Positions 1 to 64,000 of a stretch of DNA of 64,000 nucleotides are shown in pieces. Below the pieces are notes generated by a model, which did not search any database, was not told where the DNA came from, and saw only the letters and a list, made by a program, of their open reading frames with translations. The stretch comes from Verrucomicrobiota bacterium (GTDB lineage: Bacteria; Verrucomicrobiota; Verrucomicrobiia; Verrucomicrobiales; Verrucomicrobiaceae), in assembly GCA_017301975.1 (NCBI GenBank), contig JAFLEI010000001.1:186001-250000 (forward strand), in the 5' to 3' direction. How positions within the stretch are numbered: position 1 is the stretch's first letter; each line of letters begins with the position of its first letter. A program made the translations under genes and the position numbers.

Positions 1-2081
1 CCGCGTGTGACCTTGTCCTTGGGCTTGTCATACTGCCCGCGATCCATGACGAAGCTTTCGCGTTTTTCGGGGAGGTCGGCCATGATGAAGGTGGCGGGGA
101 TGACATCATCCAGCGTCTTCTTTTTGGACTCCAGGGCGAGCTTCTCGGCGCGGGCTCCTTCCACGAGGCTGCGGGCGCCTTGGTATTCGTTTTCAAACCA
201 CCATTCCTTGAGGCGTGTGGCGTCTTTTTCGGGCCATTCGGCGGGCTTTTTGCCACGCACGAGAGTTTGCAAATCGTTGGGAAGTTCGGCGACGCGCTTG
301 CCCTGATTTTTTTCGATCCATTTGCTCCAGGACCATTGGGGGTCTTTGGCGGGATCGACACGTGAGGTCATGGCGAGACGGTCCCAGTAAACGGTGCCGC
401 CGAACTGGGTGAAGGCGTAGCCACTGACTTTGATGCCGGGCTTGAGGCCGAGTTTTTCGGCAGGGACTTCGAGCTTCACCCACTCGCCTGCTTTGGGCAG
501 TTCACCCATCTGGACTTTTTCAGGGGTGCGCACCTGACCGAAGGGGATGGCGCCTTCCTGGCCCCAGACGGCGCGGTGGTTCCAGCCGGCGGTGTGGAAC
601 TGGAGCATGATGGCCTTGGGAGGATTGGCGGGGTCGATGTAGCACTGAACGCTGATCTTTCCATTGGGTGGGATTTCATACTTCGCGCCACTGGCGAAGA
701 AGTCTTGGGCTACACCTGTGGCGGTGCGCTTGAGCGCGGCGTTGCCGCTGAAGACGGGGCCTTTGTCCTTGGTGATGAGCTGCGTGGGCTCGCCGGAGAA
801 ATCCGCCTTCACGGGGAAGGCATCTTCAAACCAGACGAGCTCGCTGGTCTGGATGGGAGGAGCGGGAGTCTGAGTGGAGGGGTCGGTGTAGTTCAGAGTT
901 TGGATGGCGGCGCGGATTTTGGTCTGCGCGGCAACGAGGTTTTGCTCCAGTTCGGCGAGCTGTTTTTTCTGCTCGGCGGAGCTCAGGCGGAGGATGGGCG
1001 GGGTGAGGAGGATGTTGCCGTCCATGGCGGGATCGGCGGTGCTGTTGAAGAAGGCGTAGAGGGAGTAAAACTCCTTCTGTGAGATAGGGTCGAACTTGTG
1101 ATCATGGCACACGGCGCAGCCTGCGGTGAGGCCCATCCAGACGGCGACGGTGGAGTCCGCGCGATCCACGGCATAGCGGAAAATGAACTCTTCATTGATG
1201 CTGCCGCCTTCGCTGGTGGTGACGTTGCAGCGGTTGAAACCGGAAGCGATTTGCTGATCGACCGTGGAATTGGGCAGGAGATCCCCGGCAAGCTGCCAGA
1301 TGGTGAACTGATCGTAGGGCAGGTTGGCATTGAAGGCACGCACGACCCAGTCGCGGTAGGGCCACATGCTGCGCTCGTTGTCGAGGTGGAGGCCGTGGGT
1401 GTCTGCATAGCGCGCGGCATCCAGCCAGAAGCGGCCCATGTGCTCGCCGTAGCGTTCGGACTTCAGGAGGCGAGCGACGACTTTTTCATACGCATCAGGT
1501 GCGGTGTCGGCGATGAAGGCGTCGATTTCAGCGAGAGTGGGTGGCAGGCCGGTCAGATCGAGCGTGACGCGGCGGATGAGGGTTTCCTTGGAGGCTAAGG
1601 GCGAAGGGGGCAGGCCTTCTTTGGCCAAGCGGTCCTGGATGAAGGCGTCGATGCCGTTTTGGACGGGTCCTTTGACGGAAGGCGGGGTTGCTTTAACGGG
1701 GGCTTCGAAGGCCCAGTGCTTTTTGAACTCGGCACCTTCCTTGATCCAGCGTTGAAGAATTTCCGCCTGGGCGGGGGTGATGTGCTTGTTTGAGTCGGGC
1801 GGTGGCATCACCTCGTCTTCGTCCTTGGTGAGGATGCGCTGGATGACGGAGCTTGCCTCCGGGCTGCCGGGCTTGATGGGGAACACACCTTCGATGGCCT
1901 TGTAGGCGACTTCGGGGATGTCGAGGCGCAAGTCGGCCTTGCGCTTCTTGGCGTCGAAGCCGTGGCAGGCGAAGCAGTTGTCGCTGAGGATCGGCCGGAT
2001 GTCGCGGTTGAAGTCGAGCTTCGTCGCCGCAGATGCGGTGGCGGTCAGAGCGGCAGAAACGATGAAGGCACGGAAAAGCAT
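1..2081 (-). CDS. Cytochrome-type DUF1549/DUF1553 protein, 3' end outside window
   Basis: This is an open frame of 693 codons without a stop; the C-terminus lies beyond the window start. Reading from the ATG at 2081, a signal peptide (residues 1-18) is followed by a planctomycete-type cytochrome c motif, CFACH at residues 36-40, and a DUF1549 region with a second CxxCH (CAVCH, near residue 318). A beta-rich, jelly-roll-like insert occupies roughly residues 390-600, and the start of DUF1553 appears at about 655-693 (motif RGQYDKP). Such exported proteins are abundant in Planctomycetes and Verrucomicrobia, often beside sulfatases and DUF1501 proteins, and are thought to act in polysaccharide breakdown; the reaction is not established. 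The frame is continuous from 2081 to position 83 and on to the edge, so no frameshift is present. Confidence 0.9.
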   Translation of the reverse strand, partial: MLFRAFIVSAALTATASAATKLDFNRDIRPILSDNCFACHGFDAKKRKADLRLDIPEVAYKAIEGVFPIKPGSPEASSVIQRILTKDEDEVMPPPDSNKHITPAQAEILQRWIKEGAEFKKHWAFEAPVKATPPSVKGPVQNGIDAFIQDRLAKEGLPPSPLASKETLIRRVTLDLTGLPPTLAEIDAFIADTAPDAYEKVVARLLKSERYGEHMGRFWLDAARYADTHGLHLDNERSMWPYRDWVVRAFNANLPYDQFTIWQLAGDLLPNSTVDQQIASGFNRCNVTTSEGGSINEEFIFRYAVDRADSTVAVWMGLTAGCAVCHDHKFDPISQKEFYSLYAFFNSTADPAMDGNILLTPPILRLSSAEQKKQLAELEQNLVAAQTKIRAAIQTLNYTDPSTQTPAPPIQTSELVWFEDAFPVKADFSGEPTQLITKDKGPVFSGNAALKRTATGVAQDFFASGAKYEIPPNGKISVQCYIDPANPPKAIMLQFHTAGWNHRAVWGQEGAIPFGQVRTPEKVQMGELPKAGEWVKLEVPAEKLGLKPGIKVSGYAFTQFGGTVYWDRLAMTSRVDPAKDPQWSWSKWIEKNQGKRVAELPNDLQTLVRGKKPAEWPEKDATRLKEWWFENEYQGARSLVEGARAEKLALESKKKTLDDVIPATFIMADLPEKRESFVMDRGQYDKPKDKVTR

Positions 2082-2122
2082 GGGGATGGAGTACGAAGCT
2101 CATCCCGCCAGGCTTTCCGGCT

Positions 2123-3073
2123 TCAACGGCCAAAGAAATAGTTCGTGGCGTGGAAGAACACCGGTGCGGCGAAGGCAAGAGAGTCCAGCCGGTCCATAAA
2201 ACCACCGTGGCCGGCGATGGCCCCGCCCCAGTCCTTCACGCCTCGATCACGCTTGATCGCTGACATCACGAGTCCACCGACGAAGCCCATGAGCACGACC
2301 AGCGCGGCCATGCCTGCGGCTTGCAAAGGAGAAAACGGGGTGGCCCAATAGAGCGCGGCACCGAGGCCGACAGTCGTCAGGCCGCCGCCGATCAATCCCT
2401 CCCAGGTTTTGCTGGGGCTGACGGTGGGGGCGATCTTGTGCTTGCCGCAGATTTTGCCCCAGACGTATTGCATCACGTCGCTCATTTCGACGACGGTGAT
2501 GAACCAGAAAAGCAGCTTGGCCCGCTGATGCGGCCAGTTAGGAAGATCGAGCCACAGGATGGCGGGTGCATGACTGATGCAATAAACGCAGATCATGAGG
2601 CCCCACTGAATTTTCGCGGTGCGTTCAAGGAAGTTTTCGCAGTCTCCGGCCAGGGCTGACCGCATGGGGACAAACAGGAATGCATAGACCGGGATCAGGA
2701 TGAGAAACATGTTATACCACTCGGTCGCCAAAAAATAGTAGTGCAGCGGAGTGATGATGAAGAAGACCCAGAATAGGGTGCGATGGTCTGCGGGTTTTGT
2801 TGGCGTGAGGGTGATGAACTCGCGCAGGGCCATGAAGGAACAGAACCCAAACATCACCGCCGTGCCCACCTGCCCTACCGCGAGCGCGGCGGCAAAGATG
2901 GCGACCATGCCCCACCAGGCCTTGGTGCGAGCGTTCAGGTTTGCGACCGTGATTCTGGCGGCGTCGGTTGAGGCCCGCTTTGCCAGGACCCAGCCGATGA
3001 GCGAGGCGACGACGAGCAATGCCAGAGTGCCGCCAAGAAGCCAGGACAGAGCCGGATCGGAAAGGATTTTCAT
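2123..3073 (-). CDS. cdsA: Phosphatidate cytidylyltransferase (CDP-diglyceride synthase)
   Basis: This integral membrane enzyme makes CDP-diacylglycerol from phosphatidic acid and CTP, the branch point of phospholipid synthesis. The 316-residue product has about eight hydrophobic segments and ends in the full CTP_transf_1 signature at about residues 271-298 (SAIKRD, then KDWGG, GHGG and DRLDS), which holds the metal-binding aspartates. I prefer the ATG at 3073, which begins directly with MKILSDP and a membrane helix; an in-frame ATG at 3115 would add a 14-residue basic extension and reach into the divergent esterase's upstream region. The gene lies 41 bp upstream of the DUF1553 gene on the same strand. 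pgsA, which uses its product, is about 1.1 kb away on the other strand. Confidence 0.93.
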   Translation of the reverse strand: MKILSDPALSWLLGGTLALLVVASLIGWVLAKRASTDAARITVANLNARTKAWWGMVAIFAAALAVGQVGTAVMFGFCSFMALREFITLTPTKPADHRTLFWVFFIITPLHYYFLATEWYNMFLILIPVYAFLFVPMRSALAGDCENFLERTAKIQWGLMICVYCISHAPAILWLDLPNWPHQRAKLLFWFITVVEMSDVMQYVWGKICGKHKIAPTVSPSKTWEGLIGGGLTTVGLGAALYWATPFSPLQAAGMAALVVLMGFVGGLVMSAIKRDRGVKDWGGAIAGHGGFMDRLDSLAFAAPVFFHATNYFFGR

Positions 3074-3171
3074 AGCAGGTGAGAGAGATGGACAGCGGTT
3101 TCGTTTCTTTTGCAAACTGCATTCACCAGCCGCGTTTTAGCGGGCATAACCCGTGCGTTCATGTTCCCTTT

Positions 3172-4035
3172 ATGATGTCTCGTTGCTTCTTGTTCTTGTT
3201 TTTCCTGGCCTTTACACTGTCTGCCGTCGAACCGATCACGCGTGTTTATAAAAAGGCGGGGGAACGGGAACTGAAGCTCACCCTTGTGAATCCGCCGGAC
3301 TGGAGGGCTTCGGATCAGCGGCCGGCGATGGTGTTTTTCCATGGTGGTGGCTGGGTGGGTGGAGCGCCGACGCAGTTCACGCAGCACAGCGAGTATCTGG
3401 CGACGCGGGGGATGGTGTGTGCGCAGGTGGAGTATCGTTTGATCAAGAAGGGGGACGCCGGGCCGCCGATTGACTGTGTGCATGATGCGAAGTCGGCGAT
3501 GCGCTGGGTGCGCGGGCATGCGGCGGAGCTGGGGATTGATCCGAACCGCATCGGTGCCGGGGGCGGCAGCGCGGGCGGGCATCTGGCGGCGTTTGTGGGC
3601 ATGGTGGAGGGGCTGGATGATCCGCAGGACGATTTGAAAATTTCGCCGAAGGCAAATGCGCTGGCTTTGTTCAATCCGGTTTTCGACAACGGGCCGGATC
3701 AGGGCTGGGGCTACGCTCGGGTGGGTGAACGGTTCAAAGAGTATTCTCCGGCGCATAACATCAGTGCGGATGATCCGCCTGCGATCATCTTTCTCGGCAC
3801 GCAGGACAAGCTGATCCCGGTGGCCGTGGTGGAGCGATTCCAGGCCAACATGGAAAAGGCGGGGGTGCGCTGTGAAGCGATCTTTTATGAGGGGCAGGGG
3901 CACGGGTTCTTCAATCCCGGCAAGGGTGGCAAGATGCAGTTTTACTACGAGACCTTGCTGGCCACCGACAAGTTCCTTGCCTCGATGGGGTGGTTGAAAG
4001 GAGAGCCCACGCTGCCAAAGCCCGCCGCTCCGTGA
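3172..4035 (+). CDS. Exported alpha/beta-hydrolase (esterase/lipase family)
   Basis: This is a secreted esterase-like alpha/beta-hydrolase of 287 residues. The start at 3172 (MMSRCFLF) gives a clean signal peptide; an upstream in-frame ATG at 3079 would add 31 polar residues and overlap the divergent cdsA leader. The oxyanion-hole motif HGGGW is at residues 57-61, the nucleophile elbow GGGSAGG puts the catalytic serine at 133, a later GTQD supplies the likely aspartate and GQGHGF the histidine. These features fit the acetyl-esterase/feruloyl-esterase-like group (BD-FAE, Aes), whose members often remove acyl groups from plant polysaccharides. The exact substrate cannot be read from sequence. 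Confidence 0.88.
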   Translation: MMSRCFLFLFFLAFTLSAVEPITRVYKKAGERELKLTLVNPPDWRASDQRPAMVFFHGGGWVGGAPTQFTQHSEYLATRGMVCAQVEYRLIKKGDAGPPIDCVHDAKSAMRWVRGHAAELGIDPNRIGAGGGSAGGHLAAFVGMVEGLDDPQDDLKISPKANALALFNPVFDNGPDQGWGYARVGERFKEYSPAHNISADDPPAIIFLGTQDKLIPVAVVERFQANMEKAGVRCEAIFYEGQGHGFFNPGKGGKMQFYYETLLATDKFLASMGWLKGEPTLPKPAAP

Positions 4036-4164
4036 ATTCCAGCCGCGTCATGAGCCGGCCTGTGGGCACCGCCGCGGCGGGGTGGGGGCAAAGTTCTTTC
4101 GTTGCAGGACCGTCATTGACAGGATGGGGATTCCATCGCTAGACAGAGAGAGACCGACCACTGC

Positions 4165-4764
4165 ATGAACCTGCCGAACAAACTCACCCTCTCGCGCCTG
4201 ATCCTGACGGCGGTGTTTGTGGTGTGCTTTTACATTCCATGGGCCAACACGATTTCGCTGGCTCTGATCATCTTCGGGATTGCCTCGGCCACGGACTACT
4301 TTGACGGGAAGATTGCACGTGCGCGCGGCATCGTGACGAATTTCGGCAAGCTGTTTGACCCGCTGGCGGACAAGATCCTGATCGCCGCAGCTTTTATTCT
4401 GCTGACGTCGGACAAGAACTTTCCGGAAGCGGCACGGATGCCGGCGTGGATCACGATTGTGATCCTGGCGCGTGAGTTTTTCGTGACGGGGATCCGGCTG
4501 GTGGCGGCGGGGCAGGGCGCGGTGCTGTCTGCGGAGAAACTGGGGAAGCACAAGATGCTGTGGCAAATCCTGACGGTGATTTATTTCATGATGAGGCAGG
4601 CTTCGAACGAGCCGATCTGGGGCTTCACGCATGCGGCTTTCACGGCGAATCCGGCCATTGAGCGCGTGGTGGCCCTGGCTCTTGTTTCGTTGACGACCCT
4701 GCTGACGCTGGTGTCTGGTTTCAGCTACTTTTGGAAGAACCGGCACTTGTTTGACGATGCCTGA
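4165..4764 (+). CDS. pgsA: CDP-diacylglycerol-glycerol-3-phosphate 3-phosphatidyltransferase
   Basis: This membrane enzyme exchanges the CMP of CDP-diacylglycerol for glycerol-3-phosphate, giving phosphatidylglycerol phosphate. The 199-residue product carries the complete CDP-alcohol phosphotransferase motif from residue 44 to 69: D44, D47 and G48, then A51 and R52, G61, D65 and D69, all key residues present. Several hydrophobic helices follow and the length matches bacterial PgsA. The family also contains phosphatidylserine and cardiolipin synthases, but length and the N-terminal NLPNKLTLSR start favour PgsA. It is followed 24 bp later by a RidA-like gene on the same strand, probably one transcript. 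Confidence 0.93.
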   Translation: MNLPNKLTLSRLILTAVFVVCFYIPWANTISLALIIFGIASATDYFDGKIARARGIVTNFGKLFDPLADKILIAAAFILLTSDKNFPEAARMPAWITIVILAREFFVTGIRLVAAGQGAVLSAEKLGKHKMLWQILTVIYFMMRQASNEPIWGFTHAAFTANPAIERVVALALVSLTTLLTLVSGFSYFWKNRHLFDDA

Positions 4765-4788
4765 TGCTTTTCTTTTGAACTCAACGCC

Positions 4789-5250
4789 ATGAATGCCGAA
4801 CAACAGCTCACCGCCCTTGGTCTCACCCTGCCCACCGCGCCGCCGCGCGGAGGTGTTTACAAACCCGTCGTGATTGTGGGAGACATAGCCTATGTCTCCG
4901 GCCACGGACCGTACCTGGGAGATGGAAAGTATCTGACGGGGAGAGTCGGCGGGGATCTCGATCTTGAGGCAGGCAAGGCCGCCGCGAAGCAGACGGGGCT
5001 GGCGCTGCTGGCGACTTTGAAAAGCGAGCTGGGCAGCCTGGACCGTGTGAAACGCGTGGTGAAACTGCTCGGCATGGTGAACTGCACTTCAGACTTCGGC
5101 GATCATCCGAAGGTCATCAATGGGTGCAGCGAATTGTTTGGACAGATCTGGGGCGAGGACTGCGGGATCGGAGCGCGCAGCGCGGTGGGCATGGGCTCCC
5201 TGCCGGGAAACATCGCCGTCGAGATCGAAGGCATCTTTGAGCTGCAATAG
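4789..5250 (+). CDS. RidA/YjgF family protein
   Basis: The 153-residue protein belongs to the RidA (YjgF/YER057c/UK114) family, small cytosolic trimers; the founding member hydrolyses reactive enamine/imine intermediates released by PLP enzymes. The family pattern is visible: the VGDIAYVSGHGP strand near residues 30-42, the helix with LALLATLKSELGSLDRV, and the C-terminal GARSAVGMGSLPGN with the arginine that in RidA binds the substrate carboxylate. It is longer at the N-terminus than classical RidA (about 128 residues) and resembles the subgroup with a YjgF/chorismate-mutase-like fold, so deaminase activity is not assured. It lies 24 bp after pgsA. Confidence 0.85.
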   Translation: MNAEQQLTALGLTLPTAPPRGGVYKPVVIVGDIAYVSGHGPYLGDGKYLTGRVGGDLDLEAGKAAAKQTGLALLATLKSELGSLDRVKRVVKLLGMVNCTSDFGDHPKVINGCSELFGQIWGEDCGIGARSAVGMGSLPGNIAVEIEGIFELQ

Positions 5251-5273
5251 CCGACGCTGGGCCGGGGCGAGGT

Positions 5274-5735
5274 TCAGAACCAGCGTGATCCGAGGCCGAG
5301 GCCGGCCCCCCAACTGAAGGGCTGGCCAAAACCGTAGCCTCCGCCCCAGGGGCGATTGGTGTAGCTGCTGCCATAGGAAGAACTGCGATTGTAATAGGGG
5401 CTGCTAAAGAGGCTGTTTGAGTAATACGGGTGCCGTTGGTACGAGACCGGGTAAGAGGGCAGACGTCCGGGAGTGCTGGCGTACCAAGGCCGGGCGGAGT
5501 AGCAGCGTGTACCGGTGTTTGTGCCGCGAATCACATAGTAATAGTGATCCCGGTTGGAGCCCAGAGTGCTGGCTGCGAGATCGCCAAGGGGGGCATGGCC
5601 CGAACTGCGATAAGGCACGAAGGTGCCGGAACCGGGGGTGGAGCCCATAAAGGCGTAGGGATACTGGCAGGCTGTGAGAGTCAGCGAAAGACCGACGAGA
5701 AGAACCACGAGCGAGGGGAAGAGCGGCGTTTTCAT
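5274..5735 (-). CDS. Small Gly/Ser/Tyr-rich lipoprotein, unknown function
   Basis: I do not recognise a family. The 153-residue product has a lipoprotein signal peptide ending in LTAC (Cys23), so it should be anchored in the outer or inner membrane. The mature part is low-complexity, rich in Tyr, Ser, Gly and Pro, with a C-terminal run of GGGYGFGQPF and GLGLGSRWF that looks glycine-rich and flexible. No cysteine pairs or catalytic motifs are seen. It is convergent with the RidA-like gene (23 bp apart). It may be an envelope structural protein, but that is a guess from composition alone. Confidence 0.65.
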   Translation of the reverse strand: MKTPLFPSLVVLLVGLSLTLTACQYPYAFMGSTPGSGTFVPYRSSGHAPLGDLAASTLGSNRDHYYYVIRGTNTGTRCYSARPWYASTPGRLPSYPVSYQRHPYYSNSLFSSPYYNRSSSYGSSYTNRPWGGGYGFGQPFSWGAGLGLGSRWF

Positions 5736-5880
5736 TTGCGGAGGGAGTGCGGGCAGAATTAGCGCACAAATTCCTCCACGGTGGCAACGACTAAACCACG
5801 GAGCTGCCAGGGTATAATTCCGCCGGGGTGGAGTGGCTCTGAATTTTATGGGCGAGCCACCTTGGAAAGCTTTGGAAAAC

Positions 5881-6663
5881 TTAGAATTCCATGAGCTGGA
5901 TGGGCATGCTGTCCCGGATCTGCTTGTCCGGCGGCGTGCTCATGAGCTTTTCAAACTGGGAGGCCCACTCACGAATGGCATACCTAGCCTGGCCGGTGGG
6001 AAGCAATTCATTGGGAAAGAAGAGGATGACCGCCATCCGAGTCTCTTCCTTGTCAGCAAACTCGAAGAAGGATTTGCCCGTGGTGGGTTCAGTCAAGACC
6101 CCTTGAATGGCAATGGCAGGTCTTGCAGACTTTCCAAGCAGACTGCCGATAGGGGTGAACGGAACGGGGAGCGCCATGTCGAGCGCCTCACGAATCGCCA
6201 ATCCGGAGACGGTGTTTGGTTCCCATTCGATGATCGAGAGCTTCAAAGTCATGGCATCCTTGGAAGGAGCGTCCACGACGGTGTAGCGTGACTTTTTGTT
6301 CGACTTGAAGGCCTTCACAAACCTGTCGTGCGTGTAGGTCACCAGGCCCTTCACCTTGGAAGCATGCCGTTTCTTGCTGAACTCCATGAGCGCAAATTTT
6401 TGGGTCATGGCCCGCAGCTCATCGGACACCACGGGGGCAATGTAGATGGACTTCACCTTCTCCGCAGCGGTCAGCACCTTCTTGTCGGTGGTCCACCAGT
6501 TGCCGAGGAAAGGGGAGCGTTTACGGTTTTCCTTTAGTTCTTTGGCATGAGGGAGGAAGCTCGTGGGCTTGACATCGACGGCTGCCACCACGCTTTTGGC
6601 GGTACGGCAGGAGATCATCATCCATGGGATGAGGAGGAAGAGAGAAGCGCGAATCAGCATCAT
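5881..6663 (-). CDS. Lipoprotein resembling DUF3313
   Basis: The start at 6663 (MMLIRASLF) gives a signal peptide with a lipobox-like MISC about 18 residues in; the longer frame to 6801 would overlap the divergent rseP upstream region and has no signal. The 260-residue protein has features of the DUF3313 lipoprotein group: an N-terminal segment with FLGNWW, alternating strands, and a mid-protein acidic/hydrophobic strand (LKLSIIEWEPNT) seen in envelope lipoproteins that scavenge or assemble beta-barrels. Family assignment is tentative and the function unknown. It is transcribed away from rseP with about 175 bp between the starts. Confidence 0.65.
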   Translation of the reverse strand: MMLIRASLFLLIPWMMISCRTAKSVVAAVDVKPTSFLPHAKELKENRKRSPFLGNWWTTDKKVLTAAEKVKSIYIAPVVSDELRAMTQKFALMEFSKKRHASKVKGLVTYTHDRFVKAFKSNKKSRYTVVDAPSKDAMTLKLSIIEWEPNTVSGLAIREALDMALPVPFTPIGSLLGKSARPAIAIQGVLTEPTTGKSFFEFADKEETRMAVILFFPNELLPTGQARYAIREWASQFEKLMSTPPDKQIRDSMPIQLMEF

Positions 6664-6839
6664 GGAGCAAAGTGGGGATACGTCTGAGGATGGCGGATGG
6701 CAAATATTTCGTGCTTTAGGTTCCGCACAAACTTCCCGGCACCATTTGCACCAGTCATGGGGGGGTGTTAGCTTTCCCATCTGATCATTCGGTGCCGGCA
6801 ATCCCGCCGCGCTCCCCCCGACCTCTTTCCTCCAACTTT

Positions 6840-8357
6840 ATGGCATGGCTTTCCCCTCTCGGTTCCTTCGGTGAAATTCTCCGTTTCATCATCCTCATCC
6901 TGGAGGTGGTGCTCGTGTTCAACCTCATGATCGTGGTGCATGAGTGGGGCCACTTCCTGGCGGCGCGCTGGCGCGGGCTGAAGGTGGAGAAGTTTTACAT
7001 CTGGTTTGGCAAGCCGCTGTGGAAGAAGACCATCAACGGAGTGGAATACGGCCTCGGCAGCATTCCTGCGGGCGGCTTTGTGGCGCTGCCGCAGATGGCG
7101 CCGATGGGCGGCCTTGAAGGGGAGGTGAGCCAGGAGGCGCTGCCGCCGATCACGCCGCTGGACAAGGCCATCGTGGCGTTTGCCGGACCGCTGTTCAGTT
7201 TCATGCTCGCCTGTTTGTTTGCGGTGGCGGTCTGGGTCGTGGGCAAGCCGGAGAGCGAATCCCACACGACTTCCATCGTTGGTTATGTGGCCAAGGATAG
7301 TCCGGCGCAGAAAGCAGGCATCCTTTCGGGTGACAAGGTTCTGCGGGTTGATGGACAGCCGGTGAAGCGCTTTGAAGGCCTGGTGGACAGCGTGCGCTGG
7401 GGGGTGGTGGCCAGCGAAGGGGACACGATTTCCTTTGAGGTGGAGCGTCCGGGGCAGGGAGTGCTGGAATTTAATGTGGATCCCAAGGCGTGGCCGAAGG
7501 ACGACAAGAAAAAGGAGGAGCCGGTTTCCTGGTGGCGCTCCATCTTCAAGCGGCCCGAACTGCGATCCGTCGGTCTTGAAGGCCAGATGACACCCATGGT
7601 GGGCGGGGTCGCCAAGAACAGTCCGGCGGATGAGGCGGGCATCAAGGCCAATGACTTGGTGCTGCGGGCTGATGGCAAGGCAATGCGCAGCATGGGAGAC
7701 CTTGGCGATTACATCAAAGCCACTCCGGGGAAGACCATCGTGCTGGACATCGAACGCGAGGGGAAGGTGATCCAGATCCCGGTGCTGCCTCGCATCCCGG
7801 ACAAGAACAATCTCAAGGAAGTGACGGAAGACCATCAGGAATACCCAATGGTGGGCATTGCCTGGGATGTGGAAGGCAAGCGTACTCCCAGCGTCATCAC
7901 CCCGTGGGAACAGATCAGCGATGCGGTGCGGCACATGGGCAACCTAGTGTCCAAGCTGGTTTCACCGAAGTCGGACCTCAGTCCTGCGCACATGAGCGGC
8001 CCTGTGGGCGTGGGCCGTCTGTATTACAAGCTGTTCCAGCACCCGGACGGCTGGCGGCTGGTGCTGTGGTTCAGTGTGGTGTTCAACATCAATCTGGCGA
8101 TCCTCAACATGATGCCCTTTCCGGTGCTCGACGGCGGGCACATCACCATGGCTGCTGCCGAGGCGATCCGCCGCAAGCCGCCGCAGGGCAGGATTCTGGA
8201 ATACGTCCAAACCGCCTGCGCGCTGATGCTCTTTGGCTTTATCATTTTTGTGACCCTCAAGGACACGGGGGATTTCTTTGGTGGTGGAGCCAAAGAAGGG
8301 AAGGCCTTGAAAATTGAGTGGCTTTCCAAAGAGCAGCGTGCCGCCGCAGGCGCGTAA
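6840..8357 (+). CDS. rseP: Site-2 zinc metalloprotease RseP/RasP
   Basis: This is an intramembrane protease that cuts membrane-bound anti-sigma factors or signal-peptide remnants. The 505-residue product has the zinc motif HEWGH at residues 34-38 in the first membrane helix, the second metal motif LDGGH near residue 429 preceded by NMMPFPV, and two PDZ domains between the membrane segments (around residues 140-225 and 250-320), as in Escherichia coli RseP. An insertion rich in Lys/Glu joins the two PDZ domains. I take the ATG at 6840 (MAWLSPLG); the frame upstream to 6765 encodes a proline-rich stretch unlikely to be translated. A GT4 glycosyltransferase follows after 12 bp and may be co-transcribed. 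Confidence 0.95.
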   Translation: MAWLSPLGSFGEILRFIILILEVVLVFNLMIVVHEWGHFLAARWRGLKVEKFYIWFGKPLWKKTINGVEYGLGSIPAGGFVALPQMAPMGGLEGEVSQEALPPITPLDKAIVAFAGPLFSFMLACLFAVAVWVVGKPESESHTTSIVGYVAKDSPAQKAGILSGDKVLRVDGQPVKRFEGLVDSVRWGVVASEGDTISFEVERPGQGVLEFNVDPKAWPKDDKKKEEPVSWWRSIFKRPELRSVGLEGQMTPMVGGVAKNSPADEAGIKANDLVLRADGKAMRSMGDLGDYIKATPGKTIVLDIEREGKVIQIPVLPRIPDKNNLKEVTEDHQEYPMVGIAWDVEGKRTPSVITPWEQISDAVRHMGNLVSKLVSPKSDLSPAHMSGPVGVGRLYYKLFQHPDGWRLVLWFSVVFNINLAILNMMPFPVLDGGHITMAAAEAIRRKPPQGRILEYVQTACALMLFGFIIFVTLKDTGDFFGGGAKEGKALKIEWLSKEQRAAAGA

Positions 8358-8369
8358 TTTCCGCCGCTT

Positions 8370-9539
8370 ATGCGCGTCCTCATCCTCGTTGAGAACCTCC
8401 CCGTTCCCTTCGACCGGCGCGTGTGGCAGGAAGCCTGCGCGCTGCGTGATGCCGGGCACGAGGTGACGGTCATCTGCCCGCAGATGCGCGGGTATGTGCA
8501 GCCGGAGGAGGTGCTCGAAGGCATTCAAATCTACCGCCACTGGATCAGTGGGGAGGCCGGATCGCTGGGCGGGTTCATCACGGAGTATGCATCCGCATTG
8601 TGGGGGGAGTTTTGGTGTGCGATCAAAGCGTGGAAGCGCGGCGGATTTGATATCATTCATCTCTGCAATCCGCCGGATCTGCTGTTCCTTGTGGCGCTGC
8701 CATTCAAATGGTTCGGTGGTGTGAAAGTCATCTTCGATGTGCATGACCTGTGGCCGGAAATGTTTGAGGCGAAGTTTGGCAGGCGTGGGCTGATGTATTG
8801 GGCGGTGCGAGTCGCCGAGCGGTGCACGCTGGCGCTGGCGGATGTGGTGATCGCGACCAACCAGAGTGTACTGAGCGCGGTCAAAGAGCGTGGCAGGCTG
8901 AGTGAGGACCGCGCCTTTGTGGTGCGCACGGCGCCGAGCCGAATGAACACTGCTGCGAATGAGGATCAGACACTGCGAGCCGGGAGAAAGCACCTGGTGG
9001 GATACATCGGGGTGATGGGGAGTGCGGACGGGGTGGACTATCTGGTGCGCGCCGCGGATCACATCGTCAAAACTCGCGGGCGCACGGATGTGCAGTTTCT
9101 GCTGATGGGGTCCGGGGCTGAGCATGCGGATCTGCTGGCTCTGCGCGACCGGCTTGGCCTGCAGGATCATCTCAGCATGCCGGGACGGGTCAGTGATGAG
9201 TTTTTGTGCCGTGCTTTGCGCAGCATGGATCTCGGCGTCGCCTGCGACCCGATCAATAAGTACAACGACCACTGTACGATGAACAAAGTGCTGGAATACA
9301 TGGCCTTCGCGAAACCAATGGTGATGTTTGGCACCGTGGAAGGCCGCTTCTCAGCGGGGGAGAGCGCGGTGTATGTTATGGAAAACTCGGCTGAAAAGCT
9401 GGGGGACGCGATCCTGGCGCTTCTGGACGACGAGCGCGGTCGTCAAACGCTGGGAGCCGCTGGTCATGCACGCCTGACCCAGGAACTGAACTGGGAGCGC
9501 AGCGTGGGGCAGTTGGTGGCGGCCTACCAAGCGGCCTGA
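8370..9539 (+). CDS. Glycosyltransferase family 4 (WcaI/WbuB-like)
   Basis: The 389-residue protein has the two Rossmann halves of a GT-B retaining glycosyltransferase. The N-terminal half begins MRVLILVENLPVPFDRRVW, a pattern common in exopolysaccharide and O-antigen GT4 enzymes, and contains DIIHLCNPPDLL. The C-terminal half carries GYIGVMGSADGVDYLVRA, the nucleotide-binding FLLMGSG and the acidic region ending in NKVLEYMAFAKPMV, the place of the E-x7-E sugar-nucleotide motif. The enzyme probably works on the cytoplasmic face on a lipid-linked surface glycan. It follows rseP by 12 bp; a kinase and a second GT4 follow. Donor and acceptor sugars cannot be deduced. Confidence 0.9.
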   Translation: MRVLILVENLPVPFDRRVWQEACALRDAGHEVTVICPQMRGYVQPEEVLEGIQIYRHWISGEAGSLGGFITEYASALWGEFWCAIKAWKRGGFDIIHLCNPPDLLFLVALPFKWFGGVKVIFDVHDLWPEMFEAKFGRRGLMYWAVRVAERCTLALADVVIATNQSVLSAVKERGRLSEDRAFVVRTAPSRMNTAANEDQTLRAGRKHLVGYIGVMGSADGVDYLVRAADHIVKTRGRTDVQFLLMGSGAEHADLLALRDRLGLQDHLSMPGRVSDEFLCRALRSMDLGVACDPINKYNDHCTMNKVLEYMAFAKPMVMFGTVEGRFSAGESAVYVMENSAEKLGDAILALLDDERGRQTLGAAGHARLTQELNWERSVGQLVAAYQAA

Positions 9540-9616
9540 TGCAATTTCTAGTGATTATTTTGCCTTGTCGTGTCTAGGGTCTTGCCAAAGCGCCTCGTTG
9601 TTCTTAAATCAGAGGC

Positions 9617-11218
9617 ATGCACCAGGCGAATGACCATGGGGGGGATGCCGTTCATTTCGAGCCCTTTACTCCGCCATCGACGGAGGAGCTGGATGCCTTG
9701 ATTCCGGGCTACACGTTTGTGCAGTTTATCGAGCGGGGCGGCATGGGCGCAGTTTACAAGGCGGTGCAAAAAAGCCTGAACCGCACGGTGGCGGTGAAAC
9801 TGCTGCCGCAGGTGCATCGGAACAAAGAAAGCTTTGCTGAGCGCTTCAAACGCGAAGCCCATGCGCTGGCGCTGCTGAATCATCCGCACATCATCGCAGT
9901 GCATGACTTCGGAGAGACGCCCGACGGGCAGATGTATTATGTGATGGAGTTTGTCTCCGGCATGGATTTGCAGCATCTGCTCAGGCGCAATCCGCCGGAG
10001 CCGAGGCAGATCCTCAGAATCATCACGCAGGTTTGTGAAGCGCTGCAGTTTGCCCATGAAAAGGGCATCGTGCATCGCGACATCAAGCCGGCGAACATTC
10101 TCATCGACGAGCGCGGGAATGTGAAAGTGGCGGACTTTGGCCTGGCGAAGGTCGTGGGCCCGCAGTCGGTCGATTTCACAGCGACCGGCATGACGATCGG
10201 CACACCCGACTACATTGCGCCTGAGGCGCTGGATCAGAGCAAGAACATCGACCACCGTGCGGACATCTACTCGCTCGGGGTGATGATCTATGAGCTCTTC
10301 ACGGGGCATGTGCCCAAGGGAGTGTGGGAGCCGCCGTCGATTCGTTCCGGGGCAGACAAGGGGATCGACGCCGTGGTCAGCAAGGCGATGCAAAACAACC
10401 CGGAGAAGCGCTACCAGCATGTGCGTGACATGACGCAGGTGCTGGAGAAGGTTTTCAGAAACTGCGACAACTGGAAAAACTTCCGGAGGCCCTCCCGGAG
10501 CGACCTGTTGAACCCGGCAGGCGAACCGGTGAGAATACCGACAAGCGCTGACACGATTCGCATTCCGCACGCTGCGGCGTCCACACACCGGCTTCTATGG
10601 ACTGCTGGAGTGATGACGGTGCTGGCCGGAGCGGCCGGCATTGCCTGGCAGGGGGGCTGGCATCCTGCGGGGCAAAGCGGCGACTCCCCTTCTCATCAAA
10701 CCGAAGCGGCTGCCGGGTCGGAGGTGGTGCGGGCCGCGCCCGAACAAATGAGGCTGGCGGAATGGGTTCTGGCGCATGAGGGCTTTGTGAATGTGAAGAC
10801 CGCCGCCAGTTCTGAAGAGCGGATGGGAGGAAGCTTTGACATTGAGCGCATGAGCGACCTGCCTCCGGGGGCGTTCAGCATCTGGAGGGCTTCGTTGACA
10901 ACGGTGCCCCTCCAGAGGGAGGAGGATCTGAAGGAGCTGTGCCGCCTCGCCCACGAAGCAGGAACGGTCTCCAACCTCTGCCTGCGCGGAATGGAGATGC
11001 CGGTGGCTGCGATGGTCCATCTCTCGTCTGTTCAGCAGCTCAAAAATCTTGATCTATCCTCGACATCTCTGGTGACGGACGAAGCGATCGAACACCTGGC
11101 AGCGTGCAAATCTCTCCGTGCCCTGCGGGTGAGCAAAGCGCGCATGGAGGCGCCGGGCGCTCTGATAGAGAAACTGGGAGTGATGCTGCCGGAATGCAAA
11201 ATCATCAACTTTGACTAA
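9617..11218 (+). CDS. Membrane serine/threonine protein kinase with leucine-rich-repeat tail
   Basis: A Hanks-type (PknB-like) kinase of 533 residues. The kinase domain spans about residues 31-295: glycine-rich loop ERGGMGAVY, ATP lysine K61, HRDIKPAN with catalytic D154, DFG at 173-175 and APE at 201-203, so it should be active. A single membrane helix is predicted at about 324-346, placing the C-terminus outside the cytoplasm. The outer part has a low-complexity linker and, in the last ~80 residues, two or three leucine-rich-repeat-like units (QLKNLDLSS, SLRALRVSK). This layout is frequent in Planctomycetes and Verrucomicrobia. It lies between two GT4 genes, which suggests but does not prove control of glycan synthesis. 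Confidence 0.92.
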   Translation: MHQANDHGGDAVHFEPFTPPSTEELDALIPGYTFVQFIERGGMGAVYKAVQKSLNRTVAVKLLPQVHRNKESFAERFKREAHALALLNHPHIIAVHDFGETPDGQMYYVMEFVSGMDLQHLLRRNPPEPRQILRIITQVCEALQFAHEKGIVHRDIKPANILIDERGNVKVADFGLAKVVGPQSVDFTATGMTIGTPDYIAPEALDQSKNIDHRADIYSLGVMIYELFTGHVPKGVWEPPSIRSGADKGIDAVVSKAMQNNPEKRYQHVRDMTQVLEKVFRNCDNWKNFRRPSRSDLLNPAGEPVRIPTSADTIRIPHAAASTHRLLWTAGVMTVLAGAAGIAWQGGWHPAGQSGDSPSHQTEAAAGSEVVRAAPEQMRLAEWVLAHEGFVNVKTAASSEERMGGSFDIERMSDLPPGAFSIWRASLTTVPLQREEDLKELCRLAHEAGTVSNLCLRGMEMPVAAMVHLSSVQQLKNLDLSSTSLVTDEAIEHLAACKSLRALRVSKARMEAPGALIEKLGVMLPECKIINFD

Positions 11219-11241
11219 ATCCACCCCTCCTTCAAAAAGAC

Positions 11242-12678
11242 ATGAGCACACATTCCCCCATCAGCGATCAAGCCGGTGATGCAAAAACTGCAGGCGTTCG
11301 GGCCAGGGCCGCCCAAGTGGGTTTGCGGAAAAAAGGCAGGGCAAAGGCGAAGTCCAAGCCGGCTGCTGTCACAGGAATTCCGGATCGCATGGCCGTGATG
11401 GCAAGTGGTGTCGGCGCGGAAGCAGTCCAGGCACGATTGAAGGGGCCGGGGGTTCAAGCAGGCAGCAGGGTGAAACTGGCGCCTTCAGCGAGGCCACGCT
11501 TGTTATGGATCGGTGATGTTTTGGTCCCGACCGGCTTCGCGACCGTGACGCATGCGATCTTGAACCATCTGCGGCATGACTGGGAGGTCATTGTGTCGGG
11601 GGTCAATTACGATGGCTCAGCCCATGAACTGCCCTATGAGGTCATGCCGGCATGGCAGGGGGGAGACATGTGGGGAATGAACCGCTTCAGGCATCTGTGC
11701 ACTGAGTTTGATCCTGCCGCCGTCGTCATCAACAACGACTGGTGGAACGTGGCGGAATTTACCAAAATCGCACCCGAAGGTGTCCGGATCACCGGCTATA
11801 TGCCGGTGGATGGCGGCAACCTCGATCCTGCGGCGATGCAGGAACTCAACAGGCTGCATGCCGCTGTCTGGTACACGGACTTTGGTCATCAAGCGGCTGT
11901 GGCTGGAGGCTTTACGGGGCGGCGTCATGTCATTCCGCATGGGATCGACACCGAAGTGTTCCAACCCGTGGACCGGCATGAAGCGCGGCGGCAAATGGGG
12001 CTGAGTGTTCCGGCAGATGCGTTCATCGTAGGCAACGTCAATCGCAACCAGCCGCGCAAACGGCTTGATCTCACGATTCAAATTTTTGCGGCCTGGATCA
12101 AGCAGCACAACATCGCCGACGCTTATCTGCTCCTGCACTGCGCTCAAAGGGACACGGGCTGGGATCTTCGCCGCGTGGCAGGCTATCATGGTGTCGCGGA
12201 CCGGTTGATTTTCACGGGAGCAGACAACATCCGGGACATGCAAGAGGCCAGCCGGCTGAAGCAGCTTTACAGCAGTCTGGACTTGCAGATGACCACGACG
12301 CTTGGCGAAGGCTGGGGGCTGACCACGATGGAAGGCATGGCCTGCGGCGTGCCGCAGATCGTGCCTGAAGCTTCCGCATTGGGCGAATGGGCCACGCCTG
12401 CGGTGAAAATTCCATGTTCACGCACGCTCTTTCATCCCGAGATCAACACGACAGGGAGTCTTGTGGACGAGGCCCCTTTCGTGGCTGCTTTGCAGGCATT
12501 GTATCAAAGCGAGGCCGAGCGATGCCGTCTGGCCGCAGAGGGACTGGCGCATGTGCGCCATGAGGCCTTTCGCTGGGAAACCGTGGCACGGCAGTTTCAG
12601 GCGCTGCTGCCTGCCGCTCCGCGTCAGGCGAAGCGGCGGCAGACAACGCAGTCCCGGCAGCTCAGCAGCAGGGCTTGA
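11242..12678 (+). CDS. Glycosyltransferase (GT4 family, GT-B fold) with basic N-terminal extension
   Basis: The 478-residue protein begins with about 80 residues rich in Ala, Lys and Gly that look disordered, then a GT-B glycosyltransferase. Landmarks are LLWIGDVLVPTGFATVTHA at the N-terminal Rossmann start, VIPHGIDTEVF (the hinge of retaining GT4 enzymes), GNVNRNQPRKRLDL at the start of the second domain, and GEGWGLTTMEGMACGVPQIV, the E-x7-E-type donor site. A W-rich central segment (NNDWWN) is unusual. It starts 23 bp after the kinase gene and is convergent with the ArsR gene 30 bp beyond its stop. Substrate unknown. Confidence 0.87.
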   Translation: MSTHSPISDQAGDAKTAGVRARAAQVGLRKKGRAKAKSKPAAVTGIPDRMAVMASGVGAEAVQARLKGPGVQAGSRVKLAPSARPRLLWIGDVLVPTGFATVTHAILNHLRHDWEVIVSGVNYDGSAHELPYEVMPAWQGGDMWGMNRFRHLCTEFDPAAVVINNDWWNVAEFTKIAPEGVRITGYMPVDGGNLDPAAMQELNRLHAAVWYTDFGHQAAVAGGFTGRRHVIPHGIDTEVFQPVDRHEARRQMGLSVPADAFIVGNVNRNQPRKRLDLTIQIFAAWIKQHNIADAYLLLHCAQRDTGWDLRRVAGYHGVADRLIFTGADNIRDMQEASRLKQLYSSLDLQMTTTLGEGWGLTTMEGMACGVPQIVPEASALGEWATPAVKIPCSRTLFHPEINTTGSLVDEAPFVAALQALYQSEAERCRLAAEGLAHVRHEAFRWETVARQFQALLPAAPRQAKRRQTTQSRQLSSRA

Positions 12679-12708
12679 AAGACGGCACGGGTGAGCTGGC
12701 GAGCACGC

Positions 12709-13071
12709 TCATGACTTTTTAGGTTTGGCGGGCGGTTCTGGCGGGGGCTGCTCCACGAGGGCGGCGAGTCTGTCGAAGCTGCCTTCCCACATCTGGCGAT
12801 GACGTTCGATCCAGTTCACCGCTTCGCGGAGGGGTTTGGGATTGGCGGAGATGTAGTGGGTGCGGCCTTCGATCCGGCGCTTGAGCAGCCCAGCATCCTC
12901 CAGCACGCGCAGATGCTTGGAGACGGCCGGGAGGGACATCTGCAAGGGCTCTGCCAGTGTCCCGACCGTGGCCTCGCCCTCGATCAAGCGTGACAGCAGC
13001 CCGCGCCGGGTGGCGTCCGAGAGTGCGGCAAAGACTAGATCAAGGAGCAGAGGCTGGGGGGCGCGTCTCAT
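12709..13071 (-). CDS. ArsR-family transcriptional regulator
   Basis: A 120-residue winged-helix regulator. The recognition helix region reads LQMSLPAVSKHLRVLEDAGLL (residues ~44-64), followed by the wing IEGRTHYISANPK, matching ArsR proteins of the metal-independent type usually paired with SRPBCC or similar small-ligand proteins; the metal motif ELCVCDL is absent. The C-terminus is rich in proline and lysine. The ATG at 13071 (MRRAPQP) is preferred to one at 13107. It is the second gene of a two-gene unit, 42 bp after the DUF1579-like gene, and two inverted repeats lie before that operon (13649-13679), which may be its own operators. Confidence 0.88.
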   Translation of the reverse strand: MRRAPQPLLLDLVFAALSDATRRGLLSRLIEGEATVGTLAEPLQMSLPAVSKHLRVLEDAGLLKRRIEGRTHYISANPKPLREAVNWIERHRQMWEGSFDRLAALVEQPPPEPPAKPKKS

Positions 13072-13113
13072 GGAGAAACGAGTGGATGCTGCGTGCCGGG
13101 CTGGCAAGCGGGC

Positions 13114-13632
13114 TTACTTCACGCGTTCAAATTGGAAGGGATGATCCTGCCGGGCCTTGCCGTTGTCGAACAGCGTCCAGTTCTGCGTCACATGACTGGC
13201 ATCCACGAAGGTGATGACGGCGGAGTGCATGTGTTTCTCGGTGTCCACTTTGATCTCGCTGTCCTTGGCCAGGTCGAAGGTGAGGGATTTGTCATCGGAC
13301 TTCACGAGTGTCATGCTGGGGCGGTTGCACAGCGTGCAGTAATGCGTCAGCACCAGCTTGCCGTCCTTCTCATGATAGAGGGTGACCATTTCCTTGGGCG
13401 TGTTGGGAAACATGCGTTCCTCCAGCGCGCTGCCGCCGGCGATGACACGGTACTGCGTGGTCACCGTCATGGGGCCCTGGCCCATGTCCGCCGTGGCCTG
13501 CCAGTCGCCAGCCAGTGTTTTCAATTTTTCGAACTCCGCGGAGCCGGTGTACGGTTTGGAAGGTTCACCGGCGGAGGCGGAGAGTGAGCAGGCGAGCAGC
13601 GACAGTGTGATGAGAAGCAGATGTGTTTTCAT
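13114..13632 (-). CDS. Exported DUF1579/lipocalin-like protein
   Basis: The ATG at 13632 gives a 172-residue protein with a signal peptide (MKTHLLLITLSLLACSLSASA) and a mature part of alternating strands. The pattern LAGDWQATADM near the N-terminus, then TTQYRVIAGGSALEERMF, and the closing VTQNWTLFDNGK fit the DUF1579 / small lipid-binding beta-barrel group, whose members often sit next to ArsR regulators. The paired cysteines in THYCTLCNRP are a visible oddity. The longer frame running to 14142 is antisense to the pyruvyl-transferase gene and was not used. Function unknown; probably regulated by the downstream ArsR protein. Confidence 0.75.
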   Translation of the reverse strand: MKTHLLLITLSLLACSLSASAGEPSKPYTGSAEFEKLKTLAGDWQATADMGQGPMTVTTQYRVIAGGSALEERMFPNTPKEMVTLYHEKDGKLVLTHYCTLCNRPSMTLVKSDDKSLTFDLAKDSEIKVDTEKHMHSAVITFVDASHVTQNWTLFDNGKARQDHPFQFERVK

Positions 13633-13648
13633 AGGTATGGGTGGTTGG

Positions 13649-13679
13649 TAACCGGTTATATAGTTAACCAAAAGGTTAA
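13649..13679. promoter_or_regulatory. Two inverted repeats, candidate ArsR operators
   Basis: A 10-bp perfect palindrome TAACCGGTTA (13649-13658) is followed five bases later by TTAACC-AAAA-GGTTAA (13664-13679). Both have the same half-site, TAACC/GGTTA, with spacers of 0 and 4 bases. They lie 17-47 bp before the start of the DUF1579-like gene in an AT-richer gap, where a repressor would block transcription. Binding by the ArsR protein of this operon is inference. Confidence 0.55.
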
Positions 13680-13773
13680 ATATGTCGAGCGTCATTTGCG
13701 CCTTGTGGTTTTTTGGTGGAGGTCCCGCAAGGAAGTGACATTCCGGGCCGATCCTGTGGTAGGATGGAGGCAC

Positions 13774-14667
13774 ATGAAAATCGCCTTCGTCGGAGCATCG
13801 GGTTATGGAAATGTCGGTGATGACACGTATCCGCTGGTCTTTGCGCAGCAGCTGCCAGAGCATGAGCTGGTCATCTACAATTCGGATCTTCCCAAGTCTC
13901 TGCCGGAGGATGTGGACATGCTGGTCATGGGGGGCGGCGGAATTGTTTACAACCATGGGAAAGAAAGTGGTGAGGGCATGGAATCCCCGCATTTCCGCTG
14001 CATGAAATTCTACATGGATGAGGCAATCCGGCGTCGCATCTCGTGGGGCTTTCTCTCCTGCGGTTTTCAGTTTCAGTATAACGGCGAGGAGGATGATGGC
14101 ACCAGGCTGCAACCGTGGGCTCCCTATCTGCGGCAGGCGCATTTCGTCACGCTTCGTTCACCGCGCTGCGTGCGCATCGCGCGGGAGCTCTGCGGGCGTG
14201 AGGATGTGGTGTTTGCCCCGGATGCCGCATACCTCTACCGGCCTGAAACTGGAAGCTCGCCGAATGACATGTGGTCCATCACTCTGGTTCCTGCCGGAGC
14301 CGTCAATGCGCGCAATGGGCTGATCAATCATTACCTGAGGCAGTTTGCTGCCAGTGGCATGTCGGTGACCTGGCTGGGAATGGGAGCGCCGGCGGACAAT
14401 CGGGAGATGCTCGCCGAAGTAGCGGAGCGTTTTCCTCAGGCGAGGATCATTGCCTCACCCCGACCGCAGGTGGCGTTTGAAACCATTGCGGGGTCACGGT
14501 TTGTGATTACAGGCCGCTATCACGGCATGGTCTTCGCGCGCACGAGCCGAGTACCGTTCATAACGCCGGTGGACGCGCCGTATAAAATTCGGATGGAAAA
14601 CCTGGAGGAAGACATTGGCGCTGCGGCGAATCATTTCGAGGTGCTGCGTCGTTTCATTCCGCGTTGA
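13774..14667 (+). CDS. Polysaccharide pyruvyl transferase family protein
   Basis: The 297-residue protein fits the PS_pyruv_trans family, which adds ketal-linked pyruvate from phosphoenolpyruvate to surface polysaccharides. Visible landmarks are GASGYGNVGDDTYP at the N-terminus, DMLVMGGGGIVYN near residue 50, the FVTLRSPRC strand, and the C-terminal ITGRYHGMVFARTSRVPFI, the family's RxHG motif with conserved histidine. The ATG at 13774 has a good ribosome-binding sequence (AGGATGGAGG) just upstream and is chosen over an upstream frame from 13621. It ends with TGA directly abutting the stop of the convergent GT9-like gene. It probably belongs to the surface-glycan group of this region. Confidence 0.85.
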   Translation: MKIAFVGASGYGNVGDDTYPLVFAQQLPEHELVIYNSDLPKSLPEDVDMLVMGGGGIVYNHGKESGEGMESPHFRCMKFYMDEAIRRRISWGFLSCGFQFQYNGEEDDGTRLQPWAPYLRQAHFVTLRSPRCVRIARELCGREDVVFAPDAAYLYRPETGSSPNDMWSITLVPAGAVNARNGLINHYLRQFAASGMSVTWLGMGAPADNREMLAEVAERFPQARIIASPRPQVAFETIAGSRFVITGRYHGMVFARTSRVPFITPVDAPYKIRMENLEEDIGAAANHFEVLRRFIPR

Positions 14668-15471
14668 TCACCAGCGTTGCAGAAACTCCTGGAGCTCGGA
14701 TGCGTCCACCTTTGAGTACTCACGCCCCAGGGTGCTGTCGCGGCCCATGCCAAAGGCGTAGTCGGTGGGCTGCCTGACATCGTGGTGTTTCTCAGGATAA
14801 AACACCGCCACCGGTTTGTTCTCGAACCAGGCCGCCTGCTGGAGGCTGGACCAGCTGCCCACGTAGGCACGGCTGCCTTTGATGAGATTGAGAGTGGCCG
14901 GCACGGTGAGATTGTCGAGCACCGTGATGTTGCCACCTTCGAGAGACCGTGCGTCCTCCACGGAATGAATGACCTTTCCCTTCACATCGGGCCTGAGATA
15001 GCTGCGGGTGACCACAAACACCTTGCAGGGAAGCTGGCGCAGCACCTTCACGGTCTTTTCAATCAGCTCCGGCGGCAGGGAGCGGTGGGAGAGATTGCCC
15101 GCAAAGGGTTGAAACACAATGTGGCTTTCTGAAGCGACATCGTCTGGCGCGTCAAAGACGGGGCAGTGGCCGTTTGCGGAGCCGCGGATGAGCCGGGCGT
15201 GATCCACACCGGCAAATTCGCACAATGCGCGATTGATGTCCGCACCGCGCAGGCCGGAGTTCAAGAACTCCTCATATTTGTGCGCGAGATCATACAGGAT
15301 GAAATTTTTCGCATTGCGATGATGGCGGAAAATTTCGATCGAGAAGGGATTGTGCGAAGCCACAATCACTGGAACTGGCTGCTTGGTCTCGCTGAGAAAA
15401 CGATAGCCGGCATTCAGATAACAAACACGGATCACATCGCCAAGACCGGCGGCAAAAAGGACGGCAGACAT
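14668..15471 (-). CDS. Glycosyltransferase family 9-like protein
   Basis: From the ATG at 15471 the product has 267 residues. The first strand, VLFAAGLGDVIRVCY, resembles heptosyltransferase N-termini, and the C-terminal half shows the GT9 pattern: IVFQPFAGNLSHRSLP, KVFVVTRSY, the SRAYVGSWSSLQQAAWFENKPVAVFYP segment that normally holds the nucleotide-sugar contacts. It is shorter than full heptosyltransferases (about 320-350 residues), so part of the first domain may be reduced. The far longer frame running to 16788 reads antisense through the esterase gene and was rejected. It is divergent from that esterase and convergent with the pyruvyl-transferase gene. Confidence 0.72.
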   Translation of the reverse strand: MSAVLFAAGLGDVIRVCYLNAGYRFLSETKQPVPVIVASHNPFSIEIFRHHRNAKNFILYDLAHKYEEFLNSGLRGADINRALCEFAGVDHARLIRGSANGHCPVFDAPDDVASESHIVFQPFAGNLSHRSLPPELIEKTVKVLRQLPCKVFVVTRSYLRPDVKGKVIHSVEDARSLEGGNITVLDNLTVPATLNLIKGSRAYVGSWSSLQQAAWFENKPVAVFYPEKHHDVRQPTDYAFGMGRDSTLGREYSKVDASELQEFLQRW

Positions 15472-15528
15472 TTGTGAAGCAATGGTGCGGGTGCTGACGT
15501 TGACAAGGCTCTTCCCACCCAACCAGCC

Positions 15529-17007
15529 ATGAAGATACTCGCCTCCCTCCTTCTTCTTTCCTTGTCCGCCCGGGCCGCCATCACGCTGCCTGCTGTTTTT
15601 TCTGATCACATGGTGCTGCAAAGCGGGAAGCCGGTGCCTGTTTGGGGGACGGCGGATGCGAACTCGGAAGTTACCGTGGCGATCGGGGAGCAGAAAAAGA
15701 CGACGAAGGCGGATGCGAACGGAAAGTGGTCGCTCAAGCTGGATGCGCTGACCGCAAGTGCTGAACCGCAGACACTTACGATTGGAGACAAGGCGATCAA
15801 TGATGTGCTCGTTGGTGAAGTCTGGCTCGGTTCGGGGCAGTCGAACATGGGCCTGCAGGTACAAGGTGCCAATGATTATGAAGGCAGCAAGGCGGCGGCG
15901 AACGTGCCGCTGATCCGGGTGTTTACCGAGAGCAGTCCTTCTGCGACCACGGCGCAAGCGGTGGGCAAAGGCTCCTGGGTGATCTGCTCGCCTGAAACGG
16001 TGGGGCGTTTTTCTGCGACGTTGTACTTCTTTGGTCGGAATGTTTATGATGTGCTCAAGCAGCCGGTCGGGCTGATCAATTCCTCGGTGGGCGGCACGCC
16101 GATCGAGTCCTGGATCAGTCCTGAGGCCCAGAAGGCGAGCGCTGAGCTGAAGCCGTTCTTTGAAGCGGTGAAGAAGGAGGATGCGGCATTTGATGAAGCC
16201 AAGGTGAAGGCTGTTTACGAACGCCAGGTGGCCAAATGGGCCGAGGAGATGAAGCAGGCGAAGGCGGAGGGAAAACCTGCACCGCGCAAGCCGCGTGATC
16301 CGATCGAAACCCGCAAGCGCAAAGGGAATGTGGGCGGCCTGTTCAACGGCAAGATTTCGCCGCTGATCCCCTATGCGATTCGTGGTGCCATCTGGTATCA
16401 GGGCGAGGCGAACACCAACGGCCCCAAGCCGCCGTTTTACCAGGCCCAGCTCACGCTGCTGGCCAAGGACTGGCGCACGCGCTGGAAGGATGAGTTTCCT
16501 TTTGCCTGGGTGCAGCTGCCCAATTTCACCAAGCCGGGGGAAGGCTGGCCGATTGTGCGTGAGCAGATGCTCAACGCGCTGAGCACGATCCCGAACAGCG
16601 GCATGGCCATCACGCTCGACATTGGCGAGGCGAAAAACATTCATCCTGCCAACAAACAGGAAGTGGGCCGCCGCCTCGCGCAGTGGGCGCTGGGTGCGGT
16701 CTATCACAAGGACGTTGCGGACACGTCCGGGCCGCTGATTGACAAGGCCACGGTGAAGGACGGAGCCTTGGTGCTGACCTTCACGCATGCCAAGGGGCTG
16801 AACGCGAAGGGTGATCTCACCGAGTTTGAAATCGCCGGGGCGGACGGACAGTGGCAGGCTGCTGATGCGAAAATCGAGGGCGAAACCGTGGTCGTCTCAT
16901 GCAAAGCCGTCGCTGAGCCGAAGCAGGTGCGTTACGCGTGGAAGGACAATCCTGCGGCCTCGCTCTTCAATGGTGCGGGCATTCCGGCTTCGCCGTTCCG
17001 GAAGTGA
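15529..17007 (+). CDS. Sialate O-acetylesterase-like protein
   Basis: The 492-residue exported protein (signal peptide to about residue 16) matches the sialate O-acetylesterase (SASA) family of SGNH hydrolases that remove acetyl groups from sugars. After an N-terminal beta-sandwich it shows GEVWLGSGQSNM with the catalytic serine at 105, then LINSSVGGTPIESW, and AIWYQGEANTN, the conserved block preceding the acidic/histidine residues near DIGEAKNIHPANK. A charged Lys/Glu-rich helix (residues ~205-260) separates the blocks. Many such genes in this phylum belong to polysaccharide-utilisation sets; here its neighbours are glycan synthesis and iron uptake. Confidence 0.9.
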   Translation: MKILASLLLLSLSARAAITLPAVFSDHMVLQSGKPVPVWGTADANSEVTVAIGEQKKTTKADANGKWSLKLDALTASAEPQTLTIGDKAINDVLVGEVWLGSGQSNMGLQVQGANDYEGSKAAANVPLIRVFTESSPSATTAQAVGKGSWVICSPETVGRFSATLYFFGRNVYDVLKQPVGLINSSVGGTPIESWISPEAQKASAELKPFFEAVKKEDAAFDEAKVKAVYERQVAKWAEEMKQAKAEGKPAPRKPRDPIETRKRKGNVGGLFNGKISPLIPYAIRGAIWYQGEANTNGPKPPFYQAQLTLLAKDWRTRWKDEFPFAWVQLPNFTKPGEGWPIVREQMLNALSTIPNSGMAITLDIGEAKNIHPANKQEVGRRLAQWALGAVYHKDVADTSGPLIDKATVKDGALVLTFTHAKGLNAKGDLTEFEIAGADGQWQAADAKIEGETVVVSCKAVAEPKQVRYAWKDNPAASLFNGAGIPASPFRK

Positions 17008-17039
17008 TGGGTGTGGCGGGTGCGCTATGATTGAAGTGC

Positions 17040-17087
17040 AAAAAAATCCCTGCGGAGGCGGAACACTCCTTCCGCGCCCCGCAGGGA
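17040..17087 (-). terminator. Rho-independent terminator of the TonB-receptor gene
   Basis: On the reverse strand a stem of TCCCTGCGG (17079-17087) pairs with CCGCAGGGA (17047-17055), with an inner GCGGAA/TTCCGC stem, and is followed by seven T (17040-17046). It lies about 20 bp after the stop of the receptor gene at 17109. Confidence 0.85.
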
Positions 17088-17108
17088 ATCGATCCAACCT
17101 AATTCAGA

Positions 17109-19238
17109 TCAAAATTTCAAGCTGCCGCCGACGTAGAAGTTGCGACCATAGGCGGGGATGATGCCGCTGCTGTTGACGAGGGAGTAGTAGTGCTTGTCGA
17201 AGACGTTGTTGAGGCCGGCCATGACGGAGAAGTTTTTACCGAGAGGGACTTCGGCGGTGAGATCCCAGGTGGTGTAGGCGGGAATGTCGAAACGGCCGTC
17301 GGCATTGTCGGTGCCGTTGTGGCGGGCCATCAAGGTGCCGAGGAAGGCGACCTTCAGGCCGCTCTTGCGTTTGTAGATGGCACCGGTGCGGATGATGTAG
17401 GGAGGTGCGTACTGCGGGGTGCCGCCGTTGTTCACGCCGCCGGAGAGACGGGCTTCGAGCACGGAGATGTTGCCGTAGAGATTGAGGGCGCCGAGGCGCT
17501 CGCCGCGATGAGTGCCGTTGAGGGCATCGAGGCCGCCGATGACATCAAACTGAGCGGCACCTTCCCAGCCGTAGTTGATGCTGCGGCCGACGCTCTGGAT
17601 GTTCACGCCGGCGGTGCCGAGCTTGTCATCGAGATCAACGAGGAAGAAGGAGGTATCATAGGCGAACCAGGGCTTGGGATTGCCACGGAGGCCGAGTTCA
17701 TAGCTCCAGCCCTGAGATGGGGCGACATCGCTGGCCGTACCACCTGCGGCGGGGATGAGCGACTGGCCGAAGGTGGTGGCACGGTAGCTCTGGGAGACGT
17801 TGGCGTAAACGGCGGTCTGGTTACCGAGATCGTAGGAGAGACCAAGGCCGAAGAGCGGCTGCTTGTCGAACTTGCTTGAATCCCGCTGTGTGGTGACGAC
17901 GCCGATGTTTCTGACGGTGATGTCTTGATTGATCATCTCCATGCGGAAGCCGGGGGTGATGGTGAGGCGGCCGAAGGTGAACTTGTTTTCCAGGAAAACG
18001 GAGCCGTAGATGACATCACGGGCGGCGAGGGTGTTGACGGTGCCGATGTCGTCTGTCGGGTAGGCTCCGGTGGCATCCTTGCGCGGGGAGTGGCACATGT
18101 AGAACTGCATGCCTGCGGCGAGGGAATGATCGCCGCCCCAGAGCTCGTAGTCGTGGCGGATGCGGGGCTCGATACCCCAGTTGTAGAACTGCTGGTGCTG
18201 AATGGCGGTGGTGGGACCGGTGACGGTGCCAAAGCTGCCAGCCTGACGGTTGCTCCAGCGGTCATAGGCACCAGCCCAGGTTTTCACACTGAGCTCGGTC
18301 TTGCTGGAAAACTTGTGCTGGAGCTCTGCGCTGGCGACGACGCGGCTCAGGTGGAAGCGGTCAGTGAGGCGCACGGTTTGATTGCGGTCGGCATTGTAGG
18401 CCGTGGCGGTGAGTCCACCGGGTTCGCCATGGCGGTCAGAGCCGGCATCGATGGAAAAAATCCAGCGTGTATCGGTGGAGTGCTGGTAGATGAGCTTCAG
18501 GCGGCCGCCATCGACGTTGAAGTCGCTGTTTGCGCTGCGGAAACCGGTGCCAGAGCGGTGGTTGAACCAGCCGTACCAGCTCCATTTGCCAGCGCTGCCG
18601 TCGATGGAGGTGAAGGTGGAGTAGAGGTCATTGCTGCCGAAGATGTGCTTGGTCTGCATGCCAAAGAGGCGATCCGTGCGCGGCATGGATGAGACGTAGT
18701 TCATGGCACCGGCCGGCTGCGGGCCATAGAGCAGGGAGGCGCCACCACGGACGAAGTCGATGCGCTGGGTGGACTCCAGCGGCGGTGTCCAGTAGGACTC
18801 GGGATAGCCTTGAGGATCTGCGGCGATGGGGATGCCATCCTGCAGCATCATGAAATACTGGGCGCGGTCTGGAGAGCCGATCCCGCGATAGCCAAGGCTG
18901 ACCAGAGGGGTGCTTTCTTCGGCAGTGATCAGGCCGGGCGTCATGGCAAAGGCCTGGCTGTAGTTGTTGGCCTGTACCTGAGGGAGCGACTGGATGTTCA
19001 AGGAACTCGCTTTTTTGCCAGCGTAGATCTTGGTGCCTTCGACTGGAGGAAGGTATGGGATGATGACCTGCGGCTCAGGCTCGGCTTCTGCGGTGATGGT
19101 GATTTCAGGGAGCTGCTCTGCGATTTGTCTGGCAGTCTGGGAACGGCTATGAGACGCCAGTGCAAGGAACAGGATGGCGGAAGCGGCGATGATCGGTCCG
19201 GAGGAAAGGCGGATGAGAGGAGCGAAAGTCGATGGCAT
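17109..19238 (-). CDS. TonB-dependent outer-membrane receptor (FecA/ferric-citrate-like)
   Basis: The product from the ATG at 19238 is a 709-residue receptor. It has a signal peptide, a short TonB-box-like LPEITITAE stretch, a plug domain (roughly residues 70-180, with YFMMLQDGIPIAADPQGYP and the GGASLLYGPQPAG block) and a 22-strand barrel ending in GRNFYVGGSLKF with terminal Phe. The plug sequence is closest in style to FecA-type receptors that take up ferric chelates, but ligand prediction from sequence is unreliable. A 7-1-7 inverted repeat lies 78 bp before the start and an intrinsic terminator follows, so the gene is probably its own transcript. The longer frame to 19337 would read through the operator. 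Confidence 0.93.
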   Translation of the reverse strand: MPSTFAPLIRLSSGPIIAASAILFLALASHSRSQTARQIAEQLPEITITAEAEPEPQVIIPYLPPVEGTKIYAGKKASSLNIQSLPQVQANNYSQAFAMTPGLITAEESTPLVSLGYRGIGSPDRAQYFMMLQDGIPIAADPQGYPESYWTPPLESTQRIDFVRGGASLLYGPQPAGAMNYVSSMPRTDRLFGMQTKHIFGSNDLYSTFTSIDGSAGKWSWYGWFNHRSGTGFRSANSDFNVDGGRLKLIYQHSTDTRWIFSIDAGSDRHGEPGGLTATAYNADRNQTVRLTDRFHLSRVVASAELQHKFSSKTELSVKTWAGAYDRWSNRQAGSFGTVTGPTTAIQHQQFYNWGIEPRIRHDYELWGGDHSLAAGMQFYMCHSPRKDATGAYPTDDIGTVNTLAARDVIYGSVFLENKFTFGRLTITPGFRMEMINQDITVRNIGVVTTQRDSSKFDKQPLFGLGLSYDLGNQTAVYANVSQSYRATTFGQSLIPAAGGTASDVAPSQGWSYELGLRGNPKPWFAYDTSFFLVDLDDKLGTAGVNIQSVGRSINYGWEGAAQFDVIGGLDALNGTHRGERLGALNLYGNISVLEARLSGGVNNGGTPQYAPPYIIRTGAIYKRKSGLKVAFLGTLMARHNGTDNADGRFDIPAYTTWDLTAEVPLGKNFSVMAGLNNVFDKHYYSLVNSSGIIPAYGRNFYVGGSLKF

Positions 19239-19315
19239 GAGAGTGATGATACTGAGATTCCGTCGCAAAGAAGGGTGGGATACTGAGCGGAATCCATTAA
19301 CGCTCAAGCTCTTTC

Positions 19316-19330
19316 TGCGATAGAGTCTCA
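19316..19330. promoter_or_regulatory. Fur-box-like 7-1-7 inverted repeat (site 1)
   Basis: TGCGATAGAGTCTCA is an imperfect 7-1-7 inverted repeat, 78 bp before the TonB receptor gene starting at 19238. It matches site 2 at 13 of 15 positions and has the TGxGA...TCxCA ends of classical Fur boxes (TGAGAATnATTCTCA type). Regulation by Fur is inference. Confidence 0.6.
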
Positions 19331-19392
19331 GTTGCAATTTTATGAGACTTTCTTGTGCTTCAGCATCTTACATGACGCCGCGGGGCAGGATG

Positions 19393-20592
19393 TCAGGGCT
19401 TTGAGAAGCGGTTCCAAGCCAGGGCAAAACCGGTCCAAACCAGGAGGATGGTGCTGATGGTGCAGAGGGCGGCAACGGTTTGGCCGATGAAGCCAAACAG
19501 CTCGCCGGTGTGGAGAAAGCGGGCGTACATCCGGAGGCGGCGGCCGAGGCTTTGCTGTTGCAGATCGTCCGGGCTGGGAAGCACTTTGCCCTGGGCCACA
19601 TCGAGGTTCAGCATGGTGCGCAGTTGCACCTGCCCGCGGCCGCCACGGTCCACCATGAGGGGGAAGGGGGCACCCGGCTTCTGGGGCATGCGCAGGCTCA
19701 TGCTGGCCCAGTCGGGGATCCGCTGGCGTGCCTGAGCCAGGAGAGGTTCGAGTCCGGCGAGGGAAGGGGGAGGGGCAGCGGGGCCGCTTTCACGGGAATC
19801 GCGCCGGCCGGGGCCTTCCGGGCGCCCCATGCCGCCGGAGCCACTAGGGCCAGCTTCGCGTTTGCCTTCTGCGACCGGGCGCTCGCGGGGTGGGGGTGGC
19901 TCGCTGCCGGTGAGGGTGAAGAGCAGATTGTTCGCCCAGCCATAGGACATGATGAGGCCGGTTAGGATGATGCAGAGCAGCTGGAGAGCGCTCCAGAAGC
20001 CGAAGACGTTGTGCCAGTTCCAGTTTCGCGCGCGGTCTCTGAGGCCGGGATTGAAAAGGATGACAGCGCGGACATTGGCCCAGCGCCAGTGGCGGGGCCA
20101 CCAGAGGTAGATGCCGGAGAGAAGGAGCAGGCTGAAGATGAGGCAGCCGATTCCGGTGATGGCTTTTCCGACTTCTTTGGGAAGGCCGGTACCGGTGAGG
20201 AAGCGGTGCCACTCGGTGGCTGCGTGGAAGAAGTCGCGCCAGGCGCGATGGCCCTCGCCGAGGAACTCGCCGGTGTAAGGATTGGCGAAAAAGACGCCCT
20301 CTTTGCCGAGGGAAAGTGTGACCGGCATGGCCGGGTCTGCCTTCCAGGTGATGCCGCTGGGATTTAAATCGGGCTTCGTTTCGTGAACTTTGGCCAGCAG
20401 TGTGTCGATGTCGAGATGTGGGGCACCTGCGGCAGGCGGGGAGACGCGCAGGTCTCGATTGGCCCAGTCGATGAGCTGGGCCTCATAGGAAATGATGAGG
20501 CCGGTGACGGCCATGGATAGAATGACCACACCGGCGACAAGGCCTGCGATGAGATGGCCCCAGAAAATGAGGCGATGAAAGGTTGGCTTCAC
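19393..20592 (-). CDS. PepSY-associated transmembrane protein (PiuB-like)
   Basis: An inner-membrane protein of about 399 residues of the PepSY_TM family, found with siderophore receptors and proposed to act in periplasmic iron reduction or uptake. It begins MKPTFHRLIFWGHLIAG and has four main hydrophobic segments, including GLVAGVVILSMAVTGLII, ITGIGCLIFSLLLLSGIYLWWPR, FGFWSALQLLCIILTGLIMSY and a C-terminal one, with periplasmic PepSY regions between. A Pro/Gly/Arg-rich low-complexity loop (about residues 235-270) is unusual. I place the start at the GTG at 20592, two bases after the upstream gene's stop; another GTG at 20610 would overlap that gene. It is the third gene of the operon receptor - PiuC - PepSY. 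Confidence 0.87.
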   Translation of the reverse strand: MKPTFHRLIFWGHLIAGLVAGVVILSMAVTGLIISYEAQLIDWANRDLRVSPPAAGAPHLDIDTLLAKVHETKPDLNPSGITWKADPAMPVTLSLGKEGVFFANPYTGEFLGEGHRAWRDFFHAATEWHRFLTGTGLPKEVGKAITGIGCLIFSLLLLSGIYLWWPRHWRWANVRAVILFNPGLRDRARNWNWHNVFGFWSALQLLCIILTGLIMSYGWANNLLFTLTGSEPPPPRERPVAEGKREAGPSGSGGMGRPEGPGRRDSRESGPAAPPPSLAGLEPLLAQARQRIPDWASMSLRMPQKPGAPFPLMVDRGGRGQVQLRTMLNLDVAQGKVLPSPDDLQQQSLGRRLRMYARFLHTGELFGFIGQTVAALCTISTILLVWTGFALAWNRFSKP

Positions 20593-20594
20593 GA

Positions 20595-21287
20595 TTACAT
20601 TTCCGCCCACTGGCGCAGTAGATTATGGTAGACACCGGTGAGCTGCACGCCGGTCTGTTCGGCTACGGGGTTGTTTTTGAGATCGCGGCCCAAGCGCTGG
20701 ATGGCAAGATCGAGATCAAACAGGAGCGACCGCTGGCCGTTGTCGCGGATCATGCTTTGCAGCCAGAAGAAGGAGCAGATGCGGGCCCCACGCGTCACCG
20801 GAGTGACGTGGTGCAGGCTGGTGGAGGGATAGAGGACCATGTGGCCGGGGGGGAGCTTCACACGCTGCACGCCGTAGGTGTCCTCGATGCAAAGCTCCCC
20901 GCCATCATACTCCTCCGGACCGGCGAAGAACAGCGTGGCGCTGAGGTCTGTGCGGATGCGGATGGGCATGGAGGGGTGCTGACGGATGGCATTGTCCACA
21001 TGCGTGCCGAAGGACTGGCCGCCGGAGTAGCGGTTGAACAGCGGCGGGAAAATCCGCTGAGGCAGGGCTGCGGCGTGGAACAGGGGATTTTTTGACAGGG
21101 CGGCGAGGATCATTTCACCGAGTTCACGCGCGGCAGGGCTGTCCTCAGGGAGCTGCATGTTATCCTTGGCCCTGGCGGATTGGTAGCCCGCGGTGCCTTT
21201 GCCGTCCACCCATTCGGTGGAGTCCAAGAGCTGGCGGGCATGAGCAACCTGCTCAGGGGTGAGAACGTCGGGAATTGCGATGAGCAT
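20595..21287 (-). CDS. piuC: PKHD-type Fe(II)/2-oxoglutarate hydroxylase (PiuC/YbiX)
   Basis: The 230-residue product matches the PKHD-type hydroxylase family, iron(II)- and 2-oxoglutarate-dependent enzymes commonly encoded after siderophore receptors. The metal ligands are visible: H96 and D98 (GTHVDNA) and H159 in [11 protein letters not shown], with R169 as the likely 2-oxoglutarate contact. Length and the N-terminal [10 protein letters not shown] are typical. The substrate is unknown for the family; a role in siderophore handling is inferred from context. It begins 20 bp after the stop of the receptor gene, with the PepSY gene directly after it. Confidence 0.93.
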
Positions 21288-21307
21288 GATGAGCGGGTAA
21301 AAAAGGA

Positions 21308-23572
21308 TTAGAACTTGATGCTGGCGGTCAGGGCGGCGGAACGGCCTGGACCGGGGACGAACTGGCCGCCGCCGACGCTGCCGACGTAGCGTTCGTTGGC
21401 GAGATTGTAGATGTTCAGGCGGAGGCTGACCTTCTCGGAGAACTTGTAGCTGACCATGGCATCCATGGTCCAGTAGCCGGGAGCGGTGCGGGAACTTGCG
21501 GAGGAGTCGTTGCTGGTACGCTCGCCCATATACTGGGCGCCGAAGCCGACCTGCGCTTTTTCCAGAAGGTTGTAGGTGGTCCAGAGGTTGAAGGTCTGGG
21601 GTGGGGCATTCGACAAGGACTGACCGACTGCAGCCGCAGTGGTGGAGGCTTTGGTCTCGCTTTCCATGATGGCGTAGCCTGCGAAGACCTGCCAGTTCTT
21701 GGTGATGCTGCCGGTCATGCTGAATTCGATGCCCTGGACAAGCTGATCACCTCCCAGCGTGGTGATGCCGGAGGCATCGGTGGTGCGGGCGTTGGTTTTC
21801 TCCGAGCGGAAGAGGGCGGCCGTCAGCGAGAGGCGCTCCTTGAGGACATCCCACTTGGTGCCGAGCTCGTAGGTGCAGGTATGTTCGGGGTCCAGTGTGG
21901 ATGTGGCGGCGGTGAGACCCAAACCCGCGCCGGAAGCGCCGTCGATGGTAGGATTGAAGGAGGTGCCGTAGCCGAAGTAGATGCTGCCCTGCTTTACGGG
22001 CTTGTAGATCAGCGCAAGCTTGTAGCTGAAGAGGTCATCAGCGTTGGCGTAGCCGGGTGCGTTGCCGGGCAGGCTTACGGTGGCGTACATGTGATCATAG
22101 CGGAGACCGCCGCTGAACTCCCAGTGTTTGCCGAGCTTCATGGTGTCAAACACGTAGGCCGAGCAGGTGTAGAGATAAGCCTCTGTCGGGGCAGGAAGGC
22201 CAGGGTACATGCTGGTGATGTCCTGTGCGTTGGTCCCCGGGGCAGCGCTGGGAGGGATGTTGATGCCGGGATTGTACAAATCCGTGACCGAGGCAATGCC
22301 GGCGACGTTGGCGTTTTGCTGATGCTCAAGATAAAACTCCATACCGGTGACCAGCGCGTGCTTGATCGGACCGGTGGAGAAATCAGCAACGAGGTTGGTC
22401 TGGTTGCCAAACATCTCGGTGAACTGCTGGCGGCGCTGCAACTGGCGGTTCAGGACGGTGGTGTATTGGTTGCCAGCGGTCACCGAATCGACATCGCGCA
22501 GACGTGGTGCGGTGCTCACCGAATCACGATGGCTGCGGGAGTAGCGTGTGATGTTGCGGACCCGCGCGTGTTCCGAAAAGTCGTGCTCAAAGATGGCCGT
22601 GAAGTGGTCTGTCTGGATTTTTTCATAGTCCACGCCCGGCAGTCCGTAGAAGGTGTTGAAGCTCACCCCCGGCGGTGGCTGGTTCTGGTAGGCGGCGAGG
22701 GCGGCGCCTGAGCCGCTGAAGGTACCGTTGTTGGGGATCCAAGGCAGGCCGTAGTCGGGGATGTTGCTTTCCTCCAGCCGCTGGTAATTCAGCATGAAGC
22801 GTGTGTCTGTGCCAAGACCAGCGCCCAGCGATGCGGCGATGCCGTAGCGCTCCGAAGAGACATTGTCGCGTCCGGGGGTGTCGGCGTTATGATACATGGT
22901 GTTGAGGCGGAAAGCCGTGTGCTCGGAGAGCTTCTGGTTCACGTCCACGGTTCCACGGTAGAGATTGCTGGTGCCGCCGCTGACCGTGGTAAGAACGGAG
23001 TCCGTCAGATTGGCCATCTTGCTGACGGTGTTGATGGAGCCGCCGGTGGAGCCACGGCCGACGGTGGAGGAGGAGGGGCCTTTGGTGATTTCAACCTGTT
23101 CCGTGTTGAAGGGGTCGCGGTTGTAGTTGGCGTAGTCACGCACGCCGTCGAGGTAGATGTCACTGCGGGCGCTGAAGCCGCGGATGGAGAGGTTGTCTCC
23201 GGACACCGCGCCGCCTTCTCCGGCCTGCATGGAAATGCCGGGTGTGTTTTTCAGGACGTCGCGGAGGCTGAAAGCGCCGCGGTCTTCAATGACCGCCTTG
23301 GGAATGACCGTGATGGTCTGGGGGATGTCACGCAGCGGTTCGGTGTACTTGGGGGACTGAAGGCGCTGGGGGTTGTACACCGATCCGGTCGCTTCGATGA
23401 CGACTTCGGGCATTTCGGTGGGAATCTCTTCGAGCTGGGGCTTGAGCTTGCTGGGGGCGGCGGTTTCGGCGCTCAGACTGCCAGCGGCACACAGCAAGGA
23501 GGTGACCGAGAGAGTTTTGGGGCTTGTCTTGCGAGTAATGCGGCGGAGGCGGGAGGCGAGTTCGTGGGGCAT
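21308..23572 (-). CDS. TonB-dependent siderophore receptor (Fiu/CirA-like)
   Basis: The ATG at 23572 gives 754 residues: a long signal peptide ending in [11 protein letters not shown], a TonB-box region ([10 protein letters not shown]), a plug domain at about residues 70-190 ([51 protein letters not shown]) and a barrel ending in [12 protein letters not shown]. The [11 protein letters not shown] start of the plug is diagnostic of the TonB-siderophore subfamily (catecholate receptors such as Fiu). It heads the operon with piuC and the PepSY gene, as Fiu does with YbiX, supporting catecholate siderophore uptake. A Fur-box-like repeat lies about 60 bp upstream. The next gene upstream is a collapsed relative. 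Confidence 0.95.
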
Positions 23573-23602
23573 AAAAGTCTGATAAACGAAAGGCTGGCTA
23601 AT

Positions 23603-23627
23603 GCTAATGAGATTCGATTTCATTAGC
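23603..23627. repeat. Perfect 8-bp inverted repeat in the receptor leader
   Basis: GCTAATGA (23603-23610) and TCATTAGC (23620-23627) form a perfect inverted repeat around nine bases, 31-55 bp before the receptor start at 23572. On the message it could form a hairpin in the leader; the sequence also weakly resembles the neighbouring Fur-box-like site. Its role is unknown. Confidence 0.5.
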
Positions 23628-23631
23628 TAGT

Positions 23632-23646
23632 TGCGATTAAGTCTCA
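23632..23646. promoter_or_regulatory. Fur-box-like 7-1-7 inverted repeat (site 2)
   Basis: TGCGATTAAGTCTCA, flanked by T and A to give a 17-base palindrome-like TTG...CAA, lies 60 bp before the siderophore receptor gene. It matches site 1 at 13 of 15 positions and has the same half-sites as site 3. Confidence 0.62.
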
Positions 23647-23726
23647 ATTTCAAGCACAGTCAAACACGGAAACTAGAAACTTTTTGCTCAAAACATGCGG
23701 TCTTTTGTGGTTCCTCAGAGACTGAA

Positions 23727-23769
23727 AATGGGTCTTGAAAACGCCAGCCCGGCGATCCCAAGACCCATT
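23727..23769 (-). terminator. Terminator after the collapsed receptor gene
   Basis: An 11-bp perfect stem (AATGGGTCTTG at 23727-23737 with CAAGACCCATT at 23759-23769) encloses a 21-base loop. On the reverse strand it is followed by TTTTC. It lies 24 bp after the stop of the receptor remnant at 23794, where the terminator of a full-length receptor gene would be expected. Confidence 0.75.
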
Positions 23770-23793
23770 AACCCCTCAGCCCAACCAACAGGC

Positions 23794-23970
23794 TCAGAAT
23801 GTGATGGTGGCAGTCAACGCTGCATAGCGTCCCACGCCCGGGGTGGCGCTGGTGGGCGGGGCGGGGGGGGCATTTTGTGCAGCCAGACTTCCGGCTGCGC
23901 ACAGGAGAGTCGTGACTGAAAGGACTTCTGTGCCCGGTTTGCGAATGGATCGGAGGGACTTCTTGGACAT
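23794..23970 (-). pseudogene. Collapsed TonB-dependent receptor: signal peptide joined to last beta strand
   Basis: The 58-codon frame begins MSKKSLRSIRK and has a signal peptide ([16 protein letters not shown]) almost identical to that of the receptor at 21308-23572 ([16 protein letters not shown]). After about 13 residues it ends in GRYAALTATITF, the counterpart of that receptor's final strand [12 protein letters not shown] with terminal Phe. Plug and barrel are missing and the junction is in frame. It therefore looks like an internal deletion of about 2.1 kb in a paralogous receptor gene, with the original terminator still present. The junction region contains a run of eight C on the coding strand. 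It could be expressed as a small exported peptide, but a decaying gene is more likely. Confidence 0.72.
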
Positions 23971-24078
23971 GGGAGGAGTGTGATGGTTTTCGGATTTTTC
24001 TTCGGCTGCCCCCGAGTACCGCAAAATCAGAAAAACCGTCAAACACTCCGCCAGGCAAAGCCGTGGCGTGGGCAGAAA

Positions 24079-25185
24079 TCACCCGGCCATGGACTGCTCT
24101 GAACGCTTTTTGATCCGTTCTGCCGCGTGGCTAAGCGATTCCAGAACCTCGATGAGCCGGTCCATTTTCTGCAAACCCAGATCCAGCGGGCCTCGGCGCC
24201 GCAGCTCCGACGACGCCATGTCCAGCGCTTCAAGGCCCCCCTGATAAAGGTCCTGTTCTTTTGTCAGCAAGGGGGATCCCTGGCCGGGATCGAGCACATC
24301 GAGCAAAAACTCCGCCATGAAATGGGGCTGATAAGCCAGGAGCAGGCTGCAGCCATAGCGGAACAATTCGCGGCGCAACACGCGGAAATGCTCGGGCATG
24401 CCCTGGCTTTCCCATTTGGCGGTGAGGTGCATGGCCTCGTCCACTTTGTCCGTAGCCTGAATGATCCAGTCATCCGCGCGGCTGGTGTCCACCGGGGGTG
24501 ATTCCAGCAGCATGGCCACGGCACGGCAGAAGATGTGGCGCGCCTTCAATCCGATTTCGGCGGAGTGCAGGGTCCGATGTTCGCTGGGCTGGCACAAAAG
24601 CAGTGTCTCACCAACCAACTGCATGGCGTCCAGCATTTTGGGGGGGGAAACTTCCAGCAGCAGGGCAGCGCGGTTGAGCAGAAGCGTTGGCAGAAGTTCC
24701 GTGTTGACGGGGAGACTGGCCGCCACGCTCTCCGCAATCACGGTTTTGCCCTGATCCAGCGACAGCAGGGCGGCGTGGAGGCTTTCCGGTGTCCCTTCTG
24801 CGCGCAGTGCCAGGGAGCGGTTCATCCAAGCCAGGGCCAGCCGGCCGCGATACTGGGCGTCCTCGTCCAGCGGCAGTTTTTGCAGATGAAAAATGGCCTG
24901 GTCGAAACTGTGCACCGCTGCGGTCAGTTGAGCCGGGTTTCCAAGGCGAGTGAGCGCGTCCCCCCGGTTCATCCAGCAGGCAGTGAGCAGCCAGCGAAAC
25001 CAGGAACTTTCCTCAAACGGCAGCGTGCGACGTATCTCCAGCGCCTGCTCAAAGCAGTGGAGAGCTTCCGACAGAGCGGAGGGATTGTTGGCGGAAAGCA
25101 GGGCGATGCCGCGCTTCATCCAGACTTTGGCCACTGCGTTGCGGTCTTCTGGGGAATCCTCGTTGGTGACTGGGGCGGACGGCAT
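24079..25185 (-). CDS. TPR-like helical-repeat protein of unknown function
   Basis: The 368-residue protein has no signal peptide and is almost wholly helical. The first 170 residues contain TPR-like units (VWMKRGIALLSANN, ALHCFEQALEIRRTLP, CWMNRGDALTRLGN, AVHSFDQAIFHLQKLP, AWMNRSLALRAEGT) spaced 50-60 residues apart, each beginning with an A/CWMxR segment, so this looks like a degenerate repeat family. The C-terminal half is helical without recognisable motifs. I do not recognise a named family. It is divergent from tonB-exbB-exbD, with site 3 of the Fur-box-like repeats 58 bp before its start, so it is probably iron-regulated. It also has a run of eight C (24640-24647). Confidence 0.8.
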   Translation of the reverse strand: MPSAPVTNEDSPEDRNAVAKVWMKRGIALLSANNPSALSEALHCFEQALEIRRTLPFEESSWFRWLLTACWMNRGDALTRLGNPAQLTAAVHSFDQAIFHLQKLPLDEDAQYRGRLALAWMNRSLALRAEGTPESLHAALLSLDQGKTVIAESVAASLPVNTELLPTLLLNRAALLLEVSPPKMLDAMQLVGETLLLCQPSEHRTLHSAEIGLKARHIFCRAVAMLLESPPVDTSRADDWIIQATDKVDEAMHLTAKWESQGMPEHFRVLRRELFRYGCSLLLAYQPHFMAEFLLDVLDPGQGSPLLTKEQDLYQGGLEALDMASSELRRRGPLDLGLQKMDRLIEVLESLSHAAERIKKRSEQSMAG

Positions 25186-25242
25186 TCGGCAAGGGTTTGG
25201 TGAGCAATTGAGGCATTATTAACAGCAAGATGTGAACAATGA

Positions 25243-25257
25243 TGCGACTGAGTCGCA
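25243..25257. promoter_or_regulatory. Fur-box-like perfect 7-1-7 inverted repeat (site 3)
   Basis: TGCGACT-G-AGTCGCA is a perfect 7-1-7 inverted repeat in the 131-bp divergent gap between the TPR-like gene (start 25185) and tonB (start 25317). A consensus TTGACA lies just after it (25266-25271) as a possible -35 element of the tonB operon. The site could control both directions. Confidence 0.65.
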
Positions 25258-25316
25258 ATTGCAAGTTGACACGCTAATCTTGCGTTTCATCCTCCACTCC
25301 TACCCTGCCTTGTGCA

Positions 25317-26153
25317 ATGACCTCCTCAATGCTAAACCCCCTGCCCGCCATGGGCTACGACCATCCCAAGCCAAGATCCTCTGCTGCTGCCGTTTCAGCA
25401 ACTTCGGTGGTGCGTCGTGGCAGCAGTCTTGCCCGGGTGATTATTACGCTTTCATGGCTCGTAGGCATCACGGGGAGCTTTTTGACGGTGGGGGTCATCG
25501 GCATGTTCGCCGCCGATTTGCCGCCGATTCACCTGAAAACGCTGGAAGACCTCGATGAATCCGCTGAGCTGCCGATGGTGGAAACCTCCATGGCCGAGCT
25601 GCTGGCGATGGATGCGAGTGCCGACCAGCCCGCCGAGACGGAGCCGGTGCTGCCGCCGGAAATTTCCGAGGTCATCGAGACGCCGCCGGAAAATCTGGAT
25701 CTGCCGGAGATCGCGGAGGCGATGACAATGGAGGACATTTTTGCAATTCCCACCGCTCCGAAGATCGAGGATGCCTTGCGTCCCATCGACCCCGTGAAAC
25801 GTCAGCCCCCCCCCTCGCCACCCCGTCCGCGCGTGGCCAGCAGTGGAGGCACACGGTCCAATACGAGCCAGGCTGGCACGGCAGGCGGCAGTGGCACCTC
25901 CGGCAGTGGCGGCAAAGGCAAATTTCCCCAGCCTTCTTATCCTGACTTTGCCCGCAGTTCTGGCATGCAGGGCACCGTGCGTCTGAGCATCAGTGTGGGA
26001 CCTTCAGGGGCCGTCGAAGGAGTCAGTGTCATCGGCAGCACCGGGTTTAGTTCGTTGGATGAGTATGCTGCGTCCTGGGTGCGCCGGAACTGGCGCTGGC
26101 CTGCGGGCGCGCCGCACCGCTACACGCTGCCGCTCAAATTCCGTCTGAACTGA
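25317..26153 (+). CDS. tonB: Energy transducer TonB
   Basis: The 278-residue protein couples the inner-membrane proton gradient to outer-membrane receptors. One membrane helix lies at about residues 40-65 (VIITLSWLVGITGSFLTVGVIG), then an acidic, proline-containing periplasmic spacer with a PPPSPPRPR run and a Ser/Gly-rich linker, and the C-terminal TonB domain (residues ~205-278) with YPDFARSSGMQGTVRLSISV and the final WPAGAPHRYTLPLKF. The glycine/serine linker in place of a long Pro-Lys spacer is somewhat unusual. Nine C in a row encode the PPP (25806-25814). It heads tonB-exbB-exbD-coiled-coil gene, behind a Fur-box-like site. Confidence 0.9.
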   Translation: MTSSMLNPLPAMGYDHPKPRSSAAAVSATSVVRRGSSLARVIITLSWLVGITGSFLTVGVIGMFAADLPPIHLKTLEDLDESAELPMVETSMAELLAMDASADQPAETEPVLPPEISEVIETPPENLDLPEIAEAMTMEDIFAIPTAPKIEDALRPIDPVKRQPPPSPPRPRVASSGGTRSNTSQAGTAGGSGTSGSGGKGKFPQPSYPDFARSSGMQGTVRLSISVGPSGAVEGVSVIGSTGFSSLDEYAASWVRRNWRWPAGAPHRYTLPLKFRLN

Positions 26154-26187
26154 AACAGCTTCTCATCCGCCATCTTCGATTTTAATC

Positions 26188-26829
26188 ATGCCCATACTCG
26201 CCAACGCTGTCGTCGATCTCTTTCACAAAGGGGGACCCATCATGTATCCCATCGCAGTGGTCACGGTTGTGGCTGTCTGCATCTTTGTGGAGCGTGTGTT
26301 CTGGTGGCTGCGCTTTACCGCCAAGCGCTCCACCAAGCAGCTGGATGAAGTGTACGAAAAACTGGAGGCGGGAGACCTCGCGAAAGCCATCGCGATCTCT
26401 GCCGGCTCAGGTGATCCTGTGGTGCGCATGATTCATCACGGGCTCAATCACCGCCACACCAGCATGCAGGGCGCACTCGAAGTCTCCGCCGGGCAGGAAC
26501 TGCGCGATGCAGGCCGTTATTTGAGCGCGATGGACACGATCGTCACGCTCGCACCGCTGCTTGGGCTGCTGGGTACCGTCACCGGCATCATGGGCAGCTT
26601 CACCAGCATCGGTGGCAGCGAACTTGCGGTGGAAAAGGTCACGGGCGGCATTGGCGAGGCGCTCATCGCCACGGCAGCCGGCCTCGGCATCGCCATCGGC
26701 ACGCTGGTGCCGATGAACTACTTCCATGCACGCCTTGCCGCTCTGAAGTTTGACCTCGAAGCCGCAGCCAACAACGTGCTGATTCTTGCTGTGCAGCACG
26801 GATTTGACAAAGCCACTCCGAAGGCCTGA
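26188..26829 (+). CDS. exbB: ExbB/MotA/TolQ proton-channel family protein
   Basis: The 213-residue protein has three membrane segments: MYPIAVVTVVAVCIFVERVFWWL near the N-terminus, and two close to the end (LAPLLGLLGTVTGIMGSF and ALIATAAGLGIAIGTLVPM). The GLLGTVTGI and GEALIATAAGLGIAI motifs are hallmarks of the MotA/TolQ/ExbB family. With ExbD it forms the inner-membrane motor that drives TonB. It lies 34 bp after tonB and 7 bp before exbD, so the assignment to ExbB rather than TolQ rests on this neighbourhood and on the receptor genes nearby. Confidence 0.93.
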   Translation: MPILANAVVDLFHKGGPIMYPIAVVTVVAVCIFVERVFWWLRFTAKRSTKQLDEVYEKLEAGDLAKAIAISAGSGDPVVRMIHHGLNHRHTSMQGALEVSAGQELRDAGRYLSAMDTIVTLAPLLGLLGTVTGIMGSFTSIGGSELAVEKVTGGIGEALIATAAGLGIAIGTLVPMNYFHARLAALKFDLEAAANNVLILAVQHGFDKATPKA

Positions 26830-26836
26830 TCCCACC

Positions 26837-27265
26837 GTGAAACTACATTCGCCATTGCCCGAACGAAAGACGCGGCTGGAAATCATCCCGCTCATTGACG
26901 TGATGTTCTTCCTGCTGGCCTCCTTCATGATGGTCAGTCTCACGATGACCAAGCAGCAGACCATCAAGGTGAATCTGCCCGTGGCTTCGGCCACGCAGTC
27001 CGATTTCAAGCCGGACATGATCAACCTTGCGGTGAACGCCACCGGCGATGTATTTTACGACAAGTCGGCCATCACGCTGCCAGAGCTGGATCGAAAGCTC
27101 GCCGAACGTTATGGGAAAGATCCCGCCACCTCCGTGTACATCAGTGCCGATGTGAACACACGCTATGCCGATCTCGTGAAAGCGCTGGATGCCGCCAAGC
27201 GGGCAGGCTTCACGAAGGTGGCCTTCAACGTCAAACCTGCGAATGCGGCCAAGCCTGCTCCCTGA
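26837..27265 (+). CDS. exbD: ExbD/TolR biopolymer transport protein
   Basis: The GTG at 26837, 7 bp after the exbB stop, starts a 142-residue protein beginning with the charged segment and IIPLIDVMFFLLASFMMVSL, the single helix with the conserved proton-carrying aspartate. The periplasmic domain follows (INLAVNATGDVFYDKSAITLPEL and VYISADVNTRYADLVKALDAAK). An in-frame ATG at 26786 lies inside exbB and is not needed. It completes the TonB motor set with the two upstream genes. Confidence 0.93.
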   Translation: MKLHSPLPERKTRLEIIPLIDVMFFLLASFMMVSLTMTKQQTIKVNLPVASATQSDFKPDMINLAVNATGDVFYDKSAITLPELDRKLAERYGKDPATSVYISADVNTRYADLVKALDAAKRAGFTKVAFNVKPANAAKPAP

Positions 27266-27268
27266 TTC

Positions 27269-27814
27269 ATGAAGCGGTTTCTCACCACGCTGCTGGCTGT
27301 CATTTCCCTGGGACTTTGTGCTGTTTGCATCGTCCAATGGCAGCGCGAGGACCGCCTGCGCGGCCACATTCAGGATCTAGTCAAACGGCTCGAAGCGGAA
27401 AACACCCTGCGCATCGAAGCGGAGCGAAAGGTGAGGGAGTATGAAAAAGAAATCGCCCGCCTGACCGAACTGCGTGCGGAGGTGGAGGCGAAGCTCGTTG
27501 AGGTTTCCCGCGAATACAATTCACTGTCCAACGACTCCGTGGCGCGTGGCATCACCATCGCGATTTACATGCGGGAACTGATGCAGATGCAGCGTGGTCT
27601 GGAGGCGACGCAACGGGCGTTTGGCAAGGGCGCGGATGCCATCAAAAGTCACAACAGCGCCGTCACGACGCAGAACAGCGCGATGGAAAAGCAGAACGAA
27701 CTGCTGAAGCAGCTGGTGGAGGAGCGCAATGATGCGATCACCAAGCTGAACGCGCGCACGCGGGAGTTTAACGAACTGGTGGAGAAGTACAACAAGCTGG
27801 CGAAGGGGAAGTGA
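27269..27814 (+). CDS. Membrane-anchored coiled-coil protein in the tonB operon
   Basis: I do not recognise a family. The 181-residue product starts 3 bp after exbD and has one N-terminal helix (FLTTLLAVISLGLCAVCIV), acting as a membrane anchor or uncleaved signal, then almost continuous heptad-like coiled coil (LVKRLEAENTLRIEAERKV; EIARLTELRAEVEAKLVEV; LKQLVEERNDAITKLNART). A short central part (residues ~95-130) is more polar and may be a hinge. As the last gene of a tonB-exbB-exbD operon it may brace or position the motor across the periplasm; this is inference from position only. Confidence 0.8.
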   Translation: MKRFLTTLLAVISLGLCAVCIVQWQREDRLRGHIQDLVKRLEAENTLRIEAERKVREYEKEIARLTELRAEVEAKLVEVSREYNSLSNDSVARGITIAIYMRELMQMQRGLEATQRAFGKGADAIKSHNSAVTTQNSAMEKQNELLKQLVEERNDAITKLNARTREFNELVEKYNKLAKGK

Positions 27815-27860
27815 GTGTCTAATCTGCTTTGTAGGCCACAATAAAATTTGCCGGGGCTTG

Positions 27861-27883
27861 TCCCTGCTTTTGTCTCGCAGGGA
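27861..27883. terminator. Weak hairpin after the tonB operon
   Basis: TCCCTGC (27861-27867) and GCAGGGA (27877-27883) can pair across nine bases, 47 bp after the end of the last gene of the tonB operon. No T-run follows on the forward strand, so intrinsic termination is uncertain. Confidence 0.3.
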
Positions 27884-27921
27884 ATGTTGAGTCATTGTAA
27901 ACAGGTGTCAAATTTCGCCAA

Positions 27922-28404
27922 ATGAGTGAAGACAAACTGCCTTCCAGAGGAAGCACAATGTTCTGTGCTTTGTTGTCTCTGGCTTTCCTGGGGCTGGGAG
28001 TGCCTGGTCTGTTGGAAACGATCGCACTTCATCGAAGCAATGGCGAAGTGGATGCACGCATTGTCGATTCAAGAGTCATGTCCACGAGATATGGTTTATC
28101 TTATGAAGTGAAGTATGTGTTTCAATCTGCGCTCAACACTCGATCAATCGGAAGAAAGGGGCTTTTTTATGAAAACTTATGGTCTTCGCTGCCTGAAGCT
28201 GAATGGAAAAAAGTTGTCGAGGCGGGATATGTGGCGGTGAAGTATGATCCATCGAATCTGCGGAACAATGCCCCGTTGGTTGAATTGCCATCGCTGCTCG
28301 ATAACAGCGTCCCCATCGTTCTTGGGCTGTTTTTGAGCTGCGGCATTGTCGTTGTTGAAGCAAAGCGTCGCAGGTTGCCGAGAACCTTGTCTGCCGTGGG
28401 GTAA
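27922..28404 (+). CDS. DUF3592-like membrane protein
   Basis: The 160-residue protein has one hydrophobic segment near the N-terminus (FCALLSLAFLGLGVPGLLE) and one near the C-terminus (VPIVLGLFLSCGIVVVEAK), with a beta-rich loop between. The loop contains GEVDARIVDSRV, SYEVKYVFQ and VAVKYDPSNLRNNAPL, a pattern of the DUF3592 family, whose function is unknown. Base composition is lower in GC than its neighbours over the first 300 bases, which may mean recent arrival. A MFS transporter gene follows 43 bp after its stop on the same strand. Confidence 0.7.
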   Translation: MSEDKLPSRGSTMFCALLSLAFLGLGVPGLLETIALHRSNGEVDARIVDSRVMSTRYGLSYEVKYVFQSALNTRSIGRKGLFYENLWSSLPEAEWKKVVEAGYVAVKYDPSNLRNNAPLVELPSLLDNSVPIVLGLFLSCGIVVVEAKRRRLPRTLSAVG

Positions 28405-28447
28405 AGAGCTTGCCATTCGGGCCGGGCTGCGAAAGACTCGCGCCCGC

Positions 28448-29728
28448 ATGAGCCAATCCGCCACTCCTGAGATTACCCGCCTGCGCGACCTGTCGCCGCA
28501 GCAACGCCGTTCCGGACTCGCCGCATGGCTGGGCTGGATGTTTGACGGACTCGACATGCATCTCTACACGCTGGTCGCCACGGTGTTTGTGGCGCAGCTC
28601 ATGCAGGTGTCCACGGAGGATCCCACGGTGGGCACGCATGGCTCCATCATTCAGGCCGCGTTTCTCGTGGGCTGGGCCTTGGGAGGCGCGTTCTTTGGCC
28701 GCTTGGGCGATGTGCTGGGCCGTAGTCGTGCCTTGACGCTCACCATCCTCACTTATGCCGGATTCACGGGCCTTTCGTTCTTCGCGCAGGAGTGGTGGCA
28801 TCTCATGATCTTCCGCTTTCTTGCGGCGCTCGGCATCGGGGGAGAATGGGCGGTGGGTGCTTCGCTGCTGTCTGAAACGTGGCCGAAGAAGTGGCGGCCG
28901 TGGATCGCGGCGACGCTGCAAAGCGCGGTGAACTGCGGGGTGCTGGTGGCCTGCCTCGCGGGCTGGCTGCTGGCCGGCCAGGAGCCGCGCTACATCTTTC
29001 TCATCGGTATTTTGCCAGCCTTGATCACGCTGTGGATTCGCAAGGCGGTGCCGGAAACGGAGGAATGGACGGAAGCGCGCAAAGGGCAGGAGGTGCCGAA
29101 GATCAGCGCGCTGTTCAGCCCTGAAGTACGCGGTGTGACGTGGCGCGTGATGATCATCTGCGCCGTGTCGCTGACGGCGCACTGGACCTATTTATTCTGG
29201 CAGCAGAAGCATGTGCTCAGCCTTGCTGAGATCGTCCCGCTCGACAAAGCGGGGAAGGACGCCGCGCTCGTCACGGCACTGATGTGGATCATGTTTGGCT
29301 CGCTGCTCGGGAACTACATCGCTGGCGGCCTTGCCAAGTTGTTTGGCTATCGCAATACGATCGTGGGCATGATGCTGGCCTATTTTGCCTTCATGTATCT
29401 CTCCTTCTCACAGGTGTGGAGCTGGGAGGCGACGAAGTGGCAGTTTGCGGCCATCGGCGCCTGTCAGGGGGTGTTTGGCCTCTTCACGATGTGTCTGCCG
29501 CCGCTTTTCCCCGTGCTGCTGCGCACCACGGGTTCGGGCTTCTGCTACAACATCGGACGCATCGTGGCCGCAGGTGGCACGGTGTTTTTTGGGATCTTTG
29601 TGAAGGTGGGCGACTTCCGCACGGCGCTGCTGTATGCCGGCTTCTTGTTCGTGCCTTCCGCCGCCGTGGCGATGCTGCTGCCGTCCGAGCCTGAGCAAGC
29701 TGATGGAACGGCGAGCGCGCTGGATTGA
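28448..29728 (+). CDS. MFS transporter (metabolite:H+ symporter-like)
   Basis: The 426-residue protein has twelve hydrophobic segments. The loop after the second helix reads GRLGDVLGRSRAL, the MFS motif A (GxxxDxxGRxx), and the fourth/fifth helix region GIGGEWAVGASLLSETWP is typical of the aromatic-acid/sugar-acid branch of the superfamily. It also shows the N-terminal WMFDGLDMHLY block seen in AAHS/MHS symporters. The start at 28448 avoids the 34-residue overlap with the DUF3592-like gene. The substrate cannot be predicted; neighbours offer no catabolic pathway. Confidence 0.88.
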   Translation: MSQSATPEITRLRDLSPQQRRSGLAAWLGWMFDGLDMHLYTLVATVFVAQLMQVSTEDPTVGTHGSIIQAAFLVGWALGGAFFGRLGDVLGRSRALTLTILTYAGFTGLSFFAQEWWHLMIFRFLAALGIGGEWAVGASLLSETWPKKWRPWIAATLQSAVNCGVLVACLAGWLLAGQEPRYIFLIGILPALITLWIRKAVPETEEWTEARKGQEVPKISALFSPEVRGVTWRVMIICAVSLTAHWTYLFWQQKHVLSLAEIVPLDKAGKDAALVTALMWIMFGSLLGNYIAGGLAKLFGYRNTIVGMMLAYFAFMYLSFSQVWSWEATKWQFAAIGACQGVFGLFTMCLPPLFPVLLRTTGSGFCYNIGRIVAAGGTVFFGIFVKVGDFRTALLYAGFLFVPSAAVAMLLPSEPEQADGTASALD

Positions 29729-29747
29729 TCCACGTGCGCAGAGAGCC

Positions 29748-30617
29748 TCAATGGCTTGGTGTGTAAAACTTGTATTGTGTGGAGAAGCCTTCCACGGCGC
29801 ATTCGCCAGCCAGTTTGACCTCGTTTTCCGCCGCCATTTTTTTCACGGCGGCCTCGCTGAAGAGCACGGTTTGCTTCAGCGTGGAGGCTACTTTTTCGAC
29901 GCGGAAGACGAAGTTCACCTCGGGCCCGTGGAGGTTGAGCTCGTTCATGGTCGGGACGGTGCCGAGCATGGCGGCGCCGAAATGCAGGACGAGGCGGAAG
30001 GGGGGATTGGCCGCGAGCTGAGCCTCGTACAGCCTGGCCACGGCCTGGCGCACTTGGATGGCGCTGTCCTCCGTATCGTCCCAGTAGCAGAAGAAGCCGT
30101 CGCCGAGATATTTGGACATGTGGCCGCCGCATTCGTCGATGATCTGACGGCAGTTCTTGAACCAGCTGCCGGTCATGCGAGGGAACTGCGCCCCCGGGAG
30201 TGTCTGGGAGAGCTGGGTGGAGCCGATGATGTCCGCCACCATGAGCCAGCACTGGGCCTGGCGGATGTGGATCATGGTGGAGGCCATGACCTGCGGGCCC
30301 GCCGGATGCATGGCGCTGAGTATCTCGGAGGAGAATTCGAGTTCGTTGCCGGCGATACGGATGATGTCCCCGTTATGCAGACGCACGGACTGTGAAATGC
30401 GGCGGCCATTGACATAGGTGCCGTTCGCGCTGCCGAGATCGACCAGCCAGAACTCGCGCTCGCCCTGGGCCTGGATGATGGCGTGGCGGCGTGAGACCTC
30501 ACTGCCGGCGAGGGGCAGCGAGTTGTCCGGCGCGCGGCCGATGGAACAGTTGCCGTTCAGATCATGACGCTCCCCGTTGGGAAGGCGCAGCCAGGACTGA
30601 AGCAGGTTGGTACTCAT
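29748..30617 (-). CDS. FHA-domain class III nucleotide cyclase
   Basis: A 289-residue soluble fusion. The N-terminal FHA domain (about residues 20-100: GRAPDNSLPL, SRRHAII, DLGSANGTYVNG) binds phosphothreonine; the C-terminal part (about 120-289) is a class III adenylyl/guanylyl cyclase catalytic domain. Both metal aspartates are present: D129 in VADIIGST and D173 in GDGFFCYW. The VNFVFRVEK block has the transition-state Asn and Arg (N235, R239). It should therefore make cAMP or cGMP when a phosphoprotein docks on the FHA domain. The Ser/Thr kinase at 9.6-11.2 kb is a possible but distant partner. The start at 30617 is chosen over 30644, which lies within an inverted repeat. Confidence 0.9.
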   Translation of the reverse strand: MSTNLLQSWLRLPNGERHDLNGNCSIGRAPDNSLPLAGSEVSRRHAIIQAQGEREFWLVDLGSANGTYVNGRRISQSVRLHNGDIIRIAGNELEFSSEILSAMHPAGPQVMASTMIHIRQAQCWLMVADIIGSTQLSQTLPGAQFPRMTGSWFKNCRQIIDECGGHMSKYLGDGFFCYWDDTEDSAIQVRQAVARLYEAQLAANPPFRLVLHFGAAMLGTVPTMNELNLHGPEVNFVFRVEKVASTLKQTVLFSEAAVKKMAAENEVKLAGECAVEGFSTQYKFYTPSH

Positions 30618-30619
30618 GG

Positions 30620-30641
30620 TCAGAATTAACGTGAATTCTGA
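30620..30641. promoter_or_regulatory. 8-bp perfect inverted repeat before the FHA-cyclase gene
   Basis: TCAGAATT (30620-30627) and AATTCTGA (30634-30641) flank a six-base spacer and lie 3-24 bp before the FHA-cyclase start. Its position at the ribosome-binding site suggests an operator or a translational hairpin; nothing identifies a binding protein. Confidence 0.45.
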
Positions 30642-30732
30642 CAAATCATGTCATTCAAGCCAAGAAGCGTTATCAAGAATTATCATCCTGCCTGACCTTG
30701 CCAAGGGGCTGCATGGAGGGAAATGTTGCTGG

Positions 30733-31017
30733 ATGAACGAAGAGGTCCCGCTTTCCCTGCATGCCGTGTTCAACTATGGCGAAGCCGGTCTGTGGTTCAC
30801 CATTGCCCTTGTGCTGGCCGTCCGACTGCGGATGAAACGCCCCTGGCGGTGGCTGCTGCCTGCGGCCTTTGCGTGCTTTGGCGTTTCAGATCTTATCGAG
30901 GTTCAAACCGGCGCGTGGTGGGAGCCTTGGTGGCTGTTCGTGATGAAAGCCGCCTGCGCCCTGGTGTTTCTGCTGGCATGGAATGCGCATCGGCGGCAGG
31001 GAAAGGCTCATGGCTGA
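30733..31017 (+). CDS. Small two-helix membrane protein, unknown
   Basis: The ATG at 30733 gives a 94-residue protein with two to three hydrophobic stretches (LWFTIALVLAVRL, WWLLPAAFACFGVSDLIE, WWLFVMKAACALVFLLAWNA) and a basic C-terminus. I do not recognise a family. Its stop overlaps the start of the Nudix gene (ATGGCTGA at 31010-31017), a sign of translational coupling. It is divergent from the FHA-cyclase gene. Confidence 0.7.
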   Translation: MNEEVPLSLHAVFNYGEAGLWFTIALVLAVRLRMKRPWRWLLPAAFACFGVSDLIEVQTGAWWEPWWLFVMKAACALVFLLAWNAHRRQGKAHG

Positions 31018-31549
31018 ATCCCCCTTCAAATTTTGCAGCGACTGCGGCAAGGATGTTTGGATCACGAGGAGTGACCGCGAGTTCGTCTGTGCCGCCTGCG
31101 GCTTTCGCCATTTCATCACGCCAATCCCGGCCGCTGTAGCGCTGCTTCTCGATGCGCAGGACCGTGTGCTCATCATCCGTCGCGCGCATGAGCCTGGCTT
31201 TGGCCTGCTCGGTCTGCCCGGCGGTGTCATCGAGCCGGAAGAAAGCGGTGAGATGGCGGCCGCGCGTGAAACACATGAGGAGGTGGGCATCGAACTGCCG
31301 GCGAGTGCGTTCACCTACCTATGCACGCTGAACAACCGCTACCTGTTTCAAGGCTACATGTGGCCCACGATTGATCTCTGCTACATCGCCCGCGTGGCCG
31401 ATTTCAACCGGGTGGCGATGCAGGCTGCCGAGGTGTCGGAGATCCTGGCCTGCCCGCTGGATGAAGTGCCGCTGGAAGAGTTTGCGTTTGAGTCAAACGC
31501 GGAGGCGATCAGACGCTGGCGGTTGAAACAACAGCAGGCCACGGCCTGA
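31010..31549 (+). CDS. Nudix hydrolase with N-terminal zinc ribbon
   Basis: The 179-residue enzyme should cleave nucleoside-diphosphate-linked compounds. It begins with a four-cysteine zinc ribbon (FCSDCG ... VCAACG, residues ~6-29) as in NADH pyrophosphatase NudC-type and ribbon-containing Nudix proteins. A complete Nudix box G-x5-E-x7-REUxEExGU follows at about residues 66-88 (GGVIEPEES then RETHEEVGI). The ribbon could help bind nucleic acid or NAD-type substrates. The start at 31010 overlaps the upstream membrane-protein gene by 8 bp. The exact substrate is unknown. Confidence 0.9.
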   Translation: MAESPFKFCSDCGKDVWITRSDREFVCAACGFRHFITPIPAAVALLLDAQDRVLIIRRAHEPGFGLLGLPGGVIEPEESGEMAAARETHEEVGIELPASAFTYLCTLNNRYLFQGYMWPTIDLCYIARVADFNRVAMQAAEVSEILACPLDEVPLEEFAFESNAEAIRRWRLKQQQATA

Positions 31550-31629
31550 CCTGGACAGTTCTGGCCGTGCATGGTGGCAGGCGCCGCAGGATTGCTTGCC
31601 GGTTGTGCTTTTGAACTTAATGTCTTTGC

Positions 31630-32202
31630 ATGGTGCCTATCCTGTCGCAACCAGCTTTCCAACAGCGCGCATTGCCGTTGTCTGTCGCGGCATGGCATCA
31701 AATGATCGACAAAGGACTGGCTCCTGAACGGGCGGAACTCATCCGAGGTGTGATCCTCGAAAAAATGAGCAAATCCTTTCTTCACACCAAGCTGACCGAT
31801 GCGCTGATCGAGTTTTTAAGGGGGGCCGTCGGCGGTATGTTTTGGATTCGCCAGGAAGCCCCGCTGACCCTCAAAGATTCCGAACCTGAGCCGGACATCT
31901 CCATCGTGGACGGGCGTCGTGATGATTATTGCTAGCACCCTGCCACCGCGCGTCTCGTCGTTGAAGTGTCCGTTAGCAGTCTGCTGGTGGATCGCGAGAT
32001 CGCGGCTGTTTATGCCGAAGCCGATGTGGTGGAATATTGGATCGTCAATGCAGCGGAGCGTTGCATCGAGGTCTATCGTACTCCCGCCAACGGTCGTTAT
32101 CAAAGCATGCAACGCATCTCCGAAGGTGAAATGCTGGAATGTTCCGCGCTCAGCGGTGTGAGCGTGAATGTGGCCGACCTCTTTGCCGGAATCACTGCTT
32201 AG
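31630..32202 (+). pseudogene. Uma2-family nuclease gene interrupted by an in-frame amber codon
   Basis: One reading frame of 191 codons from 31630 to 32202 encodes a Uma2-family (DUF820) protein with a PD-(D/E)xK nuclease fold, but it is cut by TAG at 31933-31935. Before the stop are MIDKGLAPERAELIRGVI, the PDISIVDG strand with the metal aspartate, and RDDYC; directly after it the same frame goes on with HPATARLVVEVS and ADVVEYWIVNAAER. Intact relatives usually read DDY-x3-HP here, so the stop is a point mutation rather than a frameshift. An ATG at 31966 could allow a separate C-terminal piece. Uma2 proteins are abundant and of unclear role. Confidence 0.85.
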
Positions 32203-32213
32203 TTCGCAGTCCG

Positions 32214-32288
32214 TCACGCCGCCATGGGCGAATCAAACCAGCGGTTGTGTTCTTTGATGAGGTCGATGAGGCATGCAATGGTTTCGAT
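32214..32288 (-). pseudogene. Duplicated 3'-end fragment of ispG
   Basis: On the reverse strand this stretch encodes LIDLIKEHNRWFDSPMAA and a TGA stop, the counterpart of the last residues of the complete ispG gene about 1 kb away (LIDLIKEHGRWFDAPVAVAA, TGA). The reading frame continues upstream only as unrelated sequence. It appears to be the scar of a tandem duplication or insertion that left one copy of the 3' end on each side of the ankyrin gene. It lies 11 bp after the Uma2 reading frame. Confidence 0.75.
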
Positions 32289-32355
32289 TTCAGGGTTCCG
32301 GATCTGGCGGTCCAACAGGCGTGACACCTCGGAGCAGCTCTGATAGCTTCGAGGG

Positions 32356-33252
32356 ATGAAAACAATTCTCCTTGCAGTGCTCTGCGGACTGATGACCTTG
32401 GGCGCTGCTTTCGCGCATGACGAAAATTTCAGCGGCATCTCCCACACTCATATCAGCCTGCGCGGAGCGGTGTTGCATGCCATCCACGAGTCGGACACGG
32501 CCTTCTTCGATCTGCTGGTCAAAAAAGGCTATCAAATCAACCTGCCGATTGACGCCGACAGCGGCCGTACGGCCCTGCATGTGGCGGCCCAGTCCAACAA
32601 TCTGGTGATGATCCGTCACCTGCTGAAAGCTGGGGCAGATCCCCTGGCACGGGACTGTTATGACGGTCGGCCGGTGGATGTATTCAAATACGAAAAAGAG
32701 CCTGACCCCGACTTTGCCCCCACTGTTGACGCACTCAAACGTGAACTGACCGACTACGACCGGCGCAAACTCATGGGGATGCCTGTGCCGGTGTGGCGGG
32801 AATTATTGGGCGAGCCCAAAACGCCGGATGATCCGCTGGCGCCGCCCCAACCAGGAAGACCGCAACCTGCGCTCGTCAGTTTCATTTCCATCAACGACAA
32901 GGATCCACCTGCCGAAATGAAGAGTGCCCTGGGTGCCCATTTCCCCAGATGGCGGCCTGTCAGCGACATGGAGCACGCAGCGGCTGAGAGCCCCAGTAGC
33001 TACTGGGACAAAAACACCAAGGAATTCGGACGAAAGGTCGAGATCACGTTCTCCGCCACCACCTCCAATTCCATTCCTCCAACCGTCAACGGACTATTTG
33101 CCATCTATGCGCGTGGCAAGGGGCTGCCCTGCTATGAGTGCAAGCTGCGCACCGCCACCGGTGATGCTCTGAGGGGAGGCGGCTGTGCGTACACTTTTGT
33201 CTTGATCGCAGGCTATTGGATCGAGGTGGACAGAGTTAGCTGGGACGAATAA
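32356..33252 (+). CDS. Exported ankyrin-repeat protein
   Basis: The 298-residue protein has a signal peptide (MKTILLAVLCGLMTLGAAFA) and two to three ankyrin repeats at about residues 35-110, with VLHAIHESDTAFFDLLVKKGYQ, GRTALHVAAQSNNLVMIRHLLKAGADP and a partial third ending RPVDVFKY. The C-terminal half (from about 150) is not recognised; it holds CYECKLRTATGD and GGGCAYTFVLIAGYWIEVDR and is beta-rich. Ankyrin repeats mediate protein binding. The gene is flanked by the ispG fragment and by complete ispG (1 bp between the stops). Confidence 0.82.
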   Translation: MKTILLAVLCGLMTLGAAFAHDENFSGISHTHISLRGAVLHAIHESDTAFFDLLVKKGYQINLPIDADSGRTALHVAAQSNNLVMIRHLLKAGADPLARDCYDGRPVDVFKYEKEPDPDFAPTVDALKRELTDYDRRKLMGMPVPVWRELLGEPKTPDDPLAPPQPGRPQPALVSFISINDKDPPAEMKSALGAHFPRWRPVSDMEHAAAESPSSYWDKNTKEFGRKVEITFSATTSNSIPPTVNGLFAIYARGKGLPCYECKLRTATGDALRGGGCAYTFVLIAGYWIEVDRVSWDE

Positions 33253-33253
33253 C

Positions 33254-35038
33254 TCACGCTGCAACAGCCACGGGCGCGTCAAACCAGCGACCGTGTTCCT
33301 TGATGAGGTCGATGAGGCGTTCGACGGCTTCGCCTTCGGGAATGTTGAACTTCACGGCGGTCTTGCCGACGTAGAGGTTGATCTTCTCGGGCGCGCCGCC
33401 GACGTAGCCGAAGTCGGCGTCGGCCATTTCGCCAGGGCCGTTGACGATGCAGCCCATGACGGCGATGCGGACGCCTTTGAGATGACCCGTGGCGGCGCGG
33501 ATTTTTTGCGTGGTGGTCTGCAGATTGAAGAGCGTGCGGCCGCAGCTCGGGCAGGCGACGTAGTCGGTTTTGAAAATGCGGACGCCGGCGGCCTGGAGGA
33601 TGTTGTAGCTGATGCGCAGTGCCTGGCCGGGTGCCTCTTCACCATTGACGATCACCGCATCGCCGATGCCATCGCACAGGAGCGAGCCGATGTTGGTGGC
33701 GGCGGTGAGCAGGTTCTCGGTGAAGTCATCGCTGCCGGTGGCCTGGAGGGTGTCTTTGAGGAGGATGACATGGCGCGGCTGAATCTTGGCGGCGAGCAGA
33801 CGATACGCCGCGATGACGGGCAGCTTGATGCCGTCCTTGACGGTGACGAGCTTTGCTTCGGCGCTGTCGTAGAGGCTGGCGATGGCGGCATCGTCGCGTG
33901 GGTCAATCTCGACCACGCCGCTGTCTTCCAGCACGACCTCGGGCTTGTAGTCGCCGAGCTTGTCGATCTTGTGCGCGACGGCATCCCATTTTTTGCGCGT
34001 GGTGAAAACGGGAACGGTTTCATGGCCGCCGGCTTTGACGCCGTTGATGGTGAGCACGTCTGATCCACGACGCACATAGTCGAAAGGATCGTAGCTGACC
34101 TGGGGCGCATTGGCGATGTGCTCAAACTGCGCTGGCAGGCCTTCGTTGTAGGGCTTCACGAGCTGCTGGGCCACGGGGATCTCAAAGATGGCGTCTTCAG
34201 TCAAAGAGACGCGCACGGTGTCGCCGATGCCGTCTGCGAGCAGGGAGCCGATGCCGATGGCACTCTTGATGCGGCCGTCTTCGCCGTCGCCTGCCTCGGT
34301 GACGCCGAGGTGGATGGGATAGTTCCAGTCAGCGCCGAGCTGATTGAGATGGGCGACAAGCAGGCGATAGGCCTCGATCATGACCTTCGGGTTGCTGGCC
34401 TTCATCGAGAACAGGAAATTATGGTAGCCCTGCCCGCGCGCGATGCGGGCGAACTCGAGGGCGCTTTCGACCATGCCGAGCGGCGTGTCGCCATGGCGGT
34501 TCATGATGCGGTCGCTGAGGGAACCGTGATTGGTGCCGATGCGCATGGCGCGGCCCAGGCGGATGCACTCCTTCACCAGCGGCACGAACTGCTCCTCCAT
34601 GTAGGCCACTTCAGCGGCGTACTCGTCATCGGTGTATTCTTTGACGGCAAACTTCTTTTTGTCGGCGTAGTTGCCGGGGTTCACGCGGACCTTTTCCACC
34701 CACTTGACCGCTTCCATGGCCGCATCGGGCTTGAAATGGATGTCGGCGACCAAGGGGACATCGCAGCCGGCGGCACGGATGCCATCACGGATGTGCCGGA
34801 GGTTTTCGGCAATGACGCGAGTCTGGGCGGTGACGCGTACGATCTGGCAGCCAGCTTCGGCGAGGCCGAGAGCTTCCTTCACGCAGGCCGCAGCGTCACG
34901 GGTGTCACTGGTGAGCATGCTCTGTACCACCACGGGCGCACCGCCACCGATCTGGACATTTCCAACCATGACGGGGCGTGTTTCGCGGCGCTGGTAGTTG
35001 TAGAGGTCGGGGCAGTAGCGGAGCAGGGGGGAGGACAT
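33254..35038 (-). CDS. ispG: 4-hydroxy-3-methylbut-2-enyl diphosphate synthase, long form
   Basis: The enzyme converts MEcPP to HMBPP in the non-mevalonate isoprenoid pathway using a [4Fe-4S] cluster. At 594 residues it is the long form known from plants, Chlamydia and related bacteria, with an extra domain (about residues 260-470) between the TIM barrel and the cluster domain. The N-terminal barrel shows VMVGNVQIGGGAPVVVQSMLTSDT. The cluster ligands are C496 and C499 (CPSCGRTLFNL) and C530 in GCIVNGPGE, with E537 as the fourth ligand. The length supports a PVC-group origin. The stop is 1 bp from the ankyrin gene's stop; the start is divergent from the receiver gene. Confidence 0.96.
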   Translation of the reverse strand: MSSPLLRYCPDLYNYQRRETRPVMVGNVQIGGGAPVVVQSMLTSDTRDAAACVKEALGLAEAGCQIVRVTAQTRVIAENLRHIRDGIRAAGCDVPLVADIHFKPDAAMEAVKWVEKVRVNPGNYADKKKFAVKEYTDDEYAAEVAYMEEQFVPLVKECIRLGRAMRIGTNHGSLSDRIMNRHGDTPLGMVESALEFARIARGQGYHNFLFSMKASNPKVMIEAYRLLVAHLNQLGADWNYPIHLGVTEAGDGEDGRIKSAIGIGSLLADGIGDTVRVSLTEDAIFEIPVAQQLVKPYNEGLPAQFEHIANAPQVSYDPFDYVRRGSDVLTINGVKAGGHETVPVFTTRKKWDAVAHKIDKLGDYKPEVVLEDSGVVEIDPRDDAAIASLYDSAEAKLVTVKDGIKLPVIAAYRLLAAKIQPRHVILLKDTLQATGSDDFTENLLTAATNIGSLLCDGIGDAVIVNGEEAPGQALRISYNILQAAGVRIFKTDYVACPSCGRTLFNLQTTTQKIRAATGHLKGVRIAVMGCIVNGPGEMADADFGYVGGAPEKINLYVGKTAVKFNIPEGEAVERLIDLIKEHGRWFDAPVAVAA

Positions 35039-35165
35039 GGCGGGCAGTTAGAATGCCGGATTGCCGCCACGACGCAAACGAGAAGCCGCGAGGCGGGGCA
35101 GGGTATTACAAGTTTCTTACATGGCTCTTGCCGATCAAAGGCTGGATGCTACTATTCGATTCAAT

Positions 35166-35588
35166 ATGGCAAATATTATTGTTATTGAAGATCATCCACC
35201 TGTGCTGAAGCTTCTTTCCAGTCTCTGTCGGGCTGATGGGCACGAGGTGATGGCTTTCGACAACGGTCGCGCCGGATTGGAGGCTATTCGTGAGATGGCC
35301 CCGGACGTGGCTCTGGTGGACCGCCGGCTCGGTGATGTCGATGGGCTGGACATGATCCGGGAAGCGCGCGAGGCCTCGCCCCTGACGCGTTTTGTGATGG
35401 TTTCCGCATGCTCAGAGACCCGCGATATCGTGACAGCGGTGCGTCGCGGGGTCTGTGATTATGTCACAAAGCCGTTTGAGCCCGAGGAGATCAAAAGTGC
35501 CGTGGACCGTGCGCTGAGCGAGCCCGCCGAGCCGCAGGCGATCTCCCGGCAGAAGCTCGTCATTCTATGCCCGAAGCAGGCGGCGTGA
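35166..35588 (+). CDS. Stand-alone response-regulator receiver
   Basis: The 140-residue protein is a CheY-type receiver without output domain. The acidic pocket is E8/D9, the phosphoacceptor is D52 (VDRRLGDVDGLD), the Thr/Ser switch is S80 and the conserved lysine is K102 (YVTKPF). A short tail of about 15 residues follows. It would receive phosphate from a histidine kinase not present in this window. A TTGCCG/TACTAT pair (35128-35155) could be a promoter only about 10 bp before the ATG, so the message may have almost no leader; this is weak. An upstream ATG at 35061 was rejected. Confidence 0.88.
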   Translation: MANIIVIEDHPPVLKLLSSLCRADGHEVMAFDNGRAGLEAIREMAPDVALVDRRLGDVDGLDMIREAREASPLTRFVMVSACSETRDIVTAVRRGVCDYVTKPFEPEEIKSAVDRALSEPAEPQAISRQKLVILCPKQAA

Positions 35589-35666
35589 TGGCACGGGGGC
35601 ATGCGGGTGCGGGCAGGCTGCAACTTTGAACTTTGAAGTTCACAGCCGTTGGCGCATTGGTACTGC

Positions 35667-36875
35667 ATGGAAAACCTCCGACGTCTGCTTTTTGCCTTTT
35701 CCGTGTTCGTGCTGGCCGGGCTGCTTTTCGCGTGGTGGCGTCACGGGCGGGAAGGCTATGGCGTCCTCAATCTTCTGGGCGGGGAAAAGCCCGGACCTGC
35801 GGCGCTTACACCACCGAAAAAGCCAAAAATCGCGCCTGAAGAAGTGCCGCTGCTAAGCCGGTTGAATGACGAGTTTGCCAAGATTTCCGCCACCGTTCTG
35901 CCCTCCGTGGTCAGTGTGACCACCAAGACGGTGCGTGCTGGGAAAAAGGGCTGGCATTCGTCTTATGGCTTCGTGGGTCAGGGGGATCAGATCGTCCCGA
36001 GTCTCGGTTCCGGAGTGATCATCAGCAAAGAGGGGCATGTGGTGACCAACTATCATGTGATCGAAGGCGTTGAGGCTGCGGACATTCAAATCACCGCGAA
36101 CGACAATAAAAAATATCCGACCCTCATTCTCGGATTCAACAAGGACCGTGACATCGCGCTGCTGAAAATCGACAGCCCACGTCTCGATTTTCCAGCGCTG
36201 AGTTTTGCCAATTCGGATGATGCCCGGGTGGGGCAGATCGTTCTCGCGGTGGGCAATCCCTTTGGACTGAGCGGCACGGTGACCCAGGGCATCATCAGCG
36301 CGCGTGACCGTCATCTCAGCGACAGTCAGTTTGACTACCTGCAAACGGACACGGTGATCAATCCCGGCAACTCCGGCGGCCCGCTGGTGAACATTCGCGG
36401 GGAAGTCATAGGCATCAACGTCGCCCTGTATCGTGGCGACGCTGGCGTGAACAGCTGGCAGGGTGTGGGGCTCGCTGTGCCATCCAATGAAGCCAAAATG
36501 GTGGTGGAGGACATTCAAGCCAAGCTGAAGGAAAGTGCGAAGCATGTGACGGGCGTGTCCAGCTCGACCGGCAAGGGCTACCTCGGCCTTGAAGTCAGCA
36601 GCGAACCTGTGGAGATCGACCCTGTCTGGGGCACCTCACGCCGTGGCGCCTTGGTGACTGACATCGGCAACAAATCTCCAGCAGATGAAGCCGGCCTGCG
36701 TCAGGGAGATGTGGTGACAAAGTTTCAGGGCATGGCCTTCCGCTCTCCGGCAGACCTGCTGCAGATCATCCGCACCCAGCCGCCCGGCAGCGAGGTGAAA
36801 CTTGAAGTCATCCGCAACAACAAGATGGGCGACATCATCGCCCGGCTCGGGGCCCGGCCGGAATCAAACCAATAG
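35667..36875 (+). CDS. HtrA/DegP-family periplasmic serine protease
   Basis: The 402-residue protein is anchored by one helix (residues ~8-24) and carries a trypsin-like domain with complete triad: H130 (NYHVIEG), D162 (NKDRDIALLKI) and S236 (GNSGGPL). One PDZ domain follows at about residues 300-395, starting near KGYLGLEV and including IGNKSPADEAGLRQGDVV. A single PDZ and an N-terminal anchor resemble DegS/HhoA-type proteases in envelope quality control or stress sensing. With RseP at 6.8-8.4 kb it could form a proteolytic cascade, though the genes are 27 kb apart. It is convergent with comEC. Confidence 0.93.
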   Translation: MENLRRLLFAFSVFVLAGLLFAWWRHGREGYGVLNLLGGEKPGPAALTPPKKPKIAPEEVPLLSRLNDEFAKISATVLPSVVSVTTKTVRAGKKGWHSSYGFVGQGDQIVPSLGSGVIISKEGHVVTNYHVIEGVEAADIQITANDNKKYPTLILGFNKDRDIALLKIDSPRLDFPALSFANSDDARVGQIVLAVGNPFGLSGTVTQGIISARDRHLSDSQFDYLQTDTVINPGNSGGPLVNIRGEVIGINVALYRGDAGVNSWQGVGLAVPSNEAKMVVEDIQAKLKESAKHVTGVSSSTGKGYLGLEVSSEPVEIDPVWGTSRRGALVTDIGNKSPADEAGLRQGDVVTKFQGMAFRSPADLLQIIRTQPPGSEVKLEVIRNNKMGDIIARLGARPESNQ

Positions 36876-36898
36876 CCATTGGGAGATCCTCCTTTCCG

Positions 36899-39247
36899 TC
36901 ATCGTGGCTTCAACACCCAGCGCTGCTTGCTGCGATTTGTGACGATGTGAAGTTCGCCGTGATGAAACTGGAGGTCGATGCTGCCGGCGTTCCAAGTGTC
37001 GATCAGCGGCATGTTCAATTCCCTGGCGCGTTGAACGAGTGAATCGGGCAGGGCGGTTTCGACCCTGCGTGCATCGCTTCCGCAAAGGATGATCTGCGGC
37101 TGCGCCTTGAGGAGGAACTCGGCGCTCGTGGAGAGATCCACCTCATGCTGGCTGCGGATCAGGACATCGCAGCGCAGCTCCTCGGAGCTGGAACAGAGCG
37201 CTTTTTCAGCGTGCCAGCCGGTGTCGCTCAGCCAAAGCACGCGCCAGGGACCGAGCTGGACCCTGAGCACCATGGCCCGATCGTCCGCCCGATCATTTTG
37301 CACCTGCTGGGTCGGGTAGAGCACCGTGGCTTCCATTTTGAACTCGCTGGCATCTGAGAGGGTGACTTTTTCATCGACATGCAGTTTGTGCAATGAGGGT
37401 GGGCTGGGTTGATCCAGCAGACGTCGCAGTGCTGAGCGCTTGGAATCATGGAGCCCTGGCTCCTGGCTGCTGCAAAACAGCATGGGGGAATCAAATGTTG
37501 TGATCACTTGGGCAGCTGCGCCGATGTGGTCGGCGTCGTTATGACTCAGGAACACGCCTGCGAGAGAATTGACGCCGCTGGCATGCAGATACGGGCGCAG
37601 CACGCTGCGAAAGCTGTCTTCCCCGCCCGTGTCAAAGAGCCAGTGAGTCCTGCCGATGCGCAAATCATTCGCCGCGCCGCCGTGCGGAAGTTCCAGCACG
37701 TGCCAGACGGCGGGTGCAGAGGTGTGAGAGGTGCGTGGTTGAAAATGAAAATTCGCGCCCGGCAAACCGGCGAACCACATGGCGCTGGCGATCATGGCCT
37801 TCGCCAGCGCCCAGCTGACGTTGTTGAAGATGATCTGGGCACCGGTCAGATGCAGAGATGCTGCACAAAGGCCCAGGCAGGTGGCGCCCAGACACAAGGA
37901 GGAAAGCGGGACGAGAACGCAATTGGCGATCACGGCCACAGGAGTGATCGATTGAAAATGGCCGAGGATGAATGGCAGACTGCCGACCCACGCGGCAAAG
38001 GACACGCTCAGGGTGGTCGCGAGCCACAGCCTGCATTTGCTCCAGGAACGCTGCGACCAGGAGGCGAGCTGAGGTGGCAGAAACGGATCGAGCTGGGTGA
38101 GAGGGAGCAGTCTTTTTAGCAGAGGGGCGGCACCAAGGGTGCTGAGCCACAAGACACCGAACGAGAGCTGAAACCCGGGCATGAACAATTGATTCGGGTC
38201 CGTGGCCAGCAGGAGGAGGGCTGCGGCCCCAAGGCTGTTTTGCAGGGAGGATTCCCTGTCAATCAGCGTGGCGCTCAGGTAGATCGCCACCATGAAAGCC
38301 GCGCGTGCCGCCGAAGGCCGCCAGCCGGTGACAAACGCATACGCAAACACGACGAAAATCACGACCCAGAGCGACATGCCGCGTGGAATCCCGGTCTGCC
38401 GCAGGATGATCAGAACGATGCCCCCCAGAAGGCCGACATGCAAACCACTGACGGCAAACACGTGCAGCGTGCCGCTGTTGCGAAAGGCATCTTCGATCTC
38501 ATGATCCGCCTCGGCAGAAACGCCGAGCGCCATGGCGCGGAGCACGGCGACGGTTTGGGGGTCATCTTCAAGATCCTTGACGAGCTGCCTGCTGATCCAT
38601 TGTCGGCAGTCTTCCGCCCGCTGCAAAAAGGCGCACCATCCTGGCTCGCCACTGCCGCTGAGGCGTCGTATGTGGTCGATGTCCAGGCGGGCCACCCGAC
38701 CCATGCGAAGCGCATACTCCTGCGCGTCAAAGGTGCCGGGATTGGATGCAGTGCGCGGCAGATAAATGCTGCCGTGGAGTTCATACGTGCCCGCACCGGG
38801 GAAGCGCACACCTTTGGGCAGCCGCACCAGAAGCGTCGCCGTCTGCGCGATCCGTATTCCTGCGTCAGGAATCTCGATCTGCTGAGTGGTGCAAAGCGCA
38901 TGAGTGCGCTCGTCCGTCGTGGTATCGAATTCAGGAAGCAGGCTGCCGCGAATGGTTGCGGGCAGGGGCTTGTCCTGACGCTGCAAGGCCAGACGCAGCG
39001 GATGGCGGAAGGTTTCATCCAGCCGTGTGGTGTGAATGAAGGCAAAGACCAGAGCTGCGCCCGGGATCAGCAGCCAATGGCGGCCGATGAGCAGCGCTAT
39101 GCCAAGAAGACCTGCGATGACGAGAGGAAACCACAGGCCATGAACGGGCAGCCAGCCGATCTCGGCGGCGATAATGCCACCAACAGCCGCGAGCGCCAGT
39201 GCCATGAGCGGATTGGCTCGTGTCCAAAGCTGGAGCTTTTCGAGCAT
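36899..39247 (-). CDS. comEC: ComEC/Rec2 DNA-uptake channel with metallo-beta-lactamase domain
   Basis: The 782-residue inner-membrane protein brings single-stranded DNA into the cytoplasm in natural transformation. An N-terminal DUF4131-like soluble region (about 60-220) is followed by the Competence domain with many hydrophobic helices (about 240-530; GTLHVFAVSGLHVGLLGG is a family hallmark). The C-terminal metallo-beta-lactamase-like domain shows FLSHNDADHIGAAAQVI, the HxxxDH-like metal motif in the form SHNDADHIG, around residue 600. All three parts are present at normal length, so the gene looks intact. No other competence gene is in the window. Confidence 0.93.
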   Translation of the reverse strand: MLEKLQLWTRANPLMALALAAVGGIIAAEIGWLPVHGLWFPLVIAGLLGIALLIGRHWLLIPGAALVFAFIHTTRLDETFRHPLRLALQRQDKPLPATIRGSLLPEFDTTTDERTHALCTTQQIEIPDAGIRIAQTATLLVRLPKGVRFPGAGTYELHGSIYLPRTASNPGTFDAQEYALRMGRVARLDIDHIRRLSGSGEPGWCAFLQRAEDCRQWISRQLVKDLEDDPQTVAVLRAMALGVSAEADHEIEDAFRNSGTLHVFAVSGLHVGLLGGIVLIILRQTGIPRGMSLWVVIFVVFAYAFVTGWRPSAARAAFMVAIYLSATLIDRESSLQNSLGAAALLLLATDPNQLFMPGFQLSFGVLWLSTLGAAPLLKRLLPLTQLDPFLPPQLASWSQRSWSKCRLWLATTLSVSFAAWVGSLPFILGHFQSITPVAVIANCVLVPLSSLCLGATCLGLCAASLHLTGAQIIFNNVSWALAKAMIASAMWFAGLPGANFHFQPRTSHTSAPAVWHVLELPHGGAANDLRIGRTHWLFDTGGEDSFRSVLRPYLHASGVNSLAGVFLSHNDADHIGAAAQVITTFDSPMLFCSSQEPGLHDSKRSALRRLLDQPSPPSLHKLHVDEKVTLSDASEFKMEATVLYPTQQVQNDRADDRAMVLRVQLGPWRVLWLSDTGWHAEKALCSSSEELRCDVLIRSQHEVDLSTSAEFLLKAQPQIILCGSDARRVETALPDSLVQRARELNMPLIDTWNAGSIDLQFHHGELHIVTNRSKQRWVLKPR

Positions 39248-39276
39248 CGGATGCCGGTGTGGAAACGATCACGATT

Positions 39277-39918
39277 TCAAGCGCCAGCGGATCCCGCCTT
39301 GGTCCGCTGCTCCATCAGCAGCTTGTACTGCATCTGTTCGAGTTCACTCATGCGATGGTGGGCATTGGCGCTGTGGCGGGTGTTCGGGAAGTTGCCAATG
39401 ATCTGCTCAAGCATGTCGCGCGCGGCGTCAAAATCATGCCTGTGGGTCAGTTGCACGTCGGCAATGCGAAACATGATGAAGGCTGCGTCATCCACCGGCC
39501 AGTCCTTGCTTTGAAGATGGTCTTCCAGCACTTTCAAAGCCGACTGAGGGTCATGCAGACGCTCCGCGTGGATCTTGGCGATTTCGGCCACAGGGAAAGG
39601 ATCGTCCGGCTTTTCATCGAGCATTTTTTCATAGTGCCCGATGGCTCCCTGGTAGTCGCCCTGGGCGATGCGGGCTGCGGCTTTGGTCATGTGATCCTGC
39701 TCCACCTTCTCGCCGGAGGAGAAGACCGCCTCCCCCATGAGATCGCCCAGCCACGGAATGAAATACTTCACGGCAAGGAGACCGCCTGACAGTCCCATTA
39801 AAATCACAAACACGAGCTTCATGCCGTCCCCGGCATCTTTCACGAAGCTCCAGATCAAAGCGATGGCGAGAAGTACGAGCGTGATGACACAGATGCGGAT
39901 GACAATGGCAGTGTTCAT
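39277..39918 (-). CDS. TPR membrane protein, unknown
   Basis: The ATG at 39918 gives 213 residues with two N-terminal helices (IRICVITLVLLAIALIWSF; LVFVILMGLSGGLLAVKYFI) and a cytoplasmic or periplasmic TPR region (about residues 80-200): AARIAQGDYQGAIGHYEKMLDEKPDDP, PQSALKVLEDHLQSKDWP and ARDMLEQIIGNFPNTRHS. TPRs form protein-binding scaffolds. I do not recognise a specific family. It is transcribed in the same direction as comEC, 29 bp ahead of it, and could be co-transcribed. Confidence 0.8.
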   Translation of the reverse strand: MNTAIVIRICVITLVLLAIALIWSFVKDAGDGMKLVFVILMGLSGGLLAVKYFIPWLGDLMGEAVFSSGEKVEQDHMTKAAARIAQGDYQGAIGHYEKMLDEKPDDPFPVAEIAKIHAERLHDPQSALKVLEDHLQSKDWPVDDAAFIMFRIADVQLTHRHDFDAARDMLEQIIGNFPNTRHSANAHHRMSELEQMQYKLLMEQRTKAGSAGA

Positions 39919-39956
39919 ATTCGGGATGTAAGACGAGGCTATCAAAACGCCTGTCT

Positions 39957-39980
39957 GCCGCCAAGCACGAAATTGGCGGC
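39957..39980 (-). terminator. Hairpin after the efflux operon
   Basis: GCCGCCAA (39957-39964) and TTGGCGGC (39973-39980) form a perfect 8-bp stem with an eight-base loop, 7 bp after the stop of the outer-membrane factor. On the reverse strand a short TTTT lies about ten bases further, so termination is plausible but not canonical. Confidence 0.5.
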
Positions 39981-39987
39981 CTCCCGG

Positions 39988-41406
39988 TCAGCCTCCTCCC
40001 AGCGCCCGGTACAGGTTGGCCTGCACCTGAAACTGGCGCTTCGTCACACCGATCAGTTGAAGCCGCGCCTTCAGGGCGTTTTGCTGTGCGTTAAGCACTT
40101 CGATGTAGGTGGCCCGGCGCGTGCGGAACAGATCGGCGGCCGTCCCGACAGATTCGATGAGGAGGTGCACCTCCTTGGTCTTCAGCGCCTGGAGGTCCTT
40201 TAAAATCCGGATGAATGCCAGCTGGTTGTGCACCTCCACGTAGCCGTTCACGATGGACTGCTGATAGGTGTTGAGTGCTTCCAATTGAGCGGCATTGGCA
40301 TGGTCAAACTCGGCTTGGATCGCCTTGCGGTTGATCAGCGGTGCCACCAGCCCGCCCAGTGCCGAATAGGTGGCGGAATGGACGTTGAGCAAAAGATTGC
40401 TTTGGAAAGCCTGGAGTCCCAGCACGCCATTGATGGACACCGAAGGCAGGAAGGCCGCCTTGGCCGCCTTGACGTCGGCTTTGGTGGCCTCGAGCTCGAA
40501 TTCCGCCCGGCGAATGTCGGGCCGGTTTTTCAGCATGTCAGACGGCACACTCGAGGACAACTGCGGCAGTGTGGAGGTCATCAGGGACGACCGGTTGCGT
40601 GCGATGGGCCGCTGCGCGTCACCCAGCAGAGTGCAGATGATGCCTTCCTGCTCCACGATGTGCTGCTGCGTATCCAGCCGCATCCCTTGAAGGTTGAACA
40701 AGAGCGCCTCGAACTGCTGAACGGCCAGCTCATTGGCGGACCCCGCCTGCTTTTGGGTCTGCACCGTCTCCAGCGCATCGCGCTGGATTTTGATGGTCTC
40801 ATCGATGTTGGTGATCTCGGCATCCAGGGCCAGCAGTTCGTAGTAGGCGGTGGCCAGTTCGGCGATCAAATGTGTCTGCACCAGATTCCTGCCCTCCACG
40901 CTGGCGAGCAGACGGGCGGTGGCGGAGGCCTTTTTGCTCCGTAGTTTTCCCCAGAGATCTATTTCCCAGCTCGTCTGCAAACCGACGCTGTAGTCCTGGA
41001 CGTCCCGCGGGACGATGCGCCCGTCATAGATGGGTGTGGTGCTGTTGCCGGCACCGTCCATGGTGTAGAGGCCAAAGCGTTGAATCCCGGCGCCAGCCAC
41101 GCCCGAGACCTTGGGGGCCAGTACACTGCGAGCGGCGGTGATCTGCGCTTTGGCCATCTCGATGCGCTGGAGGGCAATTTTAAGATCTCGGTTGTTGTTC
41201 AGCGCCTTGTCAGTGAGGGCCTGCAACCGGGGATCGGTGAAATGTTTCCGCCACTGGGTGACACCGGTGAACGAAGCTGCTTTGTCCGGAGCCTGCTCCG
41301 CTTTTGTGCCGAAGCGGCGCAGATCTTCACAGCTGGTGAGCAGCAAAGTCATGAACGAAATGCAGGCGCTCAGGAACGGCCAGTTCAGATGCAGGGTCTC
41401 ACGCAT
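39988..41406 (-). CDS. RND efflux outer-membrane factor (OprM/NodT family)
   Basis: The 472-residue lipoprotein is a TolC-like trimeric channel. The start at 41406 gives a signal peptide ending in LLTSC. Two OEP repeats are visible: ALTDKALNNNRDLKIALQRIEMAKAQI with DVQDYSVGLQTSWEIDLWGKLRSKKASA in the first, and NRPDIRRAEFELEATKADVKAAKAAFLPSVSINGVLG in the second; both blocks are hallmarks of the NodT/OprM subfamily. The start overlaps the RND transporter's stop (ATGCGTGA), showing coupling. It is the last gene of the three-gene efflux operon. Confidence 0.93.
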   Translation of the reverse strand: MRETLHLNWPFLSACISFMTLLLTSCEDLRRFGTKAEQAPDKAASFTGVTQWRKHFTDPRLQALTDKALNNNRDLKIALQRIEMAKAQITAARSVLAPKVSGVAGAGIQRFGLYTMDGAGNSTTPIYDGRIVPRDVQDYSVGLQTSWEIDLWGKLRSKKASATARLLASVEGRNLVQTHLIAELATAYYELLALDAEITNIDETIKIQRDALETVQTQKQAGSANELAVQQFEALLFNLQGMRLDTQQHIVEQEGIICTLLGDAQRPIARNRSSLMTSTLPQLSSSVPSDMLKNRPDIRRAEFELEATKADVKAAKAAFLPSVSINGVLGLQAFQSNLLLNVHSATYSALGGLVAPLINRKAIQAEFDHANAAQLEALNTYQQSIVNGYVEVHNQLAFIRILKDLQALKTKEVHLLIESVGTAADLFRTRRATYIEVLNAQQNALKARLQLIGVTKRQFQVQANLYRALGGG

Positions 41407-44400
41407 GTTCCGGTTCCTTGGATGGTTTGGAGGTTGAAGTGAAGGAGGCAAAAATGACGTAGAGACCCGGGATGACCAGCATGCCAAACACGGTGCCGAA
41501 GATCATGCCGCCCACCGCCGAGGCGCCTATGGTCCTGTTGCCGGCCGCACCGACTCCCGATGCCATCATCAAGGGGCTCAAACCGGCGACGAAGGCGAGA
41601 GACGTCATCAGGATGGGGCGGAGGCGCGAGGAGGCGCTTTCCACGGCCGCCTGCAGCGGGGTGCAGCCTTCGCGCTGCCGCTGGATGGCGAACTCGACCA
41701 CGAGGATGGCGTTTTTTCCGAGCAGGCCGATCAGCATGATCATGGACACCTGGGCATAAATGTTGTTTTCAAGGCCCATCCAGAGCAAAAACACAAAAGC
41801 GCCCAGCAGGCCTGTGGGCAGCGAGAGGATGACCGGCATCGGCAGCAGAAAGCTTTCATACTGGGCGGAGAGCAGCAGGTAAACAAATGCGAGGCAGATC
41901 AGGAAGATGAACACCGCCTGATTTCCTGCAAGAATCTGATCCCGGGTGATGCCCGCCCAGTCGATGCCAAAGCCTTTCGGCAGTTTTTCCCTGGCCGTTT
42001 CCTGAATGGCCTGGATGGCCGCGCCACTGCTGAATCCTGCGGCAGGCTCGCCGTTGATCTCAGCCGAGGTGAACATGTTGTGACGTGTGACCTGATCCAC
42101 CCCGTACACTTTTTCCAGCTCCACAAACGTGCTGAGCTGGACCATTTCCCCGTGGTCGTTTTTGACATGAAGTTTCAGGATGTCCTCCGGGCGTGCGCGG
42201 TACTCCGGCAGCACCTGGACCATGACCTTGTAGAGCTGCCCAAAGCGGATGAAATTGGTGGCGTATTTGCCTCCGAGCATGGTCTGCAGGGTGCTCATCA
42301 CATTGTTGGTGGTCACCCCTTTCTGCGCCGCGATGTCGCTGTCCACATGCAGCAGGTATTGCGGAAAGCTGGCGTCGAAACTGGTGAAGGAATTGGCGAT
42401 CTCAGGCCGCGCCTCCAGGTCGTCGATGAACTTCGCTGCCACGCTTTCCATGTTTTTGAAATCGCCGCTTCCTGTCCTGTCAAGCAGGCGGAGTTCGAAG
42501 CCGCTGGCGTTGCCGTATCCGGGCACGGCGGGCGGTGAGAACAGCTCAATCTCGGCATCTTTGATGTGACGAGTCCTGCGGAGAAGTTCGTCCATCACGG
42601 ACCTGACCGACTCGGATCGCTCATGCCAGCCGGTGAGATTGATCAGGCAGGATCCATAGGTGGCCCCGCTGGCATCGGTGATGATGTTCACGCCCGCGAG
42701 CGTGGAGACGGATGAGATCGCGGTGATGCCCTCACAGCAGTGCTGGATTTCATCCACCACGGCCTTGGTTCGTTCCAGAGTAGAGCCGGCCGGGGTGGTG
42801 ACACCCACATAAAACGCGCCCTGATCCTCATTGGGAATGAATCCGGAAGGCAGCCTGCCGCCCACGAAAACCATGACCGCGCAGAAGCCGAGGAGGATGC
42901 CCCAGCTCAGCGTGCGCCTGCCTGCCAGCGCCGAGATCCACCGCGTGTAAGTGCCCGAGACTTTGTCATAGCTGCGATTGAAGAGGCCAAAGAAGCGGTT
43001 GAGCAGGCTCTTGCTCTTGGGCGCATGATGCATGTTTTTCAACATGAGGGCGCACAGCGCCGGAGTGAGCGTGAGTGCGACGCAGCCCGAAAGCACGATC
43101 GCTATCGCCATCGTGAGGGAGAACTGCTGGTAAAAGATGCCCGAGGGACCGGACATGAAGGACGCGGGAACGAAGACGGCCGCCATAACCAACGTGATGG
43201 CGATGATGGCGCCGCCGATCTCTCCCATGGCCTCTTCGGTGGCCTGGCGCGGGCCTGCACCGGTGCTTTCCATCTTCGCATGCACCGCCTCCACCACCAC
43301 GATGGCTCCGTCCACCACGATGCCGATCGCGAGCACCAGGGCGAGGAGCGTGATGAGGTTCAGCGAGAACCCCAGCAACTGCATGAAAAAGAAGGTGCCG
43401 ACCAATGACACCGGGACCGCAATGACCGGGATCAGTGTCGAACGCCAGTCCTGCAGGAAGACAAACGTCACCAATGAAACGAGCAGGAAGGCCTCTGCGA
43501 GCGTGCGCACCACCTCATGCAGGGAAGCATCAAGGAAGCGGGAGACATCGTAGCTGATGTCATAGTCCATGCCCTGGAGGAAAGTGGCCTCCTTGATTTC
43601 AGCCATGCGTTGTTTGATGCTGGCGATGACTTCGTTGGCATTGGAGCCGGGCAGCTGCTTGAGAAGGATGGCGGCTGTTGGCCTGCCATTGAACCGGGTC
43701 TCCACATCGAAGTAAAGGGTGCTGAACTCGACCTCGGCCACGTCCTTGATGCGCAGCACCTGGCCCTCGTCATTGGAACGAATGGGGATCTTTTCATAAT
43801 CTTCCTGATTCTGGTATTTGCCTGCATAACGCACCACGTACTGAAGGTGCGGCTCGGTCTTGTCCGAGCTTTCCCCCACCTTCCCTGGCGCTGCCTCCAC
43901 ATTCTGCTCTTTCAAGGCGAGCAGCACGTCCTCCGTCGAGATGTTGTAGGTCAGCATTTTGTCTGGTTTGAGCCAGATGCGCATGGAGTATTCCTTGACG
44001 CCGATGATCTTCGCAAAACCCACGCCCTCAATTCGCTTGAGCTCGGTGAGGATGTTGATGTCGGCGAAGTTGTACAAAAACATCTCATCGAGTTCAGGAT
44101 TGGTGCTGGTGACATCGAGGTACATCAGCATGGCCTTTTCCTCCTTGGCGATCTGCACACCGGCCTTGATGACTTCTTCCGGCAGCTCGCCCATCATCTT
44201 GTTCACGCGATTTTGCACATTCACCGCCGCCACATCCGGATCGGTGCCCGCTTCAAAGACGATTGAGATGACGCCGACGCCGTCATTGGCCGCGCGCGAA
44301 GACATATATTTCATGCCAGGCACGCCGTTGATCGACCGCTCCAGCGGGACGATGGCGGCCTTCGTCAGAGTCTCCGCATTGGCACCGATGTACTCCACGG

Positions 44401-44536
44401 TCACATTGACCTCAGGCGGAGCGATGCTGGGGAACTGAGTGATGGGCAGTTGGTACAAAGCCAGCAGACCCAGAAAGGTGATGATGATGGAAATGACCAT
44501 CGACAGCACGGGTCTGCGGATAAACTCGTTAATCAT
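41399..44536 (-). CDS. RND multidrug efflux transporter (AcrB/MexB-like, HAE-1)
   Basis: The 1045-residue inner-membrane pump has two helix-1 plus large periplasmic loop halves and twelve helices in total. It begins MINEFIRRPVLSMVISIIITFLG and shows the HAE-1 pattern GVDQVTRHN and LGKNAILVVEFA, where the lysine corresponds to the proton-relay K940. In helix 4 the relay reads VVDGAIVVVE (about residue 408), so only one of the two acidic residues of AcrB (D407-D408) is present; close relatives in other phyla also vary here. The pump takes hydrophobic compounds from the periplasm. The stop overlaps the outer-membrane factor's start; the adaptor gene lies 112 bp upstream. Confidence 0.95.
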   Translation of the reverse strand: MINEFIRRPVLSMVISIIITFLGLLALYQLPITQFPSIAPPEVNVTVEYIGANAETLTKAAIVPLERSINGVPGMKYMSSRAANDGVGVISIVFEAGTDPDVAAVNVQNRVNKMMGELPEEVIKAGVQIAKEEKAMLMYLDVTSTNPELDEMFLYNFADINILTELKRIEGVGFAKIIGVKEYSMRIWLKPDKMLTYNISTEDVLLALKEQNVEAAPGKVGESSDKTEPHLQYVVRYAGKYQNQEDYEKIPIRSNDEGQVLRIKDVAEVEFSTLYFDVETRFNGRPTAAILLKQLPGSNANEVIASIKQRMAEIKEATFLQGMDYDISYDVSRFLDASLHEVVRTLAEAFLLVSLVTFVFLQDWRSTLIPVIAVPVSLVGTFFFMQLLGFSLNLITLLALVLAIGIVVDGAIVVVEAVHAKMESTGAGPRQATEEAMGEIGGAIIAITLVMAAVFVPASFMSGPSGIFYQQFSLTMAIAIVLSGCVALTLTPALCALMLKNMHHAPKSKSLLNRFFGLFNRSYDKVSGTYTRWISALAGRRTLSWGILLGFCAVMVFVGGRLPSGFIPNEDQGAFYVGVTTPAGSTLERTKAVVDEIQHCCEGITAISSVSTLAGVNIITDASGATYGSCLINLTGWHERSESVRSVMDELLRRTRHIKDAEIELFSPPAVPGYGNASGFELRLLDRTGSGDFKNMESVAAKFIDDLEARPEIANSFTSFDASFPQYLLHVDSDIAAQKGVTTNNVMSTLQTMLGGKYATNFIRFGQLYKVMVQVLPEYRARPEDILKLHVKNDHGEMVQLSTFVELEKVYGVDQVTRHNMFTSAEINGEPAAGFSSGAAIQAIQETAREKLPKGFGIDWAGITRDQILAGNQAVFIFLICLAFVYLLLSAQYESFLLPMPVILSLPTGLLGAFVFLLWMGLENNIYAQVSMIMLIGLLGKNAILVVEFAIQRQREGCTPLQAAVESASSRLRPILMTSLAFVAGLSPLMMASGVGAAGNRTIGASAVGGMIFGTVFGMLVIPGLYVIFASFTSTSKPSKEPEHA

Positions 44537-44585
44537 TCAGGCGTTTGATACATCAGTTGAGTGCATGGGGGATTGAGGCCCGGGG

Positions 44586-44601
44586 CCGTCAGATATGACG
44601 G
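44586..44601. repeat. Small hairpin between adaptor and pump genes
   Basis: CCGTCA (44586-44591) and TGACGG (44596-44601) form a 6-bp hairpin with a GATA loop in the 112-bp gap between the adaptor and pump genes. It might slow transcription or protect the message; no T-run follows, so it is not a terminator. Confidence 0.35.
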
Positions 44602-44648
44602 AGGCATCTCCCACCGGTTGTTGCAGGTTGTCAGCGAATCTGGCAGCA

Positions 44649-45812
44649 TCAGAACGGGGCGACGTCTGCGAGGGCTTTGAAGTCAGGTGCAATCACATCG
44701 CCTTCCTTCACAACCTGGATGCCTTCAAAAATGATGCGGTCGGTCGGCAGGAGGCCTGAGTCGATCACATAGTGGTTTGGCAGACGCAGCTTGGTGTCGA
44801 TGCTTCTCAGCTGGACGCTGTTGTCTGCGTTGAGCATGTACACGCAGGTTTTATGCTGAACTTCGAAGGTGCATTTCTGCGGTATTACGAGGGCGTTCTT
44901 CAGCTCCGACTGAACAATTACCTTGCCGCTGGAACCATGCTTGAGGAGATGGTTGGGATTGGGGAAGCTGGCCCGGAAGGCGATGTTTCCGGTGCTTTTG
45001 GAAATCACGCTTTCCCAGGTTTCAATCCGGCCTTTGAAAGGATGGATTTCTCCGTTGGCCAGCTCCAGCGCCACACTGCCCTGCACACCGAGGTCCTTGC
45101 GCCTGGCCAGCTCCAGATACTCACGCTCGGATACATTGAAATAGGCGTAAACATCTCCGTCATTGGAAATGGATGTGAGCAGATCCCCTTCTGCCACGAG
45201 GCTGCCGGTTTTGTTGCGGATCCGGTTGATGATGCCGTCAAACGGCGCGCGCACTTCGGCATAAGAGAGACTGCGCTCGGCATCGGCGACCGTGGTTTTC
45301 GCCTCGTCCACTTTGGCCATGGCCGAGTCCAGCCTTGCCTGGGCCATTTCCAACTCTGAAGTGGCGATGATTTTCTTCTGCAGCAGCAGTTGATTGTTCT
45401 GCAGATCTATCTCCGCCATCTTGGCCTCCGCCTGGGCGCTTTTGAGCCGGGCATTGGCCCGCTTCACCTCCTCTTGATAGGAATGACTGCTGATGGTGAA
45501 GAGCAGCTGTCCTGCAGCGACCCGCTGGCCTTCGTCGACAGAGATTTTCTCGAGGCGGCCGCTTACCCGTGCTTCCAGCTCAATGAAGTTGGAGTTCTGA
45601 ATGCTTGCGACGTACTCCTGGCCATTCGGCACATCCATCATCACTGCAGAAGTGACCGGAAAGGTTCTTTTAACCTCATGATCGGTTGCGGTTGCACTTT
45701 CGTTGCAGGAATTCAACAACAGAAGGAGCGACAGGCAGATGACTGCTTTCGATCCGGCACATCTTGCGATGATGTATGCATATGAGCTCATGGGTATGTC
45801 ATTAGGTTTCAT
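44649..45812 (-). CDS. RND periplasmic adaptor (HlyD/AcrA family)
   Basis: The adaptor bridges the pump and the outer-membrane channel. The product has a lipoprotein signal peptide (VICLSLLLLLNSC) and the classic order: barrel-sandwich start (FIELEARVSGRLEKISVDEGQRVAAGQLLFTI), a coiled-coil hairpin (about residues 115-190: AKMAEIDLQNNQLLLQKKII), the second lipoyl half (VRAPFDGIINRIRNKTGSLV) and a beta-barrel/membrane-proximal domain. I place the start at 45812 (MKPNDIP), giving 387 residues; the in-frame ATG at 45791 is as good, and neither has a clear ribosome-binding site. It is the first gene of the efflux operon. Confidence 0.9.
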   Translation of the reverse strand: MKPNDIPMSSYAYIIARCAGSKAVICLSLLLLLNSCNESATATDHEVKRTFPVTSAVMMDVPNGQEYVASIQNSNFIELEARVSGRLEKISVDEGQRVAAGQLLFTISSHSYQEEVKRANARLKSAQAEAKMAEIDLQNNQLLLQKKIIATSELEMAQARLDSAMAKVDEAKTTVADAERSLSYAEVRAPFDGIINRIRNKTGSLVAEGDLLTSISNDGDVYAYFNVSEREYLELARRKDLGVQGSVALELANGEIHPFKGRIETWESVISKSTGNIAFRASFPNPNHLLKHGSSGKVIVQSELKNALVIPQKCTFEVQHKTCVYMLNADNSVQLRSIDTKLRLPNHYVIDSGLLPTDRIIFEGIQVVKEGDVIAPDFKALADVAPF

Positions 45813-46216
45813 CGGACTTTTGTCATCAGGATTTGATGACTTTGGAATCTGATGTGATGTTTGTAACAGGTATCCAAGAGCACTAGCATTTGACGTGCCA
45901 TTTCTCAATATGCGCTGGCTAGGGCACAACCGGTCTCCGCAGCAACAGATGTCTCCATCATTGATGGGGTGCTGTTTTTAGAGTGCCCGATCATCACCTG
46001 ACGCGCTTTGACATGCGTGTTTCAAATTGCTCATTTGCAGGAATTTAAAGATGATGAAAAACATCGAGTGCATGGCGCTCAAATGTTTTCAACAAGGCCG
46101 GCTGAAAACGGAGTAGTGTCAGCCTCTACTTATTTTGTTAGTGTTCGCTACAGAGGCCCGGCTTTCCTCAGTAAGCGGTGCCTTGCCACTGACTCATGTC
46201 CATGTATGGGCATGGT
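45813..46216. other. Gene-free region before the efflux operon
   Basis: About 400 bp separate the PQQ-propeller gene's 3' end from the efflux adaptor's start. The region is richer in A and T than the surroundings and should hold the promoter of the efflux operon. Weak inverted repeats are present (GCCTCT at 46122-46127 with AGAGGC at 46152-46157; CCATG at 46200-46204 with CATGG at 46211-46215). No reading frame here has convincing features and no regulator gene lies next to the operon. Confidence 0.5.
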
Positions 46217-47698
46217 TTACTTACCTCTCAAATCCAGGGCCATTACCCGTTGGCCTGACTTATGCAGCAGATCCTGCGACTGTTGGCGTATATAGAGCAG
46301 GCCGTGACTCAGCGCGGGCAGGCTCCAGGTGTTGAGCGCATAGAAGGGCTGGGCTTGTGTCAGCAGTTTGGCCCCGGACGGAGTCAGATCGAGCCAATGC
46401 AGCGAACCAGTTTCGCCGAGACAAAGGAAGGCACCATCGGCCTTCAGCAAACTCGCACGCAGGATGCTGAGACGGGTAGGATTGGCACGTCCGGTCAGCT
46501 TGCTAAACTCAGCATCTTCCCACTCGATGTGCTGTTCCCATACTTCCGCACCGGTATCCGCATTTACGCAGACAAGGCGCGACTTGGGCTCTGTCTCGCC
46601 GTCAATCGCATAGAGATGACCGTCGTGATACACCGGGTTCATCCAGTGGACTCCGAGCTTTTTCGACTGCCAGACTTCCTTCACTTGGAACTCCGCGTCA
46701 TACTCCACCATCGCACCGCCGAGTGGCCGGCCCTTCGGGTACGCGGTGGTGATGAAGGCGCGGTTTTTCTCCGGAATGACGACGGGTGAAGTCCCAATGG
46801 CCTGGATGTAGTCCTCACTGCGCCATGGAAATTTGGAATGCAGTTTGCCGCTTGCGGGATCAATGCACATGAGGCCGCCCGTGGCCGGGTCGCTCTCGCC
46901 ACCGGCATAGATGAGCACCTTCGTCTGTCCATGCAGCTTGACGGGAACGGGAGACGCATAGCTCGCGCCCCAGGAGTCCTCGACAATCCACACGACCTTG
47001 CCGCTCTGTAAATCGAAGGCCGCCACGCTCACGCCTGCTTCCGCGAGCTTCGTCTTGCGGTCGCGCATTCCTTCGTTGTCTTCGATCAGGGCCTTTTTGC
47101 CGCCGACATTCACGATCACGCGCCCGTCGAGGATCAGCGGCGTGCCGCCGGCGCCGAAGAAATCCTGCGGCACGTTGAATTCTTTGCGCAGATCATGCTG
47201 CCACAATGGCTTGCCGGTTTTTAAATCGAACGCGCGCAACTCGGCGGTCACGCCAAAAGTGAGGACGATGCCATCGGCGATCACCGGACTGCCGCGCGGG
47301 CCATTGCCGAAGCCATAGCGATCCTGATAGGAGATGGGGTAATCCTGGGACCAGAAGCGCTTTCCGGTTTCGCGGTGGAGGCACTCGATGGTTTCCCTGC
47401 CTTCAAGCGCATGGAAGATCACGCAGAAGTCGCCGCTGATGGCGGGAGAGTTGTAGGCCTCGCCCATCTGGACTTCCCACACCATCTTTGGCTCGCCCTG
47501 GTCCCAGGTTTTGAGCAGATGCGTTTCAGGGGAGCGGGCGTCATTCGTGGGGCCGAGGACACGGGGCCATTCGCTCGTCTTCGCTTCTTTGGAAAGAGGC
47601 TTTGGTGCCTCATGAAAGGTCAGGCGGTCAAACGCCTCCTGTGCAGAGCAGACGTTCAGGGCGAAAAGAGGCAGAAAGAGTCTCGACGAAATTTTCAT
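46217..47698 (-). CDS. Exported PQQ-like beta-propeller protein (BamB-like)
   Basis: The 493-residue protein has a signal peptide and repeated propeller blades of the PQQ_2 type: SPAISGDFCVIFHALEGRET, IECLHRETGKRFW, LRAFDLKTGKPLWQHDL, VAAFDLQSGKVVWIVED, GLMCIDPASGKLHSKFPW and LVCVNADTGAEVWEQ. Each blade ends in the GKxxW pattern. No PQQ-binding or dehydrogenase residues can be confirmed, and many such proteins in Planctomycetes and Verrucomicrobia have no known enzyme activity. It stands alone, divergent from the next membrane-protein gene. Confidence 0.85.
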   Translation of the reverse strand: MKISSRLFLPLFALNVCSAQEAFDRLTFHEAPKPLSKEAKTSEWPRVLGPTNDARSPETHLLKTWDQGEPKMVWEVQMGEAYNSPAISGDFCVIFHALEGRETIECLHRETGKRFWSQDYPISYQDRYGFGNGPRGSPVIADGIVLTFGVTAELRAFDLKTGKPLWQHDLRKEFNVPQDFFGAGGTPLILDGRVIVNVGGKKALIEDNEGMRDRKTKLAEAGVSVAAFDLQSGKVVWIVEDSWGASYASPVPVKLHGQTKVLIYAGGESDPATGGLMCIDPASGKLHSKFPWRSEDYIQAIGTSPVVIPEKNRAFITTAYPKGRPLGGAMVEYDAEFQVKEVWQSKKLGVHWMNPVYHDGHLYAIDGETEPKSRLVCVNADTGAEVWEQHIEWEDAEFSKLTGRANPTRLSILRASLLKADGAFLCLGETGSLHWLDLTPSGAKLLTQAQPFYALNTWSLPALSHGLLYIRQQSQDLLHKSGQRVMALDLRGK

Positions 47699-47739
47699 AT
47701 CGTGTCAAGCTAGCGACAGCTGCGAAGAACGCCACTCTC

Positions 47740-48210
47740 ATGAATCCCACGCGTGAACTTGCCTGGCATGAACGCCAATTTGTGGCGCTCGTGATAGGAG
47801 GTATTCCCGCCTGCATCCTTGGGTTTTTCTTCGGACTCTGGGGAAATGAGATTGGCGGCAGGGAGCTCGATCCAGGAACGGTTTTACTGAGGGGAGGCTA
47901 CTGCTCTGTGTTTCCGGTCATAGTTGCCTGGCTCATGCCTCGTGCATGGATTGCTCCGGTATTGACTTATCTGATTGGCTTCAGCATGGGCTTCGGACTT
48001 GCAGATGGTTTTGCGGTGTTTGCAGAGCTTGTCTTGGCACCGGTTCGTTGGATGGAGGGTAAAAGCATCCATCTGTCTCAAGCTCCTTCACATCCTGAAC
48101 TGCCATGGATCCTTGGACTGGCGCTTTGGCTGGCCGGGCTAGGCTCCCTTCTGCGTCGCAGTTCCCGAACCGCAGCCATGCTCCGAAGACTGGAAATTCA
48201 CCCTGATTAG
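47740..48210 (+). CDS. Four-helix membrane protein, unknown
   Basis: From the ATG at 47740 the product is a 156-residue integral membrane protein with about four helices (LVIGGIPACILGFFFGLW, YCSVFPVIVAWLM, IAPVLTYLIGFSMGFGLADG, LPWILGLALWLAGLGSLLRR). I recognise no family. Codon use at its 5' part is lower in GC than neighbours. The frame upstream to 47602 overlaps the divergent propeller gene and was rejected. Confidence 0.7.
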   Translation: MNPTRELAWHERQFVALVIGGIPACILGFFFGLWGNEIGGRELDPGTVLLRGGYCSVFPVIVAWLMPRAWIAPVLTYLIGFSMGFGLADGFAVFAELVLAPVRWMEGKSIHLSQAPSHPELPWILGLALWLAGLGSLLRRSSRTAAMLRRLEIHPD

Positions 48211-48282
48211 AGCGGTGGAAGAACTGAGAAAGCGCAGCAAAAGCCAATGATCGTTCGTTGAGCCGCCTGAATTCCGGCGTAT

Positions 48283-49167
48283 GTGACTGACATACCTCCA
48301 ATCAACCCCATGCTCATTCCAACTTCTTTCCCCACGTCCAACGGCCCTGCTGAATCCAAACCGCTGATTTCCGAGGAGGGCTGGGTGGTGCAGCATCTGT
48401 TTTTCACCATTGATCATGGGTATTGGGCGGCGCTGATGCCGGAAGAGCGCCAGGAGCGGCGTGAGAACTTCTCGCGCACGATTGAGGCCATCCGCAAGCA
48501 CCCCGGCACGCAGCTGCTCGCGTTTGCGATGGTTTCGCCCAAATCGGAGCTGGGCTTCATGCTGATCACGCCGGATTTGCATGATTCGCAGCGCTTTGAA
48601 AAGCAGATCAGCCTGGCGCTTGGCCCGGATGTGCTGACGCCTGCCTACAGCTACCTTTCCATGACGGAGTGGACCGAGTACTCGCAGAGCGAAGAAGAGT
48701 TCAAGGCGCAGATCGAGAAGGCTGAAAACCTGACGCCCGGCACGGAGGCCTTCGACAAACGTGTGGCGGAATGGAAGGGCCACATGACGAAGTATTTCAA
48801 CGACCGCCTCTACCCGAACATGCCCGACTGGCAGGTCTTCTGCTTCTACCCGATGAGCAAGCGCCGCAGCGTGGGCGCAAACTGGTATGCCAATGATTTT
48901 GCCAAGCGCCGAGAGCTGATGGGAGGCCACGCCAAAACGGGCCGCAAATACGCCGGCAAGGTGCGCCAGCTCATCTCCGGCTCCACGGGCCTCGACAGCC
49001 ACGAGTGGGGCGTGACGCTCTTCGCGCACGACATGTTCCAGATTAAAAGCATCGTCTATGAGATGCGCTTTGATGAAGTCACCACCCAGTATGGCGACTT
49101 TGGCGATTTTTATATCGGCATCCAGCCACCGACAGGTGAGCTGCTGCAGCGGGTGATGCTTGCGTGA
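48283..49167 (+). CDS. hemQ: Coproheme decarboxylase / chlorite-dismutase-family protein HemQ
   Basis: HemQ (ChdC) decarboxylates coproheme to heme b in the coproporphyrin-dependent pathway. The 294-residue product shows the family blocks FYPMSKRR (near residue 190), [22 protein letters not shown] with the proximal histidine, and [11 protein letters not shown], then [12 protein letters not shown]. True chlorite dismutases have an extra distal arginine context, so HemQ is the better call. An ATG at 48310 could also serve as start. The stop overlaps the GTG start of thiG (GTGA), so the two genes are translated together. Confidence 0.9.
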
Positions 49168-49979
49168 GGCGAGATTGGGTGCATCTCTCACTTCCCGTGC
49201 CAAATCAGCCCCTCACCATCGCCAATCGTCAGTTCAACTCCCGCCTCATGATGGGGACGGGCAAATTCGCCAGCGGAGAGCTGATGCGAGATGCCATCGT
49301 GGCCTCGGAGACGGAAATCGTGACCGTGGCGCTGCGCCGGGCCGATTTGAGCGGCAAGGGTGATCCCTTTGCGAACATCCTCGATTTCATTCCGAAGAAC
49401 GTCCTGCTGCTGCCGAACACCAGCGGGGCGATGAATGCGGAGGAGGCGGTGCGGCTGGCACGGTTGGCCGTGGCAGCAGGGCTGCCGAACTGGGTGAAGC
49501 TGGAAATCCATCCCGACCCCCGCTACCTGCTGCCAGACCCGATTGAAACGCTCAAGGCGGCGGAGATTCTCGTGAAGGAGGGATTTATCGTCCTTCCTTA
49601 CATCAATGCCGACCCTGTTTTGGCCCGCCGTCTGCAGGACGTGGGCACGGCAACTGTGATGCCGCTGGGGTCGCCCATCGGTTCGCATCAGGGCATTACG
49701 ACTCGTCGTCAGATCGAAATCATCATCACTCAGGCCACGGTGCCGGTGGTGGTGGATGCCGGAATTGGGGCACCCAGCCACGCCGCCGAGGCCTTTGAGA
49801 TGGGGGCGGATGCCGTTCTGGTGAACACCGCCATTGCCGTGGCCGCCGACCCATTGCGGATGGCCCAAGCCTTCAAAATGGCCGTGGAAGCCGGACGCAG
49901 CGCCTATGAAATCGGCTTGACCGAAGGTGCAGCAGAGGCCTCAGCCACCAGTCCTCTGACGACTTTTCTCTACCAGTAA
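49164..49979 (+). CDS. thiG: Thiazole synthase ThiG
   Basis: ThiG condenses 1-deoxy-D-xylulose phosphate, dehydroglycine and ThiS thiocarboxylate to the thiazole ring of thiamine. The 271-residue TIM-barrel protein has the Schiff-base lysine K112 ([17 protein letters not shown]) and the phosphate-binding loops near [10 protein letters not shown] and [30 protein letters not shown]. The start is the GTG at 49164, sharing GTGA with the hemQ stop. No thiS, thiH or thiO and no TPP riboswitch sequence is visible next to it, so its partners must lie elsewhere. Confidence 0.95.
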
Positions 49980-49989
49980 GCATCCTGAA

Positions 49990-50009
49990 AAGGGCTGATT
50001 TCAGCCCTT
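49990..50009. terminator. Hairpin between thiG and a small reverse-strand frame
   Basis: AAGGGCTGA (49990-49998) and TCAGCCCTT (50001-50009) make a near-perfect stem with a short loop, 10 bp after the thiG stop. On the reverse strand it is followed by TTTTC, so it could terminate transcription from that side as well. It overlaps the stop codon of the small frame below. Confidence 0.6.
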
Positions 50010-50084
50010 CACCAGGTAGGTGAAAGCGATGACGCCGCAGAAAAGAAGTGAGACTGCGAGACACATTCCGTAAAAGATGATCAT
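50001..50084 (-). CDS. Possible 27-residue membrane peptide
   Basis: A short frame beginning ATG at 50084 encodes MIIFYGMCLAVSLLFCGV and IAFTYLVKG, one hydrophobic helix with a basic end. It ends inside a hairpin followed by T on its own strand, which supports a real transcript. No ribosome-binding sequence is evident. It may be one of the small membrane proteins often missed in annotation, or chance. Confidence 0.35.
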   Translation of the reverse strand: MIIFYGMCLAVSLLFCGVIAFTYLVKG

Positions 50085-50174
50085 AGTGTTTGGCCATTTA
50101 GCGCGAATCAGACCATCTTCCAGTAGAAATTTTTTCTTGCGAAAGGAGCGCTTTGGGGCAGACTCCGCGCCCCT

Positions 50175-50444
50175 ATGGCAAAAACATGCTGGCTCGAGCG
50201 CGACAAGCGCAAACGTAAAACCGTCGAAAAGTACGCTAAACTCCGTGCAGAACTCAAGGAGAAAGGCGACTTCGTCGGCCTCTCCATGCTTCCACGTGAC
50301 GCAAGCCCGACACGTCTCATCAACCGCTGCCGCGTTTCCGGCCGTCGTCGCGCGTTCATTCGCCGCTTCCAGATGTCCCGTATGACCTTCCGCGAACTCG
50401 CCTCCCAAGGGATGATCCCCGGGGTGACGAAGTCCAGCTGGTAG
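50175..50444 (+). CDS. rpsN: 30S ribosomal protein S14 (uS14, zinc-free form)
   Basis: The 89-residue basic protein matches uS14 of the form without the four zinc cysteines: [15 protein letters not shown] at the start, [23 protein letters not shown] in the middle and [21 protein letters not shown] at the end. It binds 16S rRNA in the small-subunit head. It stands outside any ribosomal-protein operon, with thiG before and an FmdB-like gene after it. An isolated rpsN is also known in Chlamydia, which fits a PVC-group host. Confidence 0.95.
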
Positions 50445-50511
50445 AAATCCGTCCCATCTAGCAGCCGGGGGCCGACTCTGGCTGCTTGGAGAGGCGGCGC
50501 GTACTCTTCTG

Positions 50512-50763
50512 ATGCCTACCTACTCCTACATCGCTGATGACCCTGAAAAGGGATGCCCTGCATGCCGCAGAGGCTTTGATCTGCGCCGTCCGCTCAGCAG
50601 ACCCGCGCTTGAGGCATGTCCTCTATGCAGGCAGCCGGTCAAAAAACTCATTTCCGGTTTTAACACGCCGAAGATCACCAAACCCCTCTCCGTTTCCGAC
50701 GCCAAGGCCGCCGGCTTCACCATCCTCGAAAAACGATGCGATGGAAATTACGAGAAGCTGTGA
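50512..50763 (+). CDS. FmdB-like zinc-ribbon protein
   Basis: The 83-residue protein begins MPTYSYIADDPEKGCPACRRGFDL, with two CxxC pairs (CPAC, CPLC), the zinc ribbon of the FmdB/CxxC_CxxC_SSSS family. Proteins of this family are small putative regulators; the founding member was linked to formamidase expression. The gene lies 67 bp after rpsN and 20 bp before the CNNM/CBS gene, so all three may be co-transcribed. Confidence 0.85.
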   Translation: MPTYSYIADDPEKGCPACRRGFDLRRPLSRPALEACPLCRQPVKKLISGFNTPKITKPLSVSDAKAAGFTILEKRCDGNYEKL

Positions 50764-50783
50764 ACGCCTGATCGCGCCGCCTC

Positions 50784-52181
50784 ATGACTCCTTTGCTTGC
50801 CAATGCTTCTGCCGAACTCGTACGCGAGTGGAGTTTCACCGCTGGTGAAATCTTCTGGCAGGCCGTCATCGTGCTGGCCATCGTACTGCTCAACGCCTTC
50901 TTTGTGGCGGCTGAGTTTGCGATCGTCAAAGTGAGGGACAGCCAGCTCACGGCCGCGATCGAAGACGGCACGCGTGGGGCCAAGTTCGCGCAGACCGTGA
51001 CGCGCAATCTGGACGCCTACCTCTCTGCCGGGCAGCTGGGCATCACGCTGACGAGCATCGCCCTGGGTATTTTCGGCGAGCCGTTTGTCGCCGTCGTCGT
51101 GCAACCGATGCTATTCAAAATCGGCATCGTCAGCGAGACCGTCATTCGCTGGACGTCCATAGGCATCGCCTATGCCATCGTCACCTACTTGCACGTCGTT
51201 CTGGGAGAGCAGACGCCCAAGGTTCTCGCCATTCGCAAATCCATGCAAACCGCGCTGTTGATCGCGCGGCCGCTGCACTTGTTTTACATCGTGCTGAAGC
51301 CCGCGATCTGGATTCTCAGCGCGAGCACGAACCTCGTCCTTCGTTTCCTGGGCATCACGGCCGTTTCCGAGCACGAGATCGCCCACTCCGAAGAAGAGCT
51401 GCGGCACATCGTGGCTGAAAGCCAGAAATCCAAGGAGGTGACCGAAACCGAGAAGGACATCCTGCTCAACGCCCTCGCCCTCAATGACCGCTGCGTGCGT
51501 GATGTGATGACGCCGCGCAACCAGGTGGTCTCGCTTGATGCGGATGAAACCTTTGAGGCCAATCTCAAGATCGCCATCGATTCCAAGCACACGCGCTATC
51601 CGCTTGTTGAGGGGCATCTGGACCACGCCATCGGCACCATTCACATCAAAGATCTGCTCAGCCTCATCGGTCAACCGCAACCTGATCTGCGCAAAATCAA
51701 GCGCGAGCTGCAGATGGTGCCGGAGATGATGCCCATCGACAAGCTGCTGCGCTTCTTCCTCGACAAGCACGTGCATGTGGCCCTCGCCGTGGATGAATTC
51801 GGCGGTGCCGTGGGCATTGTGACACTCGACAACGTGCTGGAGGAAATCGTGGGTGACATTCAGGACGAATTCGACCATGAAGTCAGCGAATTCCGCCGCA
51901 TCAACGACAACGAGTTCACCGTCGAGGGTACCTACAATCTCTACGAACTGGCAGACCAGACCGGCATCGATCTCGACAGCGACGAAGTCACCACCATCGG
52001 CGGTTATGTCACGCACCTTCTCGGCCATCTGCCCAAGGTGGGTGAAAAAGTGGTGATCGAAGAGTATGAGGTGACCACCACCAAGGCGGACCTCCGGCGT
52101 GTTCTGCAGCTGCACTTCAAGCGTCTTTCCACCGTGGCGGAAGAAGCCGCTGCGGCTAACGCTGCGCCGGAAGGCGTGTGA
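50784..52181 (+). CDS. CNNM/CorC-family membrane protein with CBS domains
   Basis: The 465-residue protein has an N-terminal CNNM (DUF21) membrane domain of about four helices, with AEFAIVKVRDSQL at about residues 43-55 and the GEQTPKVLAIRK block near 145, then paired CBS domains (about 220-350; VMTPRNQVVSLDAD, HTRYPLVEGHLDHAIGTIHIKDLL, ALAVDEFGGAVGIVTLDNVLEEIVGDI) and a C-terminal CorC_HlyC domain. Family members export magnesium or cobalt; older names call them haemolysin C-like. Length and domain order are normal. It ends the small rpsN-linked group. Confidence 0.92.
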   Translation: MTPLLANASAELVREWSFTAGEIFWQAVIVLAIVLLNAFFVAAEFAIVKVRDSQLTAAIEDGTRGAKFAQTVTRNLDAYLSAGQLGITLTSIALGIFGEPFVAVVVQPMLFKIGIVSETVIRWTSIGIAYAIVTYLHVVLGEQTPKVLAIRKSMQTALLIARPLHLFYIVLKPAIWILSASTNLVLRFLGITAVSEHEIAHSEEELRHIVAESQKSKEVTETEKDILLNALALNDRCVRDVMTPRNQVVSLDADETFEANLKIAIDSKHTRYPLVEGHLDHAIGTIHIKDLLSLIGQPQPDLRKIKRELQMVPEMMPIDKLLRFFLDKHVHVALAVDEFGGAVGIVTLDNVLEEIVGDIQDEFDHEVSEFRRINDNEFTVEGTYNLYELADQTGIDLDSDEVTTIGGYVTHLLGHLPKVGEKVVIEEYEVTTTKADLRRVLQLHFKRLSTVAEEAAAANAAPEGV

Positions 52182-52294
52182 GGTGATTCAAACCGCAATG
52201 CGCATGCAGCAGGTGAGTGCAATGCAACGAGATTGAGAGCAGGTGATGACAGACCTGGCCGTTGGTCCGCTGATGCGTCACGATTAAGTGGAAT

Positions 52295-52307
52295 ACGTCT
52301 CAGACGT
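52295..52307. promoter_or_regulatory. 6-1-6 inverted repeat before the DUF4838 gene
   Basis: ACGTCT-C-AGACGT is a perfect 6-1-6 inverted repeat 68 bp before the DUF4838 gene, in a 193-bp gap otherwise without features. Its place is right for an operator; the binding protein is unknown. Confidence 0.4.
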
Positions 52308-52374
52308 TTAAGAAAGGCACCGCACGCGCTGACGTTTGCATGAGTTCCCAATCCTCACCGCACACGTCTTCCCC

Positions 52375-54990
52375 ATGCGCCTGCTCTCCTTACTCGTTTG
52401 GTTTTCTGCCCTCGCGGTCACCGCCCTCAGTCAAACGAAGGTCAATGACGATGAGCCGGAAGACATGATTCTCGGGTTTCGCGGCAGGTCGAAGTATCAG
52501 ATCGTGGTGCCGGATATGGCAGCGAACACGGCAGCGGAGTCCTCGGTGACGCGGGCGGCGGATCTGCTGCAGCAGGCGTTTGCGGCGAACAAGATCGCCC
52601 TTGAGGTGGTAGCCAGTGAGTCGGAGGTTGATGCGGCGCGCCCGGCCTTCTATCTGGGGGCGACGAAATTTGCGGAGGCAAATGGGGTGGACATGACGAA
52701 GGCTAGCGGCTGGAGCTATGCGCACAAGGTCGTTGGGGCGAATGTCATCATCGCCGGGCATGACGAACCTGACGCGCTCGTTGGCAAGCGCGCCGACGGG
52801 AAGGAGAAAGCGCGGCCGTTTGAAGGCACGCTGTTTGGCGTGGCGGAGTTTGTGCATCGTTATGTGGGCGCACGGTTTCTTTCGCCGGATGAATCGGGGA
52901 CGACGTTTGTGCCGCAGTCGATCATTCATGTGCCACCGTCCCTTGATGTGAGGAGCGCGCCGCATTTCATGGAGCACGACATGCGCGATGGGGAGGAGCT
53001 GTTTTACACCGCGAACCATGCCCGCCGCTTCACGCGCATCTGGTCGCGTTTCGGGCATCAGCATCCATCGGCGGTGCCGATCAAGGAGTACGGCAAGGCG
53101 CATCCTGAATACTTCATCCTTGCGGGCGGAGTTCGGCAGCCGGAGCTCTCGGCGGGGGACGGGCAGCTCTGCCTCTCGAACGCGGCGGTGCGTGAGCTGA
53201 TTTACAAGCACATCCTCGCGCGTTGTGATGACGGCTTTGACATCGTGGAACTCGGACAGGCAGATGGCTTCCGCCCCTGCCAGTGCCAGGAATGCGCGCA
53301 GTTGTATGGCGTTAAACCGACGACGAAGCCGGAGGACGGCATCGCTTTTCACAATGACCATGCCTGGGGCGAGAAGCTCTGGATCATGCACCGGGACATG
53401 GCGCTGCGGCTCCTGAAGGACCGGCCCGGCAAAAAAATCATGATGACCTCCTACGGTCCCACGATCCAGCCGCCGCAGACCTTCCGCGAATTTCCGGAGA
53501 ACACGATCATCGAGATGATGCACTCCGACGCGGAAGCGTTTGCCACGTGGCAGCAGCTCAAGGTGCCGGGCGGGTTCTCGGCGTATCTTTACAACTGGGG
53601 CAACTTCCACCTCGTGGGCCTCACGCCGCTGACGACCGTGGGCATGATCGCGGAGCAGAACCGTCTGCTGGTGAGCAACAACGTACACTCCGTGCAGGTG
53701 AATGGCAGCCCCGGAACCGGCCAGTGGGGTCTCGAAGGACCCAACATCTATGTGTATCTGCGGCTCGGCATTGATCCCACCACCCAGAGTGCGGGGCAGC
53801 TTTTCGACGAGTATTTGCAGGCGGCCTTTCGCGAGTGTGAAAACCCGATGCGGCGCTTTTTCACCAACCTGCAAAAGCGCGTGGAGCTGTGGCAGACGAT
53901 CCGTAATTTCGCATATCAATCGGGCCGTGATCCCATTTTCGCGTTGGGCACGCTGTGGCCCCCCGATGTGATCAGCTCCCTGGAGGAGGATTTGTCCACA
54001 GCAGAGAGCAGCGTACAACTGCCCGAGGTGAGGCGCAGGCTCGACATGGTGCGCTACGAGTTTGATTTCCTCAAGCACCTGGCCCTCGTGGTGAATGCCT
54101 GGCGCAATCATCAGGCCATGAACAACGCGGCGTCGATCACCCAGCTGCTTGACGCCATTGATGCGCGGAACGCCTTCATCGCTGGCATTGCGAATGGCGA
54201 TGCGAAGTATCCGAAAAAGAAAAACCCCACGTATCGTTTCGCCAAAGAGAACGACCTGAAGTACGCGGGCCGCTATCTGGACCGCGCACCGTTCAACTGG
54301 GACACCGCGAAGATGCGGGCCAGTCCCGACGCCCTGCTTCAAAAAAGCCCGTCGCTCGCCATTGCGCGTGTGAGCGGGCCGCTCACGCTCGACTCGCCGC
54401 ATTGGGCGAAAGCCGAGGCACATGCGCTGCTGCCGAGCGGAAGTGCTGAAAAATTGCAGGCGCCCACGAGCTTTCAGGTGCTTTGCGATGACGCAAATCT
54501 CTATGTGCGTGTCAGCGGCGAACAGCCAGCGGACAAGATGAACTTCGCGCCACGCGGTCACGATGCCGAGCTGTGGCTGCAGGAGAGCATTGTCATCAAC
54601 GTGTCCCCTGCCGGTGATCGCGCCCGCTACTTTTACTTTGCTTATGAGCCGGAGACCACCTCATTCAACGAGGCGGAGCACGGCTTCATCGCCGACTACC
54701 TGCACCCGCGCTACGGGTGGAATGACGAGAGCTGGAATGGTGCCTGGTCCTTTGAAACCAAGCTGGTGCCTGGGAAGAGCCGCTGGGAATCCATGGCCGT
54801 CATTCCCTTCGATACGCTGCGCGCCAAGCCGCCAAAGTCCGGAGACACCTGGTATGTGAATGTCGGCCGCGTACACTTCCTTGATGCCGCAGGCAAAAAA
54901 GGCAGCCGCGAATTCTCCGCCTGGACCGGCAAGCTCAATGCCTCGCACATTCCCGGGGATGCATCCTTCGGCAAAGCCACCTTCAAATGA
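52375..54990 (+). CDS. Large exported DUF4838-domain protein with carbohydrate-binding-like end
   Basis: The ATG at 52375 gives 871 residues with a signal peptide. An N-terminal part resembles glycoside-hydrolase-20b/67-like N-domains (about residues 40-180). The DUF4838 domain (about 200-520) shows the hallmark DIVELGQADGFRPCQCQEC, with acidic residues and cysteines, and a long helical part follows. The last 200 residues look like a CBM9-type beta-sandwich (FQVLCDDANLYVRVSGEQP, DAELWLQESIVINVSP). DUF4838 proteins occur in polysaccharide-utilisation loci and are suspected glycosidases related to alpha-glucuronidase folds, but no reaction is proven. A TPR gene follows after 7 bp. Confidence 0.87.
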   Translation: MRLLSLLVWFSALAVTALSQTKVNDDEPEDMILGFRGRSKYQIVVPDMAANTAAESSVTRAADLLQQAFAANKIALEVVASESEVDAARPAFYLGATKFAEANGVDMTKASGWSYAHKVVGANVIIAGHDEPDALVGKRADGKEKARPFEGTLFGVAEFVHRYVGARFLSPDESGTTFVPQSIIHVPPSLDVRSAPHFMEHDMRDGEELFYTANHARRFTRIWSRFGHQHPSAVPIKEYGKAHPEYFILAGGVRQPELSAGDGQLCLSNAAVRELIYKHILARCDDGFDIVELGQADGFRPCQCQECAQLYGVKPTTKPEDGIAFHNDHAWGEKLWIMHRDMALRLLKDRPGKKIMMTSYGPTIQPPQTFREFPENTIIEMMHSDAEAFATWQQLKVPGGFSAYLYNWGNFHLVGLTPLTTVGMIAEQNRLLVSNNVHSVQVNGSPGTGQWGLEGPNIYVYLRLGIDPTTQSAGQLFDEYLQAAFRECENPMRRFFTNLQKRVELWQTIRNFAYQSGRDPIFALGTLWPPDVISSLEEDLSTAESSVQLPEVRRRLDMVRYEFDFLKHLALVVNAWRNHQAMNNAASITQLLDAIDARNAFIAGIANGDAKYPKKKNPTYRFAKENDLKYAGRYLDRAPFNWDTAKMRASPDALLQKSPSLAIARVSGPLTLDSPHWAKAEAHALLPSGSAEKLQAPTSFQVLCDDANLYVRVSGEQPADKMNFAPRGHDAELWLQESIVINVSPAGDRARYFYFAYEPETTSFNEAEHGFIADYLHPRYGWNDESWNGAWSFETKLVPGKSRWESMAVIPFDTLRAKPPKSGDTWYVNVGRVHFLDAAGKKGSREFSAWTGKLNASHIPGDASFGKATFK

Positions 54991-54997
54991 TCCTCTC

Positions 54998-55873
54998 ATG
55001 ACTCGAATCATCATCACCGCCACCGCACTCGCATGGCTCGGCGTCTCCGCGCAGGCCATTGACTACACCCAGTTCAGCGCGGCGAAGCGGCTGCGTGCGG
55101 ACAAGCGTTACGACGAGGCCATTCAGAAGCTCGAAGGGATGGCGGCGAAGACCGACGAGGCGGGAGAGAACTTCACGTATCTCGACTTCGCTATCGAGAT
55201 TGCGGTCAAGTCACTGAAGGACGAAAAACGGGCGCTCGCCCTTGCGGCTGCGGTCAAGGACGCCGCGCATCGTGATTTCGCGAAGCTGAACGTGCTCGCC
55301 GACTTCGAACGCTATGATGACGCTCTCGCGTCCGTTCAGGGCAAGGACATCGATGCATGGCCTGTGCGCTGTCGCAGTCAGGCGCACAGCATTCTCGCCG
55401 GGATTTATCATGCGAAGAAGGACGCCGCTGCGGAGCTGCTGCAATGGCAGATGACTGCGGACGCACCCGGTGCCGAGGTGGGGGTGCGCGGGCGTGCGCT
55501 GTGCGAATTGGGAAGGCTGCAGCTCAAGCAAGGCAAAGTCAAAGAAGCCGAAGAGCAGTTCCGCCGGGCGATCCAGGTCACCTCCGCGAATTACGCGTGG
55601 CGGGTGGAGAGCCTCGTCGCACTCTCGCGTCTGCTCATTGAAAGCCAGCGTGGCCGGGAAGCCGTGAAGGCTTTTGATGGCACCGATTTCACCCAAGTCA
55701 CCAGCCTCACCTCCCGGGCCAATCTCATCGAGGCCTATGCCCGGGCGCTCCTTGCCGTCGGCAGAAAAATCAAGGCCATCGAGACCTTTGATCAACTGCT
55801 TCAGCTCGACATCCCCGCCGAGTGGAAGGACCGCATCAACAAGGAACTCGATCAGATGGCGGAGACGTTTTGA
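54998..55873 (+). CDS. Exported TPR-type protein, unknown
   Basis: The 291-residue protein has a signal peptide (MTRIIITATALAWLGVSAQA) and helical repeats: AAKRLRADKRYDEAIQKLEGMA, ELGRLQLKQGKVKEAEEQFRRAIQV and ALSRLLIESQRGREAVKAFDG, with a further one ending IKAIETFDQLLQLDIPAEW. It should act as a periplasmic scaffold. It begins 7 bp after the DUF4838 gene and is almost certainly in one operon with it. The long upstream frame from 54860 lies inside DUF4838 and was rejected. It is convergent with the aldolase gene 3 bp away. Confidence 0.82.
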   Translation: MTRIIITATALAWLGVSAQAIDYTQFSAAKRLRADKRYDEAIQKLEGMAAKTDEAGENFTYLDFAIEIAVKSLKDEKRALALAAAVKDAAHRDFAKLNVLADFERYDDALASVQGKDIDAWPVRCRSQAHSILAGIYHAKKDAAAELLQWQMTADAPGAEVGVRGRALCELGRLQLKQGKVKEAEEQFRRAIQVTSANYAWRVESLVALSRLLIESQRGREAVKAFDGTDFTQVTSLTSRANLIEAYARALLAVGRKIKAIETFDQLLQLDIPAEWKDRINKELDQMAETF

Positions 55874-55876
55874 TCT

Positions 55877-56911
55877 TCATACGAAAGCCGCCGCATCCGC
55901 CACAAACGCATCCACATCCGCCTCCGTGGTGCGCCATGAGCACATCAGACGTGAGCCGCCGCCGATGAAGCTGTAGAAAATCCAGCCCCGCTCCTTGAGG
56001 CCTTCCTTCATCCGGTCCGGCAGCTTGGCAAACACGGCATTGGCATCCACCGGGTAGAGAATCTGCACGCCTGGCAGATGGCCGAGTGAATCCGAGAGAC
56101 GTCTAGCAAGGGAGTTGCCGTTTTGCGCATGCCTGCGCCAGGTTTCATCACTCAGAATGCGCAGCCACTGAGCTGAGATGAAACGCATCTTGGAGCACAG
56201 CTGCCCCGCCTGCTTGCAGCGGTAGGAAAATTCCTGCGACAGCTCCTTGTTGAAGAAGACCACAGCTTCGGTCACCGCCATGCCGAGCTTGGTGCCGCCG
56301 CAGCACAGAACGTCCACCCCGGCGCGCCAGGTGATGTCAGCGGGTGCGCAGTTCAATCCGGTCAGCGCATTGAAGAACCGCGCTCCATCCATGTGAATCG
56401 ACAGGCCATGCTGTTTCGCGACAGTGCCAAGGCCCTTGACCTCGCCCGGGCGGTACACCGTGCCCAGTTCCGTGCTCTGGCTGATGCTCAGGGCACGGGG
56501 CTTGGGGAAATGCACGTCGCTGCGGCTGGTCGCCAGACGAATGACATCAGCAGGATCAAGCTTTCCCAGCGGACTGCGGGCGAGCAGGATCTTCGAGCCG
56601 TGGCTGAAGAATTCGGGCGCACCGCATTCATCCGTCTCCACGTGTGCCTCCTGGGCGGTGATGATGCTGTGGTAGCTTTGGCACAGCGTGGCGAGCGAGA
56701 GCGAGTTCGCCGCCGTGCCATTGAAGACAAAGTACACATCGCAGTCGGTCTCGAAAAACTGACGGAACATTTCGCAGGCTTCAGCGGTGGTCGAGTCTGC
56801 CCCATAACTGGGTTGATAGCCTGCATTGGCCTCTTCCAGCCCCTGCCAGGCTTCAGGACAAATGCCGGACGTGTTGTCCGAGGCGAAGTGGTATTTCAGT
56901 TCAGCGCTCAT
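55877..56911 (-). CDS. Low-specificity threonine aldolase (PLP, fold type I)
   Basis: The enzyme cleaves L-threonine or L-allo-threonine to glycine and acetaldehyde. The 344-residue product shows FASDNTSGICPEAWQGLEEAN at the N-terminus, AHVETDECGAPEFF, IHMDGARFFNAL with the PLP-ring aspartate, and the Schiff-base lysine K208 in CCGGTKLG. Length is normal. The start at 56911 overlaps the stop of the MauE-like gene (ATGA). It is the last of four tightly packed genes on this strand; its link to the acyltransferase-like genes upstream is not obvious. Confidence 0.92.
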   Translation of the reverse strand: MSAELKYHFASDNTSGICPEAWQGLEEANAGYQPSYGADSTTAEACEMFRQFFETDCDVYFVFNGTAANSLSLATLCQSYHSIITAQEAHVETDECGAPEFFSHGSKILLARSPLGKLDPADVIRLATSRSDVHFPKPRALSISQSTELGTVYRPGEVKGLGTVAKQHGLSIHMDGARFFNALTGLNCAPADITWRAGVDVLCCGGTKLGMAVTEAVVFFNKELSQEFSYRCKQAGQLCSKMRFISAQWLRILSDETWRRHAQNGNSLARRLSDSLGHLPGVQILYPVDANAVFAKLPDRMKEGLKERGWIFYSFIGGGSRLMCSWRTTEADVDAFVADAAAFV

Positions 56912-57318
56912 GCTTTGACTTTCGGCTTTCCATGCCATGCGAGCACGATCCCTGCGAGGAGCAGCAGCAGATCACGCAGGATGAGATCGCGGTAGTTGGA
57001 AGTGGCGTCTGCGTGGCCGAAGCAGCCGCAGCGGATGTCGATGCCGCGCCACCATGAGATGCTGATGGCCACCAGAAAAATCAGCAGCGAGCCATTCAAG
57101 ATCAGCAGGCCGCCGGAACGCAGCAGGCCGCTCATCACGGCCAGTCCCGCAAAGATTTCCAGCCACGGGAGGCCCATGGCGAGCCACGCAGCCCAGGGAT
57201 CTCCCAGCAGATCGAAGCTGCGGATGTCATCGAGAAAGGACATCGGATCCGCCACCTTCAGAATCCCCGCGTACACAAAGACGCCGCCGAAAAAGAAGTG
57301 AAGGAGAAGTCGCAGCAT
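56908..57318 (-). CDS. MauE/DoxX-family membrane protein
   Basis: The 136-residue protein has four helices (LHFFFGGVFVYAGILKVADP, LAMGLPWLEIFAGLAVMSGLL, LILNGSLLIFLVAISISWW, DLILRDLLLLLAGIVLAW) and the RCGCFG motif characteristic of the MauE branch of DoxX-like proteins, proposed to help disulfide or redox steps in the membrane. The start at 57318 is 13 bp after the previous gene's stop; the larger frame to 57513 reads through that gene. Its own stop overlaps the aldolase start. Confidence 0.87.
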   Translation of the reverse strand: MLRLLLHFFFGGVFVYAGILKVADPMSFLDDIRSFDLLGDPWAAWLAMGLPWLEIFAGLAVMSGLLRSGGLLILNGSLLIFLVAISISWWRGIDIRCGCFGHADATSNYRDLILRDLLLLLAGIVLAWHGKPKVKA

Positions 57319-57331
57319 GAGTTCGCCAAAC

Positions 57332-58360
57332 TTACGGCACCAGTTCCGCCATCGGCAACAAAATGATGACCAGCTTCTTGTCTTCGTGGCTTTCTCCCGG
57401 AACCGGCATGTCCCGCACATCCAGGGGGCGTCCCAGCAAGGTGGCAAGCTGCGTGGCAAAACCGGCATCCGGCCTCTGACCGCCGCCGCCAAAGCTGAGC
57501 TGCGCATCATCATACACGCGCATCAGCTCGCCTCCGTGCAGCACGATGGGGGATTTGTCGCTCGGCGGGATGCCTTGGATTGAAACCAGGTCTGCCTCTT
57601 CCTCGCCCAGCAGGCTGGGGGCATGCAGCGGATCAAGCCTGCGAGCCAGGTCGCCCGCATCCGTTTGCGAGAGAATGTGGGCATTGATCACAGGCGTCTC
57701 CGGACTGCTCAGACGCGGCAGCTTTTCATGCACATGCTTGTAGACCGCCAGAGCCACCGCTTTCATGGCCTCGGGTGTCCAGTGGCTGTCATGTGAGAAA
57801 AACACCGGCTGCCTGTCACGGAAATCCCACAGCGCCTTGGTCATGTCCATCACATCGACGCCGGCCGCTTTCAATTCAGCCAGTCTGCCCGCCTCACCTT
57901 TCAAACGTACGACGTCCAGGTAGCGACCCGGCCGGATCTGTTCTGGATAAAGCGTGGCACGGTCCGGAACCGCGACCACCAGCAGCGGCGTGTCCTGCGC
58001 CTTCAACTGTGCCGCCAGCTTGATCAATCCAGTCTGCACGTCGTTGGCCGGGCGTCTGGCATGGGCCAGGCGGTCGAGCTCACGCTGGTCAAACAGCCAG
58101 CCTTCACGCCCGAGATACACGTTTTGGTTGCCTTCGTTCAAGCTATGCATCAGCAGCCATTGCATGCCGCTGCGCACTGTGGCCGCCGCCAGATTGGTCT
58201 TGGAAGATGTGAACCAGGAGGTCGCCTCAAACAGCAGTGGCACGGCCAGCAGCAGGACAAACACACGGATGATGTTCCGTGCCGCCTTGAGGCTCAGCTC
58301 CGGCTCGGGCGGCACCACGGTCCGCTTCGCAGGGTCGATTCGTGGAAGCGTTGGTTTCAT
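57332..58360 (-). CDS. AlgJ/AlgX-like SGNH-type O-acetyltransferase component
   Basis: The 342-residue protein has one membrane helix (about residues 28-48, IIRVFVLLLAVPLLFEATSWF) and a periplasmic SGNH-like domain as in AlgJ, AlgX and PatB-type proteins that transfer acetyl groups to polysaccharides. Landmarks are NVYLGREGWLFDQRELDRL, TPLLVVAVPDRATLYPE, and VFFSHDSHWTPEAMKAVAL, the counterpart of the catalytic D-x-H block. A nucleophile GDSF-type motif is not clearly seen. The start at 58360 overlaps the stop of the AlgI-like gene (ATGA), so the two proteins are expected to work together on the same exported glycan. Confidence 0.8.
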   Translation of the reverse strand: MKPTLPRIDPAKRTVVPPEPELSLKAARNIIRVFVLLLAVPLLFEATSWFTSSKTNLAAATVRSGMQWLLMHSLNEGNQNVYLGREGWLFDQRELDRLAHARRPANDVQTGLIKLAAQLKAQDTPLLVVAVPDRATLYPEQIRPGRYLDVVRLKGEAGRLAELKAAGVDVMDMTKALWDFRDRQPVFFSHDSHWTPEAMKAVALAVYKHVHEKLPRLSSPETPVINAHILSQTDAGDLARRLDPLHAPSLLGEEEADLVSIQGIPPSDKSPIVLHGGELMRVYDDAQLSFGGGGQRPDAGFATQLATLLGRPLDVRDMPVPGESHEDKKLVIILLPMAELVP

Positions 58361-59085
58361 GACATGGGAGCGGCATGCGTCCAGAGCATCGCCACGGCAA
58401 AGGTGAAAATGAGAAGGCAGATCGTCGCCTTCCACGGCGCCGGTTCACGCAGAAAATCACGCGAGTGCGGCAGGCCGATGAGGCAGACCAGTCCGGCGAA
58501 AATGGTAAGGACATTGAAATCCGTCCGCACCCGCGCCTGCTGCAGCAACGTGGCGACCGACAGGGGAGGCGGCGCATACAGCGCCTTCAGGTGCAGCCAG
58601 GTGTCGCCAAATGAAGCCGTTTGCACCAGCGCTCCGATCACGGTGATGACTAGCAGGAACCCAATCAGCCGCACCCATTTCCCCTGGGTGAAGCGCCGCA
58701 GCGTCAGTACTTCCTGCACCTGCTCCGCCACCCTGAATCCCAACATGCCACCCGCTCCGGCGATCACATCGCCAGCGGCTGTGCAGGCAAAATGCAGGCT
58801 GAGAAGCAGCCCCAGAAACCCCATCCAAGCCACGCTGGTGCCCAGGCTTTCCGGTCCGCCGCCGAACACGACTGTGGCAAGATGCCAGAGGGGATTGACC
58901 AGAAGCACCCATTTGCCAATTCCGAGGCAGAAGCGCGTGATTCCATTCGCCACGTCCGTTGCGGCCGGTCGTGGTTTGACATACAGGCGCACCGCCAGAG
59001 AGACGGGCAGAAGCACAAACAGCAGATGGTGGAGACTGATCAGCACAAGTATGGAGATGGCGATAGCAAGACGCCCGTCAATCAT
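58357..59085 (-). CDS. Short AlgI/MBOAT-like membrane protein lacking the catalytic segment
   Basis: The 242-residue protein has about six helices. Its central part aligns by eye with AlgI-type MBOAT acyltransferases: ITRFCLGIGKWVLLVNPLWHL matches the region before the active site, and LHFACTAAGDVIAGAGGMLGFRV matches the DFSGYSD-x-GFRFPEN block. The following section of about 150-200 residues with the LRDYLYIPLGG and GLWHG (catalytic His) motifs is missing, and the end (SFGDTWLHLKALYA) resembles AlgI's C-terminal part. So this looks like an AlgI reduced by internal loss, perhaps an acetyl-donor-handling partner without catalysis. It is translationally coupled to the AlgJ/AlgX-like gene. The assignment is by inspection only. 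Confidence 0.65.
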   Translation of the reverse strand: MIDGRLAIAISILVLISLHHLLFVLLPVSLAVRLYVKPRPAATDVANGITRFCLGIGKWVLLVNPLWHLATVVFGGGPESLGTSVAWMGFLGLLLSLHFACTAAGDVIAGAGGMLGFRVAEQVQEVLTLRRFTQGKWVRLIGFLLVITVIGALVQTASFGDTWLHLKALYAPPPLSVATLLQQARVRTDFNVLTIFAGLVCLIGLPHSRDFLREPAPWKATICLLIFTFAVAMLWTHAAPMS

Positions 59086-59141
59086 GGAATCTTGGGTGCA
59101 TTGCTGACAGTTTGAGGCGTGTGGCATCGTTTGCCGCTGCC

Positions 59142-60578
59142 ATGCGCTGCTTTCTCGCCTTTTTCCTGCTCGCCCTCCTCTCCGACGCCTCGGCAGCGGA
59201 CAGGCCCAACATCATCTTCATCCTGGCGGACGACCTCGGCTGGGGGGACCTGGGCTGCTACGGCAACAAGATCATCCGCACGCCGAATCTCGACGCGATG
59301 GCAAAGCAGGGAACACTGTTCACTCAGTTTTATGTCAACGCCTCCGTGTGTTCGCCGAGTCGCTGCGCCTTCTTCACCGGCCAGTATCCCGCACGGCATC
59401 GCATCCATGGCCATTATTCCAGTAAGGAGCAGAATGAGGCGCGCGGCATGTCGAACTGGCTGGAGCCGCAGGTGCCGAACGCGGCGCGGATGCTGAAGTC
59501 AGCAGGTTACACCACCGCCCATGTGGGCAAGTGGCACCTGGGCAACAACGCGGGCGGGCCGCCGATCGCCGAGTACGGATTCGACTTCGTCGGCACTTCG
59601 GAGAAGGACGGCGCAAACGGGCCGGGGGCGGACCCTTACTTCCGCGCCAAGTCCACGGCGCTGTTTGTCGATGAATCACTCAAATTCATCGAGCAGGCCG
59701 GCGACAATCCTTTTTACCTCCAGCTCTGGACGTTGGTGCCGCATGCCACGCTGAATCCCACACCGGAGCAGATGAAGCCCTACCTCAAACTGCGGGCCGG
59801 TGGCAAAGACTTCCCGCATGCGGCGGCGATGGAGATCTTCGCCGCGAGTGTGACGGATCTCGACACGCAGATCGGCCGGCTTCTGGCCGGATTGGAAAAA
59901 CTCGGCAAGGACAAGGACACCCTCATCTTGTTCACCAGCGACAACGGCCCCGAGGATATCCACATCGGCAACGCCGGGCACAGCGGTGTCGGCAGCGCAG
60001 GCCCTTTCCGTGGCCGCAAACGCAGCCTCTACGAAGGCGGCCTCCGCATGCCTGGCATTGCCCGCTGGCCGGGCAAGGTGCCTGCGGGCCGCATCGAGGA
60101 CAAGGCGGTGCTGGCGGGTGTGGACTGGCTGCCGACGATCTGCAAGATCGCAGGGGTGCAGCTTCCTGCTGATCACGCTCCGGATGGGGAGGATGTGAGC
60201 GATGTGCTTTGCGGCTCGTCACGAGCACGCACAAGGCCGCTGATGTGGGAGTGGCGCTTTAACATCGCTGGCGAGCCGTTTCACCACAGCCCGGAACTGG
60301 CCATCCGCGACGGGGACTGGAAGCTGCTCATGAACCCCGACCGCAGCCGCGTGGAACTGTACGATGTCACCCAGGACCTCACCCAGCTCAACAACGTGGC
60401 CGAGCACCATCCCGACGTGGTGGAAAAACTCTCGGCCCAGGTGACAGCGTGGGCCAAGACTTTGCCGGAAGGTCCGCACGATCCCACGGCTGGAAAAATG
60501 CATGCCGGCATGCCCGGTGCGCCAAACGTGAGGCCGGCGAAAGGGCAGGGGAAGAAGAAAAATGCGCCAGTGGAGTGA
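59142..60578 (+). CDS. Exported sulfatase
   Basis: The 478-residue protein has a signal peptide and all main features of type I sulfatases: metal aspartates D30/D31 (ILADDLGWGDLGCYG), the formylglycine motif CSPSR with Cys70, GKWHLGN near residue 125, and the second metal site SDNGPEDIHIGN around residue 275. The cysteine must be oxidised by a maturase not seen here. Sulfatases of this phylum usually desulfate algal or animal polysaccharides. I chose the ATG at 59142 over a TTG at 59112. The DUF1501 gene follows after 24 bp, a pairing seen often in Planctomycetes and Verrucomicrobia. Confidence 0.95.
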   Translation: MRCFLAFFLLALLSDASAADRPNIIFILADDLGWGDLGCYGNKIIRTPNLDAMAKQGTLFTQFYVNASVCSPSRCAFFTGQYPARHRIHGHYSSKEQNEARGMSNWLEPQVPNAARMLKSAGYTTAHVGKWHLGNNAGGPPIAEYGFDFVGTSEKDGANGPGADPYFRAKSTALFVDESLKFIEQAGDNPFYLQLWTLVPHATLNPTPEQMKPYLKLRAGGKDFPHAAAMEIFAASVTDLDTQIGRLLAGLEKLGKDKDTLILFTSDNGPEDIHIGNAGHSGVGSAGPFRGRKRSLYEGGLRMPGIARWPGKVPAGRIEDKAVLAGVDWLPTICKIAGVQLPADHAPDGEDVSDVLCGSSRARTRPLMWEWRFNIAGEPFHHSPELAIRDGDWKLLMNPDRSRVELYDVTQDLTQLNNVAEHHPDVVEKLSAQVTAWAKTLPEGPHDPTAGKMHAGMPGAPNVRPAKGQGKKKNAPVE

Positions 60579-60602
60579 TTGTCGCAGCGTTGTACTCTTG
60601 TC

Positions 60603-62057
60603 ATGCACGACTTTGACCCCACCCTCCCCGAGCACCTCGTCCGCCGCGATTTCCTCAAGAAACTCGCGGCTGCAGGCACCGCCGCATGGATGACCGGTGA
60701 GCCGCGCGCCATCTGGGCCAAAACGGGTGAGAAGGTCACGCAACCTCCCGCGAAAGCCGATGCTTGCATCCTGCTCTGGATGGCTGGCGGCATGGCGGCA
60801 CCCGACACCTTTGACCCGAAGGGCTATCTCCCTTTTCAGAAGGGTCTGGAGGTCAAGCGCATGCTCAGCACCTTCCCCGCGATCAACACGAGCGTGGATG
60901 GCATCAAAATCTGCCAGGGCCTGGAAAACATCGCGCAGGTGATGGACCGTGCCACGCTGATCCGCAGTGCGGTGCAGCCCGACCTCGGCAGCATTTTGCA
61001 TTCACGGCATCAGTATCACTGGCACACCGGCTACGTGCCGCCGCAGACGGTGGCATGTCCGCACATTGGCTCATGGATGGCTAAGGTCCTCGGCCCGCGC
61101 AATGCCGTGATGCCCGCATTCATCAACATCGGCCAGCGTCTCGAAGGCGTGGGCGAAAGCGAGGAGCTGAAGGCCTTCACCACTGCGGGATTCTTTGGCA
61201 GCGAGTTTGGCCCCATGAATTTGCCTTTTTCTGAAGAGGCCGCGCAGTCGGTGAAGCCGCCGAAGGGCATGGATGCGAACCGGTTCGCCAATCGCGACCG
61301 TCTTTTCCGCAAGCTGGTCGATCAAAGCCCGCAGCGTGAATTCATGAGCGACTACCAGCAGGAGTCCATGTTGCGCAGCATGGACAATGCCTACCGTCTT
61401 CTCAGCGCCAAAGAGCGCGAGGCCTTTGACATCACGCTGGAGCCCAAGGAGAGCTACGCGAAGTATGACACGGGCCGGTTTGGCAGGGGATGCCTGCTGG
61501 CGAGGAGGTTGGTCGAGGCCGGCACCCGCTTTGTCGAGGTGACTACCGAGTACGTGCCCTTCTTCCAGTGGGACACGCACAAAGACGGCCACACCACTGT
61601 CGATGCTATGCACAAGGAGATCGACCTGCCCATCGCACAGCTCGTGCGTGATCTGGAGGCCAAGGGGCTGCTGGATCGCACGCTCATCGTCATTGCCAGC
61701 GAGTTCAGCCGGGATGCGCTCATGGAGGGCAAACCCGGCTCCACCGCGAACGACCAGACGACCTTCAAGGTCGATACCCTCAGCGAGATGAAGCACTACG
61801 GCCTGCACCGCCATTTCACCGGCGGCACCAGCGTGGTGATGTTCGGCGGTGGTGTGAAGAAAGGGCATCTGTATGGCGAAACCGCCGATGAACGCCCGCT
61901 CATTGCCACCAAGAATCCCGTGAGCGTCATGGACCTGCATGCCACGATCATGACGGCCATGGGCATCAGTCCGAAGACGGAGTTTGAGATCGAAGGCCGG
62001 CCTTTTTATGTGACGGAAGACGGCAAAGGAAAAGCTGTGACGGAAATCTTCGCGTAA
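60603..62057 (+). CDS. DUF1501 protein with twin-arginine signal
   Basis: The 484-residue protein starts with a Tat signal (LVRRDFLKKLAAAG), so it is exported folded. The body is a DUF1501 domain, distantly related to alkaline-phosphatase/sulfatase-fold enzymes: ACILLWMAGGMAAPDTFDPKG near residue 55, SRHQYHWHTGYVP, CLLARRLVEAGTRFVEV and VVMFGGGVKKGHLYG with later histidines. DUF1501 genes are usual partners of DUF1549/DUF1553 or sulfatase genes in this superphylum; function unknown. It starts 24 bp after the sulfatase. A degenerate copy of its 3' end recurs 1.06 kb downstream. Confidence 0.92.
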   Translation: MHDFDPTLPEHLVRRDFLKKLAAAGTAAWMTGEPRAIWAKTGEKVTQPPAKADACILLWMAGGMAAPDTFDPKGYLPFQKGLEVKRMLSTFPAINTSVDGIKICQGLENIAQVMDRATLIRSAVQPDLGSILHSRHQYHWHTGYVPPQTVACPHIGSWMAKVLGPRNAVMPAFINIGQRLEGVGESEELKAFTTAGFFGSEFGPMNLPFSEEAAQSVKPPKGMDANRFANRDRLFRKLVDQSPQREFMSDYQQESMLRSMDNAYRLLSAKEREAFDITLEPKESYAKYDTGRFGRGCLLARRLVEAGTRFVEVTTEYVPFFQWDTHKDGHTTVDAMHKEIDLPIAQLVRDLEAKGLLDRTLIVIASEFSRDALMEGKPGSTANDQTTFKVDTLSEMKHYGLHRHFTGGTSVVMFGGGVKKGHLYGETADERPLIATKNPVSVMDLHATIMTAMGISPKTEFEIEGRPFYVTEDGKGKAVTEIFA

Positions 62058-62107
62058 AAAGATTGGTGGCGTGGATTTCATCCGTTTAGGCTGTCCCTCC
62101 TCCATGA
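62011..62107. repeat. Tandem-duplication repeat, first copy
   Basis: This stretch, from the end of the DUF1501 gene through the start of the first TlpA-like gene, resembles 63075-63159: both contain GACGGAA, an AAATCTTC, AAAAGATTGGTG, a GGCGT and an ATGAACGC start. It shows that duplication of the thioredoxin gene also carried about 50 bp of the DUF1501 3' end. Confidence 0.65.
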
Positions 62108-63051
62108 ACGCCCTCCGCCTTTTTTGCCTCGGTGTCACGACATTTGTCCTGGCTGTGTCCCCTTCCGTTCGAGCCGCCGACGGCGATGACGACTGGAAAA
62201 AGGTCAGCGATGTCATTGAAGCCATCAAGAATCCCAAGGAAAATCCCCAGACGAGCGAAACGGCGCGCGTGATGCTGAAGCACAGTCTGGCTGAGTTTGA
62301 TGCGGCCTATGCCGCCGCCATGAAAGCGGCCCCTTCCAATCCCGTCCGCTGGGATGTGGCGCTGTTTGCATCGATGCTCGGGCGTGTGCGCGAGCTCGCG
62401 GGCGTCCCTGCGCCCGAAAAGGAGGCCATCAGTCTTGAGGACATTGTCAAAGCAGCAGATGCAAAGCCCGAGACGAGGTCGCAGGCCAGTCTGACCCGGG
62501 TCATGCTCGCGTCTGACTCAGCGGTGGCCCCAGGCGGCGATGCTGCTGCTTGGATCGCCATGGCGGAGAAGCACCTGAAGGACTTCCCCGAGGAAAAGCT
62601 CAACAAGATGGTGGAGACCAAGCTGCAGGAGGTCAATCTCAAGACCCAGCCGCTGGGGCTGAAGTTCACGGCCGTGGACGGTCGTGCGGTGGATGTGAGC
62701 AAGCTGCAGGGCAAGGTCGTCCTCATCGACTTCTGGGCCACCTGGTGCGGACCCTGTGTCGAAGAACTGCCGACGGTCCTGAAGATCTACAAGGAGCAGC
62801 ATGCCAGGGGCTTTGAGGTGATTGGCGTCTCCCTGGATGCAGACAGGGCAGAACTGGAGGCCTTTCTGAAGGACAAAGGCGTGGAATGGCCGCAGTATTT
62901 TGATGGCAAAGGTCCGGAGAACGAGCTGTTCATCAGATTCAATCTCGAATCCATTCCCACGATGTGGCTGCTGAACAAGAAGGGCGTGGTCGTGAGCATG
63001 ACCGCCTTTGAGGGGCTGGAGGAGAAGGTGAAGAAACTGCTCGAAGAGTAA
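62104..63051 (+). CDS. TlpA-like exported thioredoxin
   Basis: The 315-residue protein has a signal peptide (to about residue 25), a helical N-terminal region of about 155 residues and a C-terminal thioredoxin fold of the TlpA/ResA type with the active site WCGPC (C215, C218) in FWATWCGPCVEELPTVL. IPTMWLLNKKG carries the cis-proline. It should act in periplasmic disulfide reduction or metallo-protein maturation. The helical N-domain is not recognised. The start at 62104 avoids a weak upstream ATG at 62071. A tandem paralog follows. Confidence 0.92.
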   Translation: MNALRLFCLGVTTFVLAVSPSVRAADGDDDWKKVSDVIEAIKNPKENPQTSETARVMLKHSLAEFDAAYAAAMKAAPSNPVRWDVALFASMLGRVRELAGVPAPEKEAISLEDIVKAADAKPETRSQASLTRVMLASDSAVAPGGDAAAWIAMAEKHLKDFPEEKLNKMVETKLQEVNLKTQPLGLKFTAVDGRAVDVSKLQGKVVLIDFWATWCGPCVEELPTVLKIYKEQHARGFEVIGVSLDADRAELEAFLKDKGVEWPQYFDGKGPENELFIRFNLESIPTMWLLNKKGVVVSMTAFEGLEEKVKKLLEE

Positions 63052-63074
63052 TATCGAGTTGAGTGCCATGATGC

Positions 63075-63159
63075 TGACGGAAGGTGCAGGAATCGTGATG
63101 AAAATCTTCACCTGAAAAGATTGGTGAGGCGTCGGTCCCACGTTTACTCTGACTTATGA
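63075..63159. repeat. Tandem-duplication repeat, second copy
   Basis: This is the second copy of the segment at 62011-62107, lying between the two TlpA-like genes. It has lost the DUF1501 reading frame and diverged, but keeps ATGAAAATCTTC, AAAAGATTGGTG and the spacing to the following ATG. Confidence 0.65.
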
Positions 63160-64000
63160 ACGCGCATCGCCTACTCTGCATCGGGGCCACGACTTTGTTC
63201 CTGGCCGTATCGTCATTCCTGCATGCTGCCAATGGCGATGCTGAATGGCAAAAGGTGGATGACATCGTCGAAAGCATCAAAAACCCGAAGGACAAACCAA
63301 GCACACGGGAGCAAGCGATTGCGCTGCTGAAAAAGGGGCTGACCGAATTTGATTCCGCTTATGCGGCGGCCATGAAGGCGGCACCTGAAAACCCCTCCCG
63401 CTGGGATGCCGCCTTGTTTGAGATGATGGTCGGACGTGCGCGTGAAATCGCAGGAGTGCCGGCTCCAGAAAAGAAAGCCATCGGCCTTGAAGATATTCTC
63501 AAAGCCGCAGACGCCAAACCTGCAACCAAATCGCAGGCCAGCTTGATGAGTCTCATGGAGGCTGCCGAATCCGCCGAAAGCTCTGAAGGAGGAGCCGATG
63601 CATGGCTGGCGAAAGCGGAGAAGCACCTGAAGGATTATCCTGAAGAAAAGATGAACAAGCTGGTGGAAGGCAGGATCAAGAGCATCAAGGCCGCCGGTGA
63701 TCTGAAGACCAAGCCGCTTGAATTGAAATTCACCGCCGTGGACGGCCGCGAAGTGGATGTGTCGAAACTTCAGGGCAAGGTCGTGCTGGTCGACTTCTGG
63801 GCCACTTGGTGCGGGCCCTGTGTGGCCGAACTGCCGAACGTGCTTAAGGCCTACAAAGAGCTGCATCCGAAGGGCTTTGAAATTGTGGGCATCTCGCTCG
63901 ACTCCGACAAGGCCGAACTCGAAGGCTTCGTGAAAGCAAAAGGCATGGAATGGCCGCAGTACTTTGACGGCAAAGGCTGGCAGAACGAGATCTCCTCCAA
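63156..64000 (+). CDS. TlpA-like exported thioredoxin paralog, cut by window end
   Basis: The frame from the ATG at 63156 is open to the window edge (281 codons). Its product is a close paralog of the gene upstream over the whole length, with the same signal peptide style, helical N-domain (SRWDAALFEMMVGRAREIAGVPAPEKKAIGLEDI) and WCGPC active site (FWATWCGPCVAELPNV). The first copy has inserts and deletions of a few residues, notably in the loop before the thioredoxin domain. Conservation of the active site in both suggests both are functional. The last ~35 residues are outside the window. Confidence 0.9.
   Translation, partial: MNAHRLLCIGATTLFLAVSSFLHAANGDAEWQKVDDIVESIKNPKDKPSTREQAIALLKKGLTEFDSAYAAAMKAAPENPSRWDAALFEMMVGRAREIAGVPAPEKKAIGLEDILKAADAKPATKSQASLMSLMEAAESAESSEGGADAWLAKAEKHLKDYPEEKMNKLVEGRIKSIKAAGDLKTKPLELKFTAVDGREVDVSKLQGKVVLVDFWATWCGPCVAELPNVLKAYKELHPKGFEIVGISLDSDKAELEGFVKAKGMEWPQYFDGKGWQNEISS

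Follow-up and report, generated by a model that had tools for sequence, protein, structure and literature searches.

Between positions 23,794 and 23,970 of the window (the whole stretch of 64,000 nucleotides of DNA analysed here, from a Prosthecobacter-like member of the Verrucomicrobiota) lies a reading frame of only 58 codons that looks like the two ends of a TonB-dependent receptor joined together. Is this frame a small gene in its own right, or is it what remains of a receptor gene? The original prediction had described it as a receptor signal peptide followed by the receptor's final strand, and had offered two outcomes, namely neutral decay or a small exported peptide acting on the Bam machinery.

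Both ends of the frame match one receptor

The frame was found to lie on the minus strand, a correction to the original prediction, and runs from an ATG at 23970–23968 to a TGA at 23796–23794, with start, frame and stop intact. Its parts are as follows.

23794..23970, minus strand: remnant frame of receptor A, consisting of a signal peptide (residues ~1–32), a Pro-rich linker (33–40), the receptor's last 18 residues (41–58) and the stop TGA
23872..23970, minus strand: 5' end of receptor A that survived the deletion, coding for the signal peptide; identity to the N-termini of the intact G013, G011, and G051 receptors, 60–70%
23844..23860, minus strand: deletion junction region, codons ~37–42, GC-rich, placed by comparison of the window with both termini of intact receptor A
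23797..23850, minus strand: retained 3' end of receptor A, the last beta strand, SATPGVGRYAALTATITF, placed by sequence match

The exact breakpoint is inferred, and fixing its position would need an undeleted sister strain.

The 58 residues were searched in 37 genomes, that is, the window's own genome and 36 relatives. Within the genus, the signal peptide matched where long receptor frames begin in several genomes (E = 2.9e-10 for G013, 2.2e-8 for G011, and 4.4e-7 for G005). In G013 and G023, the long frame that begins with such a match also ends with a match to the last 18–19 residues. The nearest match to the window's N-terminus was receptor A of G051 (MAG UBA7681, Verrucomicrobiaceae), with 70% identity over 47 residues. 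The tail match, on whose significance the original prediction had made its claim depend, showed 84–89% identity in the syntenic G013 receptor (E = 0.0037 for a 19-residue query in a whole-genome search) and 79–83% in G023. Both ends of the remnant match both ends of the same orthologue (N-terminus 60–70% and C-terminus 73–89% identical) in a syntenic slot, so chance is effectively excluded, and the description of the frame as signal peptide plus final strand holds.

A Pfam search of the 58 residues gave no domain, neither the plug (PF07715) nor the barrel (PF00593), as expected for a remnant of such a short length. The tail ALTATITF has the terminal Phe and the alternating pattern of a final strand; its Gly position is not occupied by Gly, and the same is true of the intact receptors.

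Intact receptor A occupies the same slot in four relatives

When related genomes were examined for a full-length receptor at the same place, as the original prediction had proposed, receptor A (767–785 aa) was present in exactly the same slot in G051, G013, G023, and G011, between the gene for a TPR protein and a second receptor gene (receptor B). The gene order in the latter three is TPR – receptor A – receptor B – PKHD – PepSY. Neighbours are conserved on both sides of the slot (TPR, receptor B, PKHD, PepSY, TonB), and genomes of Prosthecobacter and Brevifollis are among the named relatives that carry the TPR gene. Comparison of these 767–785 codons with the 58 of the window shows that the predicted loss of about 2.1 kb was right in size. 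These intact orthologues support the structural reading of the window frame, according to which a receptor gene would have undergone an in-frame internal deletion. Against TIGR01783 (TonB-dependent siderophore receptor), receptor A passed the cut-off. Its highest score was with the Fiu model (PRK09840), where it fell short of that model's own cut-off.

A relocated full-length receptor elsewhere in the window genome was also considered and rejected. The only match to the G051 receptor A was receptor B (61%), and no second copy of receptor A was found in this genome, which is 96% complete, so that the absence is not absolute.

The genes adjoining the remnant in the window are the following.

24079..25185, minus strand: TPR protein, 368 residues, immediately upstream of the remnant; syntenic anchor
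21308..23572, minus strand: receptor B, intact, of Fiu/TonB-siderophore type, 754 residues; paralogue of receptor A and 61% identical to the G051 receptor A
20595..21287, minus strand: PKHD-type Fe2+-dependent dioxygenase of the YbiX/PiuC family, downstream of receptor B

Positions 17109–27265 of the window form an iron-uptake island comprising two receptors, the PKHD dioxygenase, a PepSY protein, and TonB and ExbB/ExbD-like genes. Downstream of the remnant come receptor B and then the dioxygenase and the PepSY protein, while the TonB and ExbB/ExbD-like genes are upstream and divergently transcribed. The longest open frame of receptor B includes an extension (23573–23623, MKSNLISIS...) that begins inside the Fur-box-like element described below. 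Since this extension has an in-frame stop in most relatives, the true start of receptor B is probably the ATG at 23572, and not 23623. In G011, receptor B (L018:3372–3710) is split over two frames near residues 108–121, reflecting either a frameshift or an assembly error.

Receptor A has been lost through several different deletions

The slot was read in relatives carrying both the TPR gene and receptor B. Five further relatives have also lost this receptor, through at least three other deletions that differ in their breakpoints; 15, ~34 or ~235 C-terminal codons remain. In G012, G021, and G002, which appear to share one deletion, the cut begins at the end of the TPR gene and leaves the last ~15 codons of receptor A; the receptor stop is intact in G012 and mutated in G021, and the tail is eroded in G002. 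In G063 the cut is at the TPR stop, and the ~34 codons kept contain premature stops. In G057 it starts just after the TPR stop and ~235 codons are kept. Most of the short-tail remnants are decaying, having lost the stop codon or acquired premature stops. None of these other alleles has the signal peptide; the window allele, cut after the signal peptide, represents a fourth arrangement. No second small frame joining both ends was found among the 37 genomes searched or in the other species whose slot was read.

In a tree of the flanking proteins, intact and deleted loci were intermixed, with intact G051 grouping with deleted G063 (100%) and intact G013 with deleted G002 (91%). Because the single-gene trees conflict and are weakly supported, what is reported is a minimum of four deletion alleles and not a number of events along the tree. 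Receptor A was shown to be dispensable in the genus and to have been lost repeatedly. The allele of G012, G021, and G002 may derive from a window-like allele by a second cut.

Some further features of these loci were observed. In G057 (L056:8100–8842), the ~235 C-terminal barrel codons form an open frame that follows immediately on the TPR gene; it has an ATG and lacks a signal peptide. In G012, G002, and G021 (L058, L060, and L055, TPR gene end), the last TPR codons are replaced by the shared deletion. On the tree, G002 falls with intact G013, yet it has its deletion in common with G012 and G021; this suggests either that species have exchanged the locus or that the tree is poorly resolved.

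The deletions end before the regulatory region of receptor B

Three regulatory elements were assigned around the remnant.

24015..24043, minus strand: candidate promoter of the lost receptor A, TTGACG-17 nt-GGTACT; weak, from comparison by eye
23727..23769, minus strand: terminator-like stem-loop followed by a T-rich tail, from folding and conservation; common to the intact receptor A loci and most deletion alleles
23605..23625, no strand assigned: Fur-box-like palindrome TAATGA-N9-TCATTA upstream of receptor B; 0 expected by chance, conserved in relatives

A simple consensus scan reported neither a promoter nor a terminator, so these two calls rest on conservation and folding. Ahead of the intact receptor A gene of G013, the candidate promoter is conserved in both position and sequence; in G011 it is conserved in part. 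The stem-loop had z = -3.7 compared with shuffled sequences, and its pairing is preserved through base changes in relatives, which bears out the intact terminator that had been predicted after the frame. The palindrome is at the start of the neighbouring iron-uptake unit.

No deletion extends as far as the receptor A stop codon; the Fur-box-like element is always spared, and the stem-loop usually is. The simplest reading would be that deletions reaching into the receptor B promoter were selected against. Alternatively, the retained 3' end might be useful as DNA and not as a peptide, its terminator insulating the Fur-controlled receptor B from transcription of the TPR gene. In keeping with such a role, no deletion allele reaches the terminator or the palindromic promoter region. 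However, G012 has lost part of the stem-loop and G002 has a degenerate copy, so that the element is not a strict requirement; moreover, insulation accounts for the end points of the deletions but not for the retained signal peptide. We regard insulation as possible though rather doubtful. It is compatible with the frame being a receptor remnant, and not opposed to it.

A recent deletion is favoured over constraint

The 20-codon core of the signal peptide showed 0 private amino-acid changes and 6 private synonymous codons in the window, and the 18-codon tail showed 2 of each. The penultimate tail residue is Thr in the window, compared with Lys in all the intact copies. Point mutation of the frame under neutrality was simulated, with indels not included. 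An intact frame with an unchanged core was retained at a frequency of 38% at 0.02 substitutions per site, 8% at 0.05, and below 1% at 0.1; neutral drift therefore requires a deletion younger than ~0.05 substitutions per site. Either the deletion would be recent on the window branch or the frame would be under constraint, and one genome cannot separate the two. A recent deletion is preferred, in view of the frequent losses of the gene, the other alleles without a signal peptide, and the penultimate Lys to Thr change.

Pairwise dN/dS of the retained ends was low (0.08 for the signal-peptide core against both G051 and G013). Since this value mostly represents divergence before the deletion, it was not counted as evidence of function. 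Purifying selection may be acting on the window frame, but there is no positive evidence for it.

An exported peptide and an assembly artefact are both improbable

Could the frame encode a functional small exported peptide? The signal peptide would then be cleaved, leaving ~28 residues in the periplasm, and the strand would compete for BamA/BamD or signal envelope stress. Signal peptide, frame and C-terminal aromatic residue are all intact, and the core is unchanged in amino acids. Such an activity is physically possible, given that a synthetic peptide of the OmpC final strand inhibited OMP assembly in vitro and blocked substrate binding by BamA (PMC10945584). Against this, the short two-ended frame is confined to one of the 37 genomes searched, the sister deletions have dropped the signal peptide, and the two private substitutions of the tail include the penultimate residue. 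In addition, AALTATITF, with Ala at the consensus Gly position, is an incomplete match to the beta-signal (PMC10945584). A conserved peptide gene should have its frame in more than one species under purifying selection, and no such case was seen among the genomes searched. We consider a functional peptide very improbable. It is likewise very improbable that a receptor gene cut to signal peptide and beta-signal has given rise to a natural exported peptide tuning OMP assembly or envelope-stress signalling.

An assembly collapse between two adjacent paralogous receptors might be imagined for a 95-contig draft genome at a locus where relatives carry two paralogues in tandem, but it is very improbable, as both joined ends resemble receptor A and not A plus B, the two receptors (only ~55–61% identical) are too different to collapse, receptor B and its promoter are complete, and five separate assemblies show deletions of a comparable but distinct kind.

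Origin and meaning of the remnant

The window frame is very probably a remnant of receptor A, a TonB-dependent siderophore receptor, produced by one internal deletion; it represents ordinary gene loss, not a novel type of peptide, and is most likely non-functional. As the intact orthologues in the same slot show, the receptor A gene stood between the TPR-protein gene and receptor B, and a single internal deletion of ~2.15 kb took out plug and barrel, with the frame kept by chance. The deletion would have joined codon ~39 to the 18th codon from the end. Selection for receptor B expression is presumably the reason why the deletions spare its Fur-box-like promoter region. The old promoter probably still drives transcription of the remnant, and cleavage of the signal peptide may yield an exported peptide of ~28 residues, which most likely has no function and can be expected to decay. 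Of the two outcomes originally offered, neutral decay is the one favoured, given that the genus has at least four distinct deletions of this receptor, that most other tails are decaying, and that no comparable small frame was seen in the genomes and slots read; the Bam-acting peptide gained support from no test.

The finding is a modest one. It provides a clean case in which one of two tandem siderophore receptors is repeatedly lost in a genus, by at least four deletion alleles, all of which leave intact the regulatory region of the receptor next to it. Caution is also called for, since a signal peptide on the remnant of an in-frame deletion can make it pass for the gene of a small secreted peptide. 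Should the peptide prove functional, it would represent a naturally occurring equivalent of the synthetic beta-signal peptides that inhibit Bam. In the literature on TonB-receptor pseudogenes and on TonB in Prosthecobacter, nothing was found on the window locus.

Comparison with known systems

In its retained ends, its synteny, its missing middle and the intact orthologues in relatives, the locus resembles an internal-deletion pseudogene of a TonB-dependent siderophore receptor (Fiu-like, TIGR01783); it differs in that the reading frame survived in the window, hence its look of a small gene. Receptor B, the YbiX-family dioxygenase, the PepSY protein and the divergent TonB/ExbB/ExbD-like genes recall the Fiu–YbiX and PiuA–PiuC pairs of receptor and PKHD protein. 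Unlike those pairs, a second receptor (A) was once present upstream here, and has been lost in the window and in other lineages. With respect to the beta-signal consensus (zeta x G x x [aromatic/hydrophobic] x [aromatic/hydrophobic], PMC10945584), the window tail is not a full match because of the Ala at the Gly position. Finally, the remnant shares with the OMP beta-signal peptides (OmpC final strand, PMC10945584) a C-terminal strand ending in Phe; those peptides, however, are synthetic inhibitors studied in vitro and not the product of a natural gene, and the window frame is not conserved.
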